From positions 124,001-188,000 of the forward strand of contig NZ_JAKKDU010000007.1 of the NCBI RefSeq assembly GCF_021728535.1: a stretch of 64,000 nucleotides of DNA, written 5' to 3'. This DNA comes from Wocania arenilitoris (GTDB lineage: Bacteria > Bacteroidota > Bacteroidia > Flavobacteriales > Flavobacteriaceae). A program made the translations under genes and the position numbers. The notes beneath the pieces were generated by a model that saw only the letters and a list, made by a program, of their open reading frames with translations, made no database searches and was not told where the DNA came from. This document shows positions 1-64,000 of this stretch, in pieces. The number at the start of each line of letters is the position of its first letter. Position 1 is the stretch's first letter.

Positions 1-114
1 AATTTTATAGTGTCTATTACTATTATGAAGTTTACAAAAGCACCACCAAAAGAGGTTCAAGAGATTGTAGAAAACATTAGGATACCAAGTGGAGCAGGAG
101 AAGCTACGCATTAA
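1..114 (+). CDS. Sodium:solute symporter, C-terminal end (partial)
   Basis: The window opens inside this gene. Frame 1 is open from base 1 and stops at TAA 112-114, leaving 37 codons. The tail contains PPKEVQEIVENIRIPSGAGE followed by ATH. From memory this matches the cytoplasmic tail of acetate-permease-like (ActP/VC_2705-type) sodium:solute symporters of Bacteroidota, which would import small carboxylates. No membrane segment lies inside the window, so the call rests only on this tail. A strong bidirectional hairpin directly follows the stop, which supports a true gene end here. Confidence 0.5.
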   Translation, partial: NFIVSITIMKFTKAPPKEVQEIVENIRIPSGAGEATH

Positions 115-136
115 TAATAATGTGTAGTAGATATTA

Positions 137-186
137 AAAACCTCTTTCAGTATTTTTCAAAAAGGAGAAATACTGAAAGAGGTTTT
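137..186. terminator. Bidirectional intrinsic terminator
   Basis: A perfect 19-bp inverted repeat: the left arm at 137-155 ends in CAGTATTT and the right arm at 168-186 begins AAATACTG. The loop is 12 nt. A-runs on one side and T-runs on the other serve both directions. It separates the rightward symporter gene from the leftward gene ending at 206. Confidence 0.9.
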
Positions 187-205
187 ATTAATATTATATT
201 GAAAA

Positions 206-2401
206 TTATTTTTTCTTCAATAGTATTTTTTCATTTGTAAACTGATTAGCAGCATCTAAAAATTCAACCATTAAATGCCAATTTGAATTTGGTTCGTAGT
301 TATTTTTATATTGTTTAGAGGTCTTTACTATAAGTGTGTTTTCTTCAATTTTAGCTGAACTTATAAAAGCTCCTGTTTTATTATTTATAGACTTATTTAA
401 TTTATCTATACCTAAAACTGAGTAGCCATCTGGAATATTAAAAATAATTTTGTTATTATAGCTTCTTGGATAATTCATATGTATATTTTCAGTTCTAGAA
501 CGTTCTTTATCGGTTAAATCAATTTGTGCTGTAATTAACTTTCCTATTTCAACAATGTAATTTGGCCCAGCCTTTTTAATAAAAGTATTTTTTGCTTTAA
601 AAGATTCGGTGTAAGTTAAATATGAATCTAAACCATAACGACCAGTTTCTTTAATTTCAAAAGTATAATCTTCAATATCATTAACTTTAAATTCAGATTC
701 AATATTTTTCTTTAATCTTTCTTCACGCTTTATTTTAAGTTTTTCAATCAGTGCATCTAATGCTTTTTTATACTTAGCCTTATCTTTTTTACGTTTAACA
801 TGATTTATGAATGATTTAGTACCAAACTTTTTATAATCTTCATTTACATAATCTGTAAAAAGTAATCTTTCTGATAGTTTATCTTCTTTTTGATGACCTT
901 TGAAACTATTTACAGTACTAATGGATACCTCCGAAAAAGCGTCATTTATTTTTAATGTTATATTTCTTTTACTTTCGTTTTGAGCCTGAGAACTAATGGG
1001 TAATTTACCTTTTTTAATTTCATCAATTTTATTTTTAGAAGCTGACATTAAATAAACGTCTGTACCTTCAAGAATTGGAGAGAATTGGTTTACTGAAGTA
1101 TGTGGTCCAAAATATTCGACATAAATGGGGGTTTTGGTATTTACTTTTAAAAGAACATTTACATTTTTCTCAATCAATAAATCACTTATACTACCATCAA
1201 ATCGTTTTTTTGCTACCACTATTTCAAAGCCAATTTTTTCACGCTTTAAAAATTCTGTAAAATGTCTAATAAATTGTTTTTGATTTCTAATAAATACAGG
1301 GTTAGAACCATAATAAGTATATGGGTTATATCTAATTCCTGCATCATCAATAACTATAGCTTCAATAAAACGTGTTAAATAGTAGTGCCTCATATAATAG
1401 TAGGCGGACGTTACTTTTTCGTTATTATTTTTAAAAGTTTTATCTTTAAAAAAATCTTTAATATCACCGATATCTCCATCTGGTTTGAAGCGTTTATCGT
1501 ATAAATCTAGAACCTCTTCTTTAGTAACACTTTTTTTAATGATGTTTTCTTTTTCAGGTAAGAACGCCAAGGCTCTATCTTCAAATTTTCCTGAACGTGC
1601 AAAATAAACTTGAAATTTATAAGAAGGAAGGTCCAATAATGGATAAAACCATCTATTCGAAATATATTTGTCAATATTTGAAGCTTCTAAGCTATAGCGT
1701 CTAAAACTTTTCTTTTCCGTTGGAATGTTTTTTAACTCTGGAGCACCGTTATATGAATTAAAGTTTATAAAGAAGTCATTTTCAGTTTCAAAAAATAGTT
1801 TAAAATCAATTATGGGATAGTCTTCAGATAAAGTAGTTTCAACAGGGTCAAAACCAAAAGCGTATGTAGATTTAAAAGAATCTTCCTTGTATATATAGTA
1901 ATCTATAATATCTCCAACTTCTAAGTTAGAAATTGCTATGTTAGTTTTTCCATCTACTTGCACAGACTCTTTCTTAACATCTATTTCTATTTCATTGCCA
2001 TTAGGTTTAATTATTTTTATTCCTACAAAGCTTCCTGTATGTTGCTTAACTTTAAATACTACCGGAATTGGAAAAACAATAACCTTGCTTGGTTCTTTAA
2101 ATAAGTCTGAAAAAGAAAATTCTGAAAATTCTTTTACAGCAGATTTGTCTAATAATTTTATACGTTTTCTTGTAGAGGTTATATAGGTAACACTTTTGCC
2201 AAACTTATGAAAGTCATAATTTTCGTTTTTATAAATAATAACTGCCGATTCGTTTTTCCATTTATCAGGTATTTCATTAGCATTTTTATGAGTGTCATTT
2301 TCTCCCCAAAAAAAGTCTTTAACTTTTAATTCTTGTTTTGTTTGACCTATGCTGGTTAAAGAAAAAACGAGAAATAGTGTAAGTAGTATTCTAATTTTCA
2401 T
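206..2401 (-). CDS. DUF3857 protein with degenerate transglutaminase-like region
   Basis: An exported protein of 731 aa with a signal peptide (residues 1-19, hydrophobic run then SIGQ). The N-terminal half has the beta-rich DUF3857 layout. The middle (about 290-440) occupies the place of a transglutaminase-like domain, and the C-terminal third resembles the DUF2569/DUF3858-type tail of such proteins. The paralogue just upstream (2409-4331) has an intact Cys-His-Asp triad. Here the aligned Cys segment reads PVFIRNQKQF (about 368-377), with no Cys, and the His and Asp segments are also changed, so enzymatic activity is unlikely. The stop of the upstream gene is 7 bp from this start, so the two are very likely co-transcribed. 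Function is unknown; a periplasmic or surface binding role is an inference. Confidence 0.8.
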   Translation of the reverse strand: MKIRILLTLFLVFSLTSIGQTKQELKVKDFFWGENDTHKNANEIPDKWKNESAVIIYKNENYDFHKFGKSVTYITSTRKRIKLLDKSAVKEFSEFSFSDLFKEPSKVIVFPIPVVFKVKQHTGSFVGIKIIKPNGNEIEIDVKKESVQVDGKTNIAISNLEVGDIIDYYIYKEDSFKSTYAFGFDPVETTLSEDYPIIDFKLFFETENDFFINFNSYNGAPELKNIPTEKKSFRRYSLEASNIDKYISNRWFYPLLDLPSYKFQVYFARSGKFEDRALAFLPEKENIIKKSVTKEEVLDLYDKRFKPDGDIGDIKDFFKDKTFKNNNEKVTSAYYYMRHYYLTRFIEAIVIDDAGIRYNPYTYYGSNPVFIRNQKQFIRHFTEFLKREKIGFEIVVAKKRFDGSISDLLIEKNVNVLLKVNTKTPIYVEYFGPHTSVNQFSPILEGTDVYLMSASKNKIDEIKKGKLPISSQAQNESKRNITLKINDAFSEVSISTVNSFKGHQKEDKLSERLLFTDYVNEDYKKFGTKSFINHVKRKKDKAKYKKALDALIEKLKIKREERLKKNIESEFKVNDIEDYTFEIKETGRYGLDSYLTYTESFKAKNTFIKKAGPNYIVEIGKLITAQIDLTDKERSRTENIHMNYPRSYNNKIIFNIPDGYSVLGIDKLNKSINNKTGAFISSAKIEENTLIVKTSKQYKNNYEPNSNWHLMVEFLDAANQFTNEKILLKKK

Positions 2402-2408
2402 GTTTGAT

Positions 2409-4331
2409 TTATTGTTTGGTTAATACGATTTGTTCGTTGTAAACACTTTTTAGTTTGGAAATAAATTCATTCCATTCTTTAAAATCTGATGTTTCAATTT
2501 TGGCGTTTTTAATTTTGAAAGACTTTTTATAAGTAATTACATTATTGGTTTTAGTAACCGTAACATACATATCGTAATTCTTACTTGAAATACTTATGTC
2601 TTTAGGTATTTGAGTAATTGAATAACCAGGAGGTATTTTTAAAGAAGTTGTTGTTTCTAAGGATCTTTTAAAACTAAAAACGTAATCTGTATTTCTTTTT
2701 TCTAATTGAAAATTTTCTAATTCTTTATCAAAATCTATGTCAATATAAATATCATCGTCAAATGAAGAAACCGCATTTTTAACACTAATATTATATGATA
2801 TATTTAAATTTAATTCTCTATTTAATAAATCGGTTGTTTCAATATCAGAAATTTTTATGTTTGTATTGCCATTGTTTAAATAGTATTCTAAAAACTCTTC
2901 TTTTTTATCATTTTTCAAAGTATCAAAACTATAGAGTAATCCAGTTCTACTTTCTCCATTAAAGTTTTTTGAAACTGTACCCTCAAGAGTATCATTATTT
3001 AAGCTTAAGTTATAGCTAAATATTTCTTTATTAAAATTAGCGGTAACTTCTGGAACCGTTTTAAGTATAAAATCGTCACCATTTTCAATAAGCACTTGTT
3101 TACCTTGAATTCGATCTGCATATTCACCATATGCATTAAATTTTTCAGTACCATCTAAAAAAAATATTTTTCCATCTTTAAAAAGTGAGCAAATCATATG
3201 ATTATCTACAGATAAATTAGGTGTAGAGTAGTCGTAAGCAATTCTTTTTGTTCCTAGCCATGTTAATCGCGCATCAAAACCAGCTTCAATAAGCATTTGT
3301 TTAGTTAAGTTTGCCATACCTTTACAATCTCCGTATTTTTTGTTAAAAACATTAGAAGCTTCATCGGGCTTAAAACCTGCTATACCATCTTCAAAAGCAA
3401 TATATCGAATGTTATCTTGTACCCAATAGTAAATGTTTTTAATTTTTTCTTCATCATTTTTAGCATTTTCTGTAAGTGATTTTACCTTATCTTTTATTGA
3501 TGTATTGTCATTTTCTAAGGTGTTAACCAGAGATTTATACCAATCATATAAATCTTGAGTAGAATTAAAAATATGTTTTTTTTCCTCGTTAAATGTATGA
3601 GACTTCGCTAAAACTAAAATATGTGGATATATATATGTTGGACCTGGTGTACTATTCTCTTTATAAAATGAAGGAATATTTTCTAAAGTAAAAATGTAAG
3701 TCTTAGAACCTTTTTTAGGGTCTTTAGTAATATTCTTTTTTATTGAATACCCTTCAAAATTAATTTCTCTTAATTCAAGTTCAAGCCAATTTGGAACTTC
3801 AATTTTTATGATTTTTTTGACTACAGGATAGTCATCGTTAAAATAAAGTTTAGTAAAATATTTTATATCATGATACTCTTTTGAAATATAGGTTTTAAAC
3901 TTATAACCCAAAAGCGGAAAACTAATGTTTGCATATTTTACTCGGGTGTCATTATGAAATAAGTCTTCACTTGTGTATGCTTCATCTTTGACATATATAC
4001 TAGCTTTTTTATTATTCTTATTTTTAATTTCAAACTTGTCAATGATGCTTTGCCCATCATAGAAGCAATATTTTTGAATATTTGATCTAGAATCTATATT
4101 AATCATTGATTCAGTTGATTCTTGATTTACAGCAACTTTATCTTCTTTTTTATTAAAGTCGAAAGTGATATAATCTTCACTTTTTAGAAGAACAACTGAA
4201 TCGTCAGGATACTTTTCTTTTAATGCTTTGGCAGTATATTTATCTTCTGAGGATGGTTCAATTTTTTTTTGAGAAAAACTATAATTTGAAAATAGTGTTA
4301 TAAGTGTAAGGAAAAATACTGTTTTATGCAT
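2409..4331 (-). CDS. DUF3857 and transglutaminase-like exported protein
   Basis: A 640-aa protein with a signal peptide (residues 1-20, ending SFSQ). DUF3857 covers roughly residues 50-230. A transglutaminase-like domain follows at about 285-400, with a plausible catalytic triad: Cys336 in YGDCKGMA, His378 in VDNHMI and Asp393 in FFLDGTEKF. A beta-rich C-terminal part completes it. Family members are periplasmic or surface-exposed. Proteolytic or amide-forming activity is known for the fold, but no substrate is established for this group. It is the first gene of a two-gene unit, 7 bp ahead of its degenerate paralogue. The pairing of an intact and an inactivated copy suggests partner proteins. 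Confidence 0.85.
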   Translation of the reverse strand: MHKTVFFLTLITLFSNYSFSQKKIEPSSEDKYTAKALKEKYPDDSVVLLKSEDYITFDFNKKEDKVAVNQESTESMINIDSRSNIQKYCFYDGQSIIDKFEIKNKNNKKASIYVKDEAYTSEDLFHNDTRVKYANISFPLLGYKFKTYISKEYHDIKYFTKLYFNDDYPVVKKIIKIEVPNWLELELREINFEGYSIKKNITKDPKKGSKTYIFTLENIPSFYKENSTPGPTYIYPHILVLAKSHTFNEEKKHIFNSTQDLYDWYKSLVNTLENDNTSIKDKVKSLTENAKNDEEKIKNIYYWVQDNIRYIAFEDGIAGFKPDEASNVFNKKYGDCKGMANLTKQMLIEAGFDARLTWLGTKRIAYDYSTPNLSVDNHMICSLFKDGKIFFLDGTEKFNAYGEYADRIQGKQVLIENGDDFILKTVPEVTANFNKEIFSYNLSLNNDTLEGTVSKNFNGESRTGLLYSFDTLKNDKKEEFLEYYLNNGNTNIKISDIETTDLLNRELNLNISYNISVKNAVSSFDDDIYIDIDFDKELENFQLEKRNTDYVFSFKRSLETTTSLKIPPGYSITQIPKDISISSKNYDMYVTVTKTNNVITYKKSFKIKNAKIETSDFKEWNEFISKLKSVYNEQIVLTKQ

Positions 4332-4411
4332 ATTGAAAATTATAAAATGCTAATATATACTTTCACATTAGTTCAGGAAAAATATTTTGTTAAAATCGGA
4401 TTATTTTTCAA

Positions 4412-4450
4412 GAAAAACAGATGATTATATATTTATAATACCTGTTTTTC
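4412..4450 (-). terminator. Terminator at the end of the MFS gene
   Basis: The inverted repeat GAAAAACAG (4412-4420) and CTGTTTTTC (4442-4450) encloses a 21-nt loop and overlaps the last codons and stop of the MFS gene. On the minus strand it ends in a T-rich stretch. The stem is good but the external T-run is interrupted. Confidence 0.5.
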
Positions 4451-5630
4451 TTTTCACTCCTATAAAAACTAAAAGCGATAAAACACCAAAAATTGAAAAC
4501 CCAATAAATAGTGGTAATACTGAAGTCGTTACAAAACTACCAATGTAATTTGCAATAGGAACAGCCATTACTGTTGATATAAATCCATTTATTGCAGCTC
4601 CAATACCAGCTATATGCCCTAAAGGTTGCATGGCCAAAGCTCGTAAATTCCCGAATAAAAAGCCAACGGCAAAAAATTGTAGCGCAAAAAAGCTTAGTAA
4701 AACTGCTATACTTGGATTTTCTCCAGATGAAAATATAACTACATACAAAACAGAAATGATAGCGTAGGCTATACAAGACACATAAGCAATTTTAAGCATG
4801 CCATATTTAACAACGACTCTACTATTTAAAAATGTAGCTAATCCAACGGATATGGCTAAACTTGCAAAAATATAAGGAAACATATCTGCTAAATTGTATT
4901 GCTCTTGAAAAATTTGTTGCGAGGTGCTTAAATATACCATAAACGATCCTGTTATAAACCCAGAAACTAAAGTAAAAGCAACAGCATCTTTATGTTTAAA
5001 AAACTCCTTTGTACCATCAATAAAAAGATGACTAGTAAATTTGATACGCTTATCCTTTTCTAGTGTTTCAGGTTGCCTTAGCCAAAACCAAATTATTATT
5101 AAAACACCAAATAGTAAATTGAAATAAAATACAGATTCCCAGTTGTAAAGGTTAATTAAAAACTGACCTAAAGTTGGTGCAACCACTGGGACTAAAATAA
5201 AAAACATCACCACTATTGATAATATTTTAGCCATATAATCTCCGCTGTAAGAATCTCTAATCATAGAAATACTCAAGCTTCTCGGAGAAGATAATCCAAC
5301 ACCTTGAAAGATGCGCCCAATTATCATTATTTCAAAACTGTTAGTGGTAACACAAATAATACTTGCTATAATAAAAACTATAAATCCAAAATACACAATA
5401 GGTTTTCTCCCAAAACTATCAGATAATGGTCCAAAAAGAAGCTGTCCAAAACCCAAACCCAAAAAAATCATTGTAATCAGCAGTTGGTTATTAGCAGGAT
5501 TTGTAACACCTAAATCGCTACCAATTTCTGATAAAGCTGGTAATAAAGCATCAATAGATAAAGCTACTATAGACATTAAAGATGCCATTAGTGCAACAAA
5601 TTCGAACTTAAAAGAGTTGTTGTTTTGCAT
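4425..5630 (-). CDS. MFS multidrug exporter, Bcr/CflA type
   Basis: A 401-aa integral inner-membrane protein with about twelve hydrophobic segments along its whole length. The cytoplasmic loop motif GPLSDSFGRKPIVYFG (residues 66-82) is the MFS motif A. The LSPRSLSISMIRDSY segment and the length match the Bcr/CflA subfamily, which exports drugs such as bicyclomycin or sulfonamides by proton antiport. The substrate here cannot be read from sequence. It is a single-gene unit: a TAnnTTTG promoter element lies 5 bp upstream of the ATG, and its own hairpin lies at the end. The neighbouring genes have no functional link that I can see. Confidence 0.9.
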   Translation of the reverse strand: MQNNNSFKFEFVALMASLMSIVALSIDALLPALSEIGSDLGVTNPANNQLLITMIFLGLGFGQLLFGPLSDSFGRKPIVYFGFIVFIIASIICVTTNSFEIMIIGRIFQGVGLSSPRSLSISMIRDSYSGDYMAKILSIVVMFFILVPVVAPTLGQFLINLYNWESVFYFNLLFGVLIIIWFWLRQPETLEKDKRIKFTSHLFIDGTKEFFKHKDAVAFTLVSGFITGSFMVYLSTSQQIFQEQYNLADMFPYIFASLAISVGLATFLNSRVVVKYGMLKIAYVSCIAYAIISVLYVVIFSSGENPSIAVLLSFFALQFFAVGFLFGNLRALAMQPLGHIAGIGAAINGFISTVMAVPIANYIGSFVTTSVLPLFIGFSIFGVLSLLVFIGVKRKTGIINI

Positions 5631-5634
5631 TGAG

Positions 5635-5661
5635 CAAAAATAGAGTAAATTAGTAAGGCAA
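5635..5661 (-). promoter_or_regulatory. Bacteroidota promoter of the MFS gene
   Basis: Reading the minus strand, TTG (5661-5659) is followed after 16 bp by TATTTTTG (5642-5635). This fits the TTG...TAnnTTTG pattern of the Bacteroidota primary sigma factor. The element lies very close to the ATG at 5630, implying a very short leader. Confidence 0.5.
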
Positions 5662-5997
5662 AATTATTTTTGCTCGAAAAGAATTCCCTGTATGCTTGCA
5701 ACGGAGTTTACGCTGAGATTCTAATTCACTTGAAAATGGGAATCTAAAACAATAGAAATTTTATAAACTGAATCAGTATTAAAGTTAACAACGGAGCAAT
5801 AGCATTTATTAAAAAAATAAGTTCCCAACTAAAAAGCCCCGACATGGCCACATCTATAGGTTGCACTTACAACAAACGGTCTTAAATTTTATGTCCGAGT
5901 AAAGCTAGCAACTCTGTAATCTTGCTTGTTTGTAAATCAGTTGAATAGAATGATGTTAAAATAGTTAAAAGCACTTAATTTAAAGGGAAGGAGTAAA
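5643..5997. other. Intergenic stretch with a possible small membrane peptide
   Basis: The 367-bp gap between the MFS and hydroxylase genes holds no long ORF. On the minus strand, ATG 5845 to TAG 5744 could encode a 33-residue, almost wholly hydrophobic peptide (begins MSGLFSWELIF). It may be a small membrane protein or the tail of a decayed gene, and I do not recognise it. A short inverted repeat AGATTC/GAATCT lies near 5716-5745. The gap is richer in GC around 5840-5930 than the usual intergenic DNA here. Confidence 0.3.
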
Positions 5998-6921
5998 TTA
6001 TAAGTTCTCCCTGTATAATTTTTGCTGTTGCTTTATAGTTAAAGTACTTCCATCATGACTCCACCCAGGGGCAGCAAAAGCATACATGAATTTATGGTAC
6101 CAGTTTTTAGACTTTTTCATGTCGTTCCAAATATCTTTATATTCATGTGTTAATATAACTAAGGGGTTGTATGAATTTGGTGGATGAGAAACCCCATATT
6201 TTATATTAATACTACTGTCAAGCTCTTTCCAAGTTCCGAAGAGTTTATCAAAAACATTTAGAAATCCGCCATGATTTTTATCCATGTATTCTAAATTTTG
6301 AGCATGATGTACTTGATGCATGGTGTGGGTGTTAAATACTTTTTCAAGTATTCCCATTTTTGGAATATAAATTGTGTGTAACTGAAACTGCCATAATGCC
6401 TCAATCCCTAAACAAACAACAAGCATTTCTGGAGGGAAACCTAATGCAGGAATCCACATATAGAAAAAGGGCTTATAAAAAATTGTAAACCAACCATTTC
6501 TAACCGCTGTACCTAAATTAAAATTTTCTGATGAATGATGTACTATATGTGCTGCCCAAAGTATGCGGACATTATGATTTTGACGATGAAACCAATAATA
6601 ACTAAAATCGTCTAACAATTGGCAAATTAACCAAATATACCAAGCATACCCAAACGATTCCCAACCCATAATATTTGTGCGAATGCCCTCAATTTCTGGA
6701 TTAAAAACTTCATAGACATACTCAAATAGAACTATAGCTGCTATAGTTTTGGTAAGAGGAGCTAGAATAGTTGAGCCTATACCCATTGTAAGACTAGCAA
6801 ATAAATCTTTCCATTTGTATAAGTATTTACTTTTGTTATGTTGTTTGCTATAGGTTAATTCTACTAGGATAAGAGCAAGAAAACAAGGGACACCATATAC
6901 TAATGGGTTAGTGAAATTCAT
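5998..6921 (-). CDS. Sterol desaturase / fatty acid hydroxylase family protein
   Basis: A 307-aa membrane di-iron oxygenase-type protein. The conserved histidine clusters are all present: H112-H116 in FHRQNH, H125 and HH128-129 in HIVHHSSE, H182, and H199/H202/HH205-206 in HTMHQVHHA. Hydrophobic segments lie at about residues 8-22, 45-70, 90-105 and 150-180. Family members hydroxylate or desaturate sterols, fatty acids, carotenoids or ether lipids (alkylglycerol monooxygenase is the nearest eukaryotic comparison). The substrate is not deducible here. It is monocistronic, with a good promoter just upstream. Confidence 0.88.
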   Translation of the reverse strand: MNFTNPLVYGVPCFLALILVELTYSKQHNKSKYLYKWKDLFASLTMGIGSTILAPLTKTIAAIVLFEYVYEVFNPEIEGIRTNIMGWESFGYAWYIWLICQLLDDFSYYWFHRQNHNVRILWAAHIVHHSSENFNLGTAVRNGWFTIFYKPFFYMWIPALGFPPEMLVVCLGIEALWQFQLHTIYIPKMGILEKVFNTHTMHQVHHAQNLEYMDKNHGGFLNVFDKLFGTWKELDSSINIKYGVSHPPNSYNPLVILTHEYKDIWNDMKKSKNWYHKFMYAFAAPGWSHDGSTLTIKQQQKLYRENL

Positions 6922-6939
6922 TTAATAGTATTAATTGCT

Positions 6940-6969
6940 CAAAAATAGGACGAATTTTTATTCTTACAA
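6940..6969 (-). promoter_or_regulatory. Bacteroidota promoter of the hydroxylase gene
   Basis: On the minus strand, TTG at 6969-6967 is followed after 19 bp by TATTTTTG at 6947-6940. Both elements and the spacing fit the Bacteroidota consensus. The -7 element lies 18 bp upstream of the ATG at 6921. Confidence 0.7.
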
Positions 6970-7054
6970 GATAATCGACTAGGTATTTAAAAATAAAAAC
7001 CCTAAATCTACTTAAACGAACTAATAAAGCATTAATTATCTTTAATTAAGATTC

Positions 7055-8290
7055 TTATTTTACTAAAGCTGCTTCTTTTCTTTTAATAAAGTCAATTTCG
7101 ATTTGGTTTTTTAAAATATCATCAAAAGTTTCTCTTTTTCGTATTAAATGTGCTTTTTTGTTATACCACAAAACCTCGGCTGGTCTGTAACGAGAATTGT
7201 AATTACTAGCCATTGAGAAACAGTAAGCACCTGCATTTTTAAAACATAAAACATCCCCTTCTCTAATTTCGTTAATGCGTCTATTGTTTCCAAAGGTATC
7301 GGTTTCACAAATATAACCTACAACCGTATAAAAACGTTCACGTCCATTAGGGTTTGATATGTTTGTTATATCGTGATGAGACCCATAAAACATAGGACGA
7401 ATTAAATGGTTAAACCCAGAATCTACTTGAGCAAAAACTGTTGAAGTAGTTTGTTTTACAGCATTTACAGTAGTTAAAAATTTACCCGATTCGCTAACTA
7501 AAAATTTACCAGGTTCGAAAGCTAAGGTTAGTTCTTTGCCATATTCTTTGCAAAACTGGTTAAATTTTGAAGATAGTTTTTTACCCAATTCTTCAATATT
7601 CGTTTCAATATCACCTACCTTGTAAGGGACTTTAAAACCAGAGCCAAAATCTATAAAGTCAAGATTGTTAAATTGTTTTGCTGTTTCAAAAAGTATTTCA
7701 CTAGCGTATAAAAATACATCAATATCTAAAATATCGCTACCTGTATGCATGTGAATACCATTGATAGTCATTCTTGTATTCTCTACAATGCGTAATAAAT
7801 GTGGTATTTGATGTATGGATATACCAAATTTAGAATCGATATGACCTACTGAAATATTACTATTTCCGCCAGCCATAACATGTGGATTAATTCTAATGCA
7901 AACAGGAACGTCTGGATGCTTTGTTCCAAACTGTTCTAAAATAGCTAGATTATCAATGTTAATTTGAACACCTAATTTTGCAGCTTCTTCAACTTCTGTC
8001 AAAGACACACCATTTGGTGTAAAAATAATTTCTTCTGGTAAAAAGCCAGCAGCTAAACCCAATTGCACTTCTTGGATTGAAACGGTATCAATTCCAGAAC
8101 CTAAACTTTTAAATAGTTTTAAAATAGAAATATTTGATAGCGCTTTTACAGCATAATTAATTTTTAATGTTTTAACACTTTTAAATGCATTAATTAAGCT
8201 ATTATATTGTGTTGCAATTTTATCTGCATCATAAACATATACAGGACTCCCATGTTCTTTGGCTATATTTAGCAATTCATTATTGGTCAT
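7055..8290 (-). CDS. lysA: Diaminopimelate decarboxylase
   Basis: A 411-aa PLP-dependent fold-III decarboxylase that converts meso-diaminopimelate to lysine, the last step of the pathway in the cytoplasm. The PLP lysine is K49 in INYAVKAL. The barrel motif GIHMHTGSDI (about 177-186), the phosphate-binding DFGSGF, the AFEPGKFLVSESG segment, and the C-terminal CETDTFGNNR and GAYCFSMASNYNSR segments are all in place, with the usual length for Bacteroidota LysA. The gene stands alone here. dapD, from the same pathway, is about 48 kb away in this window. A possible -7 element (TACCTTTG) lies at 8318-8311. Confidence 0.96.
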   Translation of the reverse strand: MTNNELLNIAKEHGSPVYVYDADKIATQYNSLINAFKSVKTLKINYAVKALSNISILKLFKSLGSGIDTVSIQEVQLGLAAGFLPEEIIFTPNGVSLTEVEEAAKLGVQINIDNLAILEQFGTKHPDVPVCIRINPHVMAGGNSNISVGHIDSKFGISIHQIPHLLRIVENTRMTINGIHMHTGSDILDIDVFLYASEILFETAKQFNNLDFIDFGSGFKVPYKVGDIETNIEELGKKLSSKFNQFCKEYGKELTLAFEPGKFLVSESGKFLTTVNAVKQTTSTVFAQVDSGFNHLIRPMFYGSHHDITNISNPNGRERFYTVVGYICETDTFGNNRRINEIREGDVLCFKNAGAYCFSMASNYNSRYRPAEVLWYNKKAHLIRKRETFDDILKNQIEIDFIKRKEAALVK

Positions 8291-8310
8291 ACTTAAACAA
8301 TATTTTTTTT

Positions 8311-8318
8311 CAAAGGTA
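8311..8318 (-). promoter_or_regulatory. Candidate -7 element upstream of lysA
   Basis: The minus strand reads TACCTTTG at 8318-8311, 20 bp before the lysA ATG. No well-spaced TTG is present, so this is the -7 element only. Confidence 0.4.
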
Positions 8319-8459
8319 TTTTTTTATTTTCAATATAAAATTAAAAACCACAAAATTAATCAAATTAAACATAATGTTAATTATTTAACACACGGCCAAT
8401 TTCAACTTTTAAATTCTATATTCATAAATAAAATATTAGCTTAATTAATAGCTATTATT

Positions 8460-8467
8460 TACATTTG
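8460..8467 (+). promoter_or_regulatory. Candidate -7 element upstream of sucC
   Basis: TACATTTG matches TAnnTTTG and ends 25 bp before the sucC ATG. No clear TTG at the expected distance was found. The divergent lysA promoter lies about 150 bp to the left. Confidence 0.55.
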
Positions 8468-8492
8468 CGCATCTTAAACTTTTAAGCAAATT

Positions 8493-9683
8493 ATGAATTT
8501 ACACGAATATCAAGGTAAAGAAATTTTAAGCACTTTTGGTGTGCGTATACAGCGCGGTATTGTTGCTCAAAATGCACAAGAAGCTGTTGCAGCTGCTAAG
8601 CAATTAACCCAAGAAACAGGTACAAGTTGGCATGTAATTAAAGCACAAGTTCATGCTGGCGGTCGTGGTAAAGGTGGAGGCGTTAAACTTGCTAAAAATT
8701 TACAAGAAGTAGAAACCATTGCAGGACAAATTATTGGGATGAACTTAATTACACCTCAAACATCTGCTGAAGGTAAAAAAGTACATCAAGTTTTAATTGC
8801 TGAAGATGTATATTACCCTGGTGAAAGTGAAACGAATGAGTTTTATATGTCGGTTTTATTAAACCGTGGCACTGGTAGAAATATGATTATGTATTCTACC
8901 GAAGGCGGTATGGACATTGAAACTGTTGCAGAAGAAACACCACATTTAATATTTACCGAGGAGATTGATCCTGCTGTTGGCTTAATGCCATTTCAAGCAA
9001 GGCGAGTTGCTTTTAATTTAGGGTTATCTGGATTAGCGTTTAAAGAAATGACTACGTTTGTTATTAATCTTTATACAGCTTATGTAAAATCAGATTCTTC
9101 TTTATTCGAAATAAACCCAGTTTTAAAAACTAGCGATAATAAAATAATGGCTGTTGATGCTAAAGTAACTATTGACGATAATGCTTTATACAGACATAAA
9201 AATTATGTTGATTTACGTGATATAAGAGAAGAAAGCGCTATAGAAGTTGAAGCTGGAGAATTAGGCTTAAACTATGTTGACCTTGATGGAAATGTAGGTT
9301 GTATGGTAAATGGTGCTGGACTTGCTATGGCTACTATGGATTTAATAAAGCAAGCCGGAGGAGAACCAGCTAACTTTTTAGATGTTGGTGGTACTGCAGA
9401 TGCTGCTCGTGTTGAAGCTGCTTTTAAAATAATTTTAAAAGACCCAGCAGTTAAAGCTATTTTAATTAATATTTTTGGAGGCATTGTGCGTTGCGACCGT
9501 GTGGCACAGGGTGTTATCGATGCTTACAAAAATATGGGTAATATTAATGTACCTATTATTGTACGATTACAGGGAACAAATGCTGATATTGCAAAAGAAT
9601 TAATTGACAATTCAGGGTTGGATGTAATGAGTGCAACCGAATTTCAAGAAGCTGCTGATAAAGTTCAACAAGTTTTAGGTTAA
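8493..9683 (+). CDS. sucC: Succinyl-CoA synthetase (ADP-forming), beta subunit
   Basis: A 396-aa ATP-grasp protein that pairs with SucD to interconvert succinyl-CoA and succinate with ATP formation in the TCA cycle. The start MNLHEYQGKEIL is the family hallmark. GGRGKGGGVKLA (about 50-61) is the ATP-grasp nucleotide loop, and FLDVGGTADAARV plus IFGGIVRCDRVAQG lie in the CoA-ligase domain. Length is normal. sucD is not adjacent, which is common in Flavobacteriaceae. A strong terminator directly follows, so it is transcribed alone. Confidence 0.97.
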   Translation: MNLHEYQGKEILSTFGVRIQRGIVAQNAQEAVAAAKQLTQETGTSWHVIKAQVHAGGRGKGGGVKLAKNLQEVETIAGQIIGMNLITPQTSAEGKKVHQVLIAEDVYYPGESETNEFYMSVLLNRGTGRNMIMYSTEGGMDIETVAEETPHLIFTEEIDPAVGLMPFQARRVAFNLGLSGLAFKEMTTFVINLYTAYVKSDSSLFEINPVLKTSDNKIMAVDAKVTIDDNALYRHKNYVDLRDIREESAIEVEAGELGLNYVDLDGNVGCMVNGAGLAMATMDLIKQAGGEPANFLDVGGTADAARVEAAFKIILKDPAVKAILINIFGGIVRCDRVAQGVIDAYKNMGNINVPIIVRLQGTNADIAKELIDNSGLDVMSATEFQEAADKVQQVLG

Positions 9684-9704
9684 ATAGTTTAAAAATATTT
9701 TTGA

Positions 9705-9740
9705 AAAAGCCTGTATCTTTTTGATATGGGCTTTTGTTTT
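9705..9740 (+). terminator. Intrinsic terminator after sucC
   Basis: The arms AAAAGCCTGTATC (9705-9717) and GATATGGGCTTTT (9723-9735) pair over 13 positions with two G-T wobbles. The loop is 5 nt and T-rich sequence follows. Confidence 0.85.
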
Positions 9741-9855
9741 TATTAACATCAAGCTCGTTTTTGTGTTAAATTGAGGTTAAATGAGGGCTTTAGCGTAACA
9801 ATAGCTGTGTTTTAATCGTCTTTAATAGTATCAACAATCATTAAAACGAATAATT

Positions 9856-10194
9856 ATGAAAAAAATCAAATCATTATTGCTAGTATTAGCAATTTCAATT
9901 AGTAGTGTACTTTCTGCAAGCACAAACAAAGAATTACCAAAATCATCATCAGTAGCGAAAGAAGTTGCAAAGCTTTTAAAAAATCCAAATTTAGATCTAA
10001 AAGAAGAAGTTTTGGTTTTTGTAAAGTTTGCATTAAACGATAATCATGAAATGGTCGTACTTTCTGTAGATTCAGATAATCGACAAATTGATAGCTTTAT
10101 TAAAAACAAGTTAAATTATGTGAAGTTAAAAGCTAAATCAAATACAGATAAAAAAATGTTTGTTATTCCAATTAGATTTCAACCTAGCAAATAG
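9856..10194 (+). CDS. Small exported protein of unknown function
   Basis: A 112-aa protein with a clear signal peptide (MKKIKSLLLVLAISISSVLSA, cleavage near residue 21). The mature part is Lys-rich. The segment EEVLVFVKFALNDNHEMVVL followed by DSDNRQIDSFIKNKLNYVKL has the strand-strand-helix-strand rhythm of a TonB C-terminal-like fold. That resemblance is weak and I would not name the family. It is probably periplasmic. It is monocistronic: 170 bp separate it from sucC, and a bidirectional terminator follows it. Confidence 0.75.
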   Translation: MKKIKSLLLVLAISISSVLSASTNKELPKSSSVAKEVAKLLKNPNLDLKEEVLVFVKFALNDNHEMVVLSVDSDNRQIDSFIKNKLNYVKLKAKSNTDKKMFVIPIRFQPSK

Positions 10195-10205
10195 TATAAT
10201 TAAAC

Positions 10206-10239
10206 AAAAAAAGCAACTTTTATGAGTTGCTTTTTTTTT
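10206..10239. terminator. Bidirectional terminator shared by convergent genes
   Basis: AGCAACT (10212-10218) pairs with AGTTGCT (10225-10231), with a 6-nt loop, flanked by seven A on the left and nine T on the right. The last codons and stop of the DUF1456 gene are formed by this hairpin. Confidence 0.9.
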
Positions 10240-10471
10240 GTTTTCCTTTTTGGGGCATTGGTCCTCGTAAATGAACAACTAAACCATTTAAAAAATTTCG
10301 TAGAATTTGGTCCCCACATTCCATGTATTTTGGATGGTCTTCTCTTCTAAAAAAAGCTCCAAGTTCACTTTTAGAAATTCTAAAATCTACTAGACCTAAA
10401 ATCTTTACAATATCATCATCTCTTAATTTTAAGGCTACACGAAGCTTTTTTAAAATATCATTATTTGTCAT
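10220..10471 (-). CDS. DUF1456 family protein (YehS-like, single repeat)
   Basis: An 83-aa protein. MTNNDILKKLRVALKLRDDD, then ILGLVDFRISKSELGAFFR and the YMECGDQILRNFLNGL segment are the conserved DUF1456 core. Known members such as YehS of E. coli carry two such repeats (about 150 aa); this one carries a single repeat plus a short Lys-rich tail. Function is unknown. The fold is small and helical, and nucleic-acid binding has been guessed for the family but not shown. Its final codons double as the transcription terminator shared with the convergent gene at 9856. Confidence 0.85.
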   Translation of the reverse strand: MTNNDILKKLRVALKLRDDDIVKILGLVDFRISKSELGAFFRREDHPKYMECGDQILRNFLNGLVVHLRGPMPQKGKQKKSNS

Positions 10472-10838
10472 AGGTTACATTTATTAATTTTTTAAGTATG
10501 TATTTTATCGATTTGCTTTTTACAAATATGCCTGACTAGCGTTTTTAATTTTTTATAAAGATACTTTAAATATTAATTTTATTGTTAAATAATAAAACTG
10601 TCTATTTTTAATTTAAATTATTGTTATTCAGTTACTTATTGTTTTGTTTTTTTTGTTTTCCATTGATATGCGATCTATGTTTTACAAAAAAATCGGATAA
10701 AAAAAATGCAGTTATGATGAAATAATTAAAATCTTCGACTAATAACGCTCTGTTTTTCGATAAGTTACATTATATCTACGATTATTAAAGAGGTCTTCTA
10801 TGTATCTTTATAGTATAATTAAATTAATCCCTTTAGTA
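10472..10838. other. AT-rich intergenic stretch, nothing recognised
   Basis: About 330-370 bp between the divergent DUF1456 and TerB-like genes. It consists largely of A/T runs. I see no ORF, strong hairpin or clear TAnnTTTG element. Confidence 0.5.
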
Positions 10839-11252
10839 ATGGTTAATAGAGTAGAAAAATTAAGTCTTTTATCTGAAATGATTGCTTTTGCAAAATATGA
10901 TAAAGACATAAAAAATATAGAATATAACTTTTTGTTAGGTGTTGCAAAACAACTTGATATTTCTCGTGAAGATTTTGACTATTTAATAGAACATCCTGTT
11001 ACATATACACATTTAAAATCTCATAGCGAGCGCATTGTTCAGTTCCATAGACTAGTTTTATTAATGAATATTGAACAAGAATATGATGAAGAAAATAAAT
11101 CTTCGGGCGTTATAAAACTTTATAATTTTGGTTTAAGAATGGGGTTAAGCCACGAATCTATTACTAAGGTTTTATATTTAATGGAAAGTTTTCCAAATAA
11201 AATTGTACCGCCAGATGTTTTAATAGATATTTTTAAAACACAGTATAATTAA
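10839..11252 (+). CDS. TerB-like helical protein
   Basis: A protein of 137 aa if started at ATG 10839. The 13 residues from the upstream ATG 10800 (hydrophobic MYLYSIIKLIPLV) look non-homologous, and I recall homologues starting at about the later Met; an AGAGG run before 10800 keeps that start possible. It is all-helical with the acidic TerB/DjlA-N-type layout (KLSLLSEMIAFAKYDKDIKN, then EYNFLLGVAKQLDIS). Flavobacterial homologues are often misnamed excinuclease subunit B because they lie next to uvrB, as here. The genes converge, and the protein has no UvrB motif. Function is unknown. Confidence 0.75.
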   Translation: MVNRVEKLSLLSEMIAFAKYDKDIKNIEYNFLLGVAKQLDISREDFDYLIEHPVTYTHLKSHSERIVQFHRLVLLMNIEQEYDEENKSSGVIKLYNFGLRMGLSHESITKVLYLMESFPNKIVPPDVLIDIFKTQYN

Positions 11253-11310
11253 AGATTTTATCTGCTAAATTTATAATTTATTTGTGTTATTAAAGCCTTT
11301 TTAGGCTATG

Positions 11311-11342
11311 GAAAAGCTAAAAGTTTATATTTTTAGCTTTTC
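11311..11342. terminator. Bidirectional terminator formed partly by uvrB coding sequence
   Basis: GAAAAGCTAAAA (11311-11322) pairs with TTTTAGCTTTTC (11331-11342) around an 8-nt loop. The uvrB stop lies at 11325-11327, so the last codons of uvrB form one arm. A smaller hairpin (AGCCT/AGGCT, about 11294-11307) precedes it for the TerB-like gene. Confidence 0.85.
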
Positions 11343-13328
11343 TAGTTTATTTTGATAATTCTTAATTTCGTCTCTAAGTTTAGCTGCAATGATAAAATCC
11401 AAAGCTTTTGCAGCTTCTTCCATTAATTTACGTTTTTCACGAATTTTCTTTTCTAATTCTGGTTTGCTTAAATATTCGCTTTCTGGTTCGGCAGCTTTTG
11501 CAGCTTCCAATTCATAACTATAGGTGCTTACCGAGTTTTTAGATAAAGCATTATTTAAACTTTTATTTAATGCTTTGGGAGTGATGTTGTTCTTTGTGTT
11601 GTAAGCAATTTGTTTTTCGCGTCTGTATTCAGTTTCATTAATGGTTTTTTGCATGCTTTTGGTAATTTTATCAGCATACATAATAGCTTTTCCATTAAGG
11701 TTTCTTGCAGCTCTACCAACGGTTTGTGTTAGTGATCGCGCCGAGCGTAAAAACCCTTCTTTATCGGCATCTAAAATTGCTACTAGCGATACTTCGGGTA
11801 AATCTAAACCTTCTCTAAGTAAGTTTACACCAACTAAAACATCAAATAAGCCTTTGCGTAAATCTTGCATAATTTCAACACGCTCTAAAGTATCAACGTC
11901 GCTATGAATATATCGACAACGTATTTGAATTCTATCTAAATATTTTGTTAATTCTTCTGCCATACGTTTGGTTAGGGTAGTAACTAAAGTGCGTTCATCT
12001 TTTTCAACACGTTGCTGTATTTCTTCAATTAAATCATCAATTTGATTTAAGCTTGGTCGTACTTCAATTTCAGGATCTAATAAACCTGTGGGGCGAATCA
12101 CTTGTTCCACATAAATACCGTTGGATTTTTGAAGTTCGTAATCTGCAGGAGTTGCGCTTACGTAGATAATCTGATTTTGTAAGGCTTCAAACTCTTCGAA
12201 TTTTAACGGCCGATTATCCATAGCAGCAGGTAATCTAAATCCATATTCTACCAAGTTTTCTTTGCGACTTCTATCTCCACCATACATTGCGTGTACTTGA
12301 GATATGGTTACATGGCTTTCATCAACAACCATTAAATAATCATCTGGGAAATAATCTAATAAACAGAATGGGCGTGTTCCAGGTTGTCTGCCATCTAAAT
12401 AGCGCGAATAGTTTTCAATACCAGAGCAATAACCTAATTCGCGTATCATTTCTAAATCAAATTCTGTACGTTCTTTAAGTCGTTTAGCTTCAAGATGCTT
12501 TCCGATTTCTTTAAAATAATCGTGCTGTTTTACTAAATCATCTTGAATATCTTTTATTGCTCCCTGTAAAATTTCTGGTGAAGTAACAAACATATTTGCA
12601 GGATATATTGTAAGTCGGTCGTATTTTTCAACAATCTCATTTGTTTGAATATTAAAGGATTCAATATCTTCTATTTCATCACCAAAAAAATGAATTCTAA
12701 AAGCATCATCTGCATAACTCGGAAAAATATCAACTGTATCACCTTTTATTCTAAAATTACCATGATGAAATTCACCTTCGGTACGCGAGTATAAACTTTG
12801 TACCAATTGATGCAAAAGTTTAGTACGTGAAATAACCTGATCTCTTTTAAGTGTGATGACATTTTTTTGAAATTCAACAGGGTTTCCTATACCATATAAG
12901 CATGATACCGATGCAACAACTATTACATCACTACGACCAGAGAGTAGGGAAGACGTTGTACTTAAACGCATCTTCTCTATTTCTTCATTTATAGATAGGT
13001 CTTTTTCTATGTAAACTCCAGAAACGGGAATATAGGCTTCGGGTTGATAATAGTCGTAATACGATACAAAATACTCAACAGCATTGTCTGGAAAAAATTG
13101 TTTAAACTCAGAATATAATTGAGCTGCTAGTGTTTTGTTGTGTGCCAAAACTAAAGTTGGTCGTTGTACTTCTTTAATAACATTTGCAACTGTAAATGTT
13201 TTTCCAGAACCTGTTACACCAAGTAATGTTTGATATTTTTCATCAGCATTTATACCATCAACTAATTGCTGTATAGCTTGTGGTTGATCACCGGTGGGAT
13301 TAAATTCTGAATCGATTTTGAATTGCAT
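11325..13328 (-). CDS. uvrB: Excinuclease ABC subunit B
   Basis: A 667-aa DNA helicase-like subunit of UvrABC nucleotide excision repair. Walker A is GVTGSGKTF (about 38-46). The beta-hairpin region is YYDYYQPEAYIPVSGVYIEK (about 91-110). Motif YVSATPADYE and GLDLPEVSLVAILDADKEGF follow, and QTVGRAARN is motif VI. A C-terminal UVR domain (about 625-660) that binds UvrC closes the protein. Length and order are canonical. It is monocistronic, with a 27-bp gap to the giant gene's end on the left of its start. Confidence 0.98.
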   Translation of the reverse strand: MQFKIDSEFNPTGDQPQAIQQLVDGINADEKYQTLLGVTGSGKTFTVANVIKEVQRPTLVLAHNKTLAAQLYSEFKQFFPDNAVEYFVSYYDYYQPEAYIPVSGVYIEKDLSINEEIEKMRLSTTSSLLSGRSDVIVVASVSCLYGIGNPVEFQKNVITLKRDQVISRTKLLHQLVQSLYSRTEGEFHHGNFRIKGDTVDIFPSYADDAFRIHFFGDEIEDIESFNIQTNEIVEKYDRLTIYPANMFVTSPEILQGAIKDIQDDLVKQHDYFKEIGKHLEAKRLKERTEFDLEMIRELGYCSGIENYSRYLDGRQPGTRPFCLLDYFPDDYLMVVDESHVTISQVHAMYGGDRSRKENLVEYGFRLPAAMDNRPLKFEEFEALQNQIIYVSATPADYELQKSNGIYVEQVIRPTGLLDPEIEVRPSLNQIDDLIEEIQQRVEKDERTLVTTLTKRMAEELTKYLDRIQIRCRYIHSDVDTLERVEIMQDLRKGLFDVLVGVNLLREGLDLPEVSLVAILDADKEGFLRSARSLTQTVGRAARNLNGKAIMYADKITKSMQKTINETEYRREKQIAYNTKNNITPKALNKSLNNALSKNSVSTYSYELEAAKAAEPESEYLSKPELEKKIREKRKLMEEAAKALDFIIAAKLRDEIKNYQNKLEKLKI

Positions 13329-13355
13329 TTTGCAAAATTAAGCAAAATATATGTG

Positions 13356-16300
13356 TTAGCGCTTTAAAGTAAAATGCCCCATAAATTGCCTGCCATCTTG
13401 AAGATAGACTTTAAACCAATAATCGCTTGTGGGAAGTAAAGCACCATTAAAAGTACCATCCCAACCATCAGATTCCGCTGATAGTTGTTTGATTAATTTT
13501 CCATACCTGTCGTATATAAAAATGGTACTGTTTGGTTGAAATGTACTATTTATTCCTTTTATTTTCCAAACGTCATTTGTGCCATCTCCATTTGGTGTAA
13601 AAAACTTAGCATGTCCAATAACAGAAATGGGTAGTGTTGCCACTCCACAAATATTATCTTTAACATAAATAGTATAAAAACCTGCTCTTACATTAGTAAA
13701 AATGGGTTCATCTTGATAAACTATAAAAGGAGAGCCTTCTTCTCTTAATCCAAATTTGTAGTCTCCCATACCTAAATTGGTTGTGTTTATGGTTACAGAA
13801 TTGTTTTCAGTAATATCAATTATAGTAACGTCATCAAGTGTAATGGTAGCTAATTCTGAAGCATCAACAAATATTTCTCTGGTTCTAGAGCATCCAGTAC
13901 CATCGGTTTTTGATAATGTTATTGAATAGGTACCTGGGTTTGAAACTGTAATCTCTTCATCGTTTGAGATGAATTGATTTTTTATTGTGCCATCTAAACT
14001 TGTCCATGTCCATTCATAATCAAAGGTTTCTGTTATGCTAGTGCCAAAAACATCCAAAACGATATTAAAAGTTGGGTCTGAAGAGCATACAATTCTTGGT
14101 GTATCTACTGAAAATTCTGGTAGCGGATTTACTATAAATTCTATGTTTGTAGAGGCTATACAATTTGTATTGATAGGATTTACAAGGTCTACAGTTATCA
14201 TTTGATTTTGTGAAATAAGCGGATTAGGTAGTGTTGTACTATTGGTTATTGAAATGCCGTTCTCATCTATGTAATTGAAAAAAATATCCATTCCTGTTTG
14301 AGACCCTTTTATTGTGCTTTCAAAAGAAGAGGTATCAAAAGGAAAATAGCCATCATCATCTAAATCACCTGCATCGCCGTCACATACAATTTGGGCTGGT
14401 ATTGCGTTAGCAACGGGTTGCTCATCTACAATAAATTCAAGGGTTGTTTCATCATAACATGGTCCATTAGGATCGTTAGTTGCATTGTTCGTAACTCTTA
14501 TATCGATAATTTGACTTGATGTTAAAAAAGGATTTGGTAAACTAGATGCAGTAACTTGTGTACCAGTAATATCTAAAAAAGTATAACTTACAGAGACATT
14601 GGCTAATGATTGACCATTAAGTAAATCTGCTTCTATTTGAGATGTGTCAAAAGGATAAGTTACTACTGCATCACTTGTATCAAAATCACATTGCCTTTGA
14701 ATGCTAACAGGGTTAGCTGTTGGTAATGCTTCAACATTTAAAAAATTTGGAAATTCTTCTAATCCGAGGCAATTATTACCCAAATCACTTTTTACACGAA
14801 CCCAAATATCTTGTGAATTAGGGCTATTTGTGTTTTGATGATTGGTTATATCTAAAATCTCATTGGTTTCTAATTCGGCATCTAATTGGCTTTCATAAAA
14901 ATGTACAGTTACACTAAATGTTGAAAAAAGGGTATTAGAAATATAATCCCTTATATCAGAAAAATCGAAAGTAGAAATACCATCTCTATTATCTAAGCCA
15001 TCATCACATAAGTATTTAGGTTGCGGGATGTAAGAGTTTAGCGCTGCACTGGAAGGGTTCACTTCTAAAGTTATTGAAACTACATCAAAACACCCATTAA
15101 TGTCTTCAATACCTATCCAAACTGTTTCTGGAGTGAAAGGTGTTAAATTTTGATAATTTTGAGGATTATTAATAGGCGTGTTTGCACCACTATCTAAGTA
15201 ATAAGAAAATATGAGGTTTTTAGCTACATAGTCTGGATCAATTTCTGCTTTAATATTATCTAAGGTTAAATTAAACAGAGCAATACCATCATTAGTTTCA
15301 TCATCACATTGAGAGTAAGCGTTGGGCGAATTTAAAATAGGTAATGGTAATACTGTTAGCGTCGCAGGGTCTGAATAAAATCCACAGCTATTTCCACTTC
15401 TATTTAAATTTACTCTGTATTGATTGTTATTAAAAGCTTGTGGCGTATTTGTAAGCGTTAAGGATGCTGTTAAAGAGCCACTATAATTTATGTTGTCTGT
15501 AATTAGAGACCAATTTATACCATCTGTACTAACTTCCCATTGGTAAGTTTCTGCTTCTGGGGAAACTACTGATATTGTATTAGAAGATAAAAAACAAACT
15601 TCAGTATTTGCTGGTTGTGTGGTAATAGAAAGTGGCGCAAAATCTAGATAATCACTATTAGGTAATGTATATCCATCTGTGGCGTTAGTAACTAATCCTT
15701 GACCGGTATTAAAATCGGGTATTAAATCTATCACGACATTATTATCACCTAAAAAATTATCGTTGTTAGCATCAGAAAAACCTGCCTCAATAACATCTCT
15801 GCAACTATCGCCATCAGAATCTTCATCAATATAACTGAATATAGTATCTGCATCAAAATCATTCAAGGTATAACCTATTAAGTTACTGTCTGGGGCTGTT
15901 TCGGCATTGTCGTCCCATCCGTTAATTCCAATATTTGGTCCATCAACAATTCCGTTTAAATCTGTATCAGATAATAATCCTAATTGCCCAGATTCAATTA
16001 AATCAGTAATCCCATCATTATCACTATCTAAATCGTAAAAATCAGGTACAGAATCATTATCTGTATCTATAGGGAGGTTATTAATATCATAAACATCATC
16101 TAAACCATTAACATCGGCATCAATTCCAGAGAGTGCTATTAAGGTGCCTTGGTTTTCAACAAAATCAGGTATACCGTCATTATCGCTATCTAAATCTAAT
16201 TCGTCTTTTATACCATCAAAATCATTATCATTTTTAAAGCAGGTTAATGAAATATTACTTCGAAAAGTTGATGAATCATTAATATTTGCTAAAATGTGTT

Positions 16301-18536
16301 TGAATGTAAACCCATCAACTTGATTTGCAAAAAATTGATAAGGCGTTGTTCCTATTGGTGTAGGGTTTACTCTAAAGTGAATTTCTGAACCTGAAATTTG
16401 TGTGACTCCAGATTCGAAAATACCATCAAAGTTTGAATCTACTAGTAATCGATTATCAGGGTCAATTAAAGTAATATTTTTATTATTTGGTAAAATTTTA
16501 GCAATAAAATACTCTCCATCAGCTGATGAGTGTGCTACTGAATTGTCCTCAGATAATTTGATATTAACAGATTCTGTAAATGTTATAGAATAATCATTTT
16601 CAGCATTCGTAGCGGGACTAATACTACTAGTAAAGTTTCCTATGTTATTGCCAGTAAAAGTGTTTAGGTTGCTCGAACTGTTAGCTTGAGTGTAAACTCC
16701 ATTTGCTATTAGTGAGTTTGTTGAATTATCTTGAAAAATGAGTTGTGGTGTGTTTAGATTTGTAATGTTAAGTATAACATCGCCTCTTGATTCGGTACAG
16801 TTTAGAATACCATCATTATCATTATCAATGTCAATATTATCAATAATACCGTCATTATCAATGTCATCTGGACAAATACTAACAGGAACTTCGACAGATT
16901 CAAGTGTTAATCCAGAACAAGTTATTACACCAACTAACTTATATTTTCCAGGATTGGTAGGAGTTATAGTTGGATTTGAATTCATCAAATCTACAAAGCC
17001 ACTTCCCGAGCCATCATCAAAATACCAAGTAAAGCTGTCAAAATTCTGTGCATTAGCTACGGTTAAATCTATATTAGGAATACAATTACCTAACGTTATA
17101 AATTGAGCATCAAAATTAATTTCTGGTGGAGAAGGAAAACCCGAGTAAAAACTACCAGTTGTTGCCGCACCACTTCTATTAAAATATGCTACATAAAGCT
17201 CATCATCTCCTTGTACAGAAACATCGCCACCTAGTCCAGTTACTCTATAAGTAACATAACCTAAGTTTCCTGTTACTGTACTTGGACCAATAACATTTAC
17301 ACCAAATGGTTGTGAATTTATTGGAGTATTATTTATTGATACTGTAGCCCCGACTTTTGTTACAATTGAGACTCCGCTTTCACCATTTTGATTAAATTGA
17401 GCACCACCAATAAAATCTAGAGCAGCAATATTATCTATATTTCCTCTAGCTTCGCAACTTAATGGCGGCACAAAAAACATACCTTGATTGGCTTCAGAAT
17501 TTGTTCCAATTCCTTGGTAAACAAAAACAGGTGTAGAGGTTTCAATATACATATTTCCATTGGCTGTATAATTGAATCCTTCTAATAATTCATATCTTCC
17601 AGTAATAGTGAAAGGAGATTCTCCATTAACACTTATTGTTGTATTTGGAGTATGCGGAACAACCAAAACATTTTCCCAATCATTACTACCAATACCTTTT
17701 ACACAAATATATTTAGTTCCAACTTTTGAAAGGCCGGCTATTTGATCAATGCCATAATCTCTTCCATTACCACTTGCATCACCAAAACTACCATTTGCAG
17801 ATCCACAGTTAACAACTATGGGTTTATCTGAAGTGACTAAAGTGCCAATTAGTCCATCTCGATTAATTGCTGTGTCTACAATACGAGTAGCAATGGTATA
17901 ACTTTCTCCTTCATTTAAAATAATATTTATTGGAAAAGCACCAGTATAGCCTTCTATGTCTATTCCTGTTTGAAAATCATCAAAGGTTACTTGTGTGTTA
18001 TCCCCTGTAGCCATTACAGAAACAAAGTTTAGATAATTAGGTTCTGTTGCTCCTTCACTGGTAAAACTACCAACTCTAAAAGTAGTACCTAAAGCAGAAA
18101 GTCCTTTACTAACCAATGCTCCTGCTTGTGGAGGACTACCGCCGCCGCCAGCACGCATTCTAACAGATACATAAATCAAATCTTCTGCTTCAATTATAAA
18201 GCCTTTGTTATTTACTACAACGCTTGTTTGAGAAGAAGGAATAAAAAGCTGAGTATTAGATCCAGTGCCAATTAATATAACTCCTGGGTTTGTGTTTGAT
18301 ATTACACCAGTTATATCACTACTAGTTGGCAATCCAACTTGTTTTATGGTATATGCTATATCGGCAGTACTTGGTGTTGATAGATATATGTATTGATCGT
18401 CTGGTATTGCATTATCTATACCACTTGTTAATGGCGGTATATAATGCTTTTTGCTTAATTGCGAAAAGCCACTATAGCTTATTAAAATAATTAAGCATAC
18501 AAGTAATTTTTTTAGAAGACGACTAATAATATTCAT
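13356..18536 (-). CDS. Giant T9SS surface protein, IgGFc-binding-like, 1726 aa
   Basis: A cell-surface protein with a signal peptide (1-25, ending YSGFSQ). Residues about 40-470 resemble the IgGFc-binding region of large adhesins (for example FFVPPLSCEARG and the following GG-rich strands). Calcium-binding thrombospondin type 3-like Asp repeats come next (about 555-580, DNDGIIDNIDIDNDNDGI, and about 780-920). Then an Ig-like domain and four Cys-Asp modules (CDDETNDG, CDDGLDNRDG, CDFDTSD, CDGDAGDLDDDG), a PKD-like domain, and a C-terminal type B sorting domain (FFTPNGDGTNDVWKIKG to GHFTLKR) directing secretion by the T9SS. It is the last of three related neighbouring genes. Adhesion or gliding-related binding is inferred from architecture, not shown. 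Confidence 0.88.
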   Translation of the reverse strand: MNIISRLLKKLLVCLIILISYSGFSQLSKKHYIPPLTSGIDNAIPDDQYIYLSTPSTADIAYTIKQVGLPTSSDITGVISNTNPGVILIGTGSNTQLFIPSSQTSVVVNNKGFIIEAEDLIYVSVRMRAGGGGSPPQAGALVSKGLSALGTTFRVGSFTSEGATEPNYLNFVSVMATGDNTQVTFDDFQTGIDIEGYTGAFPINIILNEGESYTIATRIVDTAINRDGLIGTLVTSDKPIVVNCGSANGSFGDASGNGRDYGIDQIAGLSKVGTKYICVKGIGSNDWENVLVVPHTPNTTISVNGESPFTITGRYELLEGFNYTANGNMYIETSTPVFVYQGIGTNSEANQGMFFVPPLSCEARGNIDNIAALDFIGGAQFNQNGESGVSIVTKVGATVSINNTPINSQPFGVNVIGPSTVTGNLGYVTYRVTGLGGDVSVQGDDELYVAYFNRSGAATTGSFYSGFPSPPEINFDAQFITLGNCIPNIDLTVANAQNFDSFTWYFDDGSGSGFVDLMNSNPTITPTNPGKYKLVGVITCSGLTLESVEVPVSICPDDIDNDGIIDNIDIDNDNDGILNCTESRGDVILNITNLNTPQLIFQDNSTNSLIANGVYTQANSSSNLNTFTGNNIGNFTSSISPATNAENDYSITFTESVNIKLSEDNSVAHSSADGEYFIAKILPNNKNITLIDPDNRLLVDSNFDGIFESGVTQISGSEIHFRVNPTPIGTTPYQFFANQVDGFTFKHILANINDSSTFRSNISLTCFKNDNDFDGIKDELDLDSDNDGIPDFVENQGTLIALSGIDADVNGLDDVYDINNLPIDTDNDSVPDFYDLDSDNDGITDLIESGQLGLLSDTDLNGIVDGPNIGINGWDDNAETAPDSNLIGYTLNDFDADTIFSYIDEDSDGDSCRDVIEAGFSDANNDNFLGDNNVVIDLIPDFNTGQGLVTNATDGYTLPNSDYLDFAPLSITTQPANTEVCFLSSNTISVVSPEAETYQWEVSTDGINWSLITDNINYSGSLTASLTLTNTPQAFNNNQYRVNLNRSGNSCGFYSDPATLTVLPLPILNSPNAYSQCDDETNDGIALFNLTLDNIKAEIDPDYVAKNLIFSYYLDSGANTPINNPQNYQNLTPFTPETVWIGIEDINGCFDVVSITLEVNPSSAALNSYIPQPKYLCDDGLDNRDGISTFDFSDIRDYISNTLFSTFSVTVHFYESQLDAELETNEILDITNHQNTNSPNSQDIWVRVKSDLGNNCLGLEEFPNFLNVEALPTANPVSIQRQCDFDTSDAVVTYPFDTSQIEADLLNGQSLANVSVSYTFLDITGTQVTASSLPNPFLTSSQIIDIRVTNNATNDPNGPCYDETTLEFIVDEQPVANAIPAQIVCDGDAGDLDDDGYFPFDTSSFESTIKGSQTGMDIFFNYIDENGISITNSTTLPNPLISQNQMITVDLVNPINTNCIASTNIEFIVNPLPEFSVDTPRIVCSSDPTFNIVLDVFGTSITETFDYEWTWTSLDGTIKNQFISNDEEITVSNPGTYSITLSKTDGTGCSRTREIFVDASELATITLDDVTIIDITENNSVTINTTNLGMGDYKFGLREEGSPFIVYQDEPIFTNVRAGFYTIYVKDNICGVATLPISVIGHAKFFTPNGDGTNDVWKIKGINSTFQPNSTIFIYDRYGKLIKQLSAESDGWDGTFNGALLPTSDYWFKVYLQDGRQFMGHFTLKR

Positions 18537-18663
18537 TAAATACGGGACTATTTTCTTTAAAAAAACTAAATATATATAATTTAAGTCTTTTAGACTTAAA
18601 TAAACGCTTAAGGTTTAATTTTTAATGTTAAATAGAGAAATTCAATAGAAATTTTAAGTGATT

Positions 18664-21600
18664 TTAACGCTTTAAAGCAAAATGCCCTTTGATATTAAAA
18701 GATTTTCCATTTTGAATAATTTCTGCAACAAACCAATAATCATCTGATGGCATATTTTGACCATTAAAAGTACCATCCCAACCAATAGAAGTATGCGGAA
18801 GTGTTTTTAATAATTTACCATGCCTGTTGTAAATATAAACCACAGTTCCTGGTATTTCTTGAACACCAACAATGTGCCAAGTATCAAAGGCACCATCGTT
18901 ATTTGGTGTTACAAATTTTGGAATATCTATAACAACAACCTCGGTAGTTACATCTTTACAACCATTTAAATCGCGAATAGTTACTATATGCAAACCAAAA
19001 GTAACATTATTAAAAATATTTGATGTTTGTGGTTCGCCATCATCTAAAATAAACACATAATCGCCAATACCACTTACATCTACGGTTATGCTATTTGGGT
19101 CTGCAAAATCAACTTTTGTAGTAAAATTTATGGTGGCATCTTCAGACTCAATGACAGTAAAATTTTTGGTGTACGAGCAGTCTGAACCAATTACATGGGG
19201 TGTTGTAACTGTTACCCAATAGTTGCCAATATCATTAGCATCATCTAATAGGATTTCGGTAGATGTTTCACTTGTAGACCATAAATAACTATCGTTCGGG
19301 TTTCCTGTATTTGCGCTAATAATTAAAGGTAAATTGTTAATACAAAGTGGTACAAAATCTTCAATAGGAATTATTGGTAAAGGATTTATACGAGTTGTAA
19401 ATTGTGATATAGCAAAACAGCCGGTAGTATTATTTTGAATTCGAGCATAAATAATTTCACTATCAAAAGCAATATGCAAATTTGGTAATGCATTGGTAGC
19501 TGTTTCTGCACTAGTTAAATCGCTATAATATGTTACTGTGTGTATTGAAGCATTTTGTGAGCCTATAATTGCAGTAGTATTTACTGATAAATCAAATTCT
19601 AAAAAGCCATCAAAATCATCATCACAACTAACTAAATCTGGAGCTGTATTTGCAATTGGATTGGTATTTATTTGTAAGTTAAAAGAATCTGTTTTTGGGC
19701 AATTAATTAATGGGTCGTTAACTCTAACATAAATGGTATGATTGCTTGCCGTATAATTGAATATATTGCCAATTGGATTTTGATTATTATCGGCATCATT
19801 TTGAGTGTTATGGTACGATATGGTTACCACACTTGGGTCGTTAACTATTTGTGCATTAACCGAAGTTAAATCAAAAGTATAGGTATCATTATCACAAATT
19901 TCAATGGTGCTAATATTGTTTGTTGGTGGCGGAGGAACAACTATTAAATCCAGTGGAATCACACTAAAACAGCCAGTTAAAATATTGGCAACTTTAATGT
20001 ATACAGTTCTTGTGTTTGATACATAATTTACAGGATCTATTATTTCATTACTGTTATCTAAACCGTCATTCTGATTTATATCAGTAAAATCTTCAAAGTA
20101 ATTGGTAATAAGGTTATTTTGTAACCTATCGTTAATTTGAAAATCAGCATCTTCTAAATTAAATGTAACAAACCCATCGTAATCTGTATCGCATTGCTCA
20201 AAAGGGGTTGCTTGAGTAATATCTGGTGATGCAATAATATTAATACCTAATTCCTCAACCACATAACAAAACGATGCACTACTTTCTATTCTTACATAAA
20301 GTGTTTGGGGATTAGAAACATTAGTATATTGTAATGGTTGTGGGTTTAAATTATCTTCGGCATCTTGTCGTGTTAAATGAAATGAAACATTAAGATTGTC
20401 TGGTGAACCTTGTGATATTTCTATAACTTTTTCATTTAAATCGAAAAGATGAATTTGGTCATTTGTTATATCATCACAAATTAAGTATGGTGTAAAACTA
20501 TTGTAAACGGGGTCTGATGATACTTGTAATAAAAATGAAGATGTTGCTGAACATGTTGCGTCAGTAGTGTTTTCAACACGTATATAAATGGTTTGAGGTG
20601 TGCTGTTATTTTGGTAAATAGTATTTTTGTCAATTGGAATCGTTAAAGCGGGATCTTCAAAATAATACACTTCTTTACCTGTTTGTCCGTTTAAAATTTC
20701 GGCATCTTTATCAACTAGTAAAAAATCTGCTGTAAAAGTGCCATCGTCTTTACATATTTGAAATGGTGTTATGTTAGGAATTACAGGTAGGGTATTTACT
20801 GTAACGTCTAGTGTTACAATATTGTAACAATTTAAGCTATCATCGTTTTCAACTCGTATGTAAACGGTTTGTGTGTTAGCATTATAATTTGTTCTATCTA
20901 AAATTGGGTTTACATCGTTGTCAGCATCATCAAAAGAGGTAAAAAAATCGATATTAATCCCGGTAGTACTTGTAACTGTTTCTGGAATTTTACTGTCTAG
21001 GTTTATAATAGAAAACCCATCTTGATCATTATCACAAATCACTATAGGACTTGGTAATGTTGCAGCAGGAGCTACATAAACTTCAATTTCAAAAGGGTTT
21101 ACAGTGCTACAACCTGTATCTATATTTTCTATACGAGCGTAAATGGTTTCTACACTAGCCGTATTTGTATAGAAAGGTGGTAATTGATTAAAGTTATTTT
21201 CAGCATCAGTTTGAGTTGGGTAGTATCTAACTTCAAAATTAGGATTTCCACCAGTTACAGTATCATCCAACGATGCTAAATCGATACTTACAAAACCATC
21301 ATCATCTGTGTCGCAATAGGGTAAAGGGTTACTTGGATTAAATAATAATACTGGATTTACTAATAATGTAATTTCTGAAAAATCTGAACAACCACTAACA
21401 ACATCATCTATTTTAATATATAATGTTGTTGGGCTAGTAGCCGAATATAATACACTATCATCTATTGGGTTAGTGTCTGTGTCTCTTTCTATTTCAGTTT
21501 CATAAAAAGTAATTACTAAGTTTGGTAATTCGTTAGCTATAAATAATGCTACAGTTGTTAAATCAAATTCTAAAGTATCGTTGCCATCATCGTTATTATC

Positions 21601-23538
21601 GCATAAAGCAAAATCTCCTGTATCAGTTCCTGTAAGTAATAAATTGGTATGAACCTCCAATGGCACTATTGAAGAACAACCAGTAACATCATCTAAAATT
21701 CTTATATAAAGTAATCCGCTTCCTGGTTCTATCACTGCGTTTTGATATTGATAATTTGTTTCGTCAGCCACAGGGTTACTACCAGATTGTGCATCGGGCA
21801 ATGTTTCATGAAATGTAACAGTTACACCAGTTAAACCCATTAAAACATCATTAATTACTTGTGTAAGATCAAAATCTGCACTACCATCATAATCAGTATC
21901 ACAGGCGTCTAAATATTGAGTGTTGGTATTAACTATAGGGCTAGTTGTAATATTAATAGTTAAAGATGATGTATTTACACAGCCTGTTTGTGTATTTACA
22001 ACTCTTATATATAACATTTCTGTTGGTGTATTTGTGTTTACATAAGGTATAGGAATTGGGTTTACACCGTTATCTGCATCAACAGCGCTGTAGTGATATG
22101 TAACCAATAAATTACTTTGCCCACCAGTAATTTCATCATTTTTTTGTGATAAATCGATAACCGTGTAACCATCTGGTACAGTATCACTATCACAAACCTC
22201 TAAATCTGTAGGATCAGTTATATTTGGTATTGGGCTTACTACTAAATCAAAAGTAGTAAAACCAAAACAACCAGAATCTAAATCTTGAATACGCACATAA
22301 ATAGTTTGTGGATTTACAGTATTAGAAAAATTACCAGAAACACTATTTATGTTATTCCTTGCATCAGCATCAGACAAATGATAAGAAAAATCATAGTTTG
22401 TAAAAGGAATGTTATTTATTACTTCGGTATTTTTTGTGGTTAGGTCGAAAACTTCTGTTCCATCTTCACTAAGGTCATCACATAAAAAATAATCTGTTAT
22501 AGGGTTAATAGGTTCTTCAGTGTTTAAAACCACTACAACTTCATCGGTTTCAACACAAGCATTACCATTTAAATCTACAGTAACTTCAACCCTATATGTG
22601 CCATCTTGAGTTGCAGTTATATTTGATAGTGTTGTTGCTAATGGTACGTTATCTAAAAACCAAGCATAGGTTGCTAATGGGTTGTCTATATCGGCATCTA
22701 AAGTAACTGTAGGTGCACATGTTGTAACGTCATCACCCAAATCTAAAATTTTAAAGCTATTCCCTTCAATAAAAACAGCAGAATCAAAAGTGCCATCTGT
22801 TTGATCTGCAATAACCAATTTTATATGGTATTGTACATAGGGTGTAATTGTTGTTGCAGCCGTTAAAACGGTAGTTCTACCATTATAATTGGTGTCTCCA
22901 ACATTATAGCCATCAAAATACTGGTCGTTTTGTGCTGGACAAACACCAAAAATTTCATCATGAATAGTGTTTGTGTTAACTGGTGTTGAGGTACCTGGTA
23001 CTAATGCAATATTTTGATAGGGTAGTGGACTGCCTGTTTCTTTAATTAAAAACGCAAAACCATCAGAAAGCTGACATGGGTTAATACCAAAATATTCTTC
23101 GGAAGCCAATAAATAATTAAATTGAAGTTGACTAGAAATGGATACAATATCAAATTCTATCGAAGTAGCATTTAGAGTATTTGTAACACCTAAAGCAGCT
23201 TCTAAATCTGGATCTGTTCCCCATATAGTTGAACCCTCACTTAGTGTTGGTGTAGTAACACCGTTACCTCCAGAAGTTGCATTACCAGTAGAAAGCATAA
23301 TGCCATTTTGAAAAGGAAAATTTGAACTTGCACGATCAAATTGTGCATAGCTAGAAAAACCACTAGAAGATCCGTTTACAGATGATGTGATATTTGTGAT
23401 TTCTACACAACTATTTTGTACTAAATTATTTTCAATAAGTGATTCTAAGCTAACAGTATCATCGACAGAAATTTGTTGCGAAAAAATACAGCTACTCCAT
23501 AAGAAAAGGAATCCCAATAAGTAGTTAACAAATTTCAT
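18664..23538 (-). CDS. Giant T9SS surface protein with choice-of-anchor L domain and 11 modules
   Basis: A 1624-aa exported protein with a signal peptide (1-20, ending CIFSQ). A choice-of-anchor L domain covers about 25-270 (SGFSSYAQFDRASSNFPFQN and FNYLLASEEYFG are typical). An Ig-like domain follows. Eleven tandem modules of about 95 residues come next, each starting with Cys-Asp and an Asp/Gly-rich turn (for example CDTDYDGSADFDLT) and ending near QTIYVRIEN...GC. Last come a PKD-like segment and the type B T9SS sorting domain (FVTPNNDGAFDTWHIVG to GHFALKR). Asp-rich turns suggest calcium binding. It is probably a surface-anchored adhesin; the ligand is unknown. It is leftward, 126 bp from the next giant gene. 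Confidence 0.88.
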   Translation of the reverse strand: MKFVNYLLGFLFLWSSCIFSQQISVDDTVSLESLIENNLVQNSCVEITNITSSVNGSSSGFSSYAQFDRASSNFPFQNGIMLSTGNATSGGNGVTTPTLSEGSTIWGTDPDLEAALGVTNTLNATSIEFDIVSISSQLQFNYLLASEEYFGINPCQLSDGFAFLIKETGSPLPYQNIALVPGTSTPVNTNTIHDEIFGVCPAQNDQYFDGYNVGDTNYNGRTTVLTAATTITPYVQYHIKLVIADQTDGTFDSAVFIEGNSFKILDLGDDVTTCAPTVTLDADIDNPLATYAWFLDNVPLATTLSNITATQDGTYRVEVTVDLNGNACVETDEVVVVLNTEEPINPITDYFLCDDLSEDGTEVFDLTTKNTEVINNIPFTNYDFSYHLSDADARNNINSVSGNFSNTVNPQTIYVRIQDLDSGCFGFTTFDLVVSPIPNITDPTDLEVCDSDTVPDGYTVIDLSQKNDEITGGQSNLLVTYHYSAVDADNGVNPIPIPYVNTNTPTEMLYIRVVNTQTGCVNTSSLTINITTSPIVNTNTQYLDACDTDYDGSADFDLTQVINDVLMGLTGVTVTFHETLPDAQSGSNPVADETNYQYQNAVIEPGSGLLYIRILDDVTGCSSIVPLEVHTNLLLTGTDTGDFALCDNNDDGNDTLEFDLTTVALFIANELPNLVITFYETEIERDTDTNPIDDSVLYSATSPTTLYIKIDDVVSGCSDFSEITLLVNPVLLFNPSNPLPYCDTDDDGFVSIDLASLDDTVTGGNPNFEVRYYPTQTDAENNFNQLPPFYTNTASVETIYARIENIDTGCSTVNPFEIEVYVAPAATLPSPIVICDNDQDGFSIINLDSKIPETVTSTTGINIDFFTSFDDADNDVNPILDRTNYNANTQTVYIRVENDDSLNCYNIVTLDVTVNTLPVIPNITPFQICKDDGTFTADFLLVDKDAEILNGQTGKEVYYFEDPALTIPIDKNTIYQNNSTPQTIYIRVENTTDATCSATSSFLLQVSSDPVYNSFTPYLICDDITNDQIHLFDLNEKVIEISQGSPDNLNVSFHLTRQDAEDNLNPQPLQYTNVSNPQTLYVRIESSASFCYVVEELGINIIASPDITQATPFEQCDTDYDGFVTFNLEDADFQINDRLQNNLITNYFEDFTDINQNDGLDNSNEIIDPVNYVSNTRTVYIKVANILTGCFSVIPLDLIVVPPPPTNNISTIEICDNDTYTFDLTSVNAQIVNDPSVVTISYHNTQNDADNNQNPIGNIFNYTASNHTIYVRVNDPLINCPKTDSFNLQINTNPIANTAPDLVSCDDDFDGFLEFDLSVNTTAIIGSQNASIHTVTYYSDLTSAETATNALPNLHIAFDSEIIYARIQNNTTGCFAISQFTTRINPLPIIPIEDFVPLCINNLPLIISANTGNPNDSYLWSTSETSTEILLDDANDIGNYWVTVTTPHVIGSDCSYTKNFTVIESEDATINFTTKVDFADPNSITVDVSGIGDYVFILDDGEPQTSNIFNNVTFGLHIVTIRDLNGCKDVTTEVVVIDIPKFVTPNNDGAFDTWHIVGVQEIPGTVVYIYNRHGKLLKTLPHTSIGWDGTFNGQNMPSDDYWFVAEIIQNGKSFNIKGHFALKR

Positions 23539-23672
23539 AGCAGTAGGTTTCTTTTTTATTTGGAAAACTCAATTTATTTACAAACTGAATTTGTTGCGAA
23601 AAATAGACTTTTTTCAGATGAAATACAAAATAAATACGATGAAATGCGTTTTTAATTGGTTTTTATGATTTG

Positions 23673-26384
23673 TTAATATTTTAAAGTAAAATGATTTTTA
23701 AAAATTCTTCCATCTTGCAGAGTTACAGCAAACCAATAGTCGTCTGCTGGTAGCCTTTCACCATTAAAGAGACCGTCCCAACCGTTACCTAGTGGATTTA
23801 ATTGTTTAATGAGTTTACCAAATCGATTAAAAATAAGTACTTTGGTATTCGGTTGAAACATACTAGAAACACCTAGCACTTGCCAAGTATCGTGTACCCC
23901 ATCATTATTTGGTGTAAAAAATTTAGGAAACCCGATTACTGAAACGGGGCCTTCTACAGTGCCGCAATTGTTTTTAATATCTCTCACAGTCACAGTATAT
24001 AATCCTGGATAAACATTCTCAAAAATATTACTTTCTTGATAAGGAGCGTAAACGACATTATTTTGGTCTAGCAATCGGTATTCGTAAATGCCTTCACCAG
24101 AAACTAAAACAGTAATGGTATTATTTTGAGTAGCATCGACTACTTCAATATTTTTAAAAGTTGCAATGTTTGAAGGCTCAACGGTTATAGTTCGTTGTTT
24201 ACTGCAGCCATTAGTATTGGTAACGGTTGCAGTGTAAGTACCAACTTGATTAATATTAATCTGATAGGTGTTCTCTCCAGTAGACCAACTATAGGTGTAA
24301 TTAGAAGGTGAATCGTTTATAATAGCAGCATTTAAAGGAATACTTGTAGGAGAGGTATTAAGACAGTAATATGCTAATTTTTCGGTTTCAATATTAGGCA
24401 ATTCGTTTACGGTTAATTGCACTTCACTAATACCGTAGCAGTTATTCGCATTTTCTACTCGGGCATAAATAATCTGAGAATAAGGGTTAGTGTTAGTAAA
24501 AGATGTTCCTAAATTATTTACTTCAAGCAAAGCATCATCATAAGTTTGGTAATAAGCAATAGTTAATCCCGTAGGAAGCCCGTTAACAATAGCGTTATTA
24601 GCATTATTTAAATTAAAATTATAGAATCCATCTTCAATACCGTCATCATCACAAACAATAAGTTCTGTATCGCCAGAATCTGTAACACTTACATCGAGGG
24701 TTAATTCTGATGGGGAATAGCACCCCGTATTATTATTAACAACATCTACATAAATAGTTTGTGGATTGATTGTGTTTGTAAAAGCATCACCATTAATAAT
24801 ATTGGTTCTTGCAGCATCGGTATAAAACCGAGTTGAAAGTCCTGCAACGCCATTAGTTAAAACAGCATTGGCTTGGTTGAGGTTAAATAGTGTAAGTCCA
24901 TCAACAGTGCCATCTTCATCACATTGTAAAAGTGTGTGGTTAAAGGCTTCGGGGTTTTCATTATAATTAACAAATGCTTCGCCTTCAATGGCACAATCTC
25001 CGTTATTAGGATCTATATAAACTTGATAATGCCCGCTTTTAACAACCTCTAAATTAAAATCTGTTTCTGGTAATGAGTTGCCATTAAGTGTCCAACTATA
25101 TGAGGCTCCATGCATTTCATCAGCAGCTAAAGTGTAAGTGTCTCCAACACAAAGCGCTAAATTTGTTGAGCTACTACCATTTTTTATAATATCAATTTGC
25201 TCATTGAAAAAGGACTGAATAAAAGGAGGCAGTCCCTGTGATGAATTATTTGTAGATAAATAAACAGCATTATGCTGATAGTTGCATGCTGTCCCAATTT
25301 TATTTGGGTTATTTATTACTCCAAGATAAGGTGTTCCTTGAGAATACGTTACACTTAAAGCTCTATAGATTTTACCATTAGGACCTAATTGCAGTGCACC
25401 TCTATACAAGTTTCTGTCATCAATAACTACTGAAGTTCCAACAATATCAGAATTTAGCAAGTTGTATTGAATTAGTTTGGAGGTATGATTAGAAAGCACT
25501 TCATTGTTACTTGGGTTATCTATATCAAAAAAATCATTAGATGCATGTACATAGAGTAGATTGCTATTAGGAGAAAACTCAATACCATATGAGCCATTTG
25601 CAAGCCCACTTATATTTAATAACCTTTGATTACTTACTTTGCCAGTTGTTGTATCAAAATCATATAAATATAACCCTTGTTTAACATTAGCAGAAGCTAA
25701 TCTGTTGCCATCTGGTGAGAGCTTTAAATAGCCTCTATTTTCGTATATAAAAGTAGGAATTGGAGATTTTATTGATCGTGTATTTACTCCAGTTTCATTA
25801 ACTTCAAAAGCATGGTAAGTGTTATAAAAACTCTGATCTCCATTTTGAGAAGCTAATGTTAAAACCCATATGGACTGAGATACACAATCATTAAGAACAG
25901 CTGTTATTTTTTCTGAACACTCTGGCAATAGGTTTACGTTTTTGGTTGTAACTGCTCCCAAGCCTCCGTTTAATGACATATCAACTTCAGAATAATTTAA
26001 TCCTAAATGAGGTTCATTAAATCCATGGTCATCAACTGTAAAAACATAATAGATGTCTTCGTTTCCGGGTTTAGGAACTATAATTGCAGATTGTGTACTA
26101 GAAGGGTCACCAAATAAGTCATTCCCGTTTATCATGGTTAAATGATTTTTATTCCAAACGGTTATTCCATCAGTGTAAAATAATAATTCACCAGAACTGT
26201 TAGATATTGTGGCGCAACCCTCGTTAGTTGATAATTGACCATCATTAACTGCAGAAACAGCATTTGTGTTTTGGTTAAATGTTATACCACCACCATACCC
26301 AAAATACCAATTACTGGCTTCGCCTTGGGAAAATAAATTTAGACAGATTAAACAGCATATTACGAATAATATAATTTTTTTCAT
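23673..26384 (-). CDS. T9SS surface protein with N-terminal beta-propeller
   Basis: A protein of 903 aa from ATG 26384; the Met five codons earlier (26399) would spoil an otherwise standard signal peptide (MKKIILFVICCLICLNLFSQ). Residues about 25-420 form a WD40/PQQ-like beta-propeller (WYFGYGGGITFN, LFYTDGITVWN, KLSPDGNRLASANV). Next come an Ig/PKD-like domain, two Cys-Asp modules (CDEDGTVDG, CDDDGIEDG) of the kind repeated in the two downstream giants, another Ig-like domain, and a type B T9SS sorting domain (FFTPNNDGVHDTWQVLG to NHFTLKY). It is the first gene of the three-gene leftward series. The final KY instead of KR is a small variation. Confidence 0.88.
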   Translation of the reverse strand: MKKIILFVICCLICLNLFSQGEASNWYFGYGGGITFNQNTNAVSAVNDGQLSTNEGCATISNSSGELLFYTDGITVWNKNHLTMINGNDLFGDPSSTQSAIIVPKPGNEDIYYVFTVDDHGFNEPHLGLNYSEVDMSLNGGLGAVTTKNVNLLPECSEKITAVLNDCVSQSIWVLTLASQNGDQSFYNTYHAFEVNETGVNTRSIKSPIPTFIYENRGYLKLSPDGNRLASANVKQGLYLYDFDTTTGKVSNQRLLNISGLANGSYGIEFSPNSNLLYVHASNDFFDIDNPSNNEVLSNHTSKLIQYNLLNSDIVGTSVVIDDRNLYRGALQLGPNGKIYRALSVTYSQGTPYLGVINNPNKIGTACNYQHNAVYLSTNNSSQGLPPFIQSFFNEQIDIIKNGSSSTNLALCVGDTYTLAADEMHGASYSWTLNGNSLPETDFNLEVVKSGHYQVYIDPNNGDCAIEGEAFVNYNENPEAFNHTLLQCDEDGTVDGLTLFNLNQANAVLTNGVAGLSTRFYTDAARTNIINGDAFTNTINPQTIYVDVVNNNTGCYSPSELTLDVSVTDSGDTELIVCDDDGIEDGFYNFNLNNANNAIVNGLPTGLTIAYYQTYDDALLEVNNLGTSFTNTNPYSQIIYARVENANNCYGISEVQLTVNELPNIETEKLAYYCLNTSPTSIPLNAAIINDSPSNYTYSWSTGENTYQININQVGTYTATVTNTNGCSKQRTITVEPSNIATFKNIEVVDATQNNTITVLVSGEGIYEYRLLDQNNVVYAPYQESNIFENVYPGLYTVTVRDIKNNCGTVEGPVSVIGFPKFFTPNNDGVHDTWQVLGVSSMFQPNTKVLIFNRFGKLIKQLNPLGNGWDGLFNGERLPADDYWFAVTLQDGRIFKNHFTLKY

Positions 26385-26415
26385 CTTTTCAAGTAGCAAA
26401 ATGCTATCAAAGATA

Positions 26416-27240
26416 TTATAAATCTCGTTTTTTTAATAATCTATACGATAAAAGGATAAATAGAATAGTCCAACCAATTACTATTGCAAATTCATGCCAG
26501 TGTACTGCGTAATCATGAATAAATTCTTGGTTATCTGGCATTTTTGTAGCTGCAATTCTTAGAAAAGGTACATCTATTAATTTATAAATAGATTTTAACG
26601 GAAAGAAATTTTGAATATTAGTAGCAATATCTTCAGTACTAAATTTCCATATAATACCATAAAAGATCCATTCTAGAATAAATAATATAAATAAAAAGGC
26701 AAGTGCAAAAGCAGATCGTTTTACTAACATGCCTAAAAATAAACATAAGCTAAAAAAAGCAACAAGTTTTACAAAGTAAGCTAATAGAAATTCGGTTTCT
26801 CTAATAATAATATTAAATTCATTATAGCTAGAGTAGTATAAGCCAATACATAAACTTAGTATAAAAATAATTATGGTTGAAACCAAAGAAAAGAAAACTA
26901 TGGTATAAAATTTTGATAGGATAAATTCTTTTTTGCTTAAACCATCAATTAGATTTTGTTTAATAGTTTTGTTACTATACTCATTCCCAATCATACTTAC
27001 CACTACAATGGCAAAAAACAGCTTAAAATGTGCAGCAAAATAAGTAACTAAATGCCAAATCATGGGAAAATTAAAAACCCCTAATTCACCAAGTTCTAAA
27101 GTAAAGTATCCGAAAAAAGGAATTTTAAAAGAAGATAGTAGTATTATAAACAGAGGCAGGACAAAAGACACAAAAATGAGTGTTTTACTAGTTCTATTAA
27201 GTAATAGTTTTTGTAATTCTAAATTTAAAAGGCGTAACAT
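26416..27240 (-). CDS. ABC transporter permease (ABC-2 type)
   Basis: A 274-aa membrane protein with six hydrophobic segments (about residues 20-40, 58-82, 110-135, 150-170, 175-195 and 245-268), the ABC-2 exporter layout. VVSMIGNEYSNKTIKQNLIDGLSKKEFI (read in two parts: VVSMIGNEYSNKTIKQ and NLIDGLSKKEFI) is the conserved cytoplasmic loop of bacteriocin/drug-type permeases. It lies 30 bp after the ATPase gene, so the two form one exporter. The substrate is unknown. Confidence 0.88.
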   Translation of the reverse strand: MLRLLNLELQKLLLNRTSKTLIFVSFVLPLFIILLSSFKIPFFGYFTLELGELGVFNFPMIWHLVTYFAAHFKLFFAIVVVSMIGNEYSNKTIKQNLIDGLSKKEFILSKFYTIVFFSLVSTIIIFILSLCIGLYYSSYNEFNIIIRETEFLLAYFVKLVAFFSLCLFLGMLVKRSAFALAFLFILFILEWIFYGIIWKFSTEDIATNIQNFFPLKSIYKLIDVPFLRIAATKMPDNQEFIHDYAVHWHEFAIVIGWTILFILLSYRLLKKRDL

Positions 27241-27270
27241 ATAGTTAATATATTTTGGTTGGGTTAGTTT

Positions 27271-28167
27271 TTATTTATTATCTGTTAATTGTAAAAATTG
27301 CTCTTCTAAACTTTCTTTACGTTGCACTAAGTGGGTTAGTATTATATTGTTTTCAAAAAGATATTTATTAAAATCTTCAGATTTTATAGGCTCATTTAAA
27401 AAAGCAGAAATTAATCCATCTTTTTCTTTAATCGATTTGAAAGAAGTGTTTTTTTCTAAAAGCTTAATCAATTCACTTTGGTTATTACATTTTAATTCAA
27501 AAAAACCATGGCTGGAAGTCATTTCGTCTACACGACCCGAATACAGTTTTACACCTTTGCGCAATACAACAACATGAGAGCATACTTTTTCAACTTCATC
27601 TAATAAATGCGAAGCCAATAAAATGGTAGTACCTTTTTCTGCAATTTGTTTAATAATTTCTCTTATTTGATGAATTCCTTGTGGATCTAATCCATTTGTA
27701 GGTTCATCTAAAATTAAAATTTCAGGATCGTTTAACAAAGCAGAAGCTATGGCTAAACGTTGTTTCATCCCCAAAGAGTAGGTTCTAAACTTACTATCTT
27801 TCCGTTCTAATAAACCAACAATTTCAAGCTTTTCTTCAACTTTACTATAATCTACACCTTTTATTTTGCAAACCAGTTTTAAATTTTGAGTTGCCGTCAT
27901 ATAGGGATAAAAATTTGGGCGCTCGATAATAGCTCCAACTTTTTTTAACGCATCGTGTGTTGTTGTTTGTCCATCAAACCATTTAAAATCGCCATGTGTT
28001 TTATTAACAACATTTAAAACAACACCCAGAGTAGTAGATTTTCCACTTCCGTTAGGCCCTAAAATACCATAAACGTTGCCCTTATTAATGGTAAATGATA
28101 AATCTTTAACTGCAGTTAGGTACCCAAATTTTTTGGTAAGATTATTAATTGTAAGAATTGGTTCCAA
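27271..28167 (-). CDS. ABC transporter ATP-binding protein
   Basis: Read here from TTG 28167, giving 298 aa that begin (M)EPILTINNLTKKFGY. The ORF is open further up to ATG 28266, but those 33 residues do not fit the family and would run almost to the divergent gene. It has Walker A GILGPNGSGKST, the signature YSLGMKQRLAIA and Walker B EILILDEPTNGLDPQG, followed by the H-loop LLASHLLDEVEKVC. It is the CcmA-like ATPase of an ABC-2 exporter and energises the permease encoded just downstream. The TTG start is inferred from homologues as I remember them. Confidence 0.88.
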   Translation of the reverse strand: MEPILTINNLTKKFGYLTAVKDLSFTINKGNVYGILGPNGSGKSTTLGVVLNVVNKTHGDFKWFDGQTTTHDALKKVGAIIERPNFYPYMTATQNLKLVCKIKGVDYSKVEEKLEIVGLLERKDSKFRTYSLGMKQRLAIASALLNDPEILILDEPTNGLDPQGIHQIREIIKQIAEKGTTILLASHLLDEVEKVCSHVVVLRKGVKLYSGRVDEMTSSHGFFELKCNNQSELIKLLEKNTSFKSIKEKDGLISAFLNEPIKSEDFNKYLFENNIILTHLVQRKESLEEQFLQLTDNK

Positions 28168-28289
28168 GATGTGTGGTTTTTTATGCTGAAAAAAATCAAC
28201 AAGGTTAGTTATTAAAGTATGACGATACTCTGTATATTTTGTTACAAGATTATAAATTAAAAGCATTAAATTTGAATAACCTTATATAT

Positions 28290-29348
28290 ATGCAAGATTT
28301 AAAAATATCTAAAAAAAAGCCATCGTTTCCAATAACCGATAAACTACACGAATACCTTTCTCGATATAATAGAGATATAGAGATTCCTATTTTTTATGAT
28401 GATTTGTTACGTTTTCAAGGTTCTGTTGTAGTTTATGATAAAGATGATAAAGATACTTTATGGATTCGTGTTTACTACAATGATTATGAAAGAGAAGAGA
28501 TAGATTTATCTCTAAAAAAGGTGTATACTATTTTGCATTCTGATGGAAATGAAAGTACTATTCCTTTTTTAAATGTTGATGCCATTGATTATTGCACGTT
28601 TGGAAACTCAAAACCATTTAGAATAAAAATCAGAAATATTTTAAATGATAATTACACTTATTTTTACATAAAAACTGCTGATGCCTCTCGTATTTATGGT
28701 TTAGAGTTAGAGCATATGCTATCGCCTTACAACTTAAATTTTTTGGTTTATAAAAACACCTTAATTGAAGAGCATATTGCAGGGATTCCGGGTGATGAGT
28801 TTATAAAAAATATGTTACCTAATTGTAGTAAATCTGAAAAATCTCAAATAGCCAAAGAGTTTGTAAAGTTTAATGAGCGCTGTATGATTAGGCTTTTAGG
28901 CGATATGCGATCTTACAATTACGTTATTGTACCAACACACGATTTTGATCATGTGGTGTACAATATTAGAGCTATTGATTTTGATCAGCAGTCTTACGAG
29001 GGTAAGTTTAATATTTATAGGCCACAGTTTTTTAAGGAAAATTTAAAAATGGTGGATATAGTTTCTGAAAGTTTTCAGAAATTTTCGATTGATCAGTATA
29101 AAATTGAAGAACGTTCTATACTTGTAAAACGTTTAAAAAGCTTTAATGTTAGAGTTAATAAATTGTTAGATTGTATGCTTAGCGACTCTATATCTAAAGA
29201 AGAGAATATAGATTTACTTAAAATGAAAATTTTCGATTATACACAAGACGTAAAATTTAAGCGTTGTAAAAATATGGGGCAAATTCTTAAAGCAGCTTTA
29301 GAGTTTTTAGTAAGAAATTATGAAGATGTAAACCTTAAAAGACCTTAG
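28290..29348 (+). CDS. Conserved flavobacterial protein of unknown function
   Basis: A protein of 352 aa from ATG 28290 (MQDLKISKKKPSFPITDKL). An in-frame ATG at 28239 adds 17 residues that look unrelated and would run into the divergent ABC gene's leader. There is no signal peptide or membrane segment, so it is probably cytoplasmic. It is rich in charged residues, with a Cys/His scatter but no motif I can name. The segment RAIDFDQQSYEGKFNIYRPQ (about 245-264) faintly recalls the metal-binding Asp loop of kinase-like folds, but I would not rely on it. It converges with the pRiA4b-like gene (6-bp gap). Confidence 0.7.
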   Translation: MQDLKISKKKPSFPITDKLHEYLSRYNRDIEIPIFYDDLLRFQGSVVVYDKDDKDTLWIRVYYNDYEREEIDLSLKKVYTILHSDGNESTIPFLNVDAIDYCTFGNSKPFRIKIRNILNDNYTYFYIKTADASRIYGLELEHMLSPYNLNFLVYKNTLIEEHIAGIPGDEFIKNMLPNCSKSEKSQIAKEFVKFNERCMIRLLGDMRSYNYVIVPTHDFDHVVYNIRAIDFDQQSYEGKFNIYRPQFFKENLKMVDIVSESFQKFSIDQYKIEERSILVKRLKSFNVRVNKLLDCMLSDSISKEENIDLLKMKIFDYTQDVKFKRCKNMGQILKAALEFLVRNYEDVNLKRP

Positions 29349-29354
29349 AGACAA

Positions 29355-29867
29355 TTAATTCCAATTTTCATCAAAATCTAAATTATCGTAATCGTCAATA
29401 TCTAATTCGTCTTCAAACTCATTAAAATCATCGTCTTCGTCGGCTTCAAATAATTTCTCAGGTGCTTGGTCTGGTACTTGACCTTGTACAAACATAAGGT
29501 TAGGATAATTAAATCCTTCTTCTTCCTCAACAATTTCGGCAAGTTCAACATAAAAAGTCCACATGCTTAAAAAATCGTAAACGTAAATTAATTTTGTTTG
29601 GGCTTCGTGTACAACACTATCTAAAGATGTTTCGTTCATTAAACGAGCCGAATTATCATCACTTAAATCGAATAAAGAAATTTCTTCACCTTGATCCCAT
29701 TGGTCGTTACTAACATAAAATGATGCCATTTCAGTACCATCAAACCCAAAAGATTGAGTAATGATATTATGTAAATCTTCTAGAGTGTCAGTTTCTCGGA
29801 TTTCTAAATCACGAAAAATATCATCTTCGGTATCATTATCAAGTATAACTCTAAATCTGTAAATCAT
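29355..29867 (-). CDS. Plasmid pRiA4b ORF-3 family protein
   Basis: A 170-aa protein. Residues 1-110 (MIYRFRVILDNDTEDDIFRD, then LEDLHNIITQSFGFDGTEMA and ASFYVSNDQWDQGEEISLF) match the pRiA4b ORF-3-like family, also called the IS1096 passenger TnpR-like family, despite the absence of any transposon here. The last 35 residues are almost all Asp/Glu with aromatic residues. Function is unknown. It is a stable chromosomal gene in flavobacteria as I recall. It is convergent with the gene ending at 29348. Confidence 0.8.
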   Translation of the reverse strand: MIYRFRVILDNDTEDDIFRDLEIRETDTLEDLHNIITQSFGFDGTEMASFYVSNDQWDQGEEISLFDLSDDNSARLMNETSLDSVVHEAQTKLIYVYDFLSMWTFYVELAEIVEEEEGFNYPNLMFVQGQVPDQAPEKLFEADEDDDFNEFEDELDIDDYDNLDFDENWN

Positions 29868-29905
29868 TCTAAAAAATTATTGATGCAAAGATAAGTCTTT
29901 TTGTA

Positions 29906-30919
29906 TTATTTACTAAAACGATGTAAAGTAAAAGTCATAGCGCTTAACAGAAAAAATGCACCTATTTGATGGGCAATTCCTAACCATAACGGAACTGCAA
30001 ATATTAAGGTTAAAACACCTAATAAAAATTGAAACCCAACTAATATTAACAGTACATATATGCCTTTTTTTTGTAGGCTTGAAAGGGTTAATTTACGAGC
30101 TTTAAACCATATAAATGCAATAGAAATAACAACTAAATATGCTAAAATTCTATGAATAAATTGAATACCACTTGGGTTTTCAATTAAATTTTTATAAAAA
30201 GGATTAAGTGTATAAACTGTGTGATGAATAAATTTACCTTCATTCATTAAAGGCCAGTGGTTATGTAATAAACCGGCTTTTAAACCAGCAACAAAAGCAC
30301 CATAAATTATTTGAATTATAAGAATAAAGTAACTGAAAATGATGAGATTTCTAAACTTTATGTTTATTGATTTTTTATTCGGATAAAGCAAATCTAATGC
30401 TACCCAAAGTGTTGCTGCAAAAGTTAAGAAGGCTGTAATTAAATGGGCGGCTAAGCGGTAATGACTTACATCTGGTCTATCTACCAAACCACTTTTAACC
30501 ATATACCAACCTAAAAAACCTTGAAATCCACCTAAAGCCAATAATACCAAGCACTTTTTAATCGTTTTTTTTGTAAGTTGTTTGGTTACAAGAAAATATA
30601 AAAACGGAGTTATAAAAACTAAACCAATAACTCTACCAATTAGTCTATGTAACCATTCCCAAAAGTAAATGCTTTTAAAATTGTCAATGGTAAAGTGTGA
30701 GTGTAACTTTTGGTATTCTGGGTACTGCTTATACAATTCAAAAGCTTCTTGCCACTCGGTACTATTTAGTGGTGGAATGGTGCCTGTTATTAATTTATAA
30801 TTTGATATAGATAAGCCAGAATCTGTTAATCTAGTAATACCGCCTACAATTACCATTATAAAAATGAGAATACATCCAGTAAATAACCAATAAATAACTT
30901 TTTTGTTGTCTTTTTTCAT
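29906..30919 (-). CDS. ctaA: Heme A synthase (COX15/CtaA)
   Basis: A 337-aa inner-membrane protein with eight hydrophobic segments. It oxidises heme O to heme A for cytochrome c oxidase. GGITRLTDSGLSI (about 26-38), FWEWLHRLIGR (about 87-97), the His in SHYRLAAHLITAF, the QIIYGAFVAGLKAGLLHNHW loop, and FIHRILAYLVV carry the conserved heme-ligand and quinone-side residues. Its start lies 1 bp after the stop of the GNAT gene, so it is the last gene of the cca-GNAT-ctaA operon. That grouping has no evident functional reason. Confidence 0.95.
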   Translation of the reverse strand: MKKDNKKVIYWLFTGCILIFIMVIVGGITRLTDSGLSISNYKLITGTIPPLNSTEWQEAFELYKQYPEYQKLHSHFTIDNFKSIYFWEWLHRLIGRVIGLVFITPFLYFLVTKQLTKKTIKKCLVLLALGGFQGFLGWYMVKSGLVDRPDVSHYRLAAHLITAFLTFAATLWVALDLLYPNKKSINIKFRNLIIFSYFILIIQIIYGAFVAGLKAGLLHNHWPLMNEGKFIHHTVYTLNPFYKNLIENPSGIQFIHRILAYLVVISIAFIWFKARKLTLSSLQKKGIYVLLILVGFQFLLGVLTLIFAVPLWLGIAHQIGAFFLLSAMTFTLHRFSK

Positions 30920-30920
30920 G

Positions 30921-31373
30921 CTACATAATCTCTTTTTTGAAACATAAACTGTTTGCCATGTTTTTATAAGGGTAGAAATTAGGAATAATTGTATAGTTGT
31001 TTTTTTTGTAAAATTGAATTGCTTCAGTTTGTTTCTTTCCAGTTTCTAAAACACAAGTATTATACCCTATCTCTTTACTCCAAATTTCTAATTCGTTTAA
31101 TATTTTAGAAGCTACACCTTCATTTCTATAATTAGAATTTGTGTACATTCGTTTTATTTCTGCACTATTTTTATCAAATTTTTTAAAAGCACCACAGCCA
31201 ACAGGAACATTTTTATAATAAGCAACGACAACATACTTTAAAATATCAATATTATTATATTGATTGTAAAAATCGTGGTCATCTCCGTCCACAGTTTTTA
31301 AGTAGAAATTAAGTTTTTTAACCAAACTAGCAAAGTCAGTGTTGTTAAAATCTGTTCTAACCAATTTTAGCAT
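30921..31373 (-). CDS. GNAT family N-acetyltransferase
   Basis: A 150-aa acetyl-CoA-dependent transferase. VGCGAFKKFD, then the beta4 and motif A region AEIKRMYTNSNYRNEGVASK (acetyl-CoA pyrophosphate loop R/Q-x-x-G-x-G/A, here RNEGVA), and LETGKKQTEAIQFYKKNNY give the full GNAT order. The acceptor substrate is unknown. It is packed between cca (2-bp gap) and ctaA (1-bp gap). Confidence 0.88.
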   Translation of the reverse strand: MLKLVRTDFNNTDFASLVKKLNFYLKTVDGDDHDFYNQYNNIDILKYVVVAYYKNVPVGCGAFKKFDKNSAEIKRMYTNSNYRNEGVASKILNELEIWSKEIGYNTCVLETGKKQTEAIQFYKKNNYTIIPNFYPYKNMANSLCFKKEIM

Positions 31374-31375
31374 AT

Positions 31376-32794
31376 TCAGACATTTGTTTTTAAGCCTAAA
31401 CGTTCGCCTTCTTTTAGCATTAAATTAAAAGCGGCATCGTGCTCGTTAGGTATTTCTCCTTCTAAAATAGCTTCTTTTATAACTTCTTTAATAAGCCCAA
31501 TTTCGCGAGATGGCTTTATATTAAAGGTTTTCATAATTTCCTCACCAGAAATTGGTGGTTGAAAATTACGAACATGGTCGCGTGCTTCAACTTCAATTAT
31601 TTTATCTCTAACAATTTTAAAATTATTGTGGTATTTATTGAATTTTTTCGGATTTTTGGTCGTTATGTCTGCTTCGCAAAGCGTCATTAAATCTTCTACA
31701 TAATCACCAGCATCAAAAACTAAACGGCGCACAGCAGAATCGGTTACAATATCTTGAGCTAGTACAATAGGGCGTGAGCTCATAAGTACCATTTTTTGAA
31801 CAAATTTCATTTTATCATTTAATGGCATTTTAAGTCTTTTGAATAAATGATAAACCATTTTTGAGCCTTCAAATTCATGACCATGAAATGTCCAACCTAC
31901 TTTTTTACTAAACTTTTTTGTTGGTGCTTTGCCAATATCGTGTAACAGAGCAGCCCATCGTAGCCAAATGTTCTCAGTATGTTTTGCAATATTATCAACA
32001 ACTTCTAAAGTGTGATAAAAATTATCTTTATGGCGTTGTCCTTCTATTTCATCAATACCTTTTAATGCAGTAATTTCTGGTAAAATATAGTTTAATAGTC
32101 CTGTTTTTTCTAATAATAAAAAACCAGTTGAAGGTGTTTTGCTTTCTAAGATTTTATTTAATTCTACAACAATACGCTCGTTAGTTATAATTTTAATTCT
32201 GTGGTTGTTTTTTGAAATAGATTTTAACGATTCGTCTTCAATTTTAAAATTGAGTTGAGTAGCAAAACGTATAGCCCTCATCATTCTTAAAGGGTCATCA
32301 CTATAGGTTATATCTGGATTTAAAGGGGTTCTTATTATTTCATTTTTTAAATCTTCAATACCATTAAACGGATCAAGTAAATCTCCAAGTTTGTTCTTGT
32401 TTAAATCTAAAGCTAGTGCATTTATAGTAAAATCTCTACGATTTTGATCGTCTTTCAATGAGCCGTTTTCAACAATTGGGTTTCTGCTGTTTTCGTTATA
32501 AGATTCTTTTCTAGCACCAACAAATTCTATTTCAATATCATCGTACCGTAACATGGCAGTACCATAGGTTTTAAATATTTGAACCTTGGGTTTGTTAGGT
32601 AAGTTTTTAGCTACTTGCTTAGCAAGCTCAATACCGCTACCAATAGCAACAATATCGATATCTTTAGCGTTGCCACGATTTAATATGTAATCACGCACAA
32701 AGCCACCAATTACATAACTGTCTAAATTTAATTCTTTAGCAGATTGCGATATAACCTTAAAAATAGGATGCTTGAGTGCGGTTTTATAATTCAT
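31376..32794 (-). CDS. cca: tRNA nucleotidyltransferase (CCA-adding) with HD domain
   Basis: A 472-aa class II nucleotidyltransferase. The head has GGFVRDYILNRGNAKDIDIV (about 30-49), the nucleotidyltransferase signature with catalytic DxD. RRDFTINALALDL and DDPLRMMRAIRFATQLNF follow. A C-terminal HD domain is present (LLHDIGKAPTKKF, about 285-297). Together they fit CCA-adding enzymes or poly(A) polymerases of Bacteroidota, which mature tRNA 3' ends in the cytoplasm. It ends in TGA, used here as a genuine stop. It is the first intact gene of an operon whose upstream members, sua5 and a glycosyltransferase, are broken. Confidence 0.93.
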   Translation of the reverse strand: MNYKTALKHPIFKVISQSAKELNLDSYVIGGFVRDYILNRGNAKDIDIVAIGSGIELAKQVAKNLPNKPKVQIFKTYGTAMLRYDDIEIEFVGARKESYNENSRNPIVENGSLKDDQNRRDFTINALALDLNKNKLGDLLDPFNGIEDLKNEIIRTPLNPDITYSDDPLRMMRAIRFATQLNFKIEDESLKSISKNNHRIKIITNERIVVELNKILESKTPSTGFLLLEKTGLLNYILPEITALKGIDEIEGQRHKDNFYHTLEVVDNIAKHTENIWLRWAALLHDIGKAPTKKFSKKVGWTFHGHEFEGSKMVYHLFKRLKMPLNDKMKFVQKMVLMSSRPIVLAQDIVTDSAVRRLVFDAGDYVEDLMTLCEADITTKNPKKFNKYHNNFKIVRDKIIEVEARDHVRNFQPPISGEEIMKTFNIKPSREIGLIKEVIKEAILEGEIPNEHDAAFNLMLKEGERLGLKTNV

Positions 32795-32805
32795 TTATTA
32801 AATTC

Positions 32806-32870
32806 CAAAAATTTAATTCCAAACTCCAAACCAATATTGATTGGAATTTAGTACTTGAAATTTGAGTCTT
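32806..32870. repeat. Palindromic dispersed repeat, copy 1 (AAATTCCAA family)
   Basis: AATTCCAA (32815-32822) and TTGGAATT (32841-32848) form an inverted repeat inside a block built of TTCCAAA units that ends in GAGTCTTTT. A clearer relative lies at 56552-56604, in the same position relative to leftward genes. It sits between the broken sua5 and cca. Confidence 0.5.
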
Positions 32871-33430
32871 TTATTTTCGTATAATCTTTACAATACCACT
32901 ATTACTCAATTTAATAATTGAAGAGGGTTTGTTGCAGATTTTTTCGTGATGCAAATTTACAACATAGTCTACACCTTTTAAAATAGCAGGACTTATTTCT
33001 TTAAATGATTTTGGAGTAGGTTAGTCACTAATATTTGCAGAAGTTGAAACGAAAGCATCGTTAAGTTTCCTAATTAATTGATAACAAAAATAATCATCAG
33101 GAATTCGTATTGAAACGGTACCATCATTAGCCATTAAATTTGAAGCAAAATTTTGTGCTTCGTCGTAAATTATTGTAATTGGTTTATCTGAAATTTCAAT
33201 AATACTATATGCGGCTTCGGGTATAGTTTTCACATATTTTTTAGCATTCTTTCATCAGATACTAAACAAATCAATGGTTTGGTGATTTCGCGTTGTTTTA
33301 AATTATATATTTTTTTTACAGCCTCTGGGTTAGTAGCATCGCAACCAATGCTTCAAAAAGTATCAGTTGGGTAAAGTATAAGTCCTCCATTTTTTAATAT
33401 CTGTAGGGCTTTGTTTAATTGGTTTTGTAT
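32871..33430 (-). pseudogene. Broken L-threonylcarbamoyladenylate synthase (Sua5/TsaC/YrdC)
   Basis: The reading is unmistakable across about 186 codons: GGLILYPTDTF, GCDATNPEAVKKIYNLKQRE, KPLICLVSDERML, IRIPDDYFCYQLIRKLNDAF, STSANIS, PTPKSFKEIS. Yet four lesions occur. The expected ATG that would overlap the upstream stop (TAATG) is ATA at 33430-33428. The Trp codon of DTFWS is TGA (33355-33353). One base, probably a G, is missing near 33234, shifting the frame. A codon after SANISD is TAA (33023-33021). The enzyme makes threonylcarbamoyl-AMP for tRNA t6A37, which is usually essential, so another copy must exist or the sequence is wrong here. Confidence 0.85.
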
Positions 33431-34427
33431 TAATCAGATTTAAAAATTTTTAATAATTTATTATCCTCAGGATTAATTAAATAAGGGTTTTCTTCATTAA
33501 GAAGCTTTCCGTTCAAAACTTTTTCATAGAGTTTAAGATAATTATTTGTCATTACTTTAGCATTAAAGCAATCCTTAGCATATTCATGGCAATATTTTGG
33601 AGAAAAGTCACTGTTTTTTATAGCATAAATTATTTCTTTCAGAGAATTACTTGTAAATCCAACATCTTTAATAATAAGTTCTTTTAAAGAACCATATGAT
33701 GTTGAGTAAACAGGGCTACCATAAAATAAACTTTCAATAGCAGCTAAGCCAAAAGGTTCATGCCATTTTACAGGAAAAACTAACCCTTTAGATGAGCTTA
33801 CTATTTTAGATTTTAAAGTGTTATCTACCATGCCTAAGTATTTTATTTTGAATTAAAAAGATATTTGAATCCTCTTTTTATATTGGCTTCTGTCCATTTA
33901 TTTCCACCCATAACCATTAGCTGATTATTAGTTTTTTTGCAATTTCGCAAGCTCCAGTTAAATTTTTTAATTTCCAAGATACTTTGCCTAAAAAATGAAG
34001 ATAGGATCGTTCTTTATTTAAATCTATTTTTGGATAATCATCTCAATCCAATCCATTATATACGTAAGTCTTAGAATTATGCCTGAGAGCATGATTTTTA
34101 GATAAGAAAACGGATTGTTTATGTAGTTTTTCATCTGAATTATAATTACCATGTATCGTAATTAAATATGGTTTTTTTAAAGGTGTATAAATATTAAAAT
34201 GGATATGCACTAAGTCTATATAATTTGGTATTTGATCATTTAAATCTTTGTTAGGGTCATAAATCAATGATTTTAGCAAAATCACAATACGATCCTTTAG
34301 GTACTAGAAAGACTATGTCATGCCCTTGATTATGAAGTTCTTTTGCTAACCCCCAAATAACACGTTCGGTACCACCGTACTTAACTGCAGGAATTTTTCC
34401 GCCTCTATCTACTATTAAAATTTTCAT
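33430..34427 (-). pseudogene. Broken group 1 (GT4-type) glycosyltransferase
   Basis: It starts at ATG 34427 (MKILIVDRGGKIPAVKYGGT) and runs to TAA 33430. Pieces in three frames join into one GT4-like protein: YGGTERVIWGLAKELHNQGH, then VHIHFNIYTPLKKPYLITIH, then YLHFLGKVSWKLKNLTGACE, then GMVDNTLKSKIVSSSKGLVF and the nucleotide-sugar segment FPVKWHEPFGLAAIESLFYG. Four lesions are visible: one extra A in the run at 34271-34274, Trp to TGA at 34045-34043, one A missing in the run at 33932-33938, and a one-base loss near 33849-33856. Intact, it would have been a glycosyltransferase of the adjoining surface glycan cluster. Its stop overlaps the former sua5 start. Confidence 0.85.
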
Positions 34428-34563
34428 ATGGGCTATGGCTAAAAAAAATATAATGCATAAAAATATAGTTTTCCTATTATTAAGAACTAAGTTTTAGATT
34501 AATGTTTTATAAATAGAAAAAATTAAACTATAAGTTTATATATTATAATAAATTAAACTTGTT

Positions 34564-34571
34564 TATTTTTG
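34564..34571 (+). promoter_or_regulatory. Candidate -7 element of the surface glycan operon
   Basis: TATTTTTG fits TAnnTTTG and ends 21 bp before ATG 34593, in an otherwise extremely AT-rich divergent gap. No well-spaced TTG was found. Confidence 0.5.
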
Positions 34572-34592
34572 ACATGATTGAAAATTGTATAA

Positions 34593-35525
34593 ATGAAGTT
34601 TGCTAATAAAGTTTTAAATGGATTATCCAGAATTACAAGAAAATTAGTTTATCATCGTAAACTAAACCAACTATATAAACATTTTAATAAATTATTTCTG
34701 TTTTTTGGTATTGAGCCTATTGTAACTGCTAAAATGCATGATGGGACAACAATGCTTGTAGATTTAAGTACGAAAACTGAAAGAATTTCATTCTATACTG
34801 GAAAATACGATCCAGATTTAATGGCTGTTATACAATCTCTATTTAATCCAGATTTTAGCTTTTTAGATATTGGAGGCAATATTGGATATTATTCTGTTGC
34901 TATGGGTAATTTTATCAGATTAAAAAATGCTAAAGGGAAAGTAGTCGCTTTTGAACCTTTTGAAGGAAACTATTTAAGACTTAAAAACAATTTAGCAGCT
35001 AATGATTTAAGTGAGATATGTGAGGTTAATAAATTTGGATTATCAAACAAAGTTAAAGAAACACAAATTACGTTGAGAGAAGACTTTAAGCACGGGGCTA
35101 ATACAGGAAATGCTGCCATAAAAACAAGTAAATCTATGGATGAAGGCTTTAAACTTTCTCCAATTAAACTTGAAACTTTAGATGATATTTGGATTGAAAA
35201 ATATAGTGATTTTGCTAATATAGATGTTGTAAAAATGGACATTGAAGGGCATGAAGATTTTTGTTTAGAAGGAGGAAAAGAAGTTTTTAGTAAGCATAGA
35301 CCAACAATATTAATGGAAGTTAATAAGCCGTATTATGAAGCTCGAAAAGTTGAGTTAGACAATCGTTTTTTTCCACTTATCCCAGAGAATTATAATATTT
35401 ATAAGCAAAATGGGGTGAAATGGAATCGTATAAAATCCTTAAATGAGTGCTCAACTCTAGATAATGTTTTTTTGATACCCATTGAAAAACTTAGATTAGA
35501 TGGTTATAACGTTTTTGAAAAATAA
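34593..35525 (+). CDS. FkbM family methyltransferase
   Basis: A 310-aa protein with an SAM-dependent methyltransferase fold: FLDIGGNIGYYSVAMGNF (about 90-107, glycine loop I), VVAFEPFEGNYLRLKNNLAA (acidic end of strand 2), and VVKMDIEGHEDFCLEGG (about 214-230), the FkbM signature. FkbM relatives in such clusters methylate sugar hydroxyls of lipopolysaccharide or exopolysaccharide. It is the first gene of the rightward unit with the glycosyltransferase (16-bp gap) and the kinase-like gene. The exact acceptor is unknown. Confidence 0.88.
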   Translation: MKFANKVLNGLSRITRKLVYHRKLNQLYKHFNKLFLFFGIEPIVTAKMHDGTTMLVDLSTKTERISFYTGKYDPDLMAVIQSLFNPDFSFLDIGGNIGYYSVAMGNFIRLKNAKGKVVAFEPFEGNYLRLKNNLAANDLSEICEVNKFGLSNKVKETQITLREDFKHGANTGNAAIKTSKSMDEGFKLSPIKLETLDDIWIEKYSDFANIDVVKMDIEGHEDFCLEGGKEVFSKHRPTILMEVNKPYYEARKVELDNRFFPLIPENYNIYKQNGVKWNRIKSLNECSTLDNVFLIPIEKLRLDGYNVFEK

Positions 35526-35541
35526 AATTTAAAGGCACTAG

Positions 35542-36351
35542 ATGAATCAAAACATTAATTCAACTTTAATTATATCTACTTATAATTGGTCAGAAGCTTT
35601 GGAGTTGGTTTTAATGAGTGTAAAAAATCAAAAAGTATTTCCAACCGAAGTAATAATTGCAGATGATGGTTCTAAAAAAGAAACCAAACTTTTAATTGAG
35701 TTTTTTCAGAAAGATTTTCCTGTACCATTAAAACATATTTGGCATGAAGATATTGGATTTAATAAATCTATGATTTTAAATAAAGCAGTTTCTAAATCAA
35801 TTGGAGATTATATTATTCAAACCGATGGAGATTGTATTTTGCACAATTCCTTTATTAAAAATCATTTAAAGTTTGCTAAAATAAATCACTATTTGTTTGG
35901 AAGCAGAGTTAATATTCAAGCATTTTATTTAAAAGACTTGTTTTTAAAAAAGCAAACGAGTTTTCATGTTTTTTCTAAAGGAATTAAAAAAAGAACAAGA
36001 GCTATATACGCACCTTTTTTAACGATACTATATAAAACTAAAAATGTATTTTCTAAGAAATTTAGAGGATGTAATACATCATATTTTAAAAGTGATTTTT
36101 TAGCGGTAAATGGTTATAATGAAGATTTTAAAGGTTGGGGAAGAGAAGACTCTGAACTTGCATTGCGTTTTCATAATAGAGGGATAAGAGGAAAAAGGTT
36201 AAGGTATTGTGGTATTGTATACCATATTTTTCATCAAGAAAAATCTAAAGATAGATTAGAAATTAATAATAATATTGAAGAGAGTACTATAGCAAATAAG
36301 TCTGTTTGGTGTGAAAAAGGCGTTGACAAATATTTAAGTGAAAAGCAGTAA
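35542..36351 (+). CDS. Family 2 glycosyltransferase with galactosyltransferase-like C-terminus
   Basis: A 269-aa GT-A fold enzyme. STLIISTYNWSEALELVL opens it, IIADDGSKKET (about 43-53) binds the nucleotide, and QTDGDCILHNSFI (about 93-105) holds the metal-binding Asp motif. FKGWGREDSELALRFHNRG (about 199-217) is the GWGxED motif of galactosyltransferase-type C-terminal domains. It probably transfers a hexose or HexNAc onto a surface glycan at the inner membrane. It overlaps the next gene by 14 bp, indicating translational coupling. Confidence 0.9.
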   Translation: MNQNINSTLIISTYNWSEALELVLMSVKNQKVFPTEVIIADDGSKKETKLLIEFFQKDFPVPLKHIWHEDIGFNKSMILNKAVSKSIGDYIIQTDGDCILHNSFIKNHLKFAKINHYLFGSRVNIQAFYLKDLFLKKQTSFHVFSKGIKKRTRAIYAPFLTILYKTKNVFSKKFRGCNTSYFKSDFLAVNGYNEDFKGWGREDSELALRFHNRGIRGKRLRYCGIVYHIFHQEKSKDRLEINNNIEESTIANKSVWCEKGVDKYLSEKQ

Positions 36352-37102
36352 TATACACAAAGAGTACAAGCACAATAATGTTTTTTTTGATGACATTATT
36401 GCCAATTTTGATTCAAAAGGAGAAAACTTTGGTAATCAAGATAGGAACTCGTTAAAATTATTTAGATTAAATAATGAAACGATTAATGTTAAATCGTTTA
36501 GAATTCCAAATATTATAAATCAAATAGCCTATCGTTTTTTTAGAAAAAGTAAAGCACAACGCTCTTTTGAATATGCCAATAAATTAAAAAACTTAAATAT
36601 TGGTACACCACAACCCATTGCCTATTATGAATTTAAAACACCTTTTTTATTTAAAAAAAGTTATTACATAAGCGAGCAAATAGATTGTGACTACACGTAT
36701 AGAGAGCTCACAACAGATTTTAATATTCCTAATTATAATGAAGTATTAAGAGGCTTTACACGATTTACATTCAATTTACACGAAAAAGGAGTTCATTTTT
36801 TAGATCATTCTCCTGGTAATACTTTAATTAAGAAAACAGAAAATGGCTATGATTTTTATTTGGTTGATTTAAACCGAATGGAATTTAAAACTTTAGATTT
36901 TGAAACACGAATAAAAAACTTTTCAAAATTAACCATTCATAAATCTATGGTTGAAGTAATGAGCGATGAATATGCCAAATGTTCTGGAAAAGATTATGAA
37001 ACTATTTTTAATTTAATGTGGAAAGAAACCAAAACATTTCAAGAAAAATACCACAGAAAAAGGCGTTTAAAAAAGAAGCTTAAATTTTGGAAGAAGCTGT
37101 AA
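36338..37102 (+). CDS. Lipopolysaccharide kinase-like protein (InaA/KdkA type)
   Basis: A 254-aa protein kinase-like fold. The catalytic loop reads HFLDHSPGNTLI (about 151-162: Asp154, Asn159) and the metal-binding Asp lies in FYLVDLNRMEF (about 170-180). The family phosphorylates Kdo or core heptose of lipid A-core in the cytoplasm. With glycosyltransferases on both sides, a role in LPS core phosphorylation is likely. It overlaps the preceding gene by 14 bp, and its end runs 23 bp into the convergent glycosyltransferase gene on the other strand. Confidence 0.82.
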   Translation: MKSSNIHKEYKHNNVFFDDIIANFDSKGENFGNQDRNSLKLFRLNNETINVKSFRIPNIINQIAYRFFRKSKAQRSFEYANKLKNLNIGTPQPIAYYEFKTPFLFKKSYYISEQIDCDYTYRELTTDFNIPNYNEVLRGFTRFTFNLHEKGVHFLDHSPGNTLIKKTENGYDFYLVDLNRMEFKTLDFETRIKNFSKLTIHKSMVEVMSDEYAKCSGKDYETIFNLMWKETKTFQEKYHRKRRLKKKLKFWKKL

Positions 37103-37850
37103 GCTTTTTAAGTTCTTTATAGCGATAATAAACACCATAAGCACTTAAATAACATATTTGAAACCCTTCTTTTCCGTCTAAAAAACCTAATCTAAAAATA
37201 TAATTTGTAATAAACTTGTAAATTGGTCTTATAACAAAATGAATCATATTTGCGTTTTTGTTTTTTTTATAAAGCTCTAAAGCTTTAAGGCTAGCATAAT
37301 GCTCCATTTTTTCTTTATAATGTACCGCACTATTAAAACAAAAATGTAACATAGGGTTTTTTAACATTGAGCTTTTGCCATTTATTTCTGGCATTTCATG
37401 TACTATTTTGTCTTTAATATATGTTACGCTACCATTTTTAAATAAGCGGTATGTTGTGTCTGTTTGAAAACCACTAAAGCGGATGCGTTTTTTCTTAAAG
37501 AAATATAAACGTTTAACCATAAATGCAACAATATCGGTTGGGCTGTTGGTTTTTTTTATAATTTCGGTTTTTAATTTATCTGTTATGCGCTCATCAGCAT
37601 CAATAAATAAAACCCAATCATGAGTAGCTTGTTTTAGTGCAAAATTTCTTTGATCTGCAAAATTTTTAAACTCACGTTGTATTGTAGTGACATTTTTAAA
37701 TTCTAATAATTTTTCAAAAGTACCATCGGTACTAAAAGAATCTACAATTATAATTTCATCAGCAAAGCTTATATTTTTTATAATATCTACTATATGGTTA
37801 ACTTCGTTATAAGTTATAAGTAAAGCTGATATTTTGTTAGAATTCTTCAA
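37080..37850 (-). CDS. Family 2 glycosyltransferase (WaaE/KdtX-like)
   Basis: A 256-aa GT-A enzyme. ISALLITYNEVNHI opens it, followed by IIVDSFSTDGT (about 34-44), QRNFALKQATHDWVLFIDAD (about 67-86, with the DAD metal site) and ERITDKLKTEI. This is the arrangement of LPS core beta-1,4-glucosyltransferase-like proteins (WaaE family). Its C-terminus overlaps the convergent LPS kinase-like gene by 23 bp. It is 24 bp downstream of glf in the same direction, so it is probably co-transcribed with it. Confidence 0.9.
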   Translation of the reverse strand: MKNSNKISALLITYNEVNHIVDIIKNISFADEIIIVDSFSTDGTFEKLLEFKNVTTIQREFKNFADQRNFALKQATHDWVLFIDADERITDKLKTEIIKKTNSPTDIVAFMVKRLYFFKKKRIRFSGFQTDTTYRLFKNGSVTYIKDKIVHEMPEINGKSSMLKNPMLHFCFNSAVHYKEKMEHYASLKALELYKKNKNANMIHFVIRPIYKFITNYIFRLGFLDGKEGFQICYLSAYGVYYRYKELKKLTASSKI

Positions 37851-37874
37851 TTTATAAATACAGATTTATAAAAT

Positions 37875-38981
37875 TTATTGGTTTAGCTCTTTTTTAGCTT
37901 TTTGCAACGCAGAAGCAATTATTTGATGCATATCGTAGTACTTATATTCGGCTAATCTACCTCCAAAAATAATATTGTCTTCTCCTAGTGATAAAACTTT
38001 ATATTGTTGATATTTATTCTGATTATCTTCATTATTAATAGGGTAGTAGGCTTCTTTTTCTTTAGTCCATTGCTCTGGGAATTCTTTGGTTATAACCGTG
38101 TGTTTTTGTTTACCAAATTCAAAATGTTTATGCTCAATAATTCTGGTATAAGGAATATTACCATCGTTATAATTTACAACCGCATTACCTTGGTGGTTTT
38201 CTTTTTCTAATCTAGTATTTTCAAAACGTAGCGAGCGGTATTCTAAATTACCAAATTTGTAATTGTAGAATTCGTCTATTTTTCCAGTGTATACAACTTT
38301 TGATGCTAACTTGCTTAGCTCTTCTTTGTTTTTAAAAAAATCAACATTGGTTTTTGTTTCAATGCCTTCTAGTAAACCATCAATAATTTTATTGTAACCA
38401 CCAATAGGAATACCTTGGTATTTATCATTAAAATAATTATTATCAAAAGTATAGCGCACAGGCAATCGTTTAATAATAAAGGCGGGAAGTTCGGTTGCTT
38501 TCATTCCCCATTGTTTTTCGGTATATTCTTTTATTAGGGTTTTGTAAACATCTTTACCTATTAAAGATAAGGCTTGCTCTTCAAGGTTTTTCGGATTTTT
38601 AACACCATTCTCTAAAATTTGTTTTTCAATAATAGCTTTAGCTTCTTCAGGCGTTTTCGTTCCCCAAAGTTGATAAAAGGTATTCATATTAAATGGTAAA
38701 TTATATAACTTACCTTTAGAAATTGAGACAGGAGAATTTACATAATTGTTAAACTCAGCGAACTGATTTACATAATCCCAAATTTGTTTATCGTTAGTAT
38801 GAAAAATATGTGCACCATACTTATGTACGTTTACACCACCTACGTTTTCGCAGTATACATTACCACCAACGTGGGGTCTTTTATCAATTACCAAACATGT
38901 TTTACCAGCTTTAGTTGCTTCGTGAGCAAATACACAACCAAATAATCCAGCTCCAACAATTAAATAATCATACCTTTGCAT
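37875..38981 (-). CDS. glf: UDP-galactopyranose mutase
   Basis: A 368-aa flavoenzyme converting UDP-galactopyranose to UDP-galactofuranose in the cytoplasm. YDYLIVGAGLFGCVFAHEA (residues 4-22) is the FAD-binding Rossmann motif. RPHVGGNVYCEN, KYGAHIFHTND, KQWGMKATELP, PVRYTFDNNYFNDKYQGIP, YTRIIEHKHFE and the C-terminal NIIFGGRLAEYKYYDMHQII are all family signatures. Length is typical. Divergently across 57 bp lies a galactofuranosyltransferase-like gene, so the surface glycan here very probably contains galactofuranose. Confidence 0.97.
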   Translation of the reverse strand: MQRYDYLIVGAGLFGCVFAHEATKAGKTCLVIDKRPHVGGNVYCENVGGVNVHKYGAHIFHTNDKQIWDYVNQFAEFNNYVNSPVSISKGKLYNLPFNMNTFYQLWGTKTPEEAKAIIEKQILENGVKNPKNLEEQALSLIGKDVYKTLIKEYTEKQWGMKATELPAFIIKRLPVRYTFDNNYFNDKYQGIPIGGYNKIIDGLLEGIETKTNVDFFKNKEELSKLASKVVYTGKIDEFYNYKFGNLEYRSLRFENTRLEKENHQGNAVVNYNDGNIPYTRIIEHKHFEFGKQKHTVITKEFPEQWTKEKEAYYPINNEDNQNKYQQYKVLSLGEDNIIFGGRLAEYKYYDMHQIIASALQKAKKELNQ

Positions 38982-39038
38982 ACTTTTATATTTTTAACAA
39001 AACTAGAATATTAATTTCCTTAAAAAAATTTTTACTTA

Positions 39039-40085
39039 ATGTATTACATTTCTAGAAACTATAAGTCGTTATTTACTGCTGCTGGAAAAGCAAAAACCGA
39101 TTGCGAGATTTCGTTACAAAACTTGGGTTTTAAAAACTTAGGCTTTAAACAATCATCAATACCAAATTCAGCTATTGGTACAGTAAAGAATTTTTTTGGA
39201 ATTACCATAGCTCTTTTACGCTTACCATTTAAATCAACAATTTGCACACAATATCCCAACAATAAATTTAGAAAACTCATTTTGTTTTTTGTAAAATTAA
39301 AACGTTGCAAAATGATAACCATTGTACACGATGTTAGAAGCTTAAAAGGGCGAGTGAAAGATGTTGAAAAGGAGCTGTCTAAAATAGTATGCTCTGATGT
39401 TATTATCGTGCACAACCAATCTATGAAGCAGTGGTTTTTAGACCAAGGCACAACAATACCTATGGTGGTTTTGGGTATTTTTGATTATGTGTCTAGAGAA
39501 AAACCGATTCAAAATAATAAAGTTATTAAAAAAGATAAATATAGCATAGCTTACGCAGGTGGTTTTGGTGAAGGGAAGAATGCTTATATTTTTGATTTTG
39601 ATATTTTAGATAATAGCAACTATAATTTAAAATTATACGGTATTGGTTTTGATGAAAGTAAGCTAAAAGTTAGTAAAGATGATTCTATTATTTTTTATCA
39701 AGGTGCTTTTCCGTCAGACCAAATTGCACATAAAATTGAAGCTCATTTTGGTTTAGTTTGGGATGGTATTTCTACTGAAGCTTGTAGTGGCGATTTAGGC
39801 GAATACTTAAAATATAACAATCCGCATAAAACCTCATTGTATTTATTGTGCGGACTTCCAGTTGTTGTTTGGGATCAAGCAGCAATAGCTACTTTTATTG
39901 TTGAAAATAATTTAGGGCTAACCGTTTCTAATTTAAAAGATTTGAATGCTATTCTAGAAAATTTATCTGAAACAGATTATACAACAATGAAAAGCAATGT
40001 TTTAAAAGTTCAAGAAAAAGTCATGAAAGGTCAATTTGTTGAAACCGCTGTGAAGAATGCTTTGCAGGTTTTGAATAATGATTAA
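39039..40085 (+). CDS. Galactofuranosyltransferase-like glycosyltransferase
   Basis: A 348-aa GT-B fold protein without signal or membrane segment. MITIVHDVRSLKG (about 90-102) and DVIIVHNQSMKQWFLDQG (N-terminal domain), then SIAYAGGFGEGKNAYIF (about 168-184), FGLVWDGISTEACSGDLGEY (about 233-252), KYNNPHKTSLYLLCGLPVVV and WDQAAIATFIVENNLGL are the usual order in beta-1,6-galactofuranosyltransferases of the WbbI/GlfT-like group. Placement beside glf supports the use of UDP-Galf. The acceptor is unknown. It is the last surface glycan gene before the polysaccharide utilisation locus. Confidence 0.82.
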   Translation: MYYISRNYKSLFTAAGKAKTDCEISLQNLGFKNLGFKQSSIPNSAIGTVKNFFGITIALLRLPFKSTICTQYPNNKFRKLILFFVKLKRCKMITIVHDVRSLKGRVKDVEKELSKIVCSDVIIVHNQSMKQWFLDQGTTIPMVVLGIFDYVSREKPIQNNKVIKKDKYSIAYAGGFGEGKNAYIFDFDILDNSNYNLKLYGIGFDESKLKVSKDDSIIFYQGAFPSDQIAHKIEAHFGLVWDGISTEACSGDLGEYLKYNNPHKTSLYLLCGLPVVVWDQAAIATFIVENNLGLTVSNLKDLNAILENLSETDYTTMKSNVLKVQEKVMKGQFVETAVKNALQVLNND

Positions 40086-40404
40086 ATATTAGCAATTTGC
40101 GTCATGACAGAACTAAACTAATCATTTGCCATGTATCTTTATCACTAGTAATTGTACAATAATTATTTTGGTTGTTCACCTAATTGTACACTATTTTCTA
40201 AAAGAACTATTAAAGAATAAAATTTGATTGTCTTTAATATCATAAAGATATAAATTATATTTCATTAATTTAAATTTTTACTAACTCCCCATAACTAAGG
40301 CTATGCTCAAAAATTTCACATAAAAGACCATCCCTGACGTACTCCGTCGCTGTAGCCAGCTATGTCGCAAGAAATAAAGCCTCAAGGAATTATTTTTGAT
40401 TAAT
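40086..40404. other. Left boundary of the polysaccharide utilisation island, non-coding
   Basis: The 319 bp between the galactofuranosyltransferase and the DUF6786 gene. It includes the left copy of the 18-bp direct repeat (40173-40190), two copies of AATTGTACA 32 bp apart (40150, 40182), and, on the minus strand, a 29-codon open fragment (40359-40270, containing TEYVRDGLLCEIFEHSLSYG) of higher GC. I do not recognise that fragment; it may be a gene scar or chance. Confidence 0.45.
40173..40190 (+). repeat. 18-bp direct repeat, left copy
   Basis: TGTTCACCTAATTGTACA. It differs at one base from 55282-55299. The two copies bracket the PUL in the same orientation, 15.1 kb apart. Confidence 0.6.
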
Positions 40405-41661
40405 TTACAGTGCCGCTTCTATTTCATTTACTGAAACTCCTAGAATTTTTAATGCAAGAGCGTTTATTTGTTTATCGGTTCCGCTAAAATGATATATAGT
40501 TTGCGTATGTGTGTAACTTTCTTTTGATTTTAAAAATAGTGCTGGTGATGAGCTTTCTAATTCGTAAAATGGCCCTAATTGCTCTCCATTTTCTAACGGT
40601 CCATCATTATAAGAATTGATAACATCACCCGAGAATGGGTTTTCTTGAATCTCCCAAGCAGAATTTACATACTTATCTTTAACCCTAGGCTCATCAATTT
40701 CAAGAATAGTCAATACTTTGTTATTAGCATCATAACTGCCAATAAACTTTGTAGCCCTTTTAGGTGAAAATCCTATTTTGCCTCTACTCTTTCCATCTGC
40801 TTTAAAAAAGACAGTTTTATCTGTTGCTTTTAATCTATCTTGGTCTACCTTTCCAAAATAATTATCATTTACTTTCGCTCCCAATTCTTCTTTTCCTCCT
40901 TCTTTAATTGGTGCGACCACGGTAACTGCCGGTGCCGGATTTAACATGCATAAAATCCAGATGGAAGGAACTCCAGAATCTTCCGTCCAAGCATTATTTC
41001 CTTGATTAACGATTTTGTTTTTAGATTTAAAAGCTACCGCAGAAAAATCTACATCTATTAACCCTAAATTGTTTTTAATATCGTCTTTAGATATCAAACT
41101 AATGGTTCTTGTAATATCTAAGTTGAACGTAGTTCCAGAATAATTTGTTATAGCAGCCTTTTTATTAAATACAGCAGTTGATTTATTATTCGCTACAACT
41201 TCAAAGGGTTCTGAATCTATTAATGTAGGCACCTTCCAATTCTTAAAATCGAACGAAACATTTTCTGGGAAATATAGTGAAAATTGACCTCCTTCAGGAC
41301 CCAGCCAAAAACGCTCTTCACCCCCAAAAGCATTAAATTGTTCGCTCAATTCTCCCGAGGCTATCAAATCATGGTTGATCCACCCAAAGCTCATCCCCTC
41401 ATTACCATTTAAAGAGCTTGTCATAACGCGCCCTTGAAGTTCTGGAGACACTAATATTGAAGACTTTTCTATTGAATTTTCGAGAACAATTGTGTTTTTA
41501 TACTGCTGCATTAAAAACTGCCTATCGTATCCAAATGTTCCTTTTGGATATTCTTCTTTTTTAGGTGATTCTTGCAACCTTTGCATTTTTTCAACTTTGC
41601 CTTTACACGATATAATCAATGTGAAAAAACAAATTAAACCTACGTTAAATTTTACATTCAT
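40405..41661 (-). CDS. DUF6786-type lipoprotein of the PUL
   Basis: A 418-aa lipoprotein: a short signal ends at the lipobox LIISC (Cys19). The body has GRVMTSSLNGNEGMSFGWIN (about 87-106) and FNAFGGEERFWLGPEGGQFS (about 120-139), which I recall as hallmarks of DUF6786 proteins. The strand pattern suggests a carbohydrate-processing beta-sandwich of the galactose mutarotase type, an inference. It is the last gene of the leftward locus, 40 bp after the sulfatase. It is presumably at the outer membrane or in the periplasm, acting on the same sulfated glycan. No catalytic residues are established for this group. Confidence 0.75.
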   Translation of the reverse strand: MNVKFNVGLICFFTLIISCKGKVEKMQRLQESPKKEEYPKGTFGYDRQFLMQQYKNTIVLENSIEKSSILVSPELQGRVMTSSLNGNEGMSFGWINHDLIASGELSEQFNAFGGEERFWLGPEGGQFSLYFPENVSFDFKNWKVPTLIDSEPFEVVANNKSTAVFNKKAAITNYSGTTFNLDITRTISLISKDDIKNNLGLIDVDFSAVAFKSKNKIVNQGNNAWTEDSGVPSIWILCMLNPAPAVTVVAPIKEGGKEELGAKVNDNYFGKVDQDRLKATDKTVFFKADGKSRGKIGFSPKRATKFIGSYDANNKVLTILEIDEPRVKDKYVNSAWEIQENPFSGDVINSYNDGPLENGEQLGPFYELESSSPALFLKSKESYTHTQTIYHFSGTDKQINALALKILGVSVNEIEAAL

Positions 41662-41701
41662 TTTACTTAAATAATTAGATCTAAAACAAACAATTAATCT
41701 A

Positions 41702-43243
41702 TTAAAATAACTCTATTGGCAATGGAACTTTTTTATTTGTTTCCTTATACTTCGGCATTTGTGCTCCTACTTCTACAAGATAATCTGACAGTGTTTTTGC
41801 TAATACTTTTGTTTTATCTGTATGTTGCTCAATTAGGTTATTGGCTTCACTAATATCTTCTTTAAGATTGTACAGCTCCATGGTTTTGCTCTCATGGAAA
41901 TAGATGAATTTCCAATCACCCTGCCTAACAGCGCTAAAAGCCCCTATACCTGGACCCGACACACCCCACTCATTAGGATAATGCCAAAACAACGGTCGGT
42001 CTTGGATAGCTTCGTCTTTGCCTTTTAGCTTTTCGGTGAAACTGACCCCATCTATTTTTTGAATGGTTTGGTAATTCTCTACCCCTGCCAGTTCTAGTAT
42101 GGTAGGGTAAAAATCCTCAATAATCAAGTAATCGTCGTTTACAGTATTAGGTTTAGTAATACTTGGCCATTTTACAATCATAGGCTCCCTGATACCACCT
42201 TCGTAAATAGAACCTTTTCCACTATTTAAAGGAGCATTGTGCTTGTGCTTTTCACCTGCTCTGGCATGAGCACTCAATCCGCCATTGTCCGACATAAATA
42301 GGATGATGGTATTGTCGACTATGTTCTTTTCTTCTATATAATCCATCAAATCGCCCAAGCTTTTGTCCATACCCTCTATTAATGCGGCATATTTGGCCTC
42401 GGACTCTGGCATGCCCTTATCCAAGTACTTCTGGATAAATCTTTTGTCTGCCATTAAAGGCACGTGTATGGCGTAATGGGACATGTACAGAAAGAATGGT
42501 TCCTCCTTGCTTAATGATGCATCCAACGCTTTTTTAGCTTCTAGGGTAAGGGCTTCAGTCAAAAATATATCCTTCCCGTGGTAGACTTCCAGTCCCGGGA
42601 TGCCCCAAACGTTGTTTTTCCTGTTTCCAAAATTGTCCGTTCCCAAATAACTTCCAGGACCTCCAGCAGCGTGACCTGCTATATTAACATCGAAACCCAG
42701 GTTTGTTGGGTTGGCGCCCAAGGTTTCTCTGGCTCCAAAATGAGCCTTCCCTACATGTATAGTATGATAGCCTGCACCTTGCAAAAGCTGCGGCAATGTG
42801 GTAGCATGTGCTGCCCTTGGAGTATCTTGAGACGGACTGATGCCGTTCACGTTCCATTGCGGAAAGCTCAAAGTTTTATGATTGTCCTCCATGGGTTGAT
42901 TTACATCTTTTCGTAACGTCCAATTGGTCACACGGTGTCTTGCAGCGTTCATGCCTGTCATTAAGCTTACTCGGGTAGGCGAACAGACCGACGTCGCGTA
43001 GGCATTGGTGAACTTGACTCCCTGACTTGCCAAACGCTCCATATTGGGGGTCTGGTAAATATCGTTTAAAGGGGTTCTTCTGTCCCAGAACGGTACCGAA
43101 GTATCCTGCCAGCCCATATCGTCTACCAAAAAGAGTATGATATTGGGTTTATCGGGTACAGCTTTATTGGATTTTGTCTTTTCAGAACAACCAAAGGCTG
43201 TTAATACAGATAAGGCGATTAAAAAAATTAATGGTCTGTTCAT
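41702..43243 (-). CDS. Formylglycine-dependent sulfatase lipoprotein (S1 family)
   Basis: A 513-aa protein with a lipobox LTAFGC (Cys19). It shows the alkaline phosphatase-like sulfatase fold. NIILFLVDDMGWQDTS (about 34-49) supplies the calcium-binding Asp pair, and CSPTRVSLMTG (Cys87-Arg91) is the site where Cys becomes formylglycine. GYHTIHVGKAHFG, MSHYAIHVP and MSDNGGLSAHARAGEKHKHN hold the remaining active-site residues. It needs an anaerobic or FGE-type maturase elsewhere. It removes sulfate esters from the PUL's polysaccharide. The DNA is clearly richer in GC than its surroundings: one 60-base line (42841) has 27 G+C. Confidence 0.93.
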   Translation of the reverse strand: MNRPLIFLIALSVLTAFGCSEKTKSNKAVPDKPNIILFLVDDMGWQDTSVPFWDRRTPLNDIYQTPNMERLASQGVKFTNAYATSVCSPTRVSLMTGMNAARHRVTNWTLRKDVNQPMEDNHKTLSFPQWNVNGISPSQDTPRAAHATTLPQLLQGAGYHTIHVGKAHFGARETLGANPTNLGFDVNIAGHAAGGPGSYLGTDNFGNRKNNVWGIPGLEVYHGKDIFLTEALTLEAKKALDASLSKEEPFFLYMSHYAIHVPLMADKRFIQKYLDKGMPESEAKYAALIEGMDKSLGDLMDYIEEKNIVDNTIILFMSDNGGLSAHARAGEKHKHNAPLNSGKGSIYEGGIREPMIVKWPSITKPNTVNDDYLIIEDFYPTILELAGVENYQTIQKIDGVSFTEKLKGKDEAIQDRPLFWHYPNEWGVSGPGIGAFSAVRQGDWKFIYFHESKTMELYNLKEDISEANNLIEQHTDKTKVLAKTLSDYLVEVGAQMPKYKETNKKVPLPIELF

Positions 43244-43395
43244 TTTAATTGGTTTGACAGGTTTTGTATTCCATGGCTACACTTCTTATTACTTAAAGAC
43301 TGTTTTAAACAGTCTCTATATGGATTCCTGTCTGAGCAGCAATGGCAACTAAATTATATTTGCTCATGAACTATAGGCTTACCCCATAAGTATTA

Positions 43396-44463
43396 TTATT
43401 CAGCATCCTTGATTTCAATATCATAACGCATTAAATAAGGCCAAATGTTATTAGCTCTGTCTCCATAAAACATGGAAATACCCCACGTGATGTTCTCTTT
43501 TTCCTCTTTTTCTCCCTCAAAATCATCAAACCTAAAATATCCTGGGGCTTTTGGATACTTATTGTCAAAACTTCCGATTACATAAAAATTAATACCATCT
43601 TTTGCATATTGAAGTGTTCTGCCCTCTGTTCCATGACTGGACAGCAATGTCATCACACCTTCTTTATGTGGCCATACCATTACTTCGTGACCTCCATTGG
43701 TTATAGGGTTTTCGGTATGCTTTTCATAAGGCCCCTCGGGTTGATTGGCTATAGCAACACCCATTTTAGTATGGCTCGGTCCACTATTGCCATAATTTGC
43801 TGAACGTCCTTTGTAATACAACCAATATTTACCCTCCCTGTACAGCACACAGGAGTCGTCTATCCTGTAACTGTCAAAATCACTTTTTATGGTACTTGTT
43901 TCTAATATGGGATTTTCTGAAACCCGCTTAAAAGGACCATCGGGACTATCTGCCTCCATTAAACCTATGGCTGTAATATCGTTGACAGAGTTGTTTTCGA
44001 AAACACCTTCTGCATTACCAGGCGTAGGTTTTACGCCTGTATAGTATAGATAGAACTTATTATTGCTCTTTAATACGTTTGGGGTAAATACACTATAGGC
44101 ATCCCAACTTCCCGCTGCTCCTCTTGGAATGGCTTCTCCCTTTTCTTCCCAATTAACCCCATCTTTAGAAGTAGCATACCAAATAGAGGCATTGTACCCA
44201 CTAAAATGCTTATCTGTTTTAGTATACCATACATAGTACTGGCCGTTTACCATTATCACATCGCTTGGGTCGCGACGGGTAAGGTTCGCCTCCTCGCCTA
44301 TGCCGTTAAGTTTTGTGTAACTATACGAAACTTCTTTTTGAGATTCTTTTTTTACGTTTTCAGCAATGACCTCTGCATTATTCTGTTTTCCTTCCTGACA
44401 GGACAGTAACAAAAATACCGTAAAAAGTAAAGTGGATTTGATTAGTGCATGTTTTAATCTCAT
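43396..44463 (-). CDS. GH43/GH117-like beta-propeller glycoside hydrolase lipoprotein
   Basis: A 355-aa lipoprotein with lipobox LLLLSC (Cys22). The five-bladed propeller repeats are visible: RRDPSDVIMVNGQYYVWYTK (about 63-82, candidate Asp65), ASIWYATSKDGVNWEEKGEA, YSVFTPNVLKSNNKFYLYYT, YRIDDSCVLYREGKYWLYYK (about 199-218, candidate Asp202/203), and NGGHEVMVWPHKEGV (candidate Glu260). The acidic residues are placed as in clan GH-F/J-like and GH117 propellers. I cannot settle the exact family. GH117 members act on anhydro-galactose units of red algal galactans. It sits between susD and the sulfatase. Confidence 0.75.
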   Translation of the reverse strand: MRLKHALIKSTLLFTVFLLLSCQEGKQNNAEVIAENVKKESQKEVSYSYTKLNGIGEEANLTRRDPSDVIMVNGQYYVWYTKTDKHFSGYNASIWYATSKDGVNWEEKGEAIPRGAAGSWDAYSVFTPNVLKSNNKFYLYYTGVKPTPGNAEGVFENNSVNDITAIGLMEADSPDGPFKRVSENPILETSTIKSDFDSYRIDDSCVLYREGKYWLYYKGRSANYGNSGPSHTKMGVAIANQPEGPYEKHTENPITNGGHEVMVWPHKEGVMTLLSSHGTEGRTLQYAKDGINFYVIGSFDNKYPKAPGYFRFDDFEGEKEEKENITWGISMFYGDRANNIWPYLMRYDIEIKDAE

Positions 44464-44524
44464 AATTATTCTGAATGTATTATATTTTTGTAATGTATAT
44501 TGAAATTATTTAAACTTTTTCATT
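44464..44524. other. Short leader upstream of the hydrolase gene
   Basis: Sixty bp of A/T-rich sequence before ATG 44463 on the minus strand. No clear TAnnTTTG element. The hydrolase may depend on read-through from susCD or on an unrecognised promoter. Confidence 0.35.
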
Positions 44525-44777
44525 TTATTTAAACAACCATGCTTCATGTTGTTTTAAGGTTTTTGTTTTGACCTTTATTGTATTGGCTTTTTTAAATACT
44601 AATTTTGATATTTCCAATGTTCCTGAAAGCACTTTTATTTTTGCCGAATATTTGTCGGTATCTTGTTTTGGAATTTAAATTCTTTTTGAAATTCCTTGTA
44701 CCAATGGTTTGCAATTCTGTTATAATCTTGTGCTCTAATTACTATATTGCTATATCGTAATTATTTTCAATTTTATA
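44525..44777 (-). pseudogene. Eroded gene fragment inside the PUL
   Basis: The gap between susD and the hydrolase holds protein-like sequence on the minus strand, split over three frames. The pieces are KIENNYDIAI, then VIRAQDYNRIANHWYKEFQK, then QDTDKYSAKIKVLSGTLEIS followed by KLVFKKANTIKVKTKTLKQH and EAWLFK before TAA 44527-44525. Joined, they give about 80 residues of a plausible C-terminus, with at least two frameshifts and no start. I do not recognise the family. Its position suggests that the locus once had one more enzyme. Confidence 0.5.
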
Positions 44778-44830
44778 CTATTATGCACTTATATAAAAAG
44801 CTATTTTGATTTTGTTTTTTGTGAATTTAA

Positions 44831-44860
44831 AAAAAGGGAGAAAGTATATTCTCCCTTTTT
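44831..44860. terminator. Bidirectional terminator after susD
   Basis: AAAAAGGGAGAA (44831-44842) and TTCTCCCTTTTT (44849-44860) pair perfectly over 12 bp with a 6-nt loop. It lies 62 bp after the susD stop. It should limit read-through from susCD to the enzyme genes. Confidence 0.9.
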
Positions 44861-44921
44861 CATTAAACAAATCAAATTAAATAACTCAAATATAAATAAT
44901 ATGATTATGACTTTAGTATTT

Positions 44922-46556
44922 TTACCAACCTGGATTTTGCTGCAAGTTAGTGTTTATTATGGTTTCTTCTACAGGAAATGGCTCTAAGTAATCTCTAGCA
45001 GTAAAGTTTCTTTCACTTCCAGGTTCTACAATAACAAATCCTAGTGCATCTGTAGCAGGAGCAGACGGATAACGTAATACTCCTGGACTGAGCTCTGCTG
45101 TTTCAAACTCTGTGCCCACAAATTGTGCTCCCTTTAAAGCCATAGGCATTTCTACTTCTGCTGTTTTCCAACGGCGCAAATCGTCTCTCCTATATCCTTC
45201 TTGCGCTAATTCTATAGTACGCTCCCTACGAATTTCGGAAAGCATATCCAATCCATTTGTAGTTACTAAGCTATTAGTTAAAGCTGCAATACCAGCTCTT
45301 GTTCTTAATAAGTTAATACTGCTATTTAATTGTGCATCTGTAATGCTACCGTTCCTCTCGAAAGTAGCTTCAGCATTAATTAACAATACTTCTGCAAAGT
45401 GAAAACTATGGGCATAATATGTATTTGACCCTGTCCCTTCAAAGTAAAACTCACTTATAAACTTATAGTTAGCATAAAATGTTTGATCTAATGCTATAAT
45501 TGGCCAATCGGCTTCTGCTCCCGTCTGATCTAAACGATCTATAGTAAACGCACCTGGAGTAATAATGGTCATAGCCATTCTAGGGTCCCTATTTTCAAAT
45601 TCAGTATCCATCAAGGCCCTACCTTGAAATAAAGGAGATACATCTATAGGCAAGCCATCTGTACACAAATACATATCTGCCAGTTTTTTAGTGACTGAAT
45701 TTCGATCTCTTGCTGTACTACTGTGGCCATGCCTTCTATCTCTATCAAAACGTTTGGCTACAATCTGTTGAGGAGAATCGTTACCTACCTCCATAAAGAA
45801 ATAGCGATATGATTGCGCTGGATTTGGCGCGTAATTAAATAATGAGTACTCGCCACTATTCATAATAGCTTGAGAAGCATCAATAGCTTCATCAAACCTT
45901 TGGTTGGCATCTCCAGTTGTTCCGTGGTATTTAATCCAAGTACCTTCAAATAAAGCTATTCTTGCACGTAAGGCATCTGCAGCTCCTTTGGTTATACGCC
46001 CATACTCGCTGTTAGGTAATTGGCTTTGCAACGGTAATAAATCCCTAATAGCATTAAGCTCGTCTATAATAAAATCTACAACTACTTCTCTTGAAGTTCT
46101 TGAAGCAAAAAGCGCATCATTATCAGCAGGATCTATAACGCTGGTGTAAAACTGTACATCGCCATACGCCATTACTAGACGTGTATAATACAAGGCTCTA
46201 AACCATCGTGCTTCTGCAACCCAACGACTATTTTCAAAACCATTGGTACTAGCTCTATCTATAATAAAATTGGCATCTCTAATATCGGCATACGAACCAT
46301 TATAAAACCCACTTGTTTGTGGTGCTACCCTACTACCATTACTAACATCGCTAGGTGAATTTGCAAATGCTATATCTGAATTAGTATCTGACCTAAACCC
46401 GTCTAAATCATTATATAAAAAGTTAACGGCCAGTTCATAATCTTGTTCTTTGTCCCAAAGGAAACCATCTGTTATTGTATGCTCTGGTGACAAATCTAGT
46501 TCCTGACAAGCAGTAAACAGAAACGCAATACATATGATATATATTATTTTTTTCAT
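44922..46556 (-). CDS. susD: SusD/RagB family glycan-binding lipoprotein
   Basis: A protein of 544 aa from ATG 46556 (MKKIIYIICIAFLFTAC). An ATG three codons upstream (46565) is possible but spoils the usual MKK start. Lipobox FLFTAC (Cys17) is followed by QELDLSPEH. TPR-like helices with ARWFRALYYTRLVMAYGDVQ (about 120-139) and the C-terminal LLINAEATFERNGS, LLRTRAGI and IRRERTIELAQEGYRRDDLR are standard SusD features. It binds oligosaccharide at the cell surface and lids the SusC channel. It starts about 27 bp after the susC stop. Confidence 0.95.
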   Translation of the reverse strand: MKKIIYIICIAFLFTACQELDLSPEHTITDGFLWDKEQDYELAVNFLYNDLDGFRSDTNSDIAFANSPSDVSNGSRVAPQTSGFYNGSYADIRDANFIIDRASTNGFENSRWVAEARWFRALYYTRLVMAYGDVQFYTSVIDPADNDALFASRTSREVVVDFIIDELNAIRDLLPLQSQLPNSEYGRITKGAADALRARIALFEGTWIKYHGTTGDANQRFDEAIDASQAIMNSGEYSLFNYAPNPAQSYRYFFMEVGNDSPQQIVAKRFDRDRRHGHSSTARDRNSVTKKLADMYLCTDGLPIDVSPLFQGRALMDTEFENRDPRMAMTIITPGAFTIDRLDQTGAEADWPIIALDQTFYANYKFISEFYFEGTGSNTYYAHSFHFAEVLLINAEATFERNGSITDAQLNSSINLLRTRAGIAALTNSLVTTNGLDMLSEIRRERTIELAQEGYRRDDLRRWKTAEVEMPMALKGAQFVGTEFETAELSPGVLRYPSAPATDALGFVIVEPGSERNFTARDYLEPFPVEETIINTNLQQNPGW

Positions 46557-46583
46557 TGTTCTCATTGTTTTTAATTGTTATGC

Positions 46584-49500
46584 TTAAAATGTAATTTGAG
46601 CTCCAAAAGAAAAGTTTCTTGTAAACGGATATGCACTAGATCCTGTTCCTTGTTCTGGGTCAAATCCAAGTTCTCTGGATTCTCTAGATTGTATTTCCAA
46701 AATATTCTCACCAGATACGAAAAGGCGTATTTTGTCTATATCTAATTTTGACAATACATCACTTGGCAGGCTATACCCTATTTGCAGGTTTTTAAGTCTA
46801 GCATAAGCTCCATTAAGCTTATTGTTTATAGAAGGTCTGTAATTATAATTAGCTATACCAGCATTGGTATGCACCCTTGGGTATCTAGCACCCGTGTTAT
46901 CTGGTGTCCATATTTTACCGTACCAATACTTAAGCCCTTGGTTCCACCATGAACCAGACTGGAATGGTGCAGAAAACCCTCCACTTTTAAATAGGGTACG
47001 CTTACCTACACCTTGCCATAACATTCTAAAATCAAAGTTCTTATAATCGCCTCCTACATCAAAACTGAAGCTATATTGTGGTCTAATATTACCAAGCTTA
47101 ATTAAATCACCTCCTGTTTCTTCATTAACAGCTTCTAACCTACCGTTACCATCTCTATCCACATAGCGTGCATCACCAACGCCTATTGCAGGAAGTCCAG
47201 CAGTTACATCTGCTCTATACGCATCTACTTCTGCCTGGGTTTGGAAAATACCATCAAAATCCCAACCAAAATAAGTACCTAAAGACTCGCCCACCAACCT
47301 GTTGTTGATACCTGATCTAACAACTCCAGAAGCCGCTTGAAGCTCAACAAGCCTGTTTGTGTCGTTAAAAAGTACACCTCTTACAAAGTAATTTAAATCT
47401 CCTATATTGTCACGCCAATTAACCTCTACCTCAAATCCTTTGGTTTCTAACTCACCTGCATTAAGCGATGGAGCCGTTCCACCTAAAACGGTAGGCAAAT
47501 CGAGAGGCACTAACATATCTTTATTAACTCTCTTAAAATATTCAAAGGTTAACCCTAATCTATTATCCAAGAAGCTCATATCTACAGCATAGTTAGTAGT
47601 TTGTACCGTTTCCCAGCTTCTATCTAAACTCACGATATTGCTTTCAGCATAAACTTGTAAGATTTGTTGCACGCCAAATGCTGAAATATTACCAACGCCT
47701 CCCGTGCCTGCTGGCTTCCCAATTAATGCACCAGTACCAGAACCTACCAACGCCAAATAATCGTGGAGACCTATACCACTTTGATTTCCAGTTTCTCCGT
47801 ATGAAAATCTAAATTTTAAATTATCAAATATATTGAGGTCTTTTACAAATTGTTCTTCTGAAGCTCTCCAAGCCGCTAACCCCGAATAAAAAAGCCCCCA
47901 TCTATTATCTGCATTAAAACGAGACGATCCATCATAACGCAAGTTAGATTCTAGAATGTACTTTCCTTTGTAATCATAGTTAAACCTACCAAAAGCCGAA
48001 CGCAATGTCCATCTTGAACCACCTGCACCAATTCTGTCTTCTTCATCATCGGCTACATTAGGCGAGAAAAACCCATTTACCAACAACCATGCTTGAGTAC
48101 TTAAATTGTCTGATCTAAATTCCTCGTGCGATCCTCCACCTACTAGCTTAAAGTTATGATCATCTGCAATTGTTTTCTCGTATGTAAAGTAACCGTTAAG
48201 CGTAAATCCTGAAGCCGTATTATCGTCTCTTAACAAACGTTCTGGTGTTGTATTTGAAAATGTGTTTCCGTTAACTACACCTGGACTCCACGCTTTATTT
48301 AAAGTGATGGTAGTAACTTCTGTTCTCGACTTAGTAGTGAGATAGTTTATACCAGCTTGTCCTGTTAGGGTTAAACCATCTATAAGCTCTAAATCTGCTT
48401 TTATATTAGAAATAAAACGATGCTGCTTTAAACGGTTTTCGCTACCTTGTTCTAACAAATCTAGTGCATTGTTAAATCCTCTAAACGTATAATACTCTCC
48501 TTGTGGGTTTCTTATAGGCGCAAAGGTCCAGTTGGTTTGCAAACGACCTATAGCAGCAAAATCTTGAGTATTTCTAGATCTATCACCAATTTCTACGGCA
48601 TTTTGCAAGGTTACTCGGAATTTGTCTGATAAATCAAAGGTATTGTTCAATCGTATATTGTAACGTTCATAATTATCAAACTTAGTATTAAGCAAACCAT
48701 CTTCGTTAAAGTATCCTAAAGAAAATCTGTAGGTAGAATTTTCTCCACCTCCAGTAATACTTAGGTTATGGTTTTGACGAACTCCATCTTCAAAGAACTG
48801 ATCTACAAAGGCGTTTTCTGGTTGATTAAAAATAAGGTAACTATCTTCTCTTACAGCTCCTCCCAAATTTGTATCAGCAAAATTCAATATTGTATTTGTA
48901 CCCAATGCATTAAAAAAATTATCACCATAGACTGGTTGATTTCCTGCATTCATCCATGCTTGGTTTACAATTTCCATGTATTGACTCATATTTGTTTTTT
49001 CAGGCAAATACGTCGGCCTGTTAAAACCATAAGTACTGGTATAATTAAATTGAGGCTTACTATTCTTTTTACCTTTTTTTGTAGTTACAAGAATGACACC
49101 TCCAGATGCTTGGTTCCCATAAATAGAAGCAGCACCATCTTTAACAATAGACATACTTTCTATATCATCTGGGTTTAACCTATCTAGGCTTGATTGTATT
49201 CCATCTACCAATACTAACGGAGCACTGCCATTAATAGAACTTGCGCCCCTAATTTGAAAACCAAAGCTTTCTGCTCCCGGTTGGTTATCTACCTGAGTTA
49301 CCACAAGACCAGGAATAGTACCCTGCAGTACCGTTGCCACATTGGTAATCGGCCTGCTCTGAAATTGATCTGCACTTATTGTTGCTACGGCTCCTGCCAA
49401 CGTAGCACGCTTTTGTGTACCATACCCAACTACTACAACTTCGTCTAGTTGAGCCGCATCTTCTTGCATGGTTACATTAATTGTGGTGTTATCACCAATT

Positions 49501-49820
49501 GTAATGGTTTGGGCAAGCATTCCTACATAAGAGAATTCCAGCACTTCTCCTTTACTCGCATCAATGGTATAATTACCATCAAAATCTGTTTGTGTTCCTC
49601 TCGATGTACCTTTTACTACTACATTCGTTCCTGCTAAAGGAACACCATCTTTGTCAATTACAGTTCCTGAAATTTGTTGCTGTAATTCTTCAGCAGTATT
49701 AAAGTATTCTTTATTGTTTGCTGACACATTTGTATTAAAAACAAAAAAGCACAATAACAATAAACCAAGAAGTCTATTAATATTATGATTTGCTTTTGTA
49801 AAACATAATTTTATAATCAT
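46584..49820 (-). CDS. susC: SusC/RagA family TonB-dependent outer-membrane transporter
   Basis: A 1078-aa outer-membrane transporter with a signal peptide ending near NVSANN (about 35). A carboxypeptidase-regulatory-like domain follows (about 50-125: ISGTVIDKDGVPLAGTNVVV, TDFDGNYTI). The plug includes LDEVVVVGYGTQKRATLAGA and VLVDGIQSSLDRLNPDDIES, which precedes ASIYGNQASGGVILVTTKKG. A large beta-barrel ends in NFSFGAQITF, whose terminal Phe is the outer-membrane signal. It imports oligosaccharides with SusD, energised by TonB. It is preceded by a candidate promoter and a repeat-containing region, with the regulator gene upstream. Confidence 0.97.
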   Translation of the reverse strand: MIIKLCFTKANHNINRLLGLLLLCFFVFNTNVSANNKEYFNTAEELQQQISGTVIDKDGVPLAGTNVVVKGTSRGTQTDFDGNYTIDASKGEVLEFSYVGMLAQTITIGDNTTINVTMQEDAAQLDEVVVVGYGTQKRATLAGAVATISADQFQSRPITNVATVLQGTIPGLVVTQVDNQPGAESFGFQIRGASSINGSAPLVLVDGIQSSLDRLNPDDIESMSIVKDGAASIYGNQASGGVILVTTKKGKKNSKPQFNYTSTYGFNRPTYLPEKTNMSQYMEIVNQAWMNAGNQPVYGDNFFNALGTNTILNFADTNLGGAVREDSYLIFNQPENAFVDQFFEDGVRQNHNLSITGGGENSTYRFSLGYFNEDGLLNTKFDNYERYNIRLNNTFDLSDKFRVTLQNAVEIGDRSRNTQDFAAIGRLQTNWTFAPIRNPQGEYYTFRGFNNALDLLEQGSENRLKQHRFISNIKADLELIDGLTLTGQAGINYLTTKSRTEVTTITLNKAWSPGVVNGNTFSNTTPERLLRDDNTASGFTLNGYFTYEKTIADDHNFKLVGGGSHEEFRSDNLSTQAWLLVNGFFSPNVADDEEDRIGAGGSRWTLRSAFGRFNYDYKGKYILESNLRYDGSSRFNADNRWGLFYSGLAAWRASEEQFVKDLNIFDNLKFRFSYGETGNQSGIGLHDYLALVGSGTGALIGKPAGTGGVGNISAFGVQQILQVYAESNIVSLDRSWETVQTTNYAVDMSFLDNRLGLTFEYFKRVNKDMLVPLDLPTVLGGTAPSLNAGELETKGFEVEVNWRDNIGDLNYFVRGVLFNDTNRLVELQAASGVVRSGINNRLVGESLGTYFGWDFDGIFQTQAEVDAYRADVTAGLPAIGVGDARYVDRDGNGRLEAVNEETGGDLIKLGNIRPQYSFSFDVGGDYKNFDFRMLWQGVGKRTLFKSGGFSAPFQSGSWWNQGLKYWYGKIWTPDNTGARYPRVHTNAGIANYNYRPSINNKLNGAYARLKNLQIGYSLPSDVLSKLDIDKIRLFVSGENILEIQSRESRELGFDPEQGTGSSAYPFTRNFSFGAQITF

Positions 49821-49930
49821 AATTTTGATTGTTAATTTAAATTGGTTCGTTAATAATTTTTTACATGTTTAATTTGTTCGATTTAGTTTTTTTGCTCCAT
49901 AGATTTAATTTTAGATTTCTTTAACAGAAA

Positions 49931-49938
49931 CAAATTTA
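49931..49938 (-). promoter_or_regulatory. Candidate -7 element for susC
   Basis: The minus strand reads TAAATTTG at 49938-49931, leaving a leader of about 100 nt before ATG 49820. No TTG at the normal distance, which fits a promoter that needs an activator. Confidence 0.45.
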
Positions 49939-49961
49939 TAAGTGAAGTATAATAACTGGGA

Positions 49962-49988
49962 GTAAATACGGACGTAAATGGTGTAAAA
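49962..49988. promoter_or_regulatory. Possible operator of the hybrid two-component regulator
   Basis: Three direct units GTAAAT (49962), GTAAAT (49974) and GTAAAA (49983) are spaced 12 and 9 bp apart, just upstream of the susC -7 element. AraC-type response regulators of PULs bind direct repeats. Assignment here rests on position and repetition only. Confidence 0.25.
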
Positions 49989-50140
49989 TTGTCCTAGCTA
50001 TTGATTTTCAAAGAGTTTAATAGCTTTAAATAAGAGGATAATTGTCTCTTAGTATTATTCAAAAAGCGAAGAAATAACACCAAAAACATGCTTTAATCTT
50101 GAAGCAAGATGAGGTAACTATAGGAAAATGAAGCTGTTTA

Positions 50141-53100
50141 TTATTTAATCGTTACAATTGCTTCTTGACTTTCTTGACTACTCCTAAATGCCGAAGGTGT
50201 TTCTTTAAATTCCTTTTTAAAACACTTACTGAAGTATTTAGCATCTTTAAACCCTATAAGAAAAGCAATTTCTACTATGGGTTTTGAAGTATTGGTTAGT
50301 AAATAAGAAGCTCTATTCAATCTTAGTTTTAGCATTAAATCGTTAATACCTATATCTGTAATGCTACTCATTCTTTTATAGATCACAGATTTACTCATAC
50401 CCATTTCTTTAGCAAATAACGGAATATCGAAATTTGGATTACCAATGTGCGATTCTAATATGGTTAGGGTTTTGTTGTAAAATTCCTTATCGGAATCATT
50501 AACAGAATTAATGTTTACATCGACGTTTAGAAGTTCTAAAAAGTTATTTGTAGCCCTAGTTTGGTTTTCTAAAATATTTGCTATTCTTGATTTAAGAACA
50601 TTAAGACTAAAGGGTTTATCTATATAAGCATCTGCTCCTTTATCAAAACCTGTAATTCTATCTGTGTTTAATGTTTTTGCGGTCAATAGCACAATAGGAA
50701 TATTATTGGTTTGGGGGTTGTTTTTTAATGTTTCGCACAATTCCAGACCATCCATTTTTGGCATCATGACATCGGAGATTATGATATCTATTTTATTTTT
50801 TTTAACAATATCTAAAGCATTTACGCCATTTTCTGCAGTTATGGTCTTATAAACTAAAGATAAATTGGTTTCTAAATATTCTCGTAAATCTGTTTCGTCC
50901 TCAACAATTAAAACAGTATAGTTTAAATGTTTAATGTATATTTCTTTTCTTGGTACATTTTCCGTCTCTAACTTATTATTTTCTGCAATTACAAGCTTAT
51001 TATCTGTATCTTTTTTAAGCTCGTCGGGAATGTGCGAATCTCCTAAAGGAAATTGCAACTCGAAACAACTCCCTTTTTCCACAACACTTTTTACATTTAT
51101 AGTTGCTTTATGAGCGTCTATAAACCTTTTTACCAAGGCAAGCCCAATACCGCTACCTTTTACATGGTCTTTAGCTTGGTAAAACCTATCGAATAGTGAT
51201 TCTAAATCTTTTTCATTGATGCCTCTGCCATAATCTTTCACCTTTATTAAAACATGATTGTTTTGCTCTTTTAATTCAAGAATTACTTTTCCGTTAGGGT
51301 AACTATATTTTATTGCATTTGATAATAGGTTGTATATAATGGACTCCATCATATACTGGTCAAACCAAAACAGTATTTTTTCTTGATTGTGTTTAAAAAC
51401 AAGTTCTATGTTCTTGCCAGCAGAAAAAATACCGAAATCTTTTATTAACGGACTTAAAAAGCTAACAATGTCTAACTCTTGGGCTTCTAACTCAAACTTT
51501 TTAAACTCTGTTTTTCTAAAATCTATACCTCTATTAACTAACCTTGTAATACGCAGTACACTCTTTTTGATTAACTCTAAATTAGTGATATTGTAATCTT
51601 TACTAGCGCTTTTCATGATTTCTTCCAAAGGGCTAAGTATTAAAGTTAGAGGTGTTCTTATTTCGTGGGAAAGGTTTGTGAAAAAATGTAATTGCTGGTT
51701 GTCTAAATCTATTTGAGCTTTTAAAGACCTTTTTTCAAATTCAATAGTTCTTTTATATTGTTCTCTATTAAAAATGGTCTTTATTATTACGTATGCAATG
51801 AGTATAAGACTTAACACAAAAGCAATTTGAAACCAATAGGTTTGCCACCAAGGAGGTAAAATAGTAATGTGCATTACAGATTCTAAATCACTATTTCTAT
51901 TTCTTACCTTGAACGTATAATTACCTACCCCTAAATTAACCCAGGAAGTCGCATTATTAGTTGTACTTGACCAATAACTTTCTTCTCCTTCTTTGGTCAT
52001 AGAGGTTTCGTAATAATTAACATCTTCTAACGCAAAGTCTAAAGGTGAATACACTAAAGAAAATGAATTGTTACTGTATTGTAATTCTAAATTGTTTGAG
52101 TTAGAAACAACTATGTTATTACTAATGTTGTTGCTCTTTTTAAAATCAATATAGTTAACCCCCTTAATTTTAAGGTTGGTAAACTTTAATGGTACATTCT
52201 TCTCTTGAAGCGAATAACTTAACGGGTGAAATTTATAAAACCCGTTTCTGGTTCCAAAGTATAAATAACCATTATTATCTTGAGACATGCCTCTAGTAAA
52301 GGAGTTTCTTCTTAATCCTATTGTAAAATTTATTTTCTCTACTTTTCTTGATACGGGGTCGTAAACGCACAAGCCTCTACGAGTACCTAACCAAAGGCGC
52401 TTATCTTCTCCTAAAGCCATAGATGCTATGTGGTCTGTAACAAAATTCTCTGTTGGTACTTTAAACTCAAAAAAACTATTATTTAGATTATACTTAAACA
52501 AACCATTAAACCCCGCAAACCAAATTGAGTTCTTGTGAGTTTCTACTATACTCAAGATATTATTTGCAGAGTATCCTTTAATGGTCTTTATGTTTGTTAC
52601 TGTATTTTCTTTTCTATTCCATTTATACAAACCATGATCTTGTGTAGTAACCCATAAATTATTTTGTGAATCTTGAAACACCGAAAACGTCCAAATGTCG
52701 TGAAAGATGTTGGGTATTTTTAATTCTTTAAAACTATTATTAAATTGCTTATTCTTTGGATTATAACTTACCAACCCTTTATTGGTAGTAATCCATATTT
52801 TTCCTTCTTTAGTTTCATAGATCCCCTCTATTGAGTTTGATAACAATTTACTGTTGTCTAAATTGTAATTTTTAATATTATAATGTCTAGACATCTTGTT
52901 TGTCTTTGACAACATGAATAAACCTTGGGTGGCTGTTCCTATCCAAACATTTTCTTTACTATCTTCAAAAATGGGGTAAACCTCACTATCTTTTAATGCA
53001 TCTGGAAGGTTTCTTAAAACAGGTATTTCCTCAAAAGGAGGGTCATTTAACAACAAATTTCTTTTCTTTAAGACATTAACCCCTGCACCCCAAGTACCAA

Positions 53101-54094
53101 TCCAAACATCACCATTTTTTAATACTGATGGGTGACTTATATCTTCATTGGTTACTTTTTGTTGATCTGCTTCTTCAATTTTTAAGAACTGATAAACTCT
53201 TTTTTTAAAGCGTACCCTAAATACACCCTTGGTAGCAGTGCCTACCCAGAGGTTTCCAAATTTATCGAAAAACAAGGTGGTAATTTCAAAATCGTATAAG
53301 GTAGCAAACACATCTCCCAAATCATTAATGTAAGGATGCTGCTTAATATTCTGTAATGTAAATACCTTTTTTTGATTTAAATCCCAAAAGCCAATACCAC
53401 CACTATTAAATTCGGTTTGATCATTTCTTCTAAAAGAAAACCAAACCCTGTTCTTTTTATCTTCAACAAAACGCTGCACACTCATTACTGAATTCTCGGA
53501 AGACACATAGTTAATTTGTTGTTCTTGAGTGTTCCACTGCCCAATGCTACCATTGGCATTGGAAACCCATAGGTTATTGTGGGAATCCTTAAAAATAGTG
53601 TTATAGGTTCCCAGTTCTTCTCTGGTATTCACCATAAACTTGCCATTATCAGATAACCGGAATGTATTTTCGTCAATAAACTCAACTTTTGGCTCTTTGG
53701 CCTTAACGAGAAGTGCTACCAATTTTTCATCTGGTATTTTGTCTAAATTTATCCTGGAGCAAACTAGATTATGAACATTTACTTGATAATATTCCTCGTC
53801 AGTGGTTATTATATAAACACTTTCTTTATAAACTAACAGATTATCAACGTTTACATAAAATTCTTTGTCCTGATAGCTTACGTTAAAGAAGTTCTCACCA
53901 TCAAACCGATACAATCCATTATTAGTCCCAACCCAAATAAATCCAAAGTGATCTTGTGACAAACTCTTAATCCTGTGGTTAGGCAATCCGAATTTTGAGT
54001 CCCAATGAAGTAAGCTAATATCTTCTATATTATTCTGACTCCAACATATTACGCTGAAACATAAAAATAAAACGATAAAAACAATCCTGAACAT
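50141..54094 (-). CDS. Hybrid two-component system sensor-regulator (HTCS) of the PUL
   Basis: A 1317-aa inner-membrane protein. Signal peptide MFRIVFIVLFLCFSVICWSQ. A periplasmic sensor of repeated two-component propeller units follows (GFIWVGTNNGLYRFDG, NLWVGTATKGVFRV, RLWLGTRRGLCVYDP) plus a Y_Y_Y domain (about 690-765). One membrane segment comes next (about 775-795), then HisKA with LSHEIRTPLTLILSPLEEIM, HATPase (NLLSNAIKYSYPNG, DYGRGI, GSGIGLALVKRFI), a receiver domain (VLIVEDETD, IIISDVMMPKMDGLELC) and a C-terminal AraC-type HTH (GFKDAKYFSKCFKKEF). It senses an oligosaccharide in the periplasm and activates the adjoining locus. Confidence 0.96.
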   Translation of the reverse strand: MFRIVFIVLFLCFSVICWSQNNIEDISLLHWDSKFGLPNHRIKSLSQDHFGFIWVGTNNGLYRFDGENFFNVSYQDKEFYVNVDNLLVYKESVYIITTDEEYYQVNVHNLVCSRINLDKIPDEKLVALLVKAKEPKVEFIDENTFRLSDNGKFMVNTREELGTYNTIFKDSHNNLWVSNANGSIGQWNTQEQQINYVSSENSVMSVQRFVEDKKNRVWFSFRRNDQTEFNSGGIGFWDLNQKKVFTLQNIKQHPYINDLGDVFATLYDFEITTLFFDKFGNLWVGTATKGVFRVRFKKRVYQFLKIEEADQQKVTNEDISHPSVLKNGDVWIGTWGAGVNVLKKRNLLLNDPPFEEIPVLRNLPDALKDSEVYPIFEDSKENVWIGTATQGLFMLSKTNKMSRHYNIKNYNLDNSKLLSNSIEGIYETKEGKIWITTNKGLVSYNPKNKQFNNSFKELKIPNIFHDIWTFSVFQDSQNNLWVTTQDHGLYKWNRKENTVTNIKTIKGYSANNILSIVETHKNSIWFAGFNGLFKYNLNNSFFEFKVPTENFVTDHIASMALGEDKRLWLGTRRGLCVYDPVSRKVEKINFTIGLRRNSFTRGMSQDNNGYLYFGTRNGFYKFHPLSYSLQEKNVPLKFTNLKIKGVNYIDFKKSNNISNNIVVSNSNNLELQYSNNSFSLVYSPLDFALEDVNYYETSMTKEGEESYWSSTTNNATSWVNLGVGNYTFKVRNRNSDLESVMHITILPPWWQTYWFQIAFVLSLILIAYVIIKTIFNREQYKRTIEFEKRSLKAQIDLDNQQLHFFTNLSHEIRTPLTLILSPLEEIMKSASKDYNITNLELIKKSVLRITRLVNRGIDFRKTEFKKFELEAQELDIVSFLSPLIKDFGIFSAGKNIELVFKHNQEKILFWFDQYMMESIIYNLLSNAIKYSYPNGKVILELKEQNNHVLIKVKDYGRGINEKDLESLFDRFYQAKDHVKGSGIGLALVKRFIDAHKATINVKSVVEKGSCFELQFPLGDSHIPDELKKDTDNKLVIAENNKLETENVPRKEIYIKHLNYTVLIVEDETDLREYLETNLSLVYKTITAENGVNALDIVKKNKIDIIISDVMMPKMDGLELCETLKNNPQTNNIPIVLLTAKTLNTDRITGFDKGADAYIDKPFSLNVLKSRIANILENQTRATNNFLELLNVDVNINSVNDSDKEFYNKTLTILESHIGNPNFDIPLFAKEMGMSKSVIYKRMSSITDIGINDLMLKLRLNRASYLLTNTSKPIVEIAFLIGFKDAKYFSKCFKKEFKETPSAFRSSQESQEAIVTIK

Positions 54095-54115
54095 ATTGAC
54101 AACTTACAAAGTTCT

Positions 54116-54123
54116 CAAATTTA
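54116..54123 (-). promoter_or_regulatory. Candidate -7 element of the hybrid regulator gene
   Basis: The minus strand reads TAAATTTG at 54123-54116, 21 bp before ATG 54094. This is the same octamer as before susC. Confidence 0.45.
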
Positions 54124-54567
54124 GTTTATATTTTAATCATAGTAAAAGGATAGTTGACTTTTTAAAAAAGTATAAACAGAATTTAAGTAACTTCTAGACT
54201 TAAAAGTTATTGGTGACTACATTCCATAAAAACATAATCTTTCTTAGGTATCCCTTTAAGCGTTCAATTACAGAATAAACCGTACAAATACATTCATAAA
54301 TTTAAAAGTATACTCTAATACATACAAATATTTACAAATTCATCGTGCTAATTTTTTTGCAGAAACCAACAATATTTACCTTCCATATTTAACAATTAGA
54401 GAATTACAAATACTTATTATCATAAGAAATTCTCTATATAATACTTGTCTGTAAAACTAAGGGAAAAGCAAGAGGGTAGCGTGCTGGCGCAACGCTACGT
54501 TACATTTGCTTCGCAAAGCCTTTGTTTATGGGATGTTTGAAAAACGTAAAAAATTGAATAATTATAA

Positions 54568-54620
54568 TTTGATGCAAAACCTCTGGAATCTCATATAAAC
54601 AGGGATTTTTTTGCGTCAAA
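54568..54620. repeat. Long palindrome 1 of 3
   Basis: Arms TTTGATGCAAAA (54568-54579) and TTTTGCGTCAAA (54609-54620) pair over 12 bp with one G-T wobble. The 29-nt loop contains AACCTCT and TATAAACAGGGA, with a possible inner CCT/AGG pair. Confidence 0.7.
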
Positions 54621-54707
54621 CTTTGAAATTGAAGATAAAATTCGTTGACCAAATTGTAATTTTCACATATTCTATTCATTTATTTTAAGAAAATTGTTCA
54701 ACTTGAG

Positions 54708-54762
54708 TTTTACTGTAAAAATTCGCGAAACCCCTATAAACAGGGAAATATTTACAGTAAAA
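54708..54762. repeat. Long palindrome 2 of 3
   Basis: Perfect 12-bp arms TTTTACTGTAAA (54708-54719) and TTTACAGTAAAA (54751-54762). The loop contains GAAACCCC and TATAAACAGGGA. The inner CCC/GGG pair and the TATAAACAGGGA dodecamer are shared with palindrome 1. Confidence 0.75.
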
Positions 54763-54826
54763 AATATTTATGATGAATTTTTTGGGTGTTTACTCGTTTA
54801 CTGTTTCTTGAATAAGGAAAATCCCA

Positions 54827-54882
54827 TTTTTTACGAAAAAAACCGCTCAGCCCAATAAAACTGTTGATTTTTTCGTAAAAAA
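54827..54882. repeat. Long palindrome 3 of 3
   Basis: Perfect 15-bp arms TTTTTTACGAAAAAA (54827-54841) and TTTTTTCGTAAAAAA (54868-54882). The 26-nt loop starts ACCGCTCAG and has AATAAAACTG, with an inner CAG/CTG pair. The AAACC after the left arm is shared with palindromes 1 and 2. Confidence 0.75.
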
Positions 54883-55281
54883 TTACAGATTGGTTCTGTT
54901 TAATGCATTTTGCGTGTTTGCTAACGCACTCGCTTTGGGCGAGTTTGTTTCATTTTTAAAGTATCGGATCCTCCTTGCTCTATATACTATATACTTAAAA
55001 AAGTATCTATTAATACCCAGCCTCTGAATCCAATACATCCCAATTGTTCACCGGAATACTTCTTTTAAGGCTAATTTCTGAGCGTTTTCCTTCTACTGTT
55101 ATCCTACAATAAACATTTAAAAGATTTGAATTGCTGCGTGATTTTTTCGAAAAGAAAATAATCGTAAATGTGTTGTTTGACCGCATGTTTGACGTCTTTT
55201 ATTAAACAATAATTTTTGTAAAGACGAAAGTCAAATCGTTTTTAAAAGTTCTTTGAAATTACGAAATTTTAAACAAAAAAG

Positions 55282-55299
55282 TGTTCACCTAATTGCACA
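55282..55299 (+). repeat. 18-bp direct repeat, right copy
   Basis: TGTTCACCTAATTGCACA, one mismatch to 40173-40190. It overlaps the first of three perfect tandem TTGCACA units (55293-55313). Confidence 0.6.
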
Positions 55300-55370
55300 T
55301 TGCACATTGCACACCTATTTAATGGTTTTAATTGCTTTTAATTGATATCAAATAAAATTGATAAAAACAA

Positions 55371-55404
55371 AAAACACTGATAATCATACAATTAACAGTG
55401 TTTT
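55371..55404 (-). terminator. Terminator of the heptosyltransferase-family gene
   Basis: AAAACACTG (55371-55379) and CAGTGTTTT (55396-55404) pair perfectly over 9 bp. On the minus strand the stem runs into a long T-rich tract. Confidence 0.8.
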
Positions 55405-55426
55405 GATTTTGCCTGAATTAGGTTCG

Positions 55427-55452
55427 TCGGGATGCTGTCCCGATGACTATCG
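55427..55452. repeat. GC-rich REP-like palindrome
   Basis: TCGGGA (55427-55432) and TCCCGA (55438-55443) form a hairpin with a 5-nt loop, followed by TGACTATCGG. Similar TCCCGAT...ATCGG palindromes are, from memory, widespread between genes in flavobacteria. Confidence 0.5.
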
Positions 55453-55482
55453 GAATTGTTTCAGCACCTCATAATATTTCGA

Positions 55483-56529
55483 TTAACTATTTAAAAAAAC
55501 TTCAAGCTTATCAACAAACAAATCAGGAGTGAATTTTTGATATAAAGCTGAAGACTCTTTTTTGTATTTCTTTTCAGGTTTTGTGTATAACTCAGGCTTA
55601 TAATCTTTTAAATGTACACTTACGTTGTTATCATCTTCAAAAAGATTCCATGATGCTTTATCAATCCACGGGGAATAAATAGCAAATGTTTTAATGTTAA
55701 GTGCTTTTGCCATATTTATAGCACCACCTTCGTTACCAATTACAGCATTACAATGGTGCGTTATTGCTAAAAAGTCTCTTAAGCTTTTCCCAAAAATATT
55801 AAATAGAATATGTTTTTTTGAAGTTTTATTACATAATTTATAGATTGCTTTAGCCTGTGCTTCTTGTTTTGGGATATAATTAAACAAAATTTGTCCTTTA
55901 GTTTTTTCAACAATAGTATCAATAATTTTAGCCATAAAAGGAAATGGATAGGTTTTATTATCACTACTGCCCAAAACACCTATCATAAATAAAGGTTTGT
56001 TTAAATCAATATTTTCCTTTTCTAAAAACTGCTTGCCATTAGATATTTCGTTATTAGTTAAATAAATTTTTGGTTTTACAGACTTTATTTCAATGCCTAT
56101 GGGATGTAATAATTGTAATCGGTTGGTAATGGCTAAGCCTATTTTTTCATCAGTACTTTGTTGCCTTTTTATATTGTGATGATAGAAAAGCGTGCTGTAA
56201 TGTTTGTAATAAGAAATTTTGATTTTAGACTTAGAAAAAGCCGTAATTAAATTACTGGAGAGTTTTGAATATACATCAATAACAATATCATAATTTCTTT
56301 TTCTAACAGATTTAGCAAGTTTTAAAAGTGCACTTTTGCTAGATTCCGCCTCTTTAGTAAAAAAAATAAAGTTATCAATAAACGGATTGTTTTCTACAAC
56401 AGGATGGGTATGCTCATTAATTAAATAATCTAGTTGGGCATTGGGATATTTTTGCCGAAGCGCTTCAAACAAAATACTGCTTGTAAGCACATCACCAATC
56501 ATTTTTTGCTGTATTACTAGGATTTTCAT
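55483..56529 (-). CDS. Glycosyltransferase family 9 (heptosyltransferase-like)
   Basis: A 348-aa GT-B protein. MKILVIQQKMIGDVLTSSIL (1-20) is the family 9 start with the KxIGDVL loop. YPNAQLDYLINEHTHPVVEN follows, and later HHCNAVIGNEGGAINMAKAL (about 273-292), the conserved ADP-heptose-binding GxEGG segment, then TFAIYSPWIDKASWNLF. It adds heptose or a similar sugar to the LPS core in the cytoplasm. It belongs functionally with the 34.6-40.1 kb cluster, from which it is separated by the PUL. It has its own terminator. Confidence 0.92.
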   Translation of the reverse strand: MKILVIQQKMIGDVLTSSILFEALRQKYPNAQLDYLINEHTHPVVENNPFIDNFIFFTKEAESSKSALLKLAKSVRKRNYDIVIDVYSKLSSNLITAFSKSKIKISYYKHYSTLFYHHNIKRQQSTDEKIGLAITNRLQLLHPIGIEIKSVKPKIYLTNNEISNGKQFLEKENIDLNKPLFMIGVLGSSDNKTYPFPFMAKIIDTIVEKTKGQILFNYIPKQEAQAKAIYKLCNKTSKKHILFNIFGKSLRDFLAITHHCNAVIGNEGGAINMAKALNIKTFAIYSPWIDKASWNLFEDDNNVSVHLKDYKPELYTKPEKKYKKESSALYQKFTPDLFVDKLEVFLNS

Positions 56530-56551
56530 TCTAAAATCAAATTACAAACAA

Positions 56552-56604
56552 AAAATTCCAAATTCCAATTTAAATGCATTGGAATTTGGAATTTAGTCTT
56601 TTTA
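56552..56604. repeat. Palindromic dispersed repeat, copy 2 (AAATTCCAA family)
   Basis: Perfect 16-bp arms AAATTCCAAATTCCAA (56553-56568) and TTGGAATTTGGAATTT (56579-56594), followed by AGTCTTTTT. On the minus strand the stem ends in a T-run, so it can act as a terminator after dapD. It is related to 32806-32870. Confidence 0.75.
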
Positions 56605-56679
56605 AAGCTTAAAAGTAGCGCAACTTTTTTTCACAAGAATAAAACTGCTTACTGCCACTGCTGCCTACTGAAAACTCTT

Positions 56680-57495
56680 TTAAACAGCTACGTCATGCTC
56701 ACGAAGTGCGTCGTTAAGCGATGTTTTTTTATTCGTGCTTTCTTTACGTTTTCCAATAATTAAGGCACATGGTACATTATAACTACCGGCAGCAAATTCT
56801 TTAGCGTAACTACCAGGAATAACCACAGAACGTGCAGGAACTCTTCCTTTATATTCAACAGGTTCATCTCCTGTTACATCAATAATTTTAGTGCTCATGG
56901 TTAAAACAACACCAGCACCTAAAACAGCTTCAGTTTCAACACGTACACCTTCAACTACAATACATCTACTACCAATAAACGCATTATCTTCAATTATTAC
57001 TGGAGCAGCTTGTAATGGCTCTAAAACACCGCCAATTCCAACACCACCAGATAAGTGCACATTTTTACCAATTTGGGCACAACTACCTACTGTAGCCCAA
57101 GTATCAACCATAGTGCCTTCATCTACATAAGCACCAATATTTACATAGCTAGGCATTAAAATAGTGCCGCTAGATATATAAGCACCGTGGCGCGCAACAG
57201 CATTTGGTACAACTCTAATTCCACGTTCGGCAAAATTCTTTTTTAAAGGAATTTTATCATGGTATTCAAAAATTCCAGCTTCTAAAGTTTCCATTTTCTG
57301 AATTGGGAAGTATAAAACTACTGCTTTTTTTACCCATTCATTAACTTGCCATCCGTTTGCAATAGGTTCAGCAACTCGCAGTTCGCCCTTATCCAATAAA
57401 TCTATAACTAATCTAATAGCTGTTGTAGTACTCTCTTCTTTTAAAAGAGTCCTGTCATTCCAAGCATTTTCAATGGTTTGTTGTAATTCTGTCAT
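56680..57495 (-). CDS. dapD: 2,3,4,5-tetrahydropyridine-2,6-dicarboxylate N-succinyltransferase
   Basis: A 271-aa trimeric left-handed beta-helix enzyme of lysine/diaminopimelate synthesis; it succinylates tetrahydrodipicolinate in the cytoplasm. MTELQQTIENAWNDR and WQVNEWVKKAVVLYFPIQKM make up the N-terminal helical domain. The hexapeptide repeats run about 100-235 (SGTILMPSYVNIGAYVDEGT, VGSCAQIGKNVHLSGGVGIG, AFIGSRCIVVEGV). GSYAKEFAAGSYNVPCALII closes it. It is a single-gene unit with a -7 element upstream. It implies the succinylase route to the meso-DAP used by lysA. Confidence 0.97.
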   Translation of the reverse strand: MTELQQTIENAWNDRTLLKEESTTTAIRLVIDLLDKGELRVAEPIANGWQVNEWVKKAVVLYFPIQKMETLEAGIFEYHDKIPLKKNFAERGIRVVPNAVARHGAYISSGTILMPSYVNIGAYVDEGTMVDTWATVGSCAQIGKNVHLSGGVGIGGVLEPLQAAPVIIEDNAFIGSRCIVVEGVRVETEAVLGAGVVLTMSTKIIDVTGDEPVEYKGRVPARSVVIPGSYAKEFAAGSYNVPCALIIGKRKESTNKKTSLNDALREHDVAV

Positions 57496-57513
57496 TGGTA
57501 TTTATTTTTTGAG

Positions 57514-57521
57514 CAAATATA
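57514..57521 (-). promoter_or_regulatory. Candidate -7 element of dapD
   Basis: The minus strand reads TATATTTG at 57521-57514, 18 bp before ATG 57495. No convincing TTG at the right spacing. Confidence 0.55.
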
Positions 57522-57646
57522 ATGTCTATCATTCAAAAAAATGAGAGAAATATTCATTATATGGATTTAATATTTGATAAAAATCAAACCCTTTTTAAAT
57601 GGATTTTTTAAAAAATTAAGCACGATTTTCTCTTTTAAGGAATTGA

Positions 57647-57716
57647 ATACGTCGATGAAATGCATTTTTGATGTATTTCATCGACAAAAATACGTCGTTA
57701 AACTATTCGTCGATAG
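57647..57716. promoter_or_regulatory. Palindrome and CGTCG repeats upstream of a small exported protein
   Basis: GTCGATGAAAT (57651-57661) and ATTTCATCGAC (57675-57685) are perfect 11-bp arms with a 13-nt loop. Further CGTCG units follow in TACGTCG (57691) and TTCGTCGAT (57706). The cluster lies about 75-145 bp upstream of the promoter at 57769-57800, the right place for an activator. The stretch 57496-57646 is otherwise featureless AT-rich DNA. Confidence 0.5.
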
Positions 57717-57768
57717 AAGTTATACCGTTTTCTAATAATCGAAAATTCAATGTGTTACAACTAATTTA

Positions 57769-57800
57769 TTGGGCTTAGCTTTAATGTGATTCTATATTTG
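57769..57800 (+). promoter_or_regulatory. Bacteroidota promoter of the 57824 gene
   Basis: TTG (57769-57771), 21-bp spacer, TATATTTG (57793-57800), a good match to the consensus. The ATG follows 23 bp later. Confidence 0.65.
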
Positions 57801-57823
57801 AACCATCAAACAATCCAAATCTG

Positions 57824-58135
57824 ATGAAAACAAATATTTACATATTATTAATTTTATTACTTTCTTTCTCTTTTGCAAACGCTCAAGATAATTATGTAGT
57901 AAAAGTTGAAACTGAAAATACTATTACAGTTTCTGATAATAACGAAGATGTTATTATCACTGTTAAAGGTGATAATAATGAAGTAAATAAAAGTAAAGCT
58001 AAAACTGATGCTGTTGAAATAAAAGAAAATGTTGCAAAAACTAATAGTGATATCAGAGTATATTTGAACCGAGTAAGACGGGTTGAAAATATCAAATGGT
58101 TATTTCCTAAAATAAATAAGGCTAAAGTAGCATAA
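57824..58135 (+). CDS. Small exported protein of unknown function
   Basis: A 103-aa protein with signal peptide MKTNIYILLILLLSFSFANA (cleavage near residue 20). The mature part, about 80 residues, is rich in Lys, Asp, Glu and Asn: a beta-like stretch (VVKVETENTITVSDNNEDVI) and a helical tail (TNSDIRVYLNRVRRVENIKW). No family recognised. It is probably periplasmic. It is expressed alone from a good promoter with an elaborate upstream repeat cluster and a terminator at its end, so it is likely regulated. Confidence 0.75.
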   Translation: MKTNIYILLILLLSFSFANAQDNYVVKVETENTITVSDNNEDVIITVKGDNNEVNKSKAKTDAVEIKENVAKTNSDIRVYLNRVRRVENIKWLFPKINKAKVA

Positions 58136-58175
58136 AAATAAAGTTCAAATATTAATAATTAAGGTTAAATTATTT

Positions 58176-58206
58176 AAAAGACTGTCTAAAAAGGCGGTCT
58201 TTTTTA
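58176..58206 (+). terminator. Intrinsic terminator after the 57824 gene
   Basis: AAAAGACTG (58176-58184) and CGGTCTTTT (58195-58203) pair over 9 positions with one wobble, followed by a T-run. Confidence 0.8.
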
Positions 58207-58212
58207 TTTTAC

Positions 58213-58220
58213 TATTTTTG
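58213..58220 (+). promoter_or_regulatory. Candidate -7 element of ruvX
   Basis: TATTTTTG lies between the preceding terminator and ATG 58235, leaving a leader of only about 7 nt. Confidence 0.5.
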
Positions 58221-58234
58221 CGCAAAACATATTT

Positions 58235-58645
58235 ATGTCTCGCATTTTAGCAATAGATTATGGTAAGATAAGAACAGGAATAGCTGTAACAGATGAGTTG
58301 CAGATTATTGCCTCAGGACTAACTACGGTTACTACAAAATCGCTTATTTCTTTTTTAATAGATTACACAAAAAAAGAACAAGTTGAATTGTTTGTAGTAG
58401 GTGAACCTAAGCAGATGAATAATACAGCCTCAGAAAGTGAGATATTAATACTACCATTTATAGCAAAGCTTAAAAAGCAATTCCCAGATATTCCTGTTAT
58501 TAGAATTGATGAACGGTTTACCTCAAAAATGGCTTTTCAAACCATGATAGATAGTGGTTTAAAAAAGCAGCAGCGTAAAAACAAAGCGCTAATAGATGAG
58601 ATTAGTGCAACGCTTATTTTACAGAGTTACTTATACTCTAAATAG
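58235..58645 (+). CDS. ruvX: Putative pre-16S rRNA nuclease / Holliday junction resolvase-like (YqgF)
   Basis: A 136-aa RNase H-like protein. ILAIDYGKIRTGIAVTDEL (residues 4-22) carries the first catalytic Asp. VVGEPKQMNNTASE (about 66-79) holds the Glu, and VIRIDERFTSKMA (about 96-108) and LIDEISATLIL supply the last acidic residues. Family members process 16S rRNA 5' ends and were first described as resolvases. Length is normal. It has its own -7 element and lies 87 bp before def. Confidence 0.94.
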   Translation: MSRILAIDYGKIRTGIAVTDELQIIASGLTTVTTKSLISFLIDYTKKEQVELFVVGEPKQMNNTASESEILILPFIAKLKKQFPDIPVIRIDERFTSKMAFQTMIDSGLKKQQRKNKALIDEISATLILQSYLYSK

Positions 58646-58699
58646 TATTTGTTAATAAGCTTTTTAAACATAAATACAACGATTAACATGTAAGTATTG

Positions 58700-58707
58700 T
58701 ATTTTTG
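58700..58707 (+). promoter_or_regulatory. Candidate -7 element of def
   Basis: TATTTTTG, 25 bp before ATG 58733. No well-spaced TTG. Confidence 0.5.
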
Positions 58708-58732
58708 CACAAATTAAATTAATGTAACCACA

Positions 58733-59323
58733 ATGATTTTACCAATTGTAGCCTATGGCGATCCTGTATTAAAGAAGAAATGCAAAGATATTACAAAGGA
58801 TTATAAAGATTTGGATACTCTTTTAGAAAACATGTTTGAAACCATGTACAATGCTTTTGGTGTTGGTTTAGCAGCACCACAAATAGGATTACCAATTCGT
58901 CTGTTTATTGTTGATACCTCGCCTTTTGCCGAAGACGATAATCTTACAGAAGATGAACGAAATACGCTAAAAGATTTCACACAAGTATTTATTAATGCTA
59001 AAATAATAAAAGAAGAAGGTGATGAATGGGCTTTTAACGAGGGTTGTTTAAGTATCCCAGATGTTAGAGAAGATGTGTTTAGGCAACCAAAAATAACAGT
59101 TGAGTACGTTGATGAAAATTTTGAAAAGCATACCGAAGTTTTTGATGGCTTGATAGCAAGAGTAATTCAGCATGAATACGACCATATAGATGGTATTTTG
59201 TTTACTGATAAATTGTCAAGCTTAAAGAAAAGGTTAATAAAAGGAAAGCTAAATAACATTTCAAAAGGGAAAATTAATGTCGATTACCGCATGCGTTTTC
59301 CAGCACAAAAAAAGAAACGATAA
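58733..59323 (+). CDS. def: Peptide deformylase
   Basis: A 196-aa iron metalloenzyme that removes the formyl group from nascent N-termini. All three family motifs are present: GVGLAAPQIG (about 43-52), EGCLSIP (about 103-109, with metal-ligand Cys) and QHEYDHIDG (about 144-152, two His ligands and catalytic Glu). It is a type I enzyme of standard length. It precedes the DUF5606 gene by 58 bp, an arrangement I recall as common in Flavobacteriaceae together with ruvX. Confidence 0.97.
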   Translation: MILPIVAYGDPVLKKKCKDITKDYKDLDTLLENMFETMYNAFGVGLAAPQIGLPIRLFIVDTSPFAEDDNLTEDERNTLKDFTQVFINAKIIKEEGDEWAFNEGCLSIPDVREDVFRQPKITVEYVDENFEKHTEVFDGLIARVIQHEYDHIDGILFTDKLSSLKKRLIKGKLNNISKGKINVDYRMRFPAQKKKR

Positions 59324-59381
59324 AAGTTGCACCAAATAATTAAACAATTGATATTTGCCACTTTCAAAAAAATAACAATTT

Positions 59382-59813
59382 ATGGGCTTAGAAAAAGTAT
59401 TAGCCATTTCAGGAAAACCAGGATTATATAAGTTAGTAACACAAACCAGAGGTGGTTTTGTTGCAGAATCGTTAATAGATAATAAGCGTATCTCTGTAAG
59501 CTTACAACAAAATGTTAGCGTTTTAAGCGAAATAGCTATTTACACATTAGCTGAAGAAATTCCTTTAAAAGATGTTCTTAGTAAGATTAAAGACAAAGAA
59601 AAAGGACAACAAACTACAGTTAAACCAAAAGACAGTAAAGATAAATTAGAAGAGTATTTTTTCGATATTTTGCCAGATTATGATGAAGATAGAGTATATG
59701 CTAGCGATATAAAAAAAGTGTTACAATGGTATAATTTATTGCAGCAACACAATATGCTAAATCTTTTAGATGATACAAAGGATGATGCAAAGACTTTTGA
59801 TGAAGAAGAATAA
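59382..59813 (+). CDS. DUF5606 family protein
   Basis: A 143-aa cytoplasmic protein. MGLEKVLAISGKPGLYKLVT followed by RGGFVAESLIDNKRISVSLQ is the strongly conserved DUF5606 N-terminal domain of Bacteroidota. The middle is charged and low-complexity (KDKEKGQQTTVKPKDSKDKL). The C-terminal part (YFFDILPDYDEDRVYASDIK, then WYNLLQQHNML) is the helical accessory domain found in the same family. Function is unknown. Association with def and ruvX hints at translation-related work, an inference. A strong terminator follows. Confidence 0.88.
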   Translation: MGLEKVLAISGKPGLYKLVTQTRGGFVAESLIDNKRISVSLQQNVSVLSEIAIYTLAEEIPLKDVLSKIKDKEKGQQTTVKPKDSKDKLEEYFFDILPDYDEDRVYASDIKKVLQWYNLLQQHNMLNLLDDTKDDAKTFDEEE

Positions 59814-59833
59814 ATTTTAGTTATAATTTCAAT

Positions 59834-59863
59834 AAAAAGCCTCCTATAACTGGAGGTTTTTTT
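59834..59863 (+). terminator. Intrinsic terminator after the DUF5606 gene
   Basis: CCTCC (59840-59844) and GGAGG (59852-59856) with flanking A-run and T-run arms and a 7-nt loop, ending in seven T. Confidence 0.88.
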
Positions 59864-59895
59864 ATAAAAGCATTTTTAATACTTAGTTTTTGCTT

Positions 59896-60444
59896 ATGAA
59901 AATAAAAAGAAATAATATTATTTTTTTAATAGTAATTGCGATTTTATTAATTCCGAAAACTCGAAAACCCATACAAGTATTTATACAAAAAGGGCTGGCA
60001 TTAATTAGTCCGTCGGTTATAAGTGAAAATAAACAATCTAGTATTAATGACTATTATTGGAAATTAAAAGATGAAAAAGGAGCTATATTTAATTTTAAAG
60101 AAGCTAAAGGAAAAGTCGTATTAATAAATTTTTGGGCAACTTGGTGCCCGCCATGTATTGCAGAAATGCCTAGCCTACAGAAACTATATACAGATTATCA
60201 TGATAAGATTGAATTTGTATTTATTTCAAATGAATCGTTTAAAACAATTAATTCATTTTTAGAAAAGAATAGCTATACTTTTAAGATTTATAATGAAGTT
60301 TCAAAATCTAAATTTTTTAATATAAGAGGTATTCCAAGAACGTTTTTAATAGATAAACAAGGAAAAGTATTAATTGATAAGACAGGTGCTGCTAACTGGA
60401 ATAGCGAATCGGTTAGACAAACTATTGATGATTTGTTGAAATAA
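59896..60444 (+). CDS. TlpA-like membrane-anchored thioredoxin
   Basis: A protein of 182 aa from ATG 59896; an in-frame TTG two codons earlier is less likely. One N-terminal membrane segment (IIFLIVIAILLIP, about 7-19) anchors it with the thioredoxin domain in the periplasm. VLINFWATWCPPCIAEMPSL (about 77-96) holds the CPPC redox centre. GIPRTFLIDKQGKV supplies the cis-Pro. It probably reduces disulfides for cytochrome maturation or outer-membrane proteins. It converges with crtY across 6 bp, with a shared hairpin. Confidence 0.92.
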   Translation: MKIKRNNIIFLIVIAILLIPKTRKPIQVFIQKGLALISPSVISENKQSSINDYYWKLKDEKGAIFNFKEAKGKVVLINFWATWCPPCIAEMPSLQKLYTDYHDKIEFVFISNESFKTINSFLEKNSYTFKIYNEVSKSKFFNIRGIPRTFLIDKQGKVLIDKTGAANWNSESVRQTIDDLLK

Positions 60445-60450
60445 ATTTTG

Positions 60451-61599
60451 CTAAAGTGTTTTAAAAAATGCTTTTATAAAACTCCACGTAAAAAGAGATA
60501 ACATAATTTTAATTTCTTCAAGAAAAGTGGACTCTTCATCAAGAAATTTAAACATGATTTCTACAGAATTTTTATCATAAAATTGTTTAAAAATCCATTC
60601 GCCTTTATGGTTTTCGTCTTTTAAAACTTTTAAAAATACTTTGTCGTAAAACTTGAATCTTCTTTTAAACAAATTGGTCGAAGGTTTTTTATTGGTTTTA
60701 ATATTATCAATTATTTTTAAAACTTTTTTTTCTGTGTGTTTAAACGAGTATCCAGTTGAACCTTTAACCCAACCACCGCCAGTTCCTATTTTAGTAATGT
60801 TATTGCTATTGTAATGTTCAAAAGGAAAAGTTGTCATAGGTATTTGTCCTTTTTCAGTTTCTAATACAGAATAATCTTCGATTTTTAAATACTTTTTTAT
60901 ATAGGTTTTTATGTATTCATCATAAGTTTTTTCATTTACTAGTTGATTGGTAAAATAAGTAAACTCAATTAAAGTTTCAGTTTTAGAAAAAGGTAAAACG
61001 TAAGTAAATGTAGTTTGATTGTTGTCTTTTAAGCGATAATCCATCATCGTGAATTTGTTTTCATCAAATACTTCATCTTTTGTTTTGATAACCCAACCTT
61101 TAAAATGTTGAATAATAGAAATATACTTTTTGGAGTTTTTTAAAAATTCATCAGGAATGCGACTATCAAAAATATGAGAAGCAGTAAATACACTTTGTTT
61201 GGTAACTACTTCTGTTTTTTTATTACTTTCCTTAACTGATTCTGCACAGTCTAATATAAAATGAATATTGTTGCTTTTTACGAGCTTCGATTTAGCCTGA
61301 TTATAAAAATCAATAGACCGAATACATTTATAACTATAAGGGTTAAGCATTAAATTAATCGTTTTATTTGAAGTAATAACCGATGCTTTGTTCCAAGATT
61401 TGTGAATAATATTATTCCATTGCGAGGGTTCAGTTTCCCAAAAACACCAAGTTTTATCATTAGTGTTTTTTTTTGAAAAATCGATTAGGGCAATTTGTTT
61501 ATCATCAAAAAAAACATCATCACTCATCTTTAAAGCAAGCTGTAAACCTGCTAAACCATTTCCTATAATGATGTAATCGAAATGAGAACAATTAGACAT
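60451..61599 (-). CDS. crtY: Lycopene beta-cyclase
   Basis: A protein of 382 aa from ATG 61599 (MSNCSHFDYIIIGNGLAGLQ). An earlier in-frame ATG at 61641 would overlap crtZ by 29 bp and add residues not typical of the family. The FAD/NAD-binding motif IIIGNGLAGLQLA comes first, then DKTWCFWETEPSQWNNIIHK, GQIPMTTFPFEHYN and KIGTGGGWVKGSTGYSFKHT, all CrtY-type signatures. It closes the rings of lycopene to beta-carotene at the membrane. It is the last gene of the crtI-crtB-crtZ-crtY unit, 13 bp after crtZ. Confidence 0.95.
   Translation of the reverse strand: MSNCSHFDYIIIGNGLAGLQLALKMSDDVFFDDKQIALIDFSKKNTNDKTWCFWETEPSQWNNIIHKSWNKASVITSNKTINLMLNPYSYKCIRSIDFYNQAKSKLVKSNNIHFILDCAESVKESNKKTEVVTKQSVFTASHIFDSRIPDEFLKNSKKYISIIQHFKGWVIKTKDEVFDENKFTMMDYRLKDNNQTTFTYVLPFSKTETLIEFTYFTNQLVNEKTYDEYIKTYIKKYLKIEDYSVLETEKGQIPMTTFPFEHYNSNNITKIGTGGGWVKGSTGYSFKHTEKKVLKIIDNIKTNKKPSTNLFKRRFKFYDKVFLKVLKDENHKGEWIFKQFYDKNSVEIMFKFLDEESTFLEEIKIMLSLFTWSFIKAFFKTL
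60453..60476. terminator. Shared hairpin at the crtY/TlpA convergent ends
   Basis: AAAGTGTTTT and AAAATGCTTT pair over 10 positions with two wobbles and a very short loop. It overlaps the end of crtY. Weak GC content makes its strength uncertain. Confidence 0.45.
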
Positions 61600-61612
61600 T
61601 AAAATAGAAGGA

Positions 61613-62062
61613 TTATTTTTTAAAATATTTAAAAGGAACAAATAGCATCCCGAAGCATTCGCTATCTTCTTTTCCTAAGTGTTTATGATGCATTTTGTGA
61701 GCACGCCGAACGCCTTTAGCATACCAATTGTTAGCATTTCTAAATAATTTGAAGCGCTGATGAATAAAAATATCATGAACAATAAAATAAGATAAGCCGT
61801 AAGCAAAAATGCCTATACCTATAGGTAAACCAACCCATAAGTTGTTATACTTCCAAAGTAAAATAAAGGTAATGCTAACTATGGCGTAAAAAATAAAAAA
61901 AAAGTCGTTGCGTTCAAACCAACTATCGTGGTCTTTTTTATGATGATCTCTATGTAAGCTCCATAAAAATCCATGCATAATGTATTTATGAGTAAACCAC
62001 GCCATAAATTCCATTATACTATAAGCACACAAAAAAACGAATATCCAAAGTAAAGTTTGCAT
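61613..62062 (-). CDS. crtZ: Beta-carotene hydroxylase
   Basis: A 149-aa membrane di-iron hydroxylase of the fatty acid hydroxylase superfamily, with four hydrophobic segments. The His clusters are THKYIMHGFLWSLHRDHHKK (about 22-41), HDIFIHQRFK (about 95-104) and RRAHKMHHKHLGKED (about 119-133). It adds hydroxyl groups to the beta-rings, making zeaxanthin, the usual yellow pigment of Flavobacteriaceae. It is 9 bp after crtB in the same operon. Confidence 0.95.
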   Translation of the reverse strand: MQTLLWIFVFLCAYSIMEFMAWFTHKYIMHGFLWSLHRDHHKKDHDSWFERNDFFFIFYAIVSITFILLWKYNNLWVGLPIGIGIFAYGLSYFIVHDIFIHQRFKLFRNANNWYAKGVRRAHKMHHKHLGKEDSECFGMLFVPFKYFKK

Positions 62063-62071
62063 AGCCTAAAA

Positions 62072-62911
62072 TTACATTAATTTTAGTTGATATTTGATGT
62101 AACTTCGCATTAAAAGCTCAATTTTTTTCGGATTTGAAACTCTAATGCGTGTGTTTTTAATTTGTAAAGCAGGTGTTTTTTTAAGTTTTTTTAATAATTG
62201 TCTATAATATCTGTAAGCCATAAATACACCAAATTTAGCTTCAATAGGTAATTTTTTTATGCCACTTAATCCTTTTTCAAAATCTAATTCTATGTCTTTA
62301 ATTATTTTTTGTTTTGAAGCTTCATCAAGATTTTTTAAATCGGTATTAGGAAAATAGGTTCTATTTAAACCTTCAAAATCAGCTTTTAAATCTCTTAAAA
62401 AATTCACTTTCTGAAAGGCAGAACCTAGAGCCATTGCAGTCTCTTTTAACTCGTTATACTTTTGGTCATCTCCTTTCACAAAAACTTTTAAGCACATTAG
62501 TCCAACAACATCAGCAGATCCATAAATGTATGCCTTAAATTCTTCTTCGGTTAAATATTTAGTTTTGTGTAAATCTGTTCTCATGCTATTCATAAATGCA
62601 TCTACTAAATCTTTGTCGATGTTATATTTATGAAATGTGTGCTGAAATGAGTTGAGAATTGGGTTTAAACTAATTTTGTTTTTTAAAGCAAGTTCTAAAT
62701 CTTCACTAAATCTATTAAAAAGGTCTTCTTTGTTGTAATCGTGAAAAGAGTCAACAATTTCATCTGCAAAGCGCACAAAACCATAAATGTTATAAATATG
62801 AAATCTTATGCTAGAATACAGCATTTTTGTAGCTAACGAAAACGACGTGCTGTAAGTTTTGGTTACAAGTTTGCTAGAGTTGTAAGAAACGGTGTCAAAA
62901 AGTGATTTCAT
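62072..62911 (-). CDS. crtB: Phytoene synthase
   Basis: A 279-aa all-helical prenyltransferase that joins two geranylgeranyl diphosphates into phytoene. SFSLATKMLYSSIRFHIYNI opens it. The first Asp-rich motif FADEIVDSFHD (about 47-57) and the second DLKADFEGLNRTYFP (about 163-177) bind Mg-diphosphate. YGSADVVGLMCLKVFV lies between them. Length is normal for CrtB. It lies between crtI (91-bp gap) and crtZ (9-bp gap). Confidence 0.96.
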   Translation of the reverse strand: MKSLFDTVSYNSSKLVTKTYSTSFSLATKMLYSSIRFHIYNIYGFVRFADEIVDSFHDYNKEDLFNRFSEDLELALKNKISLNPILNSFQHTFHKYNIDKDLVDAFMNSMRTDLHKTKYLTEEEFKAYIYGSADVVGLMCLKVFVKGDDQKYNELKETAMALGSAFQKVNFLRDLKADFEGLNRTYFPNTDLKNLDEASKQKIIKDIELDFEKGLSGIKKLPIEAKFGVFMAYRYYRQLLKKLKKTPALQIKNTRIRVSNPKKIELLMRSYIKYQLKLM

Positions 62912-63002
62912 GTGTTTTTATTATTGTTTTTATCTGTCATATGTAGCTTCCATATAATTATTACCTAGAGTATCGAAATCTCGTTATGGAAGTTTCATAT
63001 AT

Positions 63003-64000
63003 TTAACTGTAATATTTTTTTACAAGATTAGCTACTAATTTCCCTGATATTAATGATGGTGGTACTCCAGGACCAGGGACGGTTAATTGGCCTGTAAAAA
63101 ATAATTTTTTTACTTTTTTACTTTTTAATTTTGGTCTTAAAAAAGCAGTTTGCAATAGGGTGTTAGCCATACCATAAGCATTGCCTTTATAAGAGTTATA
63201 ATCATTTATAAAATCGTTTATGCAAAAACTTTCTTTAAAAATAATGTTCTTTTTCACATTTTGTGATGTTAAATTTTCAAACCTTGAAATAATTTTTTCA
63301 AAGTATTTATCTCTAAGTTCTTGAGTGTCTTCTATACCAGGAGCAAGCGGAATTAAAAAGATACCTGCTTCTTTTCCTTCTGGAGCACAACTCGAATCAG
63401 TAGTACTCGGAAAGCTTGCATAAAAAAGAGGGTTTTCTGGCCATTTGGGGGTGTCGTAAATAGCTTTTGCATGTGTATCAAAATCAACATCAAAAAAGAG
63501 GGTATGATGATTTACATGTTTCAATTTTTTATTAAAGCCTATGTAAAACAATAGGGAAGAAGGAGCAAATGTTTTATTACTCCAATATTTTTCAGAATAT
63601 TGTCTATATGGTTTATCTAAAAGTGTTTCTGTGTGATGATAATCTGCACCACTAACTATAATATCTGAAAAATAAGTTTTTCCATTTGATACAATTCCTT
63701 TGGCTTCATCATTTTTAACTATTATTTTATCTATGGGTGTATTTGTTTTAATAACTACACCAAGTTCTTTTGCAAGATTTCCCATCGCTAAAATAACTTG
63801 GTACATCCCTTTTTTTGGATGAAAAGTACCTAATCCAAAATCGGCATAATTCATAAAACTATAAAATGAAGGTGTATCACTTGGTTTAGCCCCTAAAAAT
63901 AATACAGGAAACTCTAGAATTTTAATTAATCGTTCATTTTTAAACTCTTTTCTAACATCTCTTTTAATGGTGCTAAAAAACTGATTAATTTTTTTTATAG
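63003..64000 (-). CDS. crtI: Phytoene desaturase (5' end beyond the window)
   Basis: The minus-strand frame stays open to base 64000. The Met at 63854 is internal, because family sequence continues before it (FFSTIKRDVRKEF, LEFPVLFLGAKPSDTPSFYS, then FMNYADFGLGTFHPKKGMYQ). About 332 C-terminal residues are present of the usual 490. GMYQVILAMGNLAKELGVVI, VSGADYHHTETLLDKPYR, then FFTGQLTVPGPGVPPSLISG (about the last 30 residues) are CrtI signatures. The N-terminal FAD motif is outside. It desaturates phytoene to lycopene and starts the crt operon. Confidence 0.95.
   Translation of the reverse strand, partial: IKKINQFFSTIKRDVRKEFKNERLIKILEFPVLFLGAKPSDTPSFYSFMNYADFGLGTFHPKKGMYQVILAMGNLAKELGVVIKTNTPIDKIIVKNDEAKGIVSNGKTYFSDIIVSGADYHHTETLLDKPYRQYSEKYWSNKTFAPSSLLFYIGFNKKLKHVNHHTLFFDVDFDTHAKAIYDTPKWPENPLFYASFPSTTDSSCAPEGKEAGIFLIPLAPGIEDTQELRDKYFEKIISRFENLTSQNVKKNIIFKESFCINDFINDYNSYKGNAYGMANTLLQTAFLRPKLKSKKVKKLFFTGQLTVPGPGVPPSLISGKLVANLVKKYYS

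Follow-up and report, generated by a model that had tools for sequence, protein, structure and literature searches.

Threonylcarbamoyl-AMP synthase, which is needed for the t6A modification of tRNA, is normally an essential enzyme. The exchange of one form of this enzyme, TsaC, for the other, Sua5, has been described as patchy and as proceeding through transfer and loss, with co-occurrence of the two forms being rare and unstable (PMC10321239). That survey filtered for the catalytic tetrad and retained one sequence per species, and the strings "Bacteroid" and "Flavobacteri" are absent from its main text. YciO has been described as a paralogue of TsaC that does not perform the function of TsaC in vivo, and its active sites are largely conserved (PMC12506659). 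In addition, internal promoters have been reported within operons in Epsilonproteobacteria (PMC3847290), and TAnnTTTG has been reported as the -7 box of flavobacterial sigma-A promoters (PMC9723704). It is already known that Sua5 can replace TsaC and that operons can contain internal promoters.

The locus examined here was compared with the parts of these reports that bear on it. As in PMC10321239, one t6A synthase appears to have replaced the other by transfer and loss; in contrast to that survey, a remnant of the replaced gene was caught in place, co-occurrence was common (29 of 396 genomes) and half of the co-occurring TsaC proteins lacked a complete tetrad. These tetrad-less proteins, like YciO (PMC12506659), are TsaC relatives, but they sit at the tsaC position in front of cca, and only genomes with Sua5 were found to have them; a different gene of the genome studied here may be of the YciO type, a TsaC relative with another role. 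Unlike the internal promoters of PMC3847290, the putative promoter site in tsaC is held across a large part of the family by synonymous constraint and outlasts its host gene. It has the TAnnTTTG -7 box in common with the promoters of PMC9723704, whose starts were mapped, whereas the tsaC element was read from sequence inside a gene. Searches of the open-licence PMC literature, as judged from the listings, yielded no cca promoter inside tsaC, no fossils of such a promoter and no tetrad-less TsaC in Sua5 genomes. Our main conclusion, which we hold with considerable confidence, is that tsaC is dying in this genome as Sua5 supplies threonylcarbamoyl-AMP, and that a promoter in the tail of tsaC, most likely that of cca, outlives the enzyme.

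The window, a 64,000-nucleotide stretch, lies on contig C35 of the Wocania arenilitoris genome (G000; 3.49 Mb, 37 contigs, completeness 99.99%). The tsaC remnant extends from 33430 to 32871 on the minus strand and carries four lesions. Specifically, ATA was found at 33430-33428, where the genus mates have a start codon; TGA replaced a Trp codon at 33355-33353; alignment with the intact tsaC genes of G001, G002, G003 and G195 placed the loss of one base within 33250-33231; and TAA was located at 33023-33021. The PF01300 matches in the remnant contained two TGA codons and one TAA codon, and the remnant had no open reading frame able to yield the enzyme. We classified the broken gene as the TsaC type by its PF01300 domain alone and by its slot upstream of cca, as in the genus mates.

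Next to it, from 34427 to 33430 on the minus strand, lies a glycosyltransferase remnant with three frameshifts and a TGA in place of a Trp codon. Five homologues (L005, L007, L014, L019 and L026), each 328-330 aa long, aligned to it in three to four pieces in three frames. The frameshifts fell near 34277-34255, 33937-33914 and 33857-33833, and the TGA was at 34045-34043, where the best homologue, L005, has Trp. The open C-terminal piece matched Glycos_transf_1 with an E-value of 1.2e-5, just short of the Pfam cut-off, and the closest named homologue was from Nonlabens antarcticus (64%), which, together with the promoter type, pointed to the Flavobacteriaceae. No link between decay of the glycosyltransferase and loss of tsaC was found, and G001-G003 had no homologous frame of at least 100 aa at this place.

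An earlier note on this DNA had counted eight lesions in the two genes (a lost start, two Trp-to-TGA changes, one TAA and four frame lesions) and had read three of the substitutions as G to A on the coding strand; both statements were confirmed. Its description of intact genes on either side was also borne out, as the frames of cca and of an FkbM-type methyltransferase gene were open. The cca gene, for tRNA nucleotidyltransferase (31376..32794, minus strand), encodes PolyA_pol, PolyA_pol_RNAbd and HD domains; the top NCBIfam matches of its product were CCA enzymes, with scores under their cut-offs. The FkbM-type gene (34593..35525, plus strand; PF05050) is the right-hand neighbour of the glycosyltransferase remnant. 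It is followed at 35542..37102 on the plus strand by genes for a family 2 glycosyltransferase and a Kdo/WaaP-type kinase, identified via Pfam, in a variable saccharide region: the saccharide genes from tsaC to the kinase gene (33430-37102) were unlike those of G001-G003 (L168-L170). Farther along the window, at 40405-46565, genes that by eye resemble those for a SusD-type protein, glycosidases and a sulfatase lie in a stretch with a G+C content of up to 0.42, compared to about 0.30 around it.

The earlier note had also suggested that the lesions might be a badly sequenced patch. Relative to G001, G002, G003 and G195, the tsaC remnant carried 45 unique changes over the 558 nt of the gene, distributed over codon positions 1, 2 and 3 in the ratio 17:5:23 (chi-square p 0.004 in a test against an even spread). 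The adjacent cca gene carried 53 unique changes in 1413 nt (20:6:27), so the density in the remnant was about twice that in cca. The codon-position bias and the density indicated that tsaC diverged mostly as a gene, and faster than its neighbour; tsaC probably broke lately, and a large share of the 45 changes may be older than the break. A bias of this kind, as in real divergence, left the suggestion of a badly sequenced patch unsupported, and sequencing error was an unlikely cause of the lesions. The sharp boundaries of the damaged region and the placement of two of the indels in A/T runs are what might be expected if a low-quality 1.56-kb patch of the assembly mimicked lesions in two intact genes. 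Given that bias, the presence of an independent Sua5 in this genus member and not in G001-G003, and the finding that tsaC loss across the family was seen only together with Sua5, we consider such an artefact very improbable.

The earlier note had argued that loss of tsaC demands a second copy and had proposed a search of the genome for another Sua5 or TsaC. Besides the remnant, W. arenilitoris has two PF01300 genes, one on contig C23 and one on contig C11. The C23 gene, which lies between ygiQ and rplM, encodes a long Sua5 with PF01300 and PF03481 in a single open frame, and its KRSN catalytic tetrad is complete, as it was in 63 of 63 aligned Sua5 proteins. The genus mates G001-G003 have no Sua5_C match and carry an intact tsaC upstream of cca. 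Thus, the demanded copy was found as a full-length Sua5 with its tetrad, in a genus of which three other members have tsaC without Sua5. The interval from polA to rplM varies in the genus: in W. arenilitoris, sua5 and ygiQ share it with two genes, one of them for a glycosyltransferase (L159:10502-15819, on C23), whereas G001 and G003 have other genes there and G002 lacks any frame of at least 100 aa. There are also two TsaD-family genes in the W. arenilitoris genome. The C23 Sua5 is likely to be active and to supply threonylcarbamoyl-AMP, and it presumably arrived before tsaC broke.

In the case of the C11 gene, the product has PF01300 alone and KISH where KRSN is expected. This gene is probably YciO-like. 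It is highly unlikely that this paralogue, rather than Sua5, stands in for TsaC, even though NCBIfam model TIGR00057 calls its product a threonylcarbamoyladenylate synthase (204 bits). The KISH tetrad disfavoured the paralogue as the replacement enzyme. Furthermore, most of the relatives listed have a second PF01300 gene (about 205-265 aa) besides the short TsaC, and despite this widespread second gene, TsaC was absent only where Sua5 was present.

To place the W. arenilitoris locus in its family, the Flavobacteriaceae, we used an even draw of 396 genomes with a minimum completeness of 95. Sua5_C was found in 60 of these genomes and in 36 of 187 genera; it was absent in 336 genomes. TsaC presence was called with the G001 TsaC as the query, and the best E-values fell into two groups (5.3e-37 or lower and 8.3e-23 or higher). 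By this split, 30 of the 60 Sua5_C genomes had no TsaC, and all 336 genomes that lack Sua5_C had one. This test scores pseudogenes as present (W. arenilitoris itself scored 5.1e-65), and stop codons were counted for the best matches only. Both Sua5 and TsaC were held by 29 genomes, which ruled out mutual exclusion of the two, and W. arenilitoris has Sua5 and the tsaC remnant. Genus g153 includes a genome with TsaC only (G159), one with both (G295) and one with Sua5 only (G384), and in genus g34, G036 has Sua5 only and G236 has TsaC only. These mixed states within genera indicated that TsaC was replaced more than once. In W. arenilitoris, it appears that tsaC is decaying since the Sua5 version took over its job.

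Sua5 was probably gained by horizontal transfer, as judged by sequence identities and trees. The Sua5 proteins of W. arenilitoris and G036 were 90.9% identical, compared to 81.7% for Cca, and among the 24 nearest Sua5 proteins, Sua5 identity exceeded Cca identity only for G036 and G240. The fork joining W. arenilitoris and G036 had a support of 91/93 in the Sua5 tree, in which support was moderate overall. In the Cca tree, W. arenilitoris grouped with G001-G003 and G195 (support 92/93), and the placement of G036 was not resolved. In the case of G067, Sua5 grouped with G138, G281 and G374, which belong to another genus, and Cca grouped with its own genus. A doubtful, though not negligible, alternative is that the pair is old: an ancestor had both genes, G001-G003 lost Sua5 and W. 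arenilitoris is losing TsaC, with no recent transfer. The 29 genomes that carry both genes and the gene order ygiQ-sua5-rplM common to G000, G158, G193 and G240 are in line with such reciprocal loss, but the excess of Sua5 over Cca identity for G036 and G240 alone, the grouping of the Sua5 and Cca of G067 with different genera and the lack of Sua5_C in 336 of the 396 genomes argue for transfer.

Within the remnant, at about tsaC codons 150-160, we identified a promoter-like element (32951..32984, minus strand). It consists of TTTT at 32983-32980, 20 nt of any sequence, and TAAATTTG at 32959-32952, followed by C. In intact tsaC, this stretch encodes ILKGVDYVVNLH and has the DNA sequence ATTTTAAAAGGTGTnGACTATGTnGTAAATTTGC. 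The downstream part, TAAATTTG, fits the TAnnTTTG consensus of the -7 box. The -33 element of Bacteroides and other Bacteroidota sigma-A promoters is TTTG at a spacing of 19-21 nt; the upstream part of the element found here is TTTT, 20 nt from the -7 box.

Synonymous codon usage was analyzed in 78 TsaC-only genomes, a sample biased to nearer relatives. Leu160 was encoded by TTG in 76 of 77 genes, compared to a background of 15% (p 4e-62; the p-values treat the rows as independent and serve as a scale only). Similarly, Val158 was GTA in 77 of 78, Asn159 was AAT in 75 of 75, Tyr156 was TAT in 78 of 78 and Leu151 was TTA in 70 of 76. In the same rows, Val154 and Val157 varied at the third base; hence, relatedness alone was not the cause of the constraint. 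Asp155 was GAC in 75 of 78 genes, against a background of 32%, and this constraint was not explained by the promoter reading because GAC was not kept in the fossils described below. When up to two mismatches were allowed, the element pattern was found in 257 of the 396 genomes, with at most one match each among the matches listed, and a reversed control pattern gave 0 matches in its columns. The TAnnTTTG box was missing in 2 of the 78 TsaC-only genes and in 7 of the 29 tsaC genes of two-enzyme genomes, and among 20 tsaC genes from more distant genomes (14 from the same family and 6 from other families), 10 had it at the same place. Of 92 genes in the window and in seven related loci, 42 were preceded by TAnnTTTG on the sense strand and 24 on the opposite strand.

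The element is described here as a putative sigma-A-type promoter that is likely to be active, and its most likely target is cca. Counter to this reading, the tsaC genes of G002, G150, G195, G282 and G374, which are displaced from cca by 292-1267 nt, retain the element, and those of G192, G333 and G390 adjoin cca and have no element. In G002, a GxxExxY gene (TIGR04256; L169:12412-12783) lies between tsaC and cca, and in G282 and G374 the sequence in this position resembled that gene by look. The leader of cca in the window also contains an imperfect inverted repeat (32795-32863) with the arms AATTCCAA/TTGGAATT, and similar sequence was present at the same place in G236; one exact pattern derived from the AATTCCAA palindrome matched no locus.

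The cca regions of 74 of 80 located genomes were covered, comprising every Sua5 genome (60) and 14 further ones. Apart from a 25-aa piece in G224, no tsaC match at an E-value of 1e-3 or lower was present in the 1.4-2.6 kb upstream of cca in any of the 30 TsaC-less genomes. A TsaC profile found tail pieces (model positions 111-182) upstream of cca, and in seven genomes these scored 4.9-18.4 bits; the highest of ten shuffled maxima was 4.2 bits, and the pieces in further genomes were within noise. The tail pieces centred on the element stretch, and most of them lay amid stop codons in that frame.

We also scanned the 300 bp upstream of cca with a weight matrix of the element, using 200 shuffles per genome. 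A site with p < 0.05 was found in 19 of the 30 TsaC-less genomes (1.5 expected), and 18 of the 19 sites contained TAnnTTTG, the exception being G201. Sense scores reached 42.0, and no antisense score was above -37.0. TAnnTTTG itself occurred within 200 bp of cca in 24 of the 30 genomes (shuffled mean 3.7, maximum 9) and was lacking in six. It occurred in antisense in 11 of the 30, which was above the shuffles and indicated that the background for TAnnTTTG is higher than the shuffles suggest. For 17 of the 19 sites (G180 and G201 were left out), bases were compared with those of tsaC. The TTTT bases were kept in 14, 16, 17 and 16 of 17 fossils, and A20, G25 and the invariant box bases were kept in 17 of 17, whereas at positions 11, 13, 15-18 and 24 the tsaC base was kept in only 5-8 of 17. 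The matrix contains the box, so the box in the fossils was not independent evidence; the drift of the middle and the spacing were more telling.

When the box is part of an intact tsaC, at least 89 nt always separated it from the start of cca, as the last tsaC codons stand between them. In contrast, of the 24 TsaC-less genomes that have the box, 17 had a distance of less than 89 nt, with a minimum of 13 nt. In G407, the element is gone from tsaC, which is 1.4 kb away, and a tail piece with TACCTTTGC adjoins cca; in G191, the distant tsaC no longer has the element either, and TACCTTTGC is found 21 nt before cca. The distances, the fossils and the tsaC genes of G407 and G191 fit a cca promoter, and we infer that such a promoter is embedded in tsaC and outlasts it.

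An unlikely alternative is that the conserved stretch is some other kind of signal in DNA or RNA, or that it results from the codon needs of TsaC translation. The conservation of a 34-nt element beyond the bare -7 box and the near fixation of GAC at codon 155 would suit it, but translation cannot hold fossils that contain stop codons, the TTTT and TAnnTTTG spacing is fixed in the fossils while the middle drifts, and an Rfam search of 32700-34700 with E-values up to 1 returned no known RNA element.

TsaC lacked one or more of the K, R, S and N residues in 15 of the 29 two-enzyme genomes, compared to 0 of 78 TsaC-only genomes (Fisher p 1e-10), and no tetrad loss was observed in 20 further TsaC proteins. 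The 15 tetrad-less genes (G138, G281, G374, G168, G302, G174, G306, G199, G206, G295, G319, G404, G333, G407 and G417) had full-length open frames beside or near cca, with Sua5 present, and 12 of them retained the box. The dN/dS ratio was 0.12-0.27 in five tetrad-less pairs, compared to 0.05-0.16 in intact pairs from TsaC-only genomes; these values are rough, with dS near or over 1 in most pairs, and two further pairs were saturated. Thus, some tetrad-less TsaC proteins seem to be still under selection as proteins.

We propose the following sequence of events. A long, two-domain Sua5, whose gene now lies between ygiQ and rplM, would have been gained and would supply threonylcarbamoyl-AMP. The redundant tsaC would then have gathered lesions, and the neighbouring glycosyltransferase gene of the variable saccharide region would have decayed too. 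A sigma-A-type promoter written in tsaC codons 150-160 would drive cca, and selection on this promoter would continue once the enzyme is dispensable, so that in TsaC-less relatives the stretch is often left as a fossil with stop codons. A broader proposal, for which we judge the chances to be even, is that a cca promoter locked in tsaC across much of the family decides the fate of tsaC, which becomes either a fossil in a shrinking leader or a dead TsaC-like protein that purifying selection keeps for a new role.

Automatic naming may well label such tetrad-less TsaC-like proteins as t6A synthases. In W. arenilitoris, one form of an essential tRNA-modification enzyme was caught part-way through its replacement by another, and the states before and after this exchange are visible across the 396 genomes. 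For the Bacteroidota, the family provides what amounts to a natural mutagenesis of a putative promoter: a live tsaC would serve as protein and promoter and a dead tsaC as promoter alone, and the comparison of the two would separate the constraint on the protein from the constraint on the promoter.
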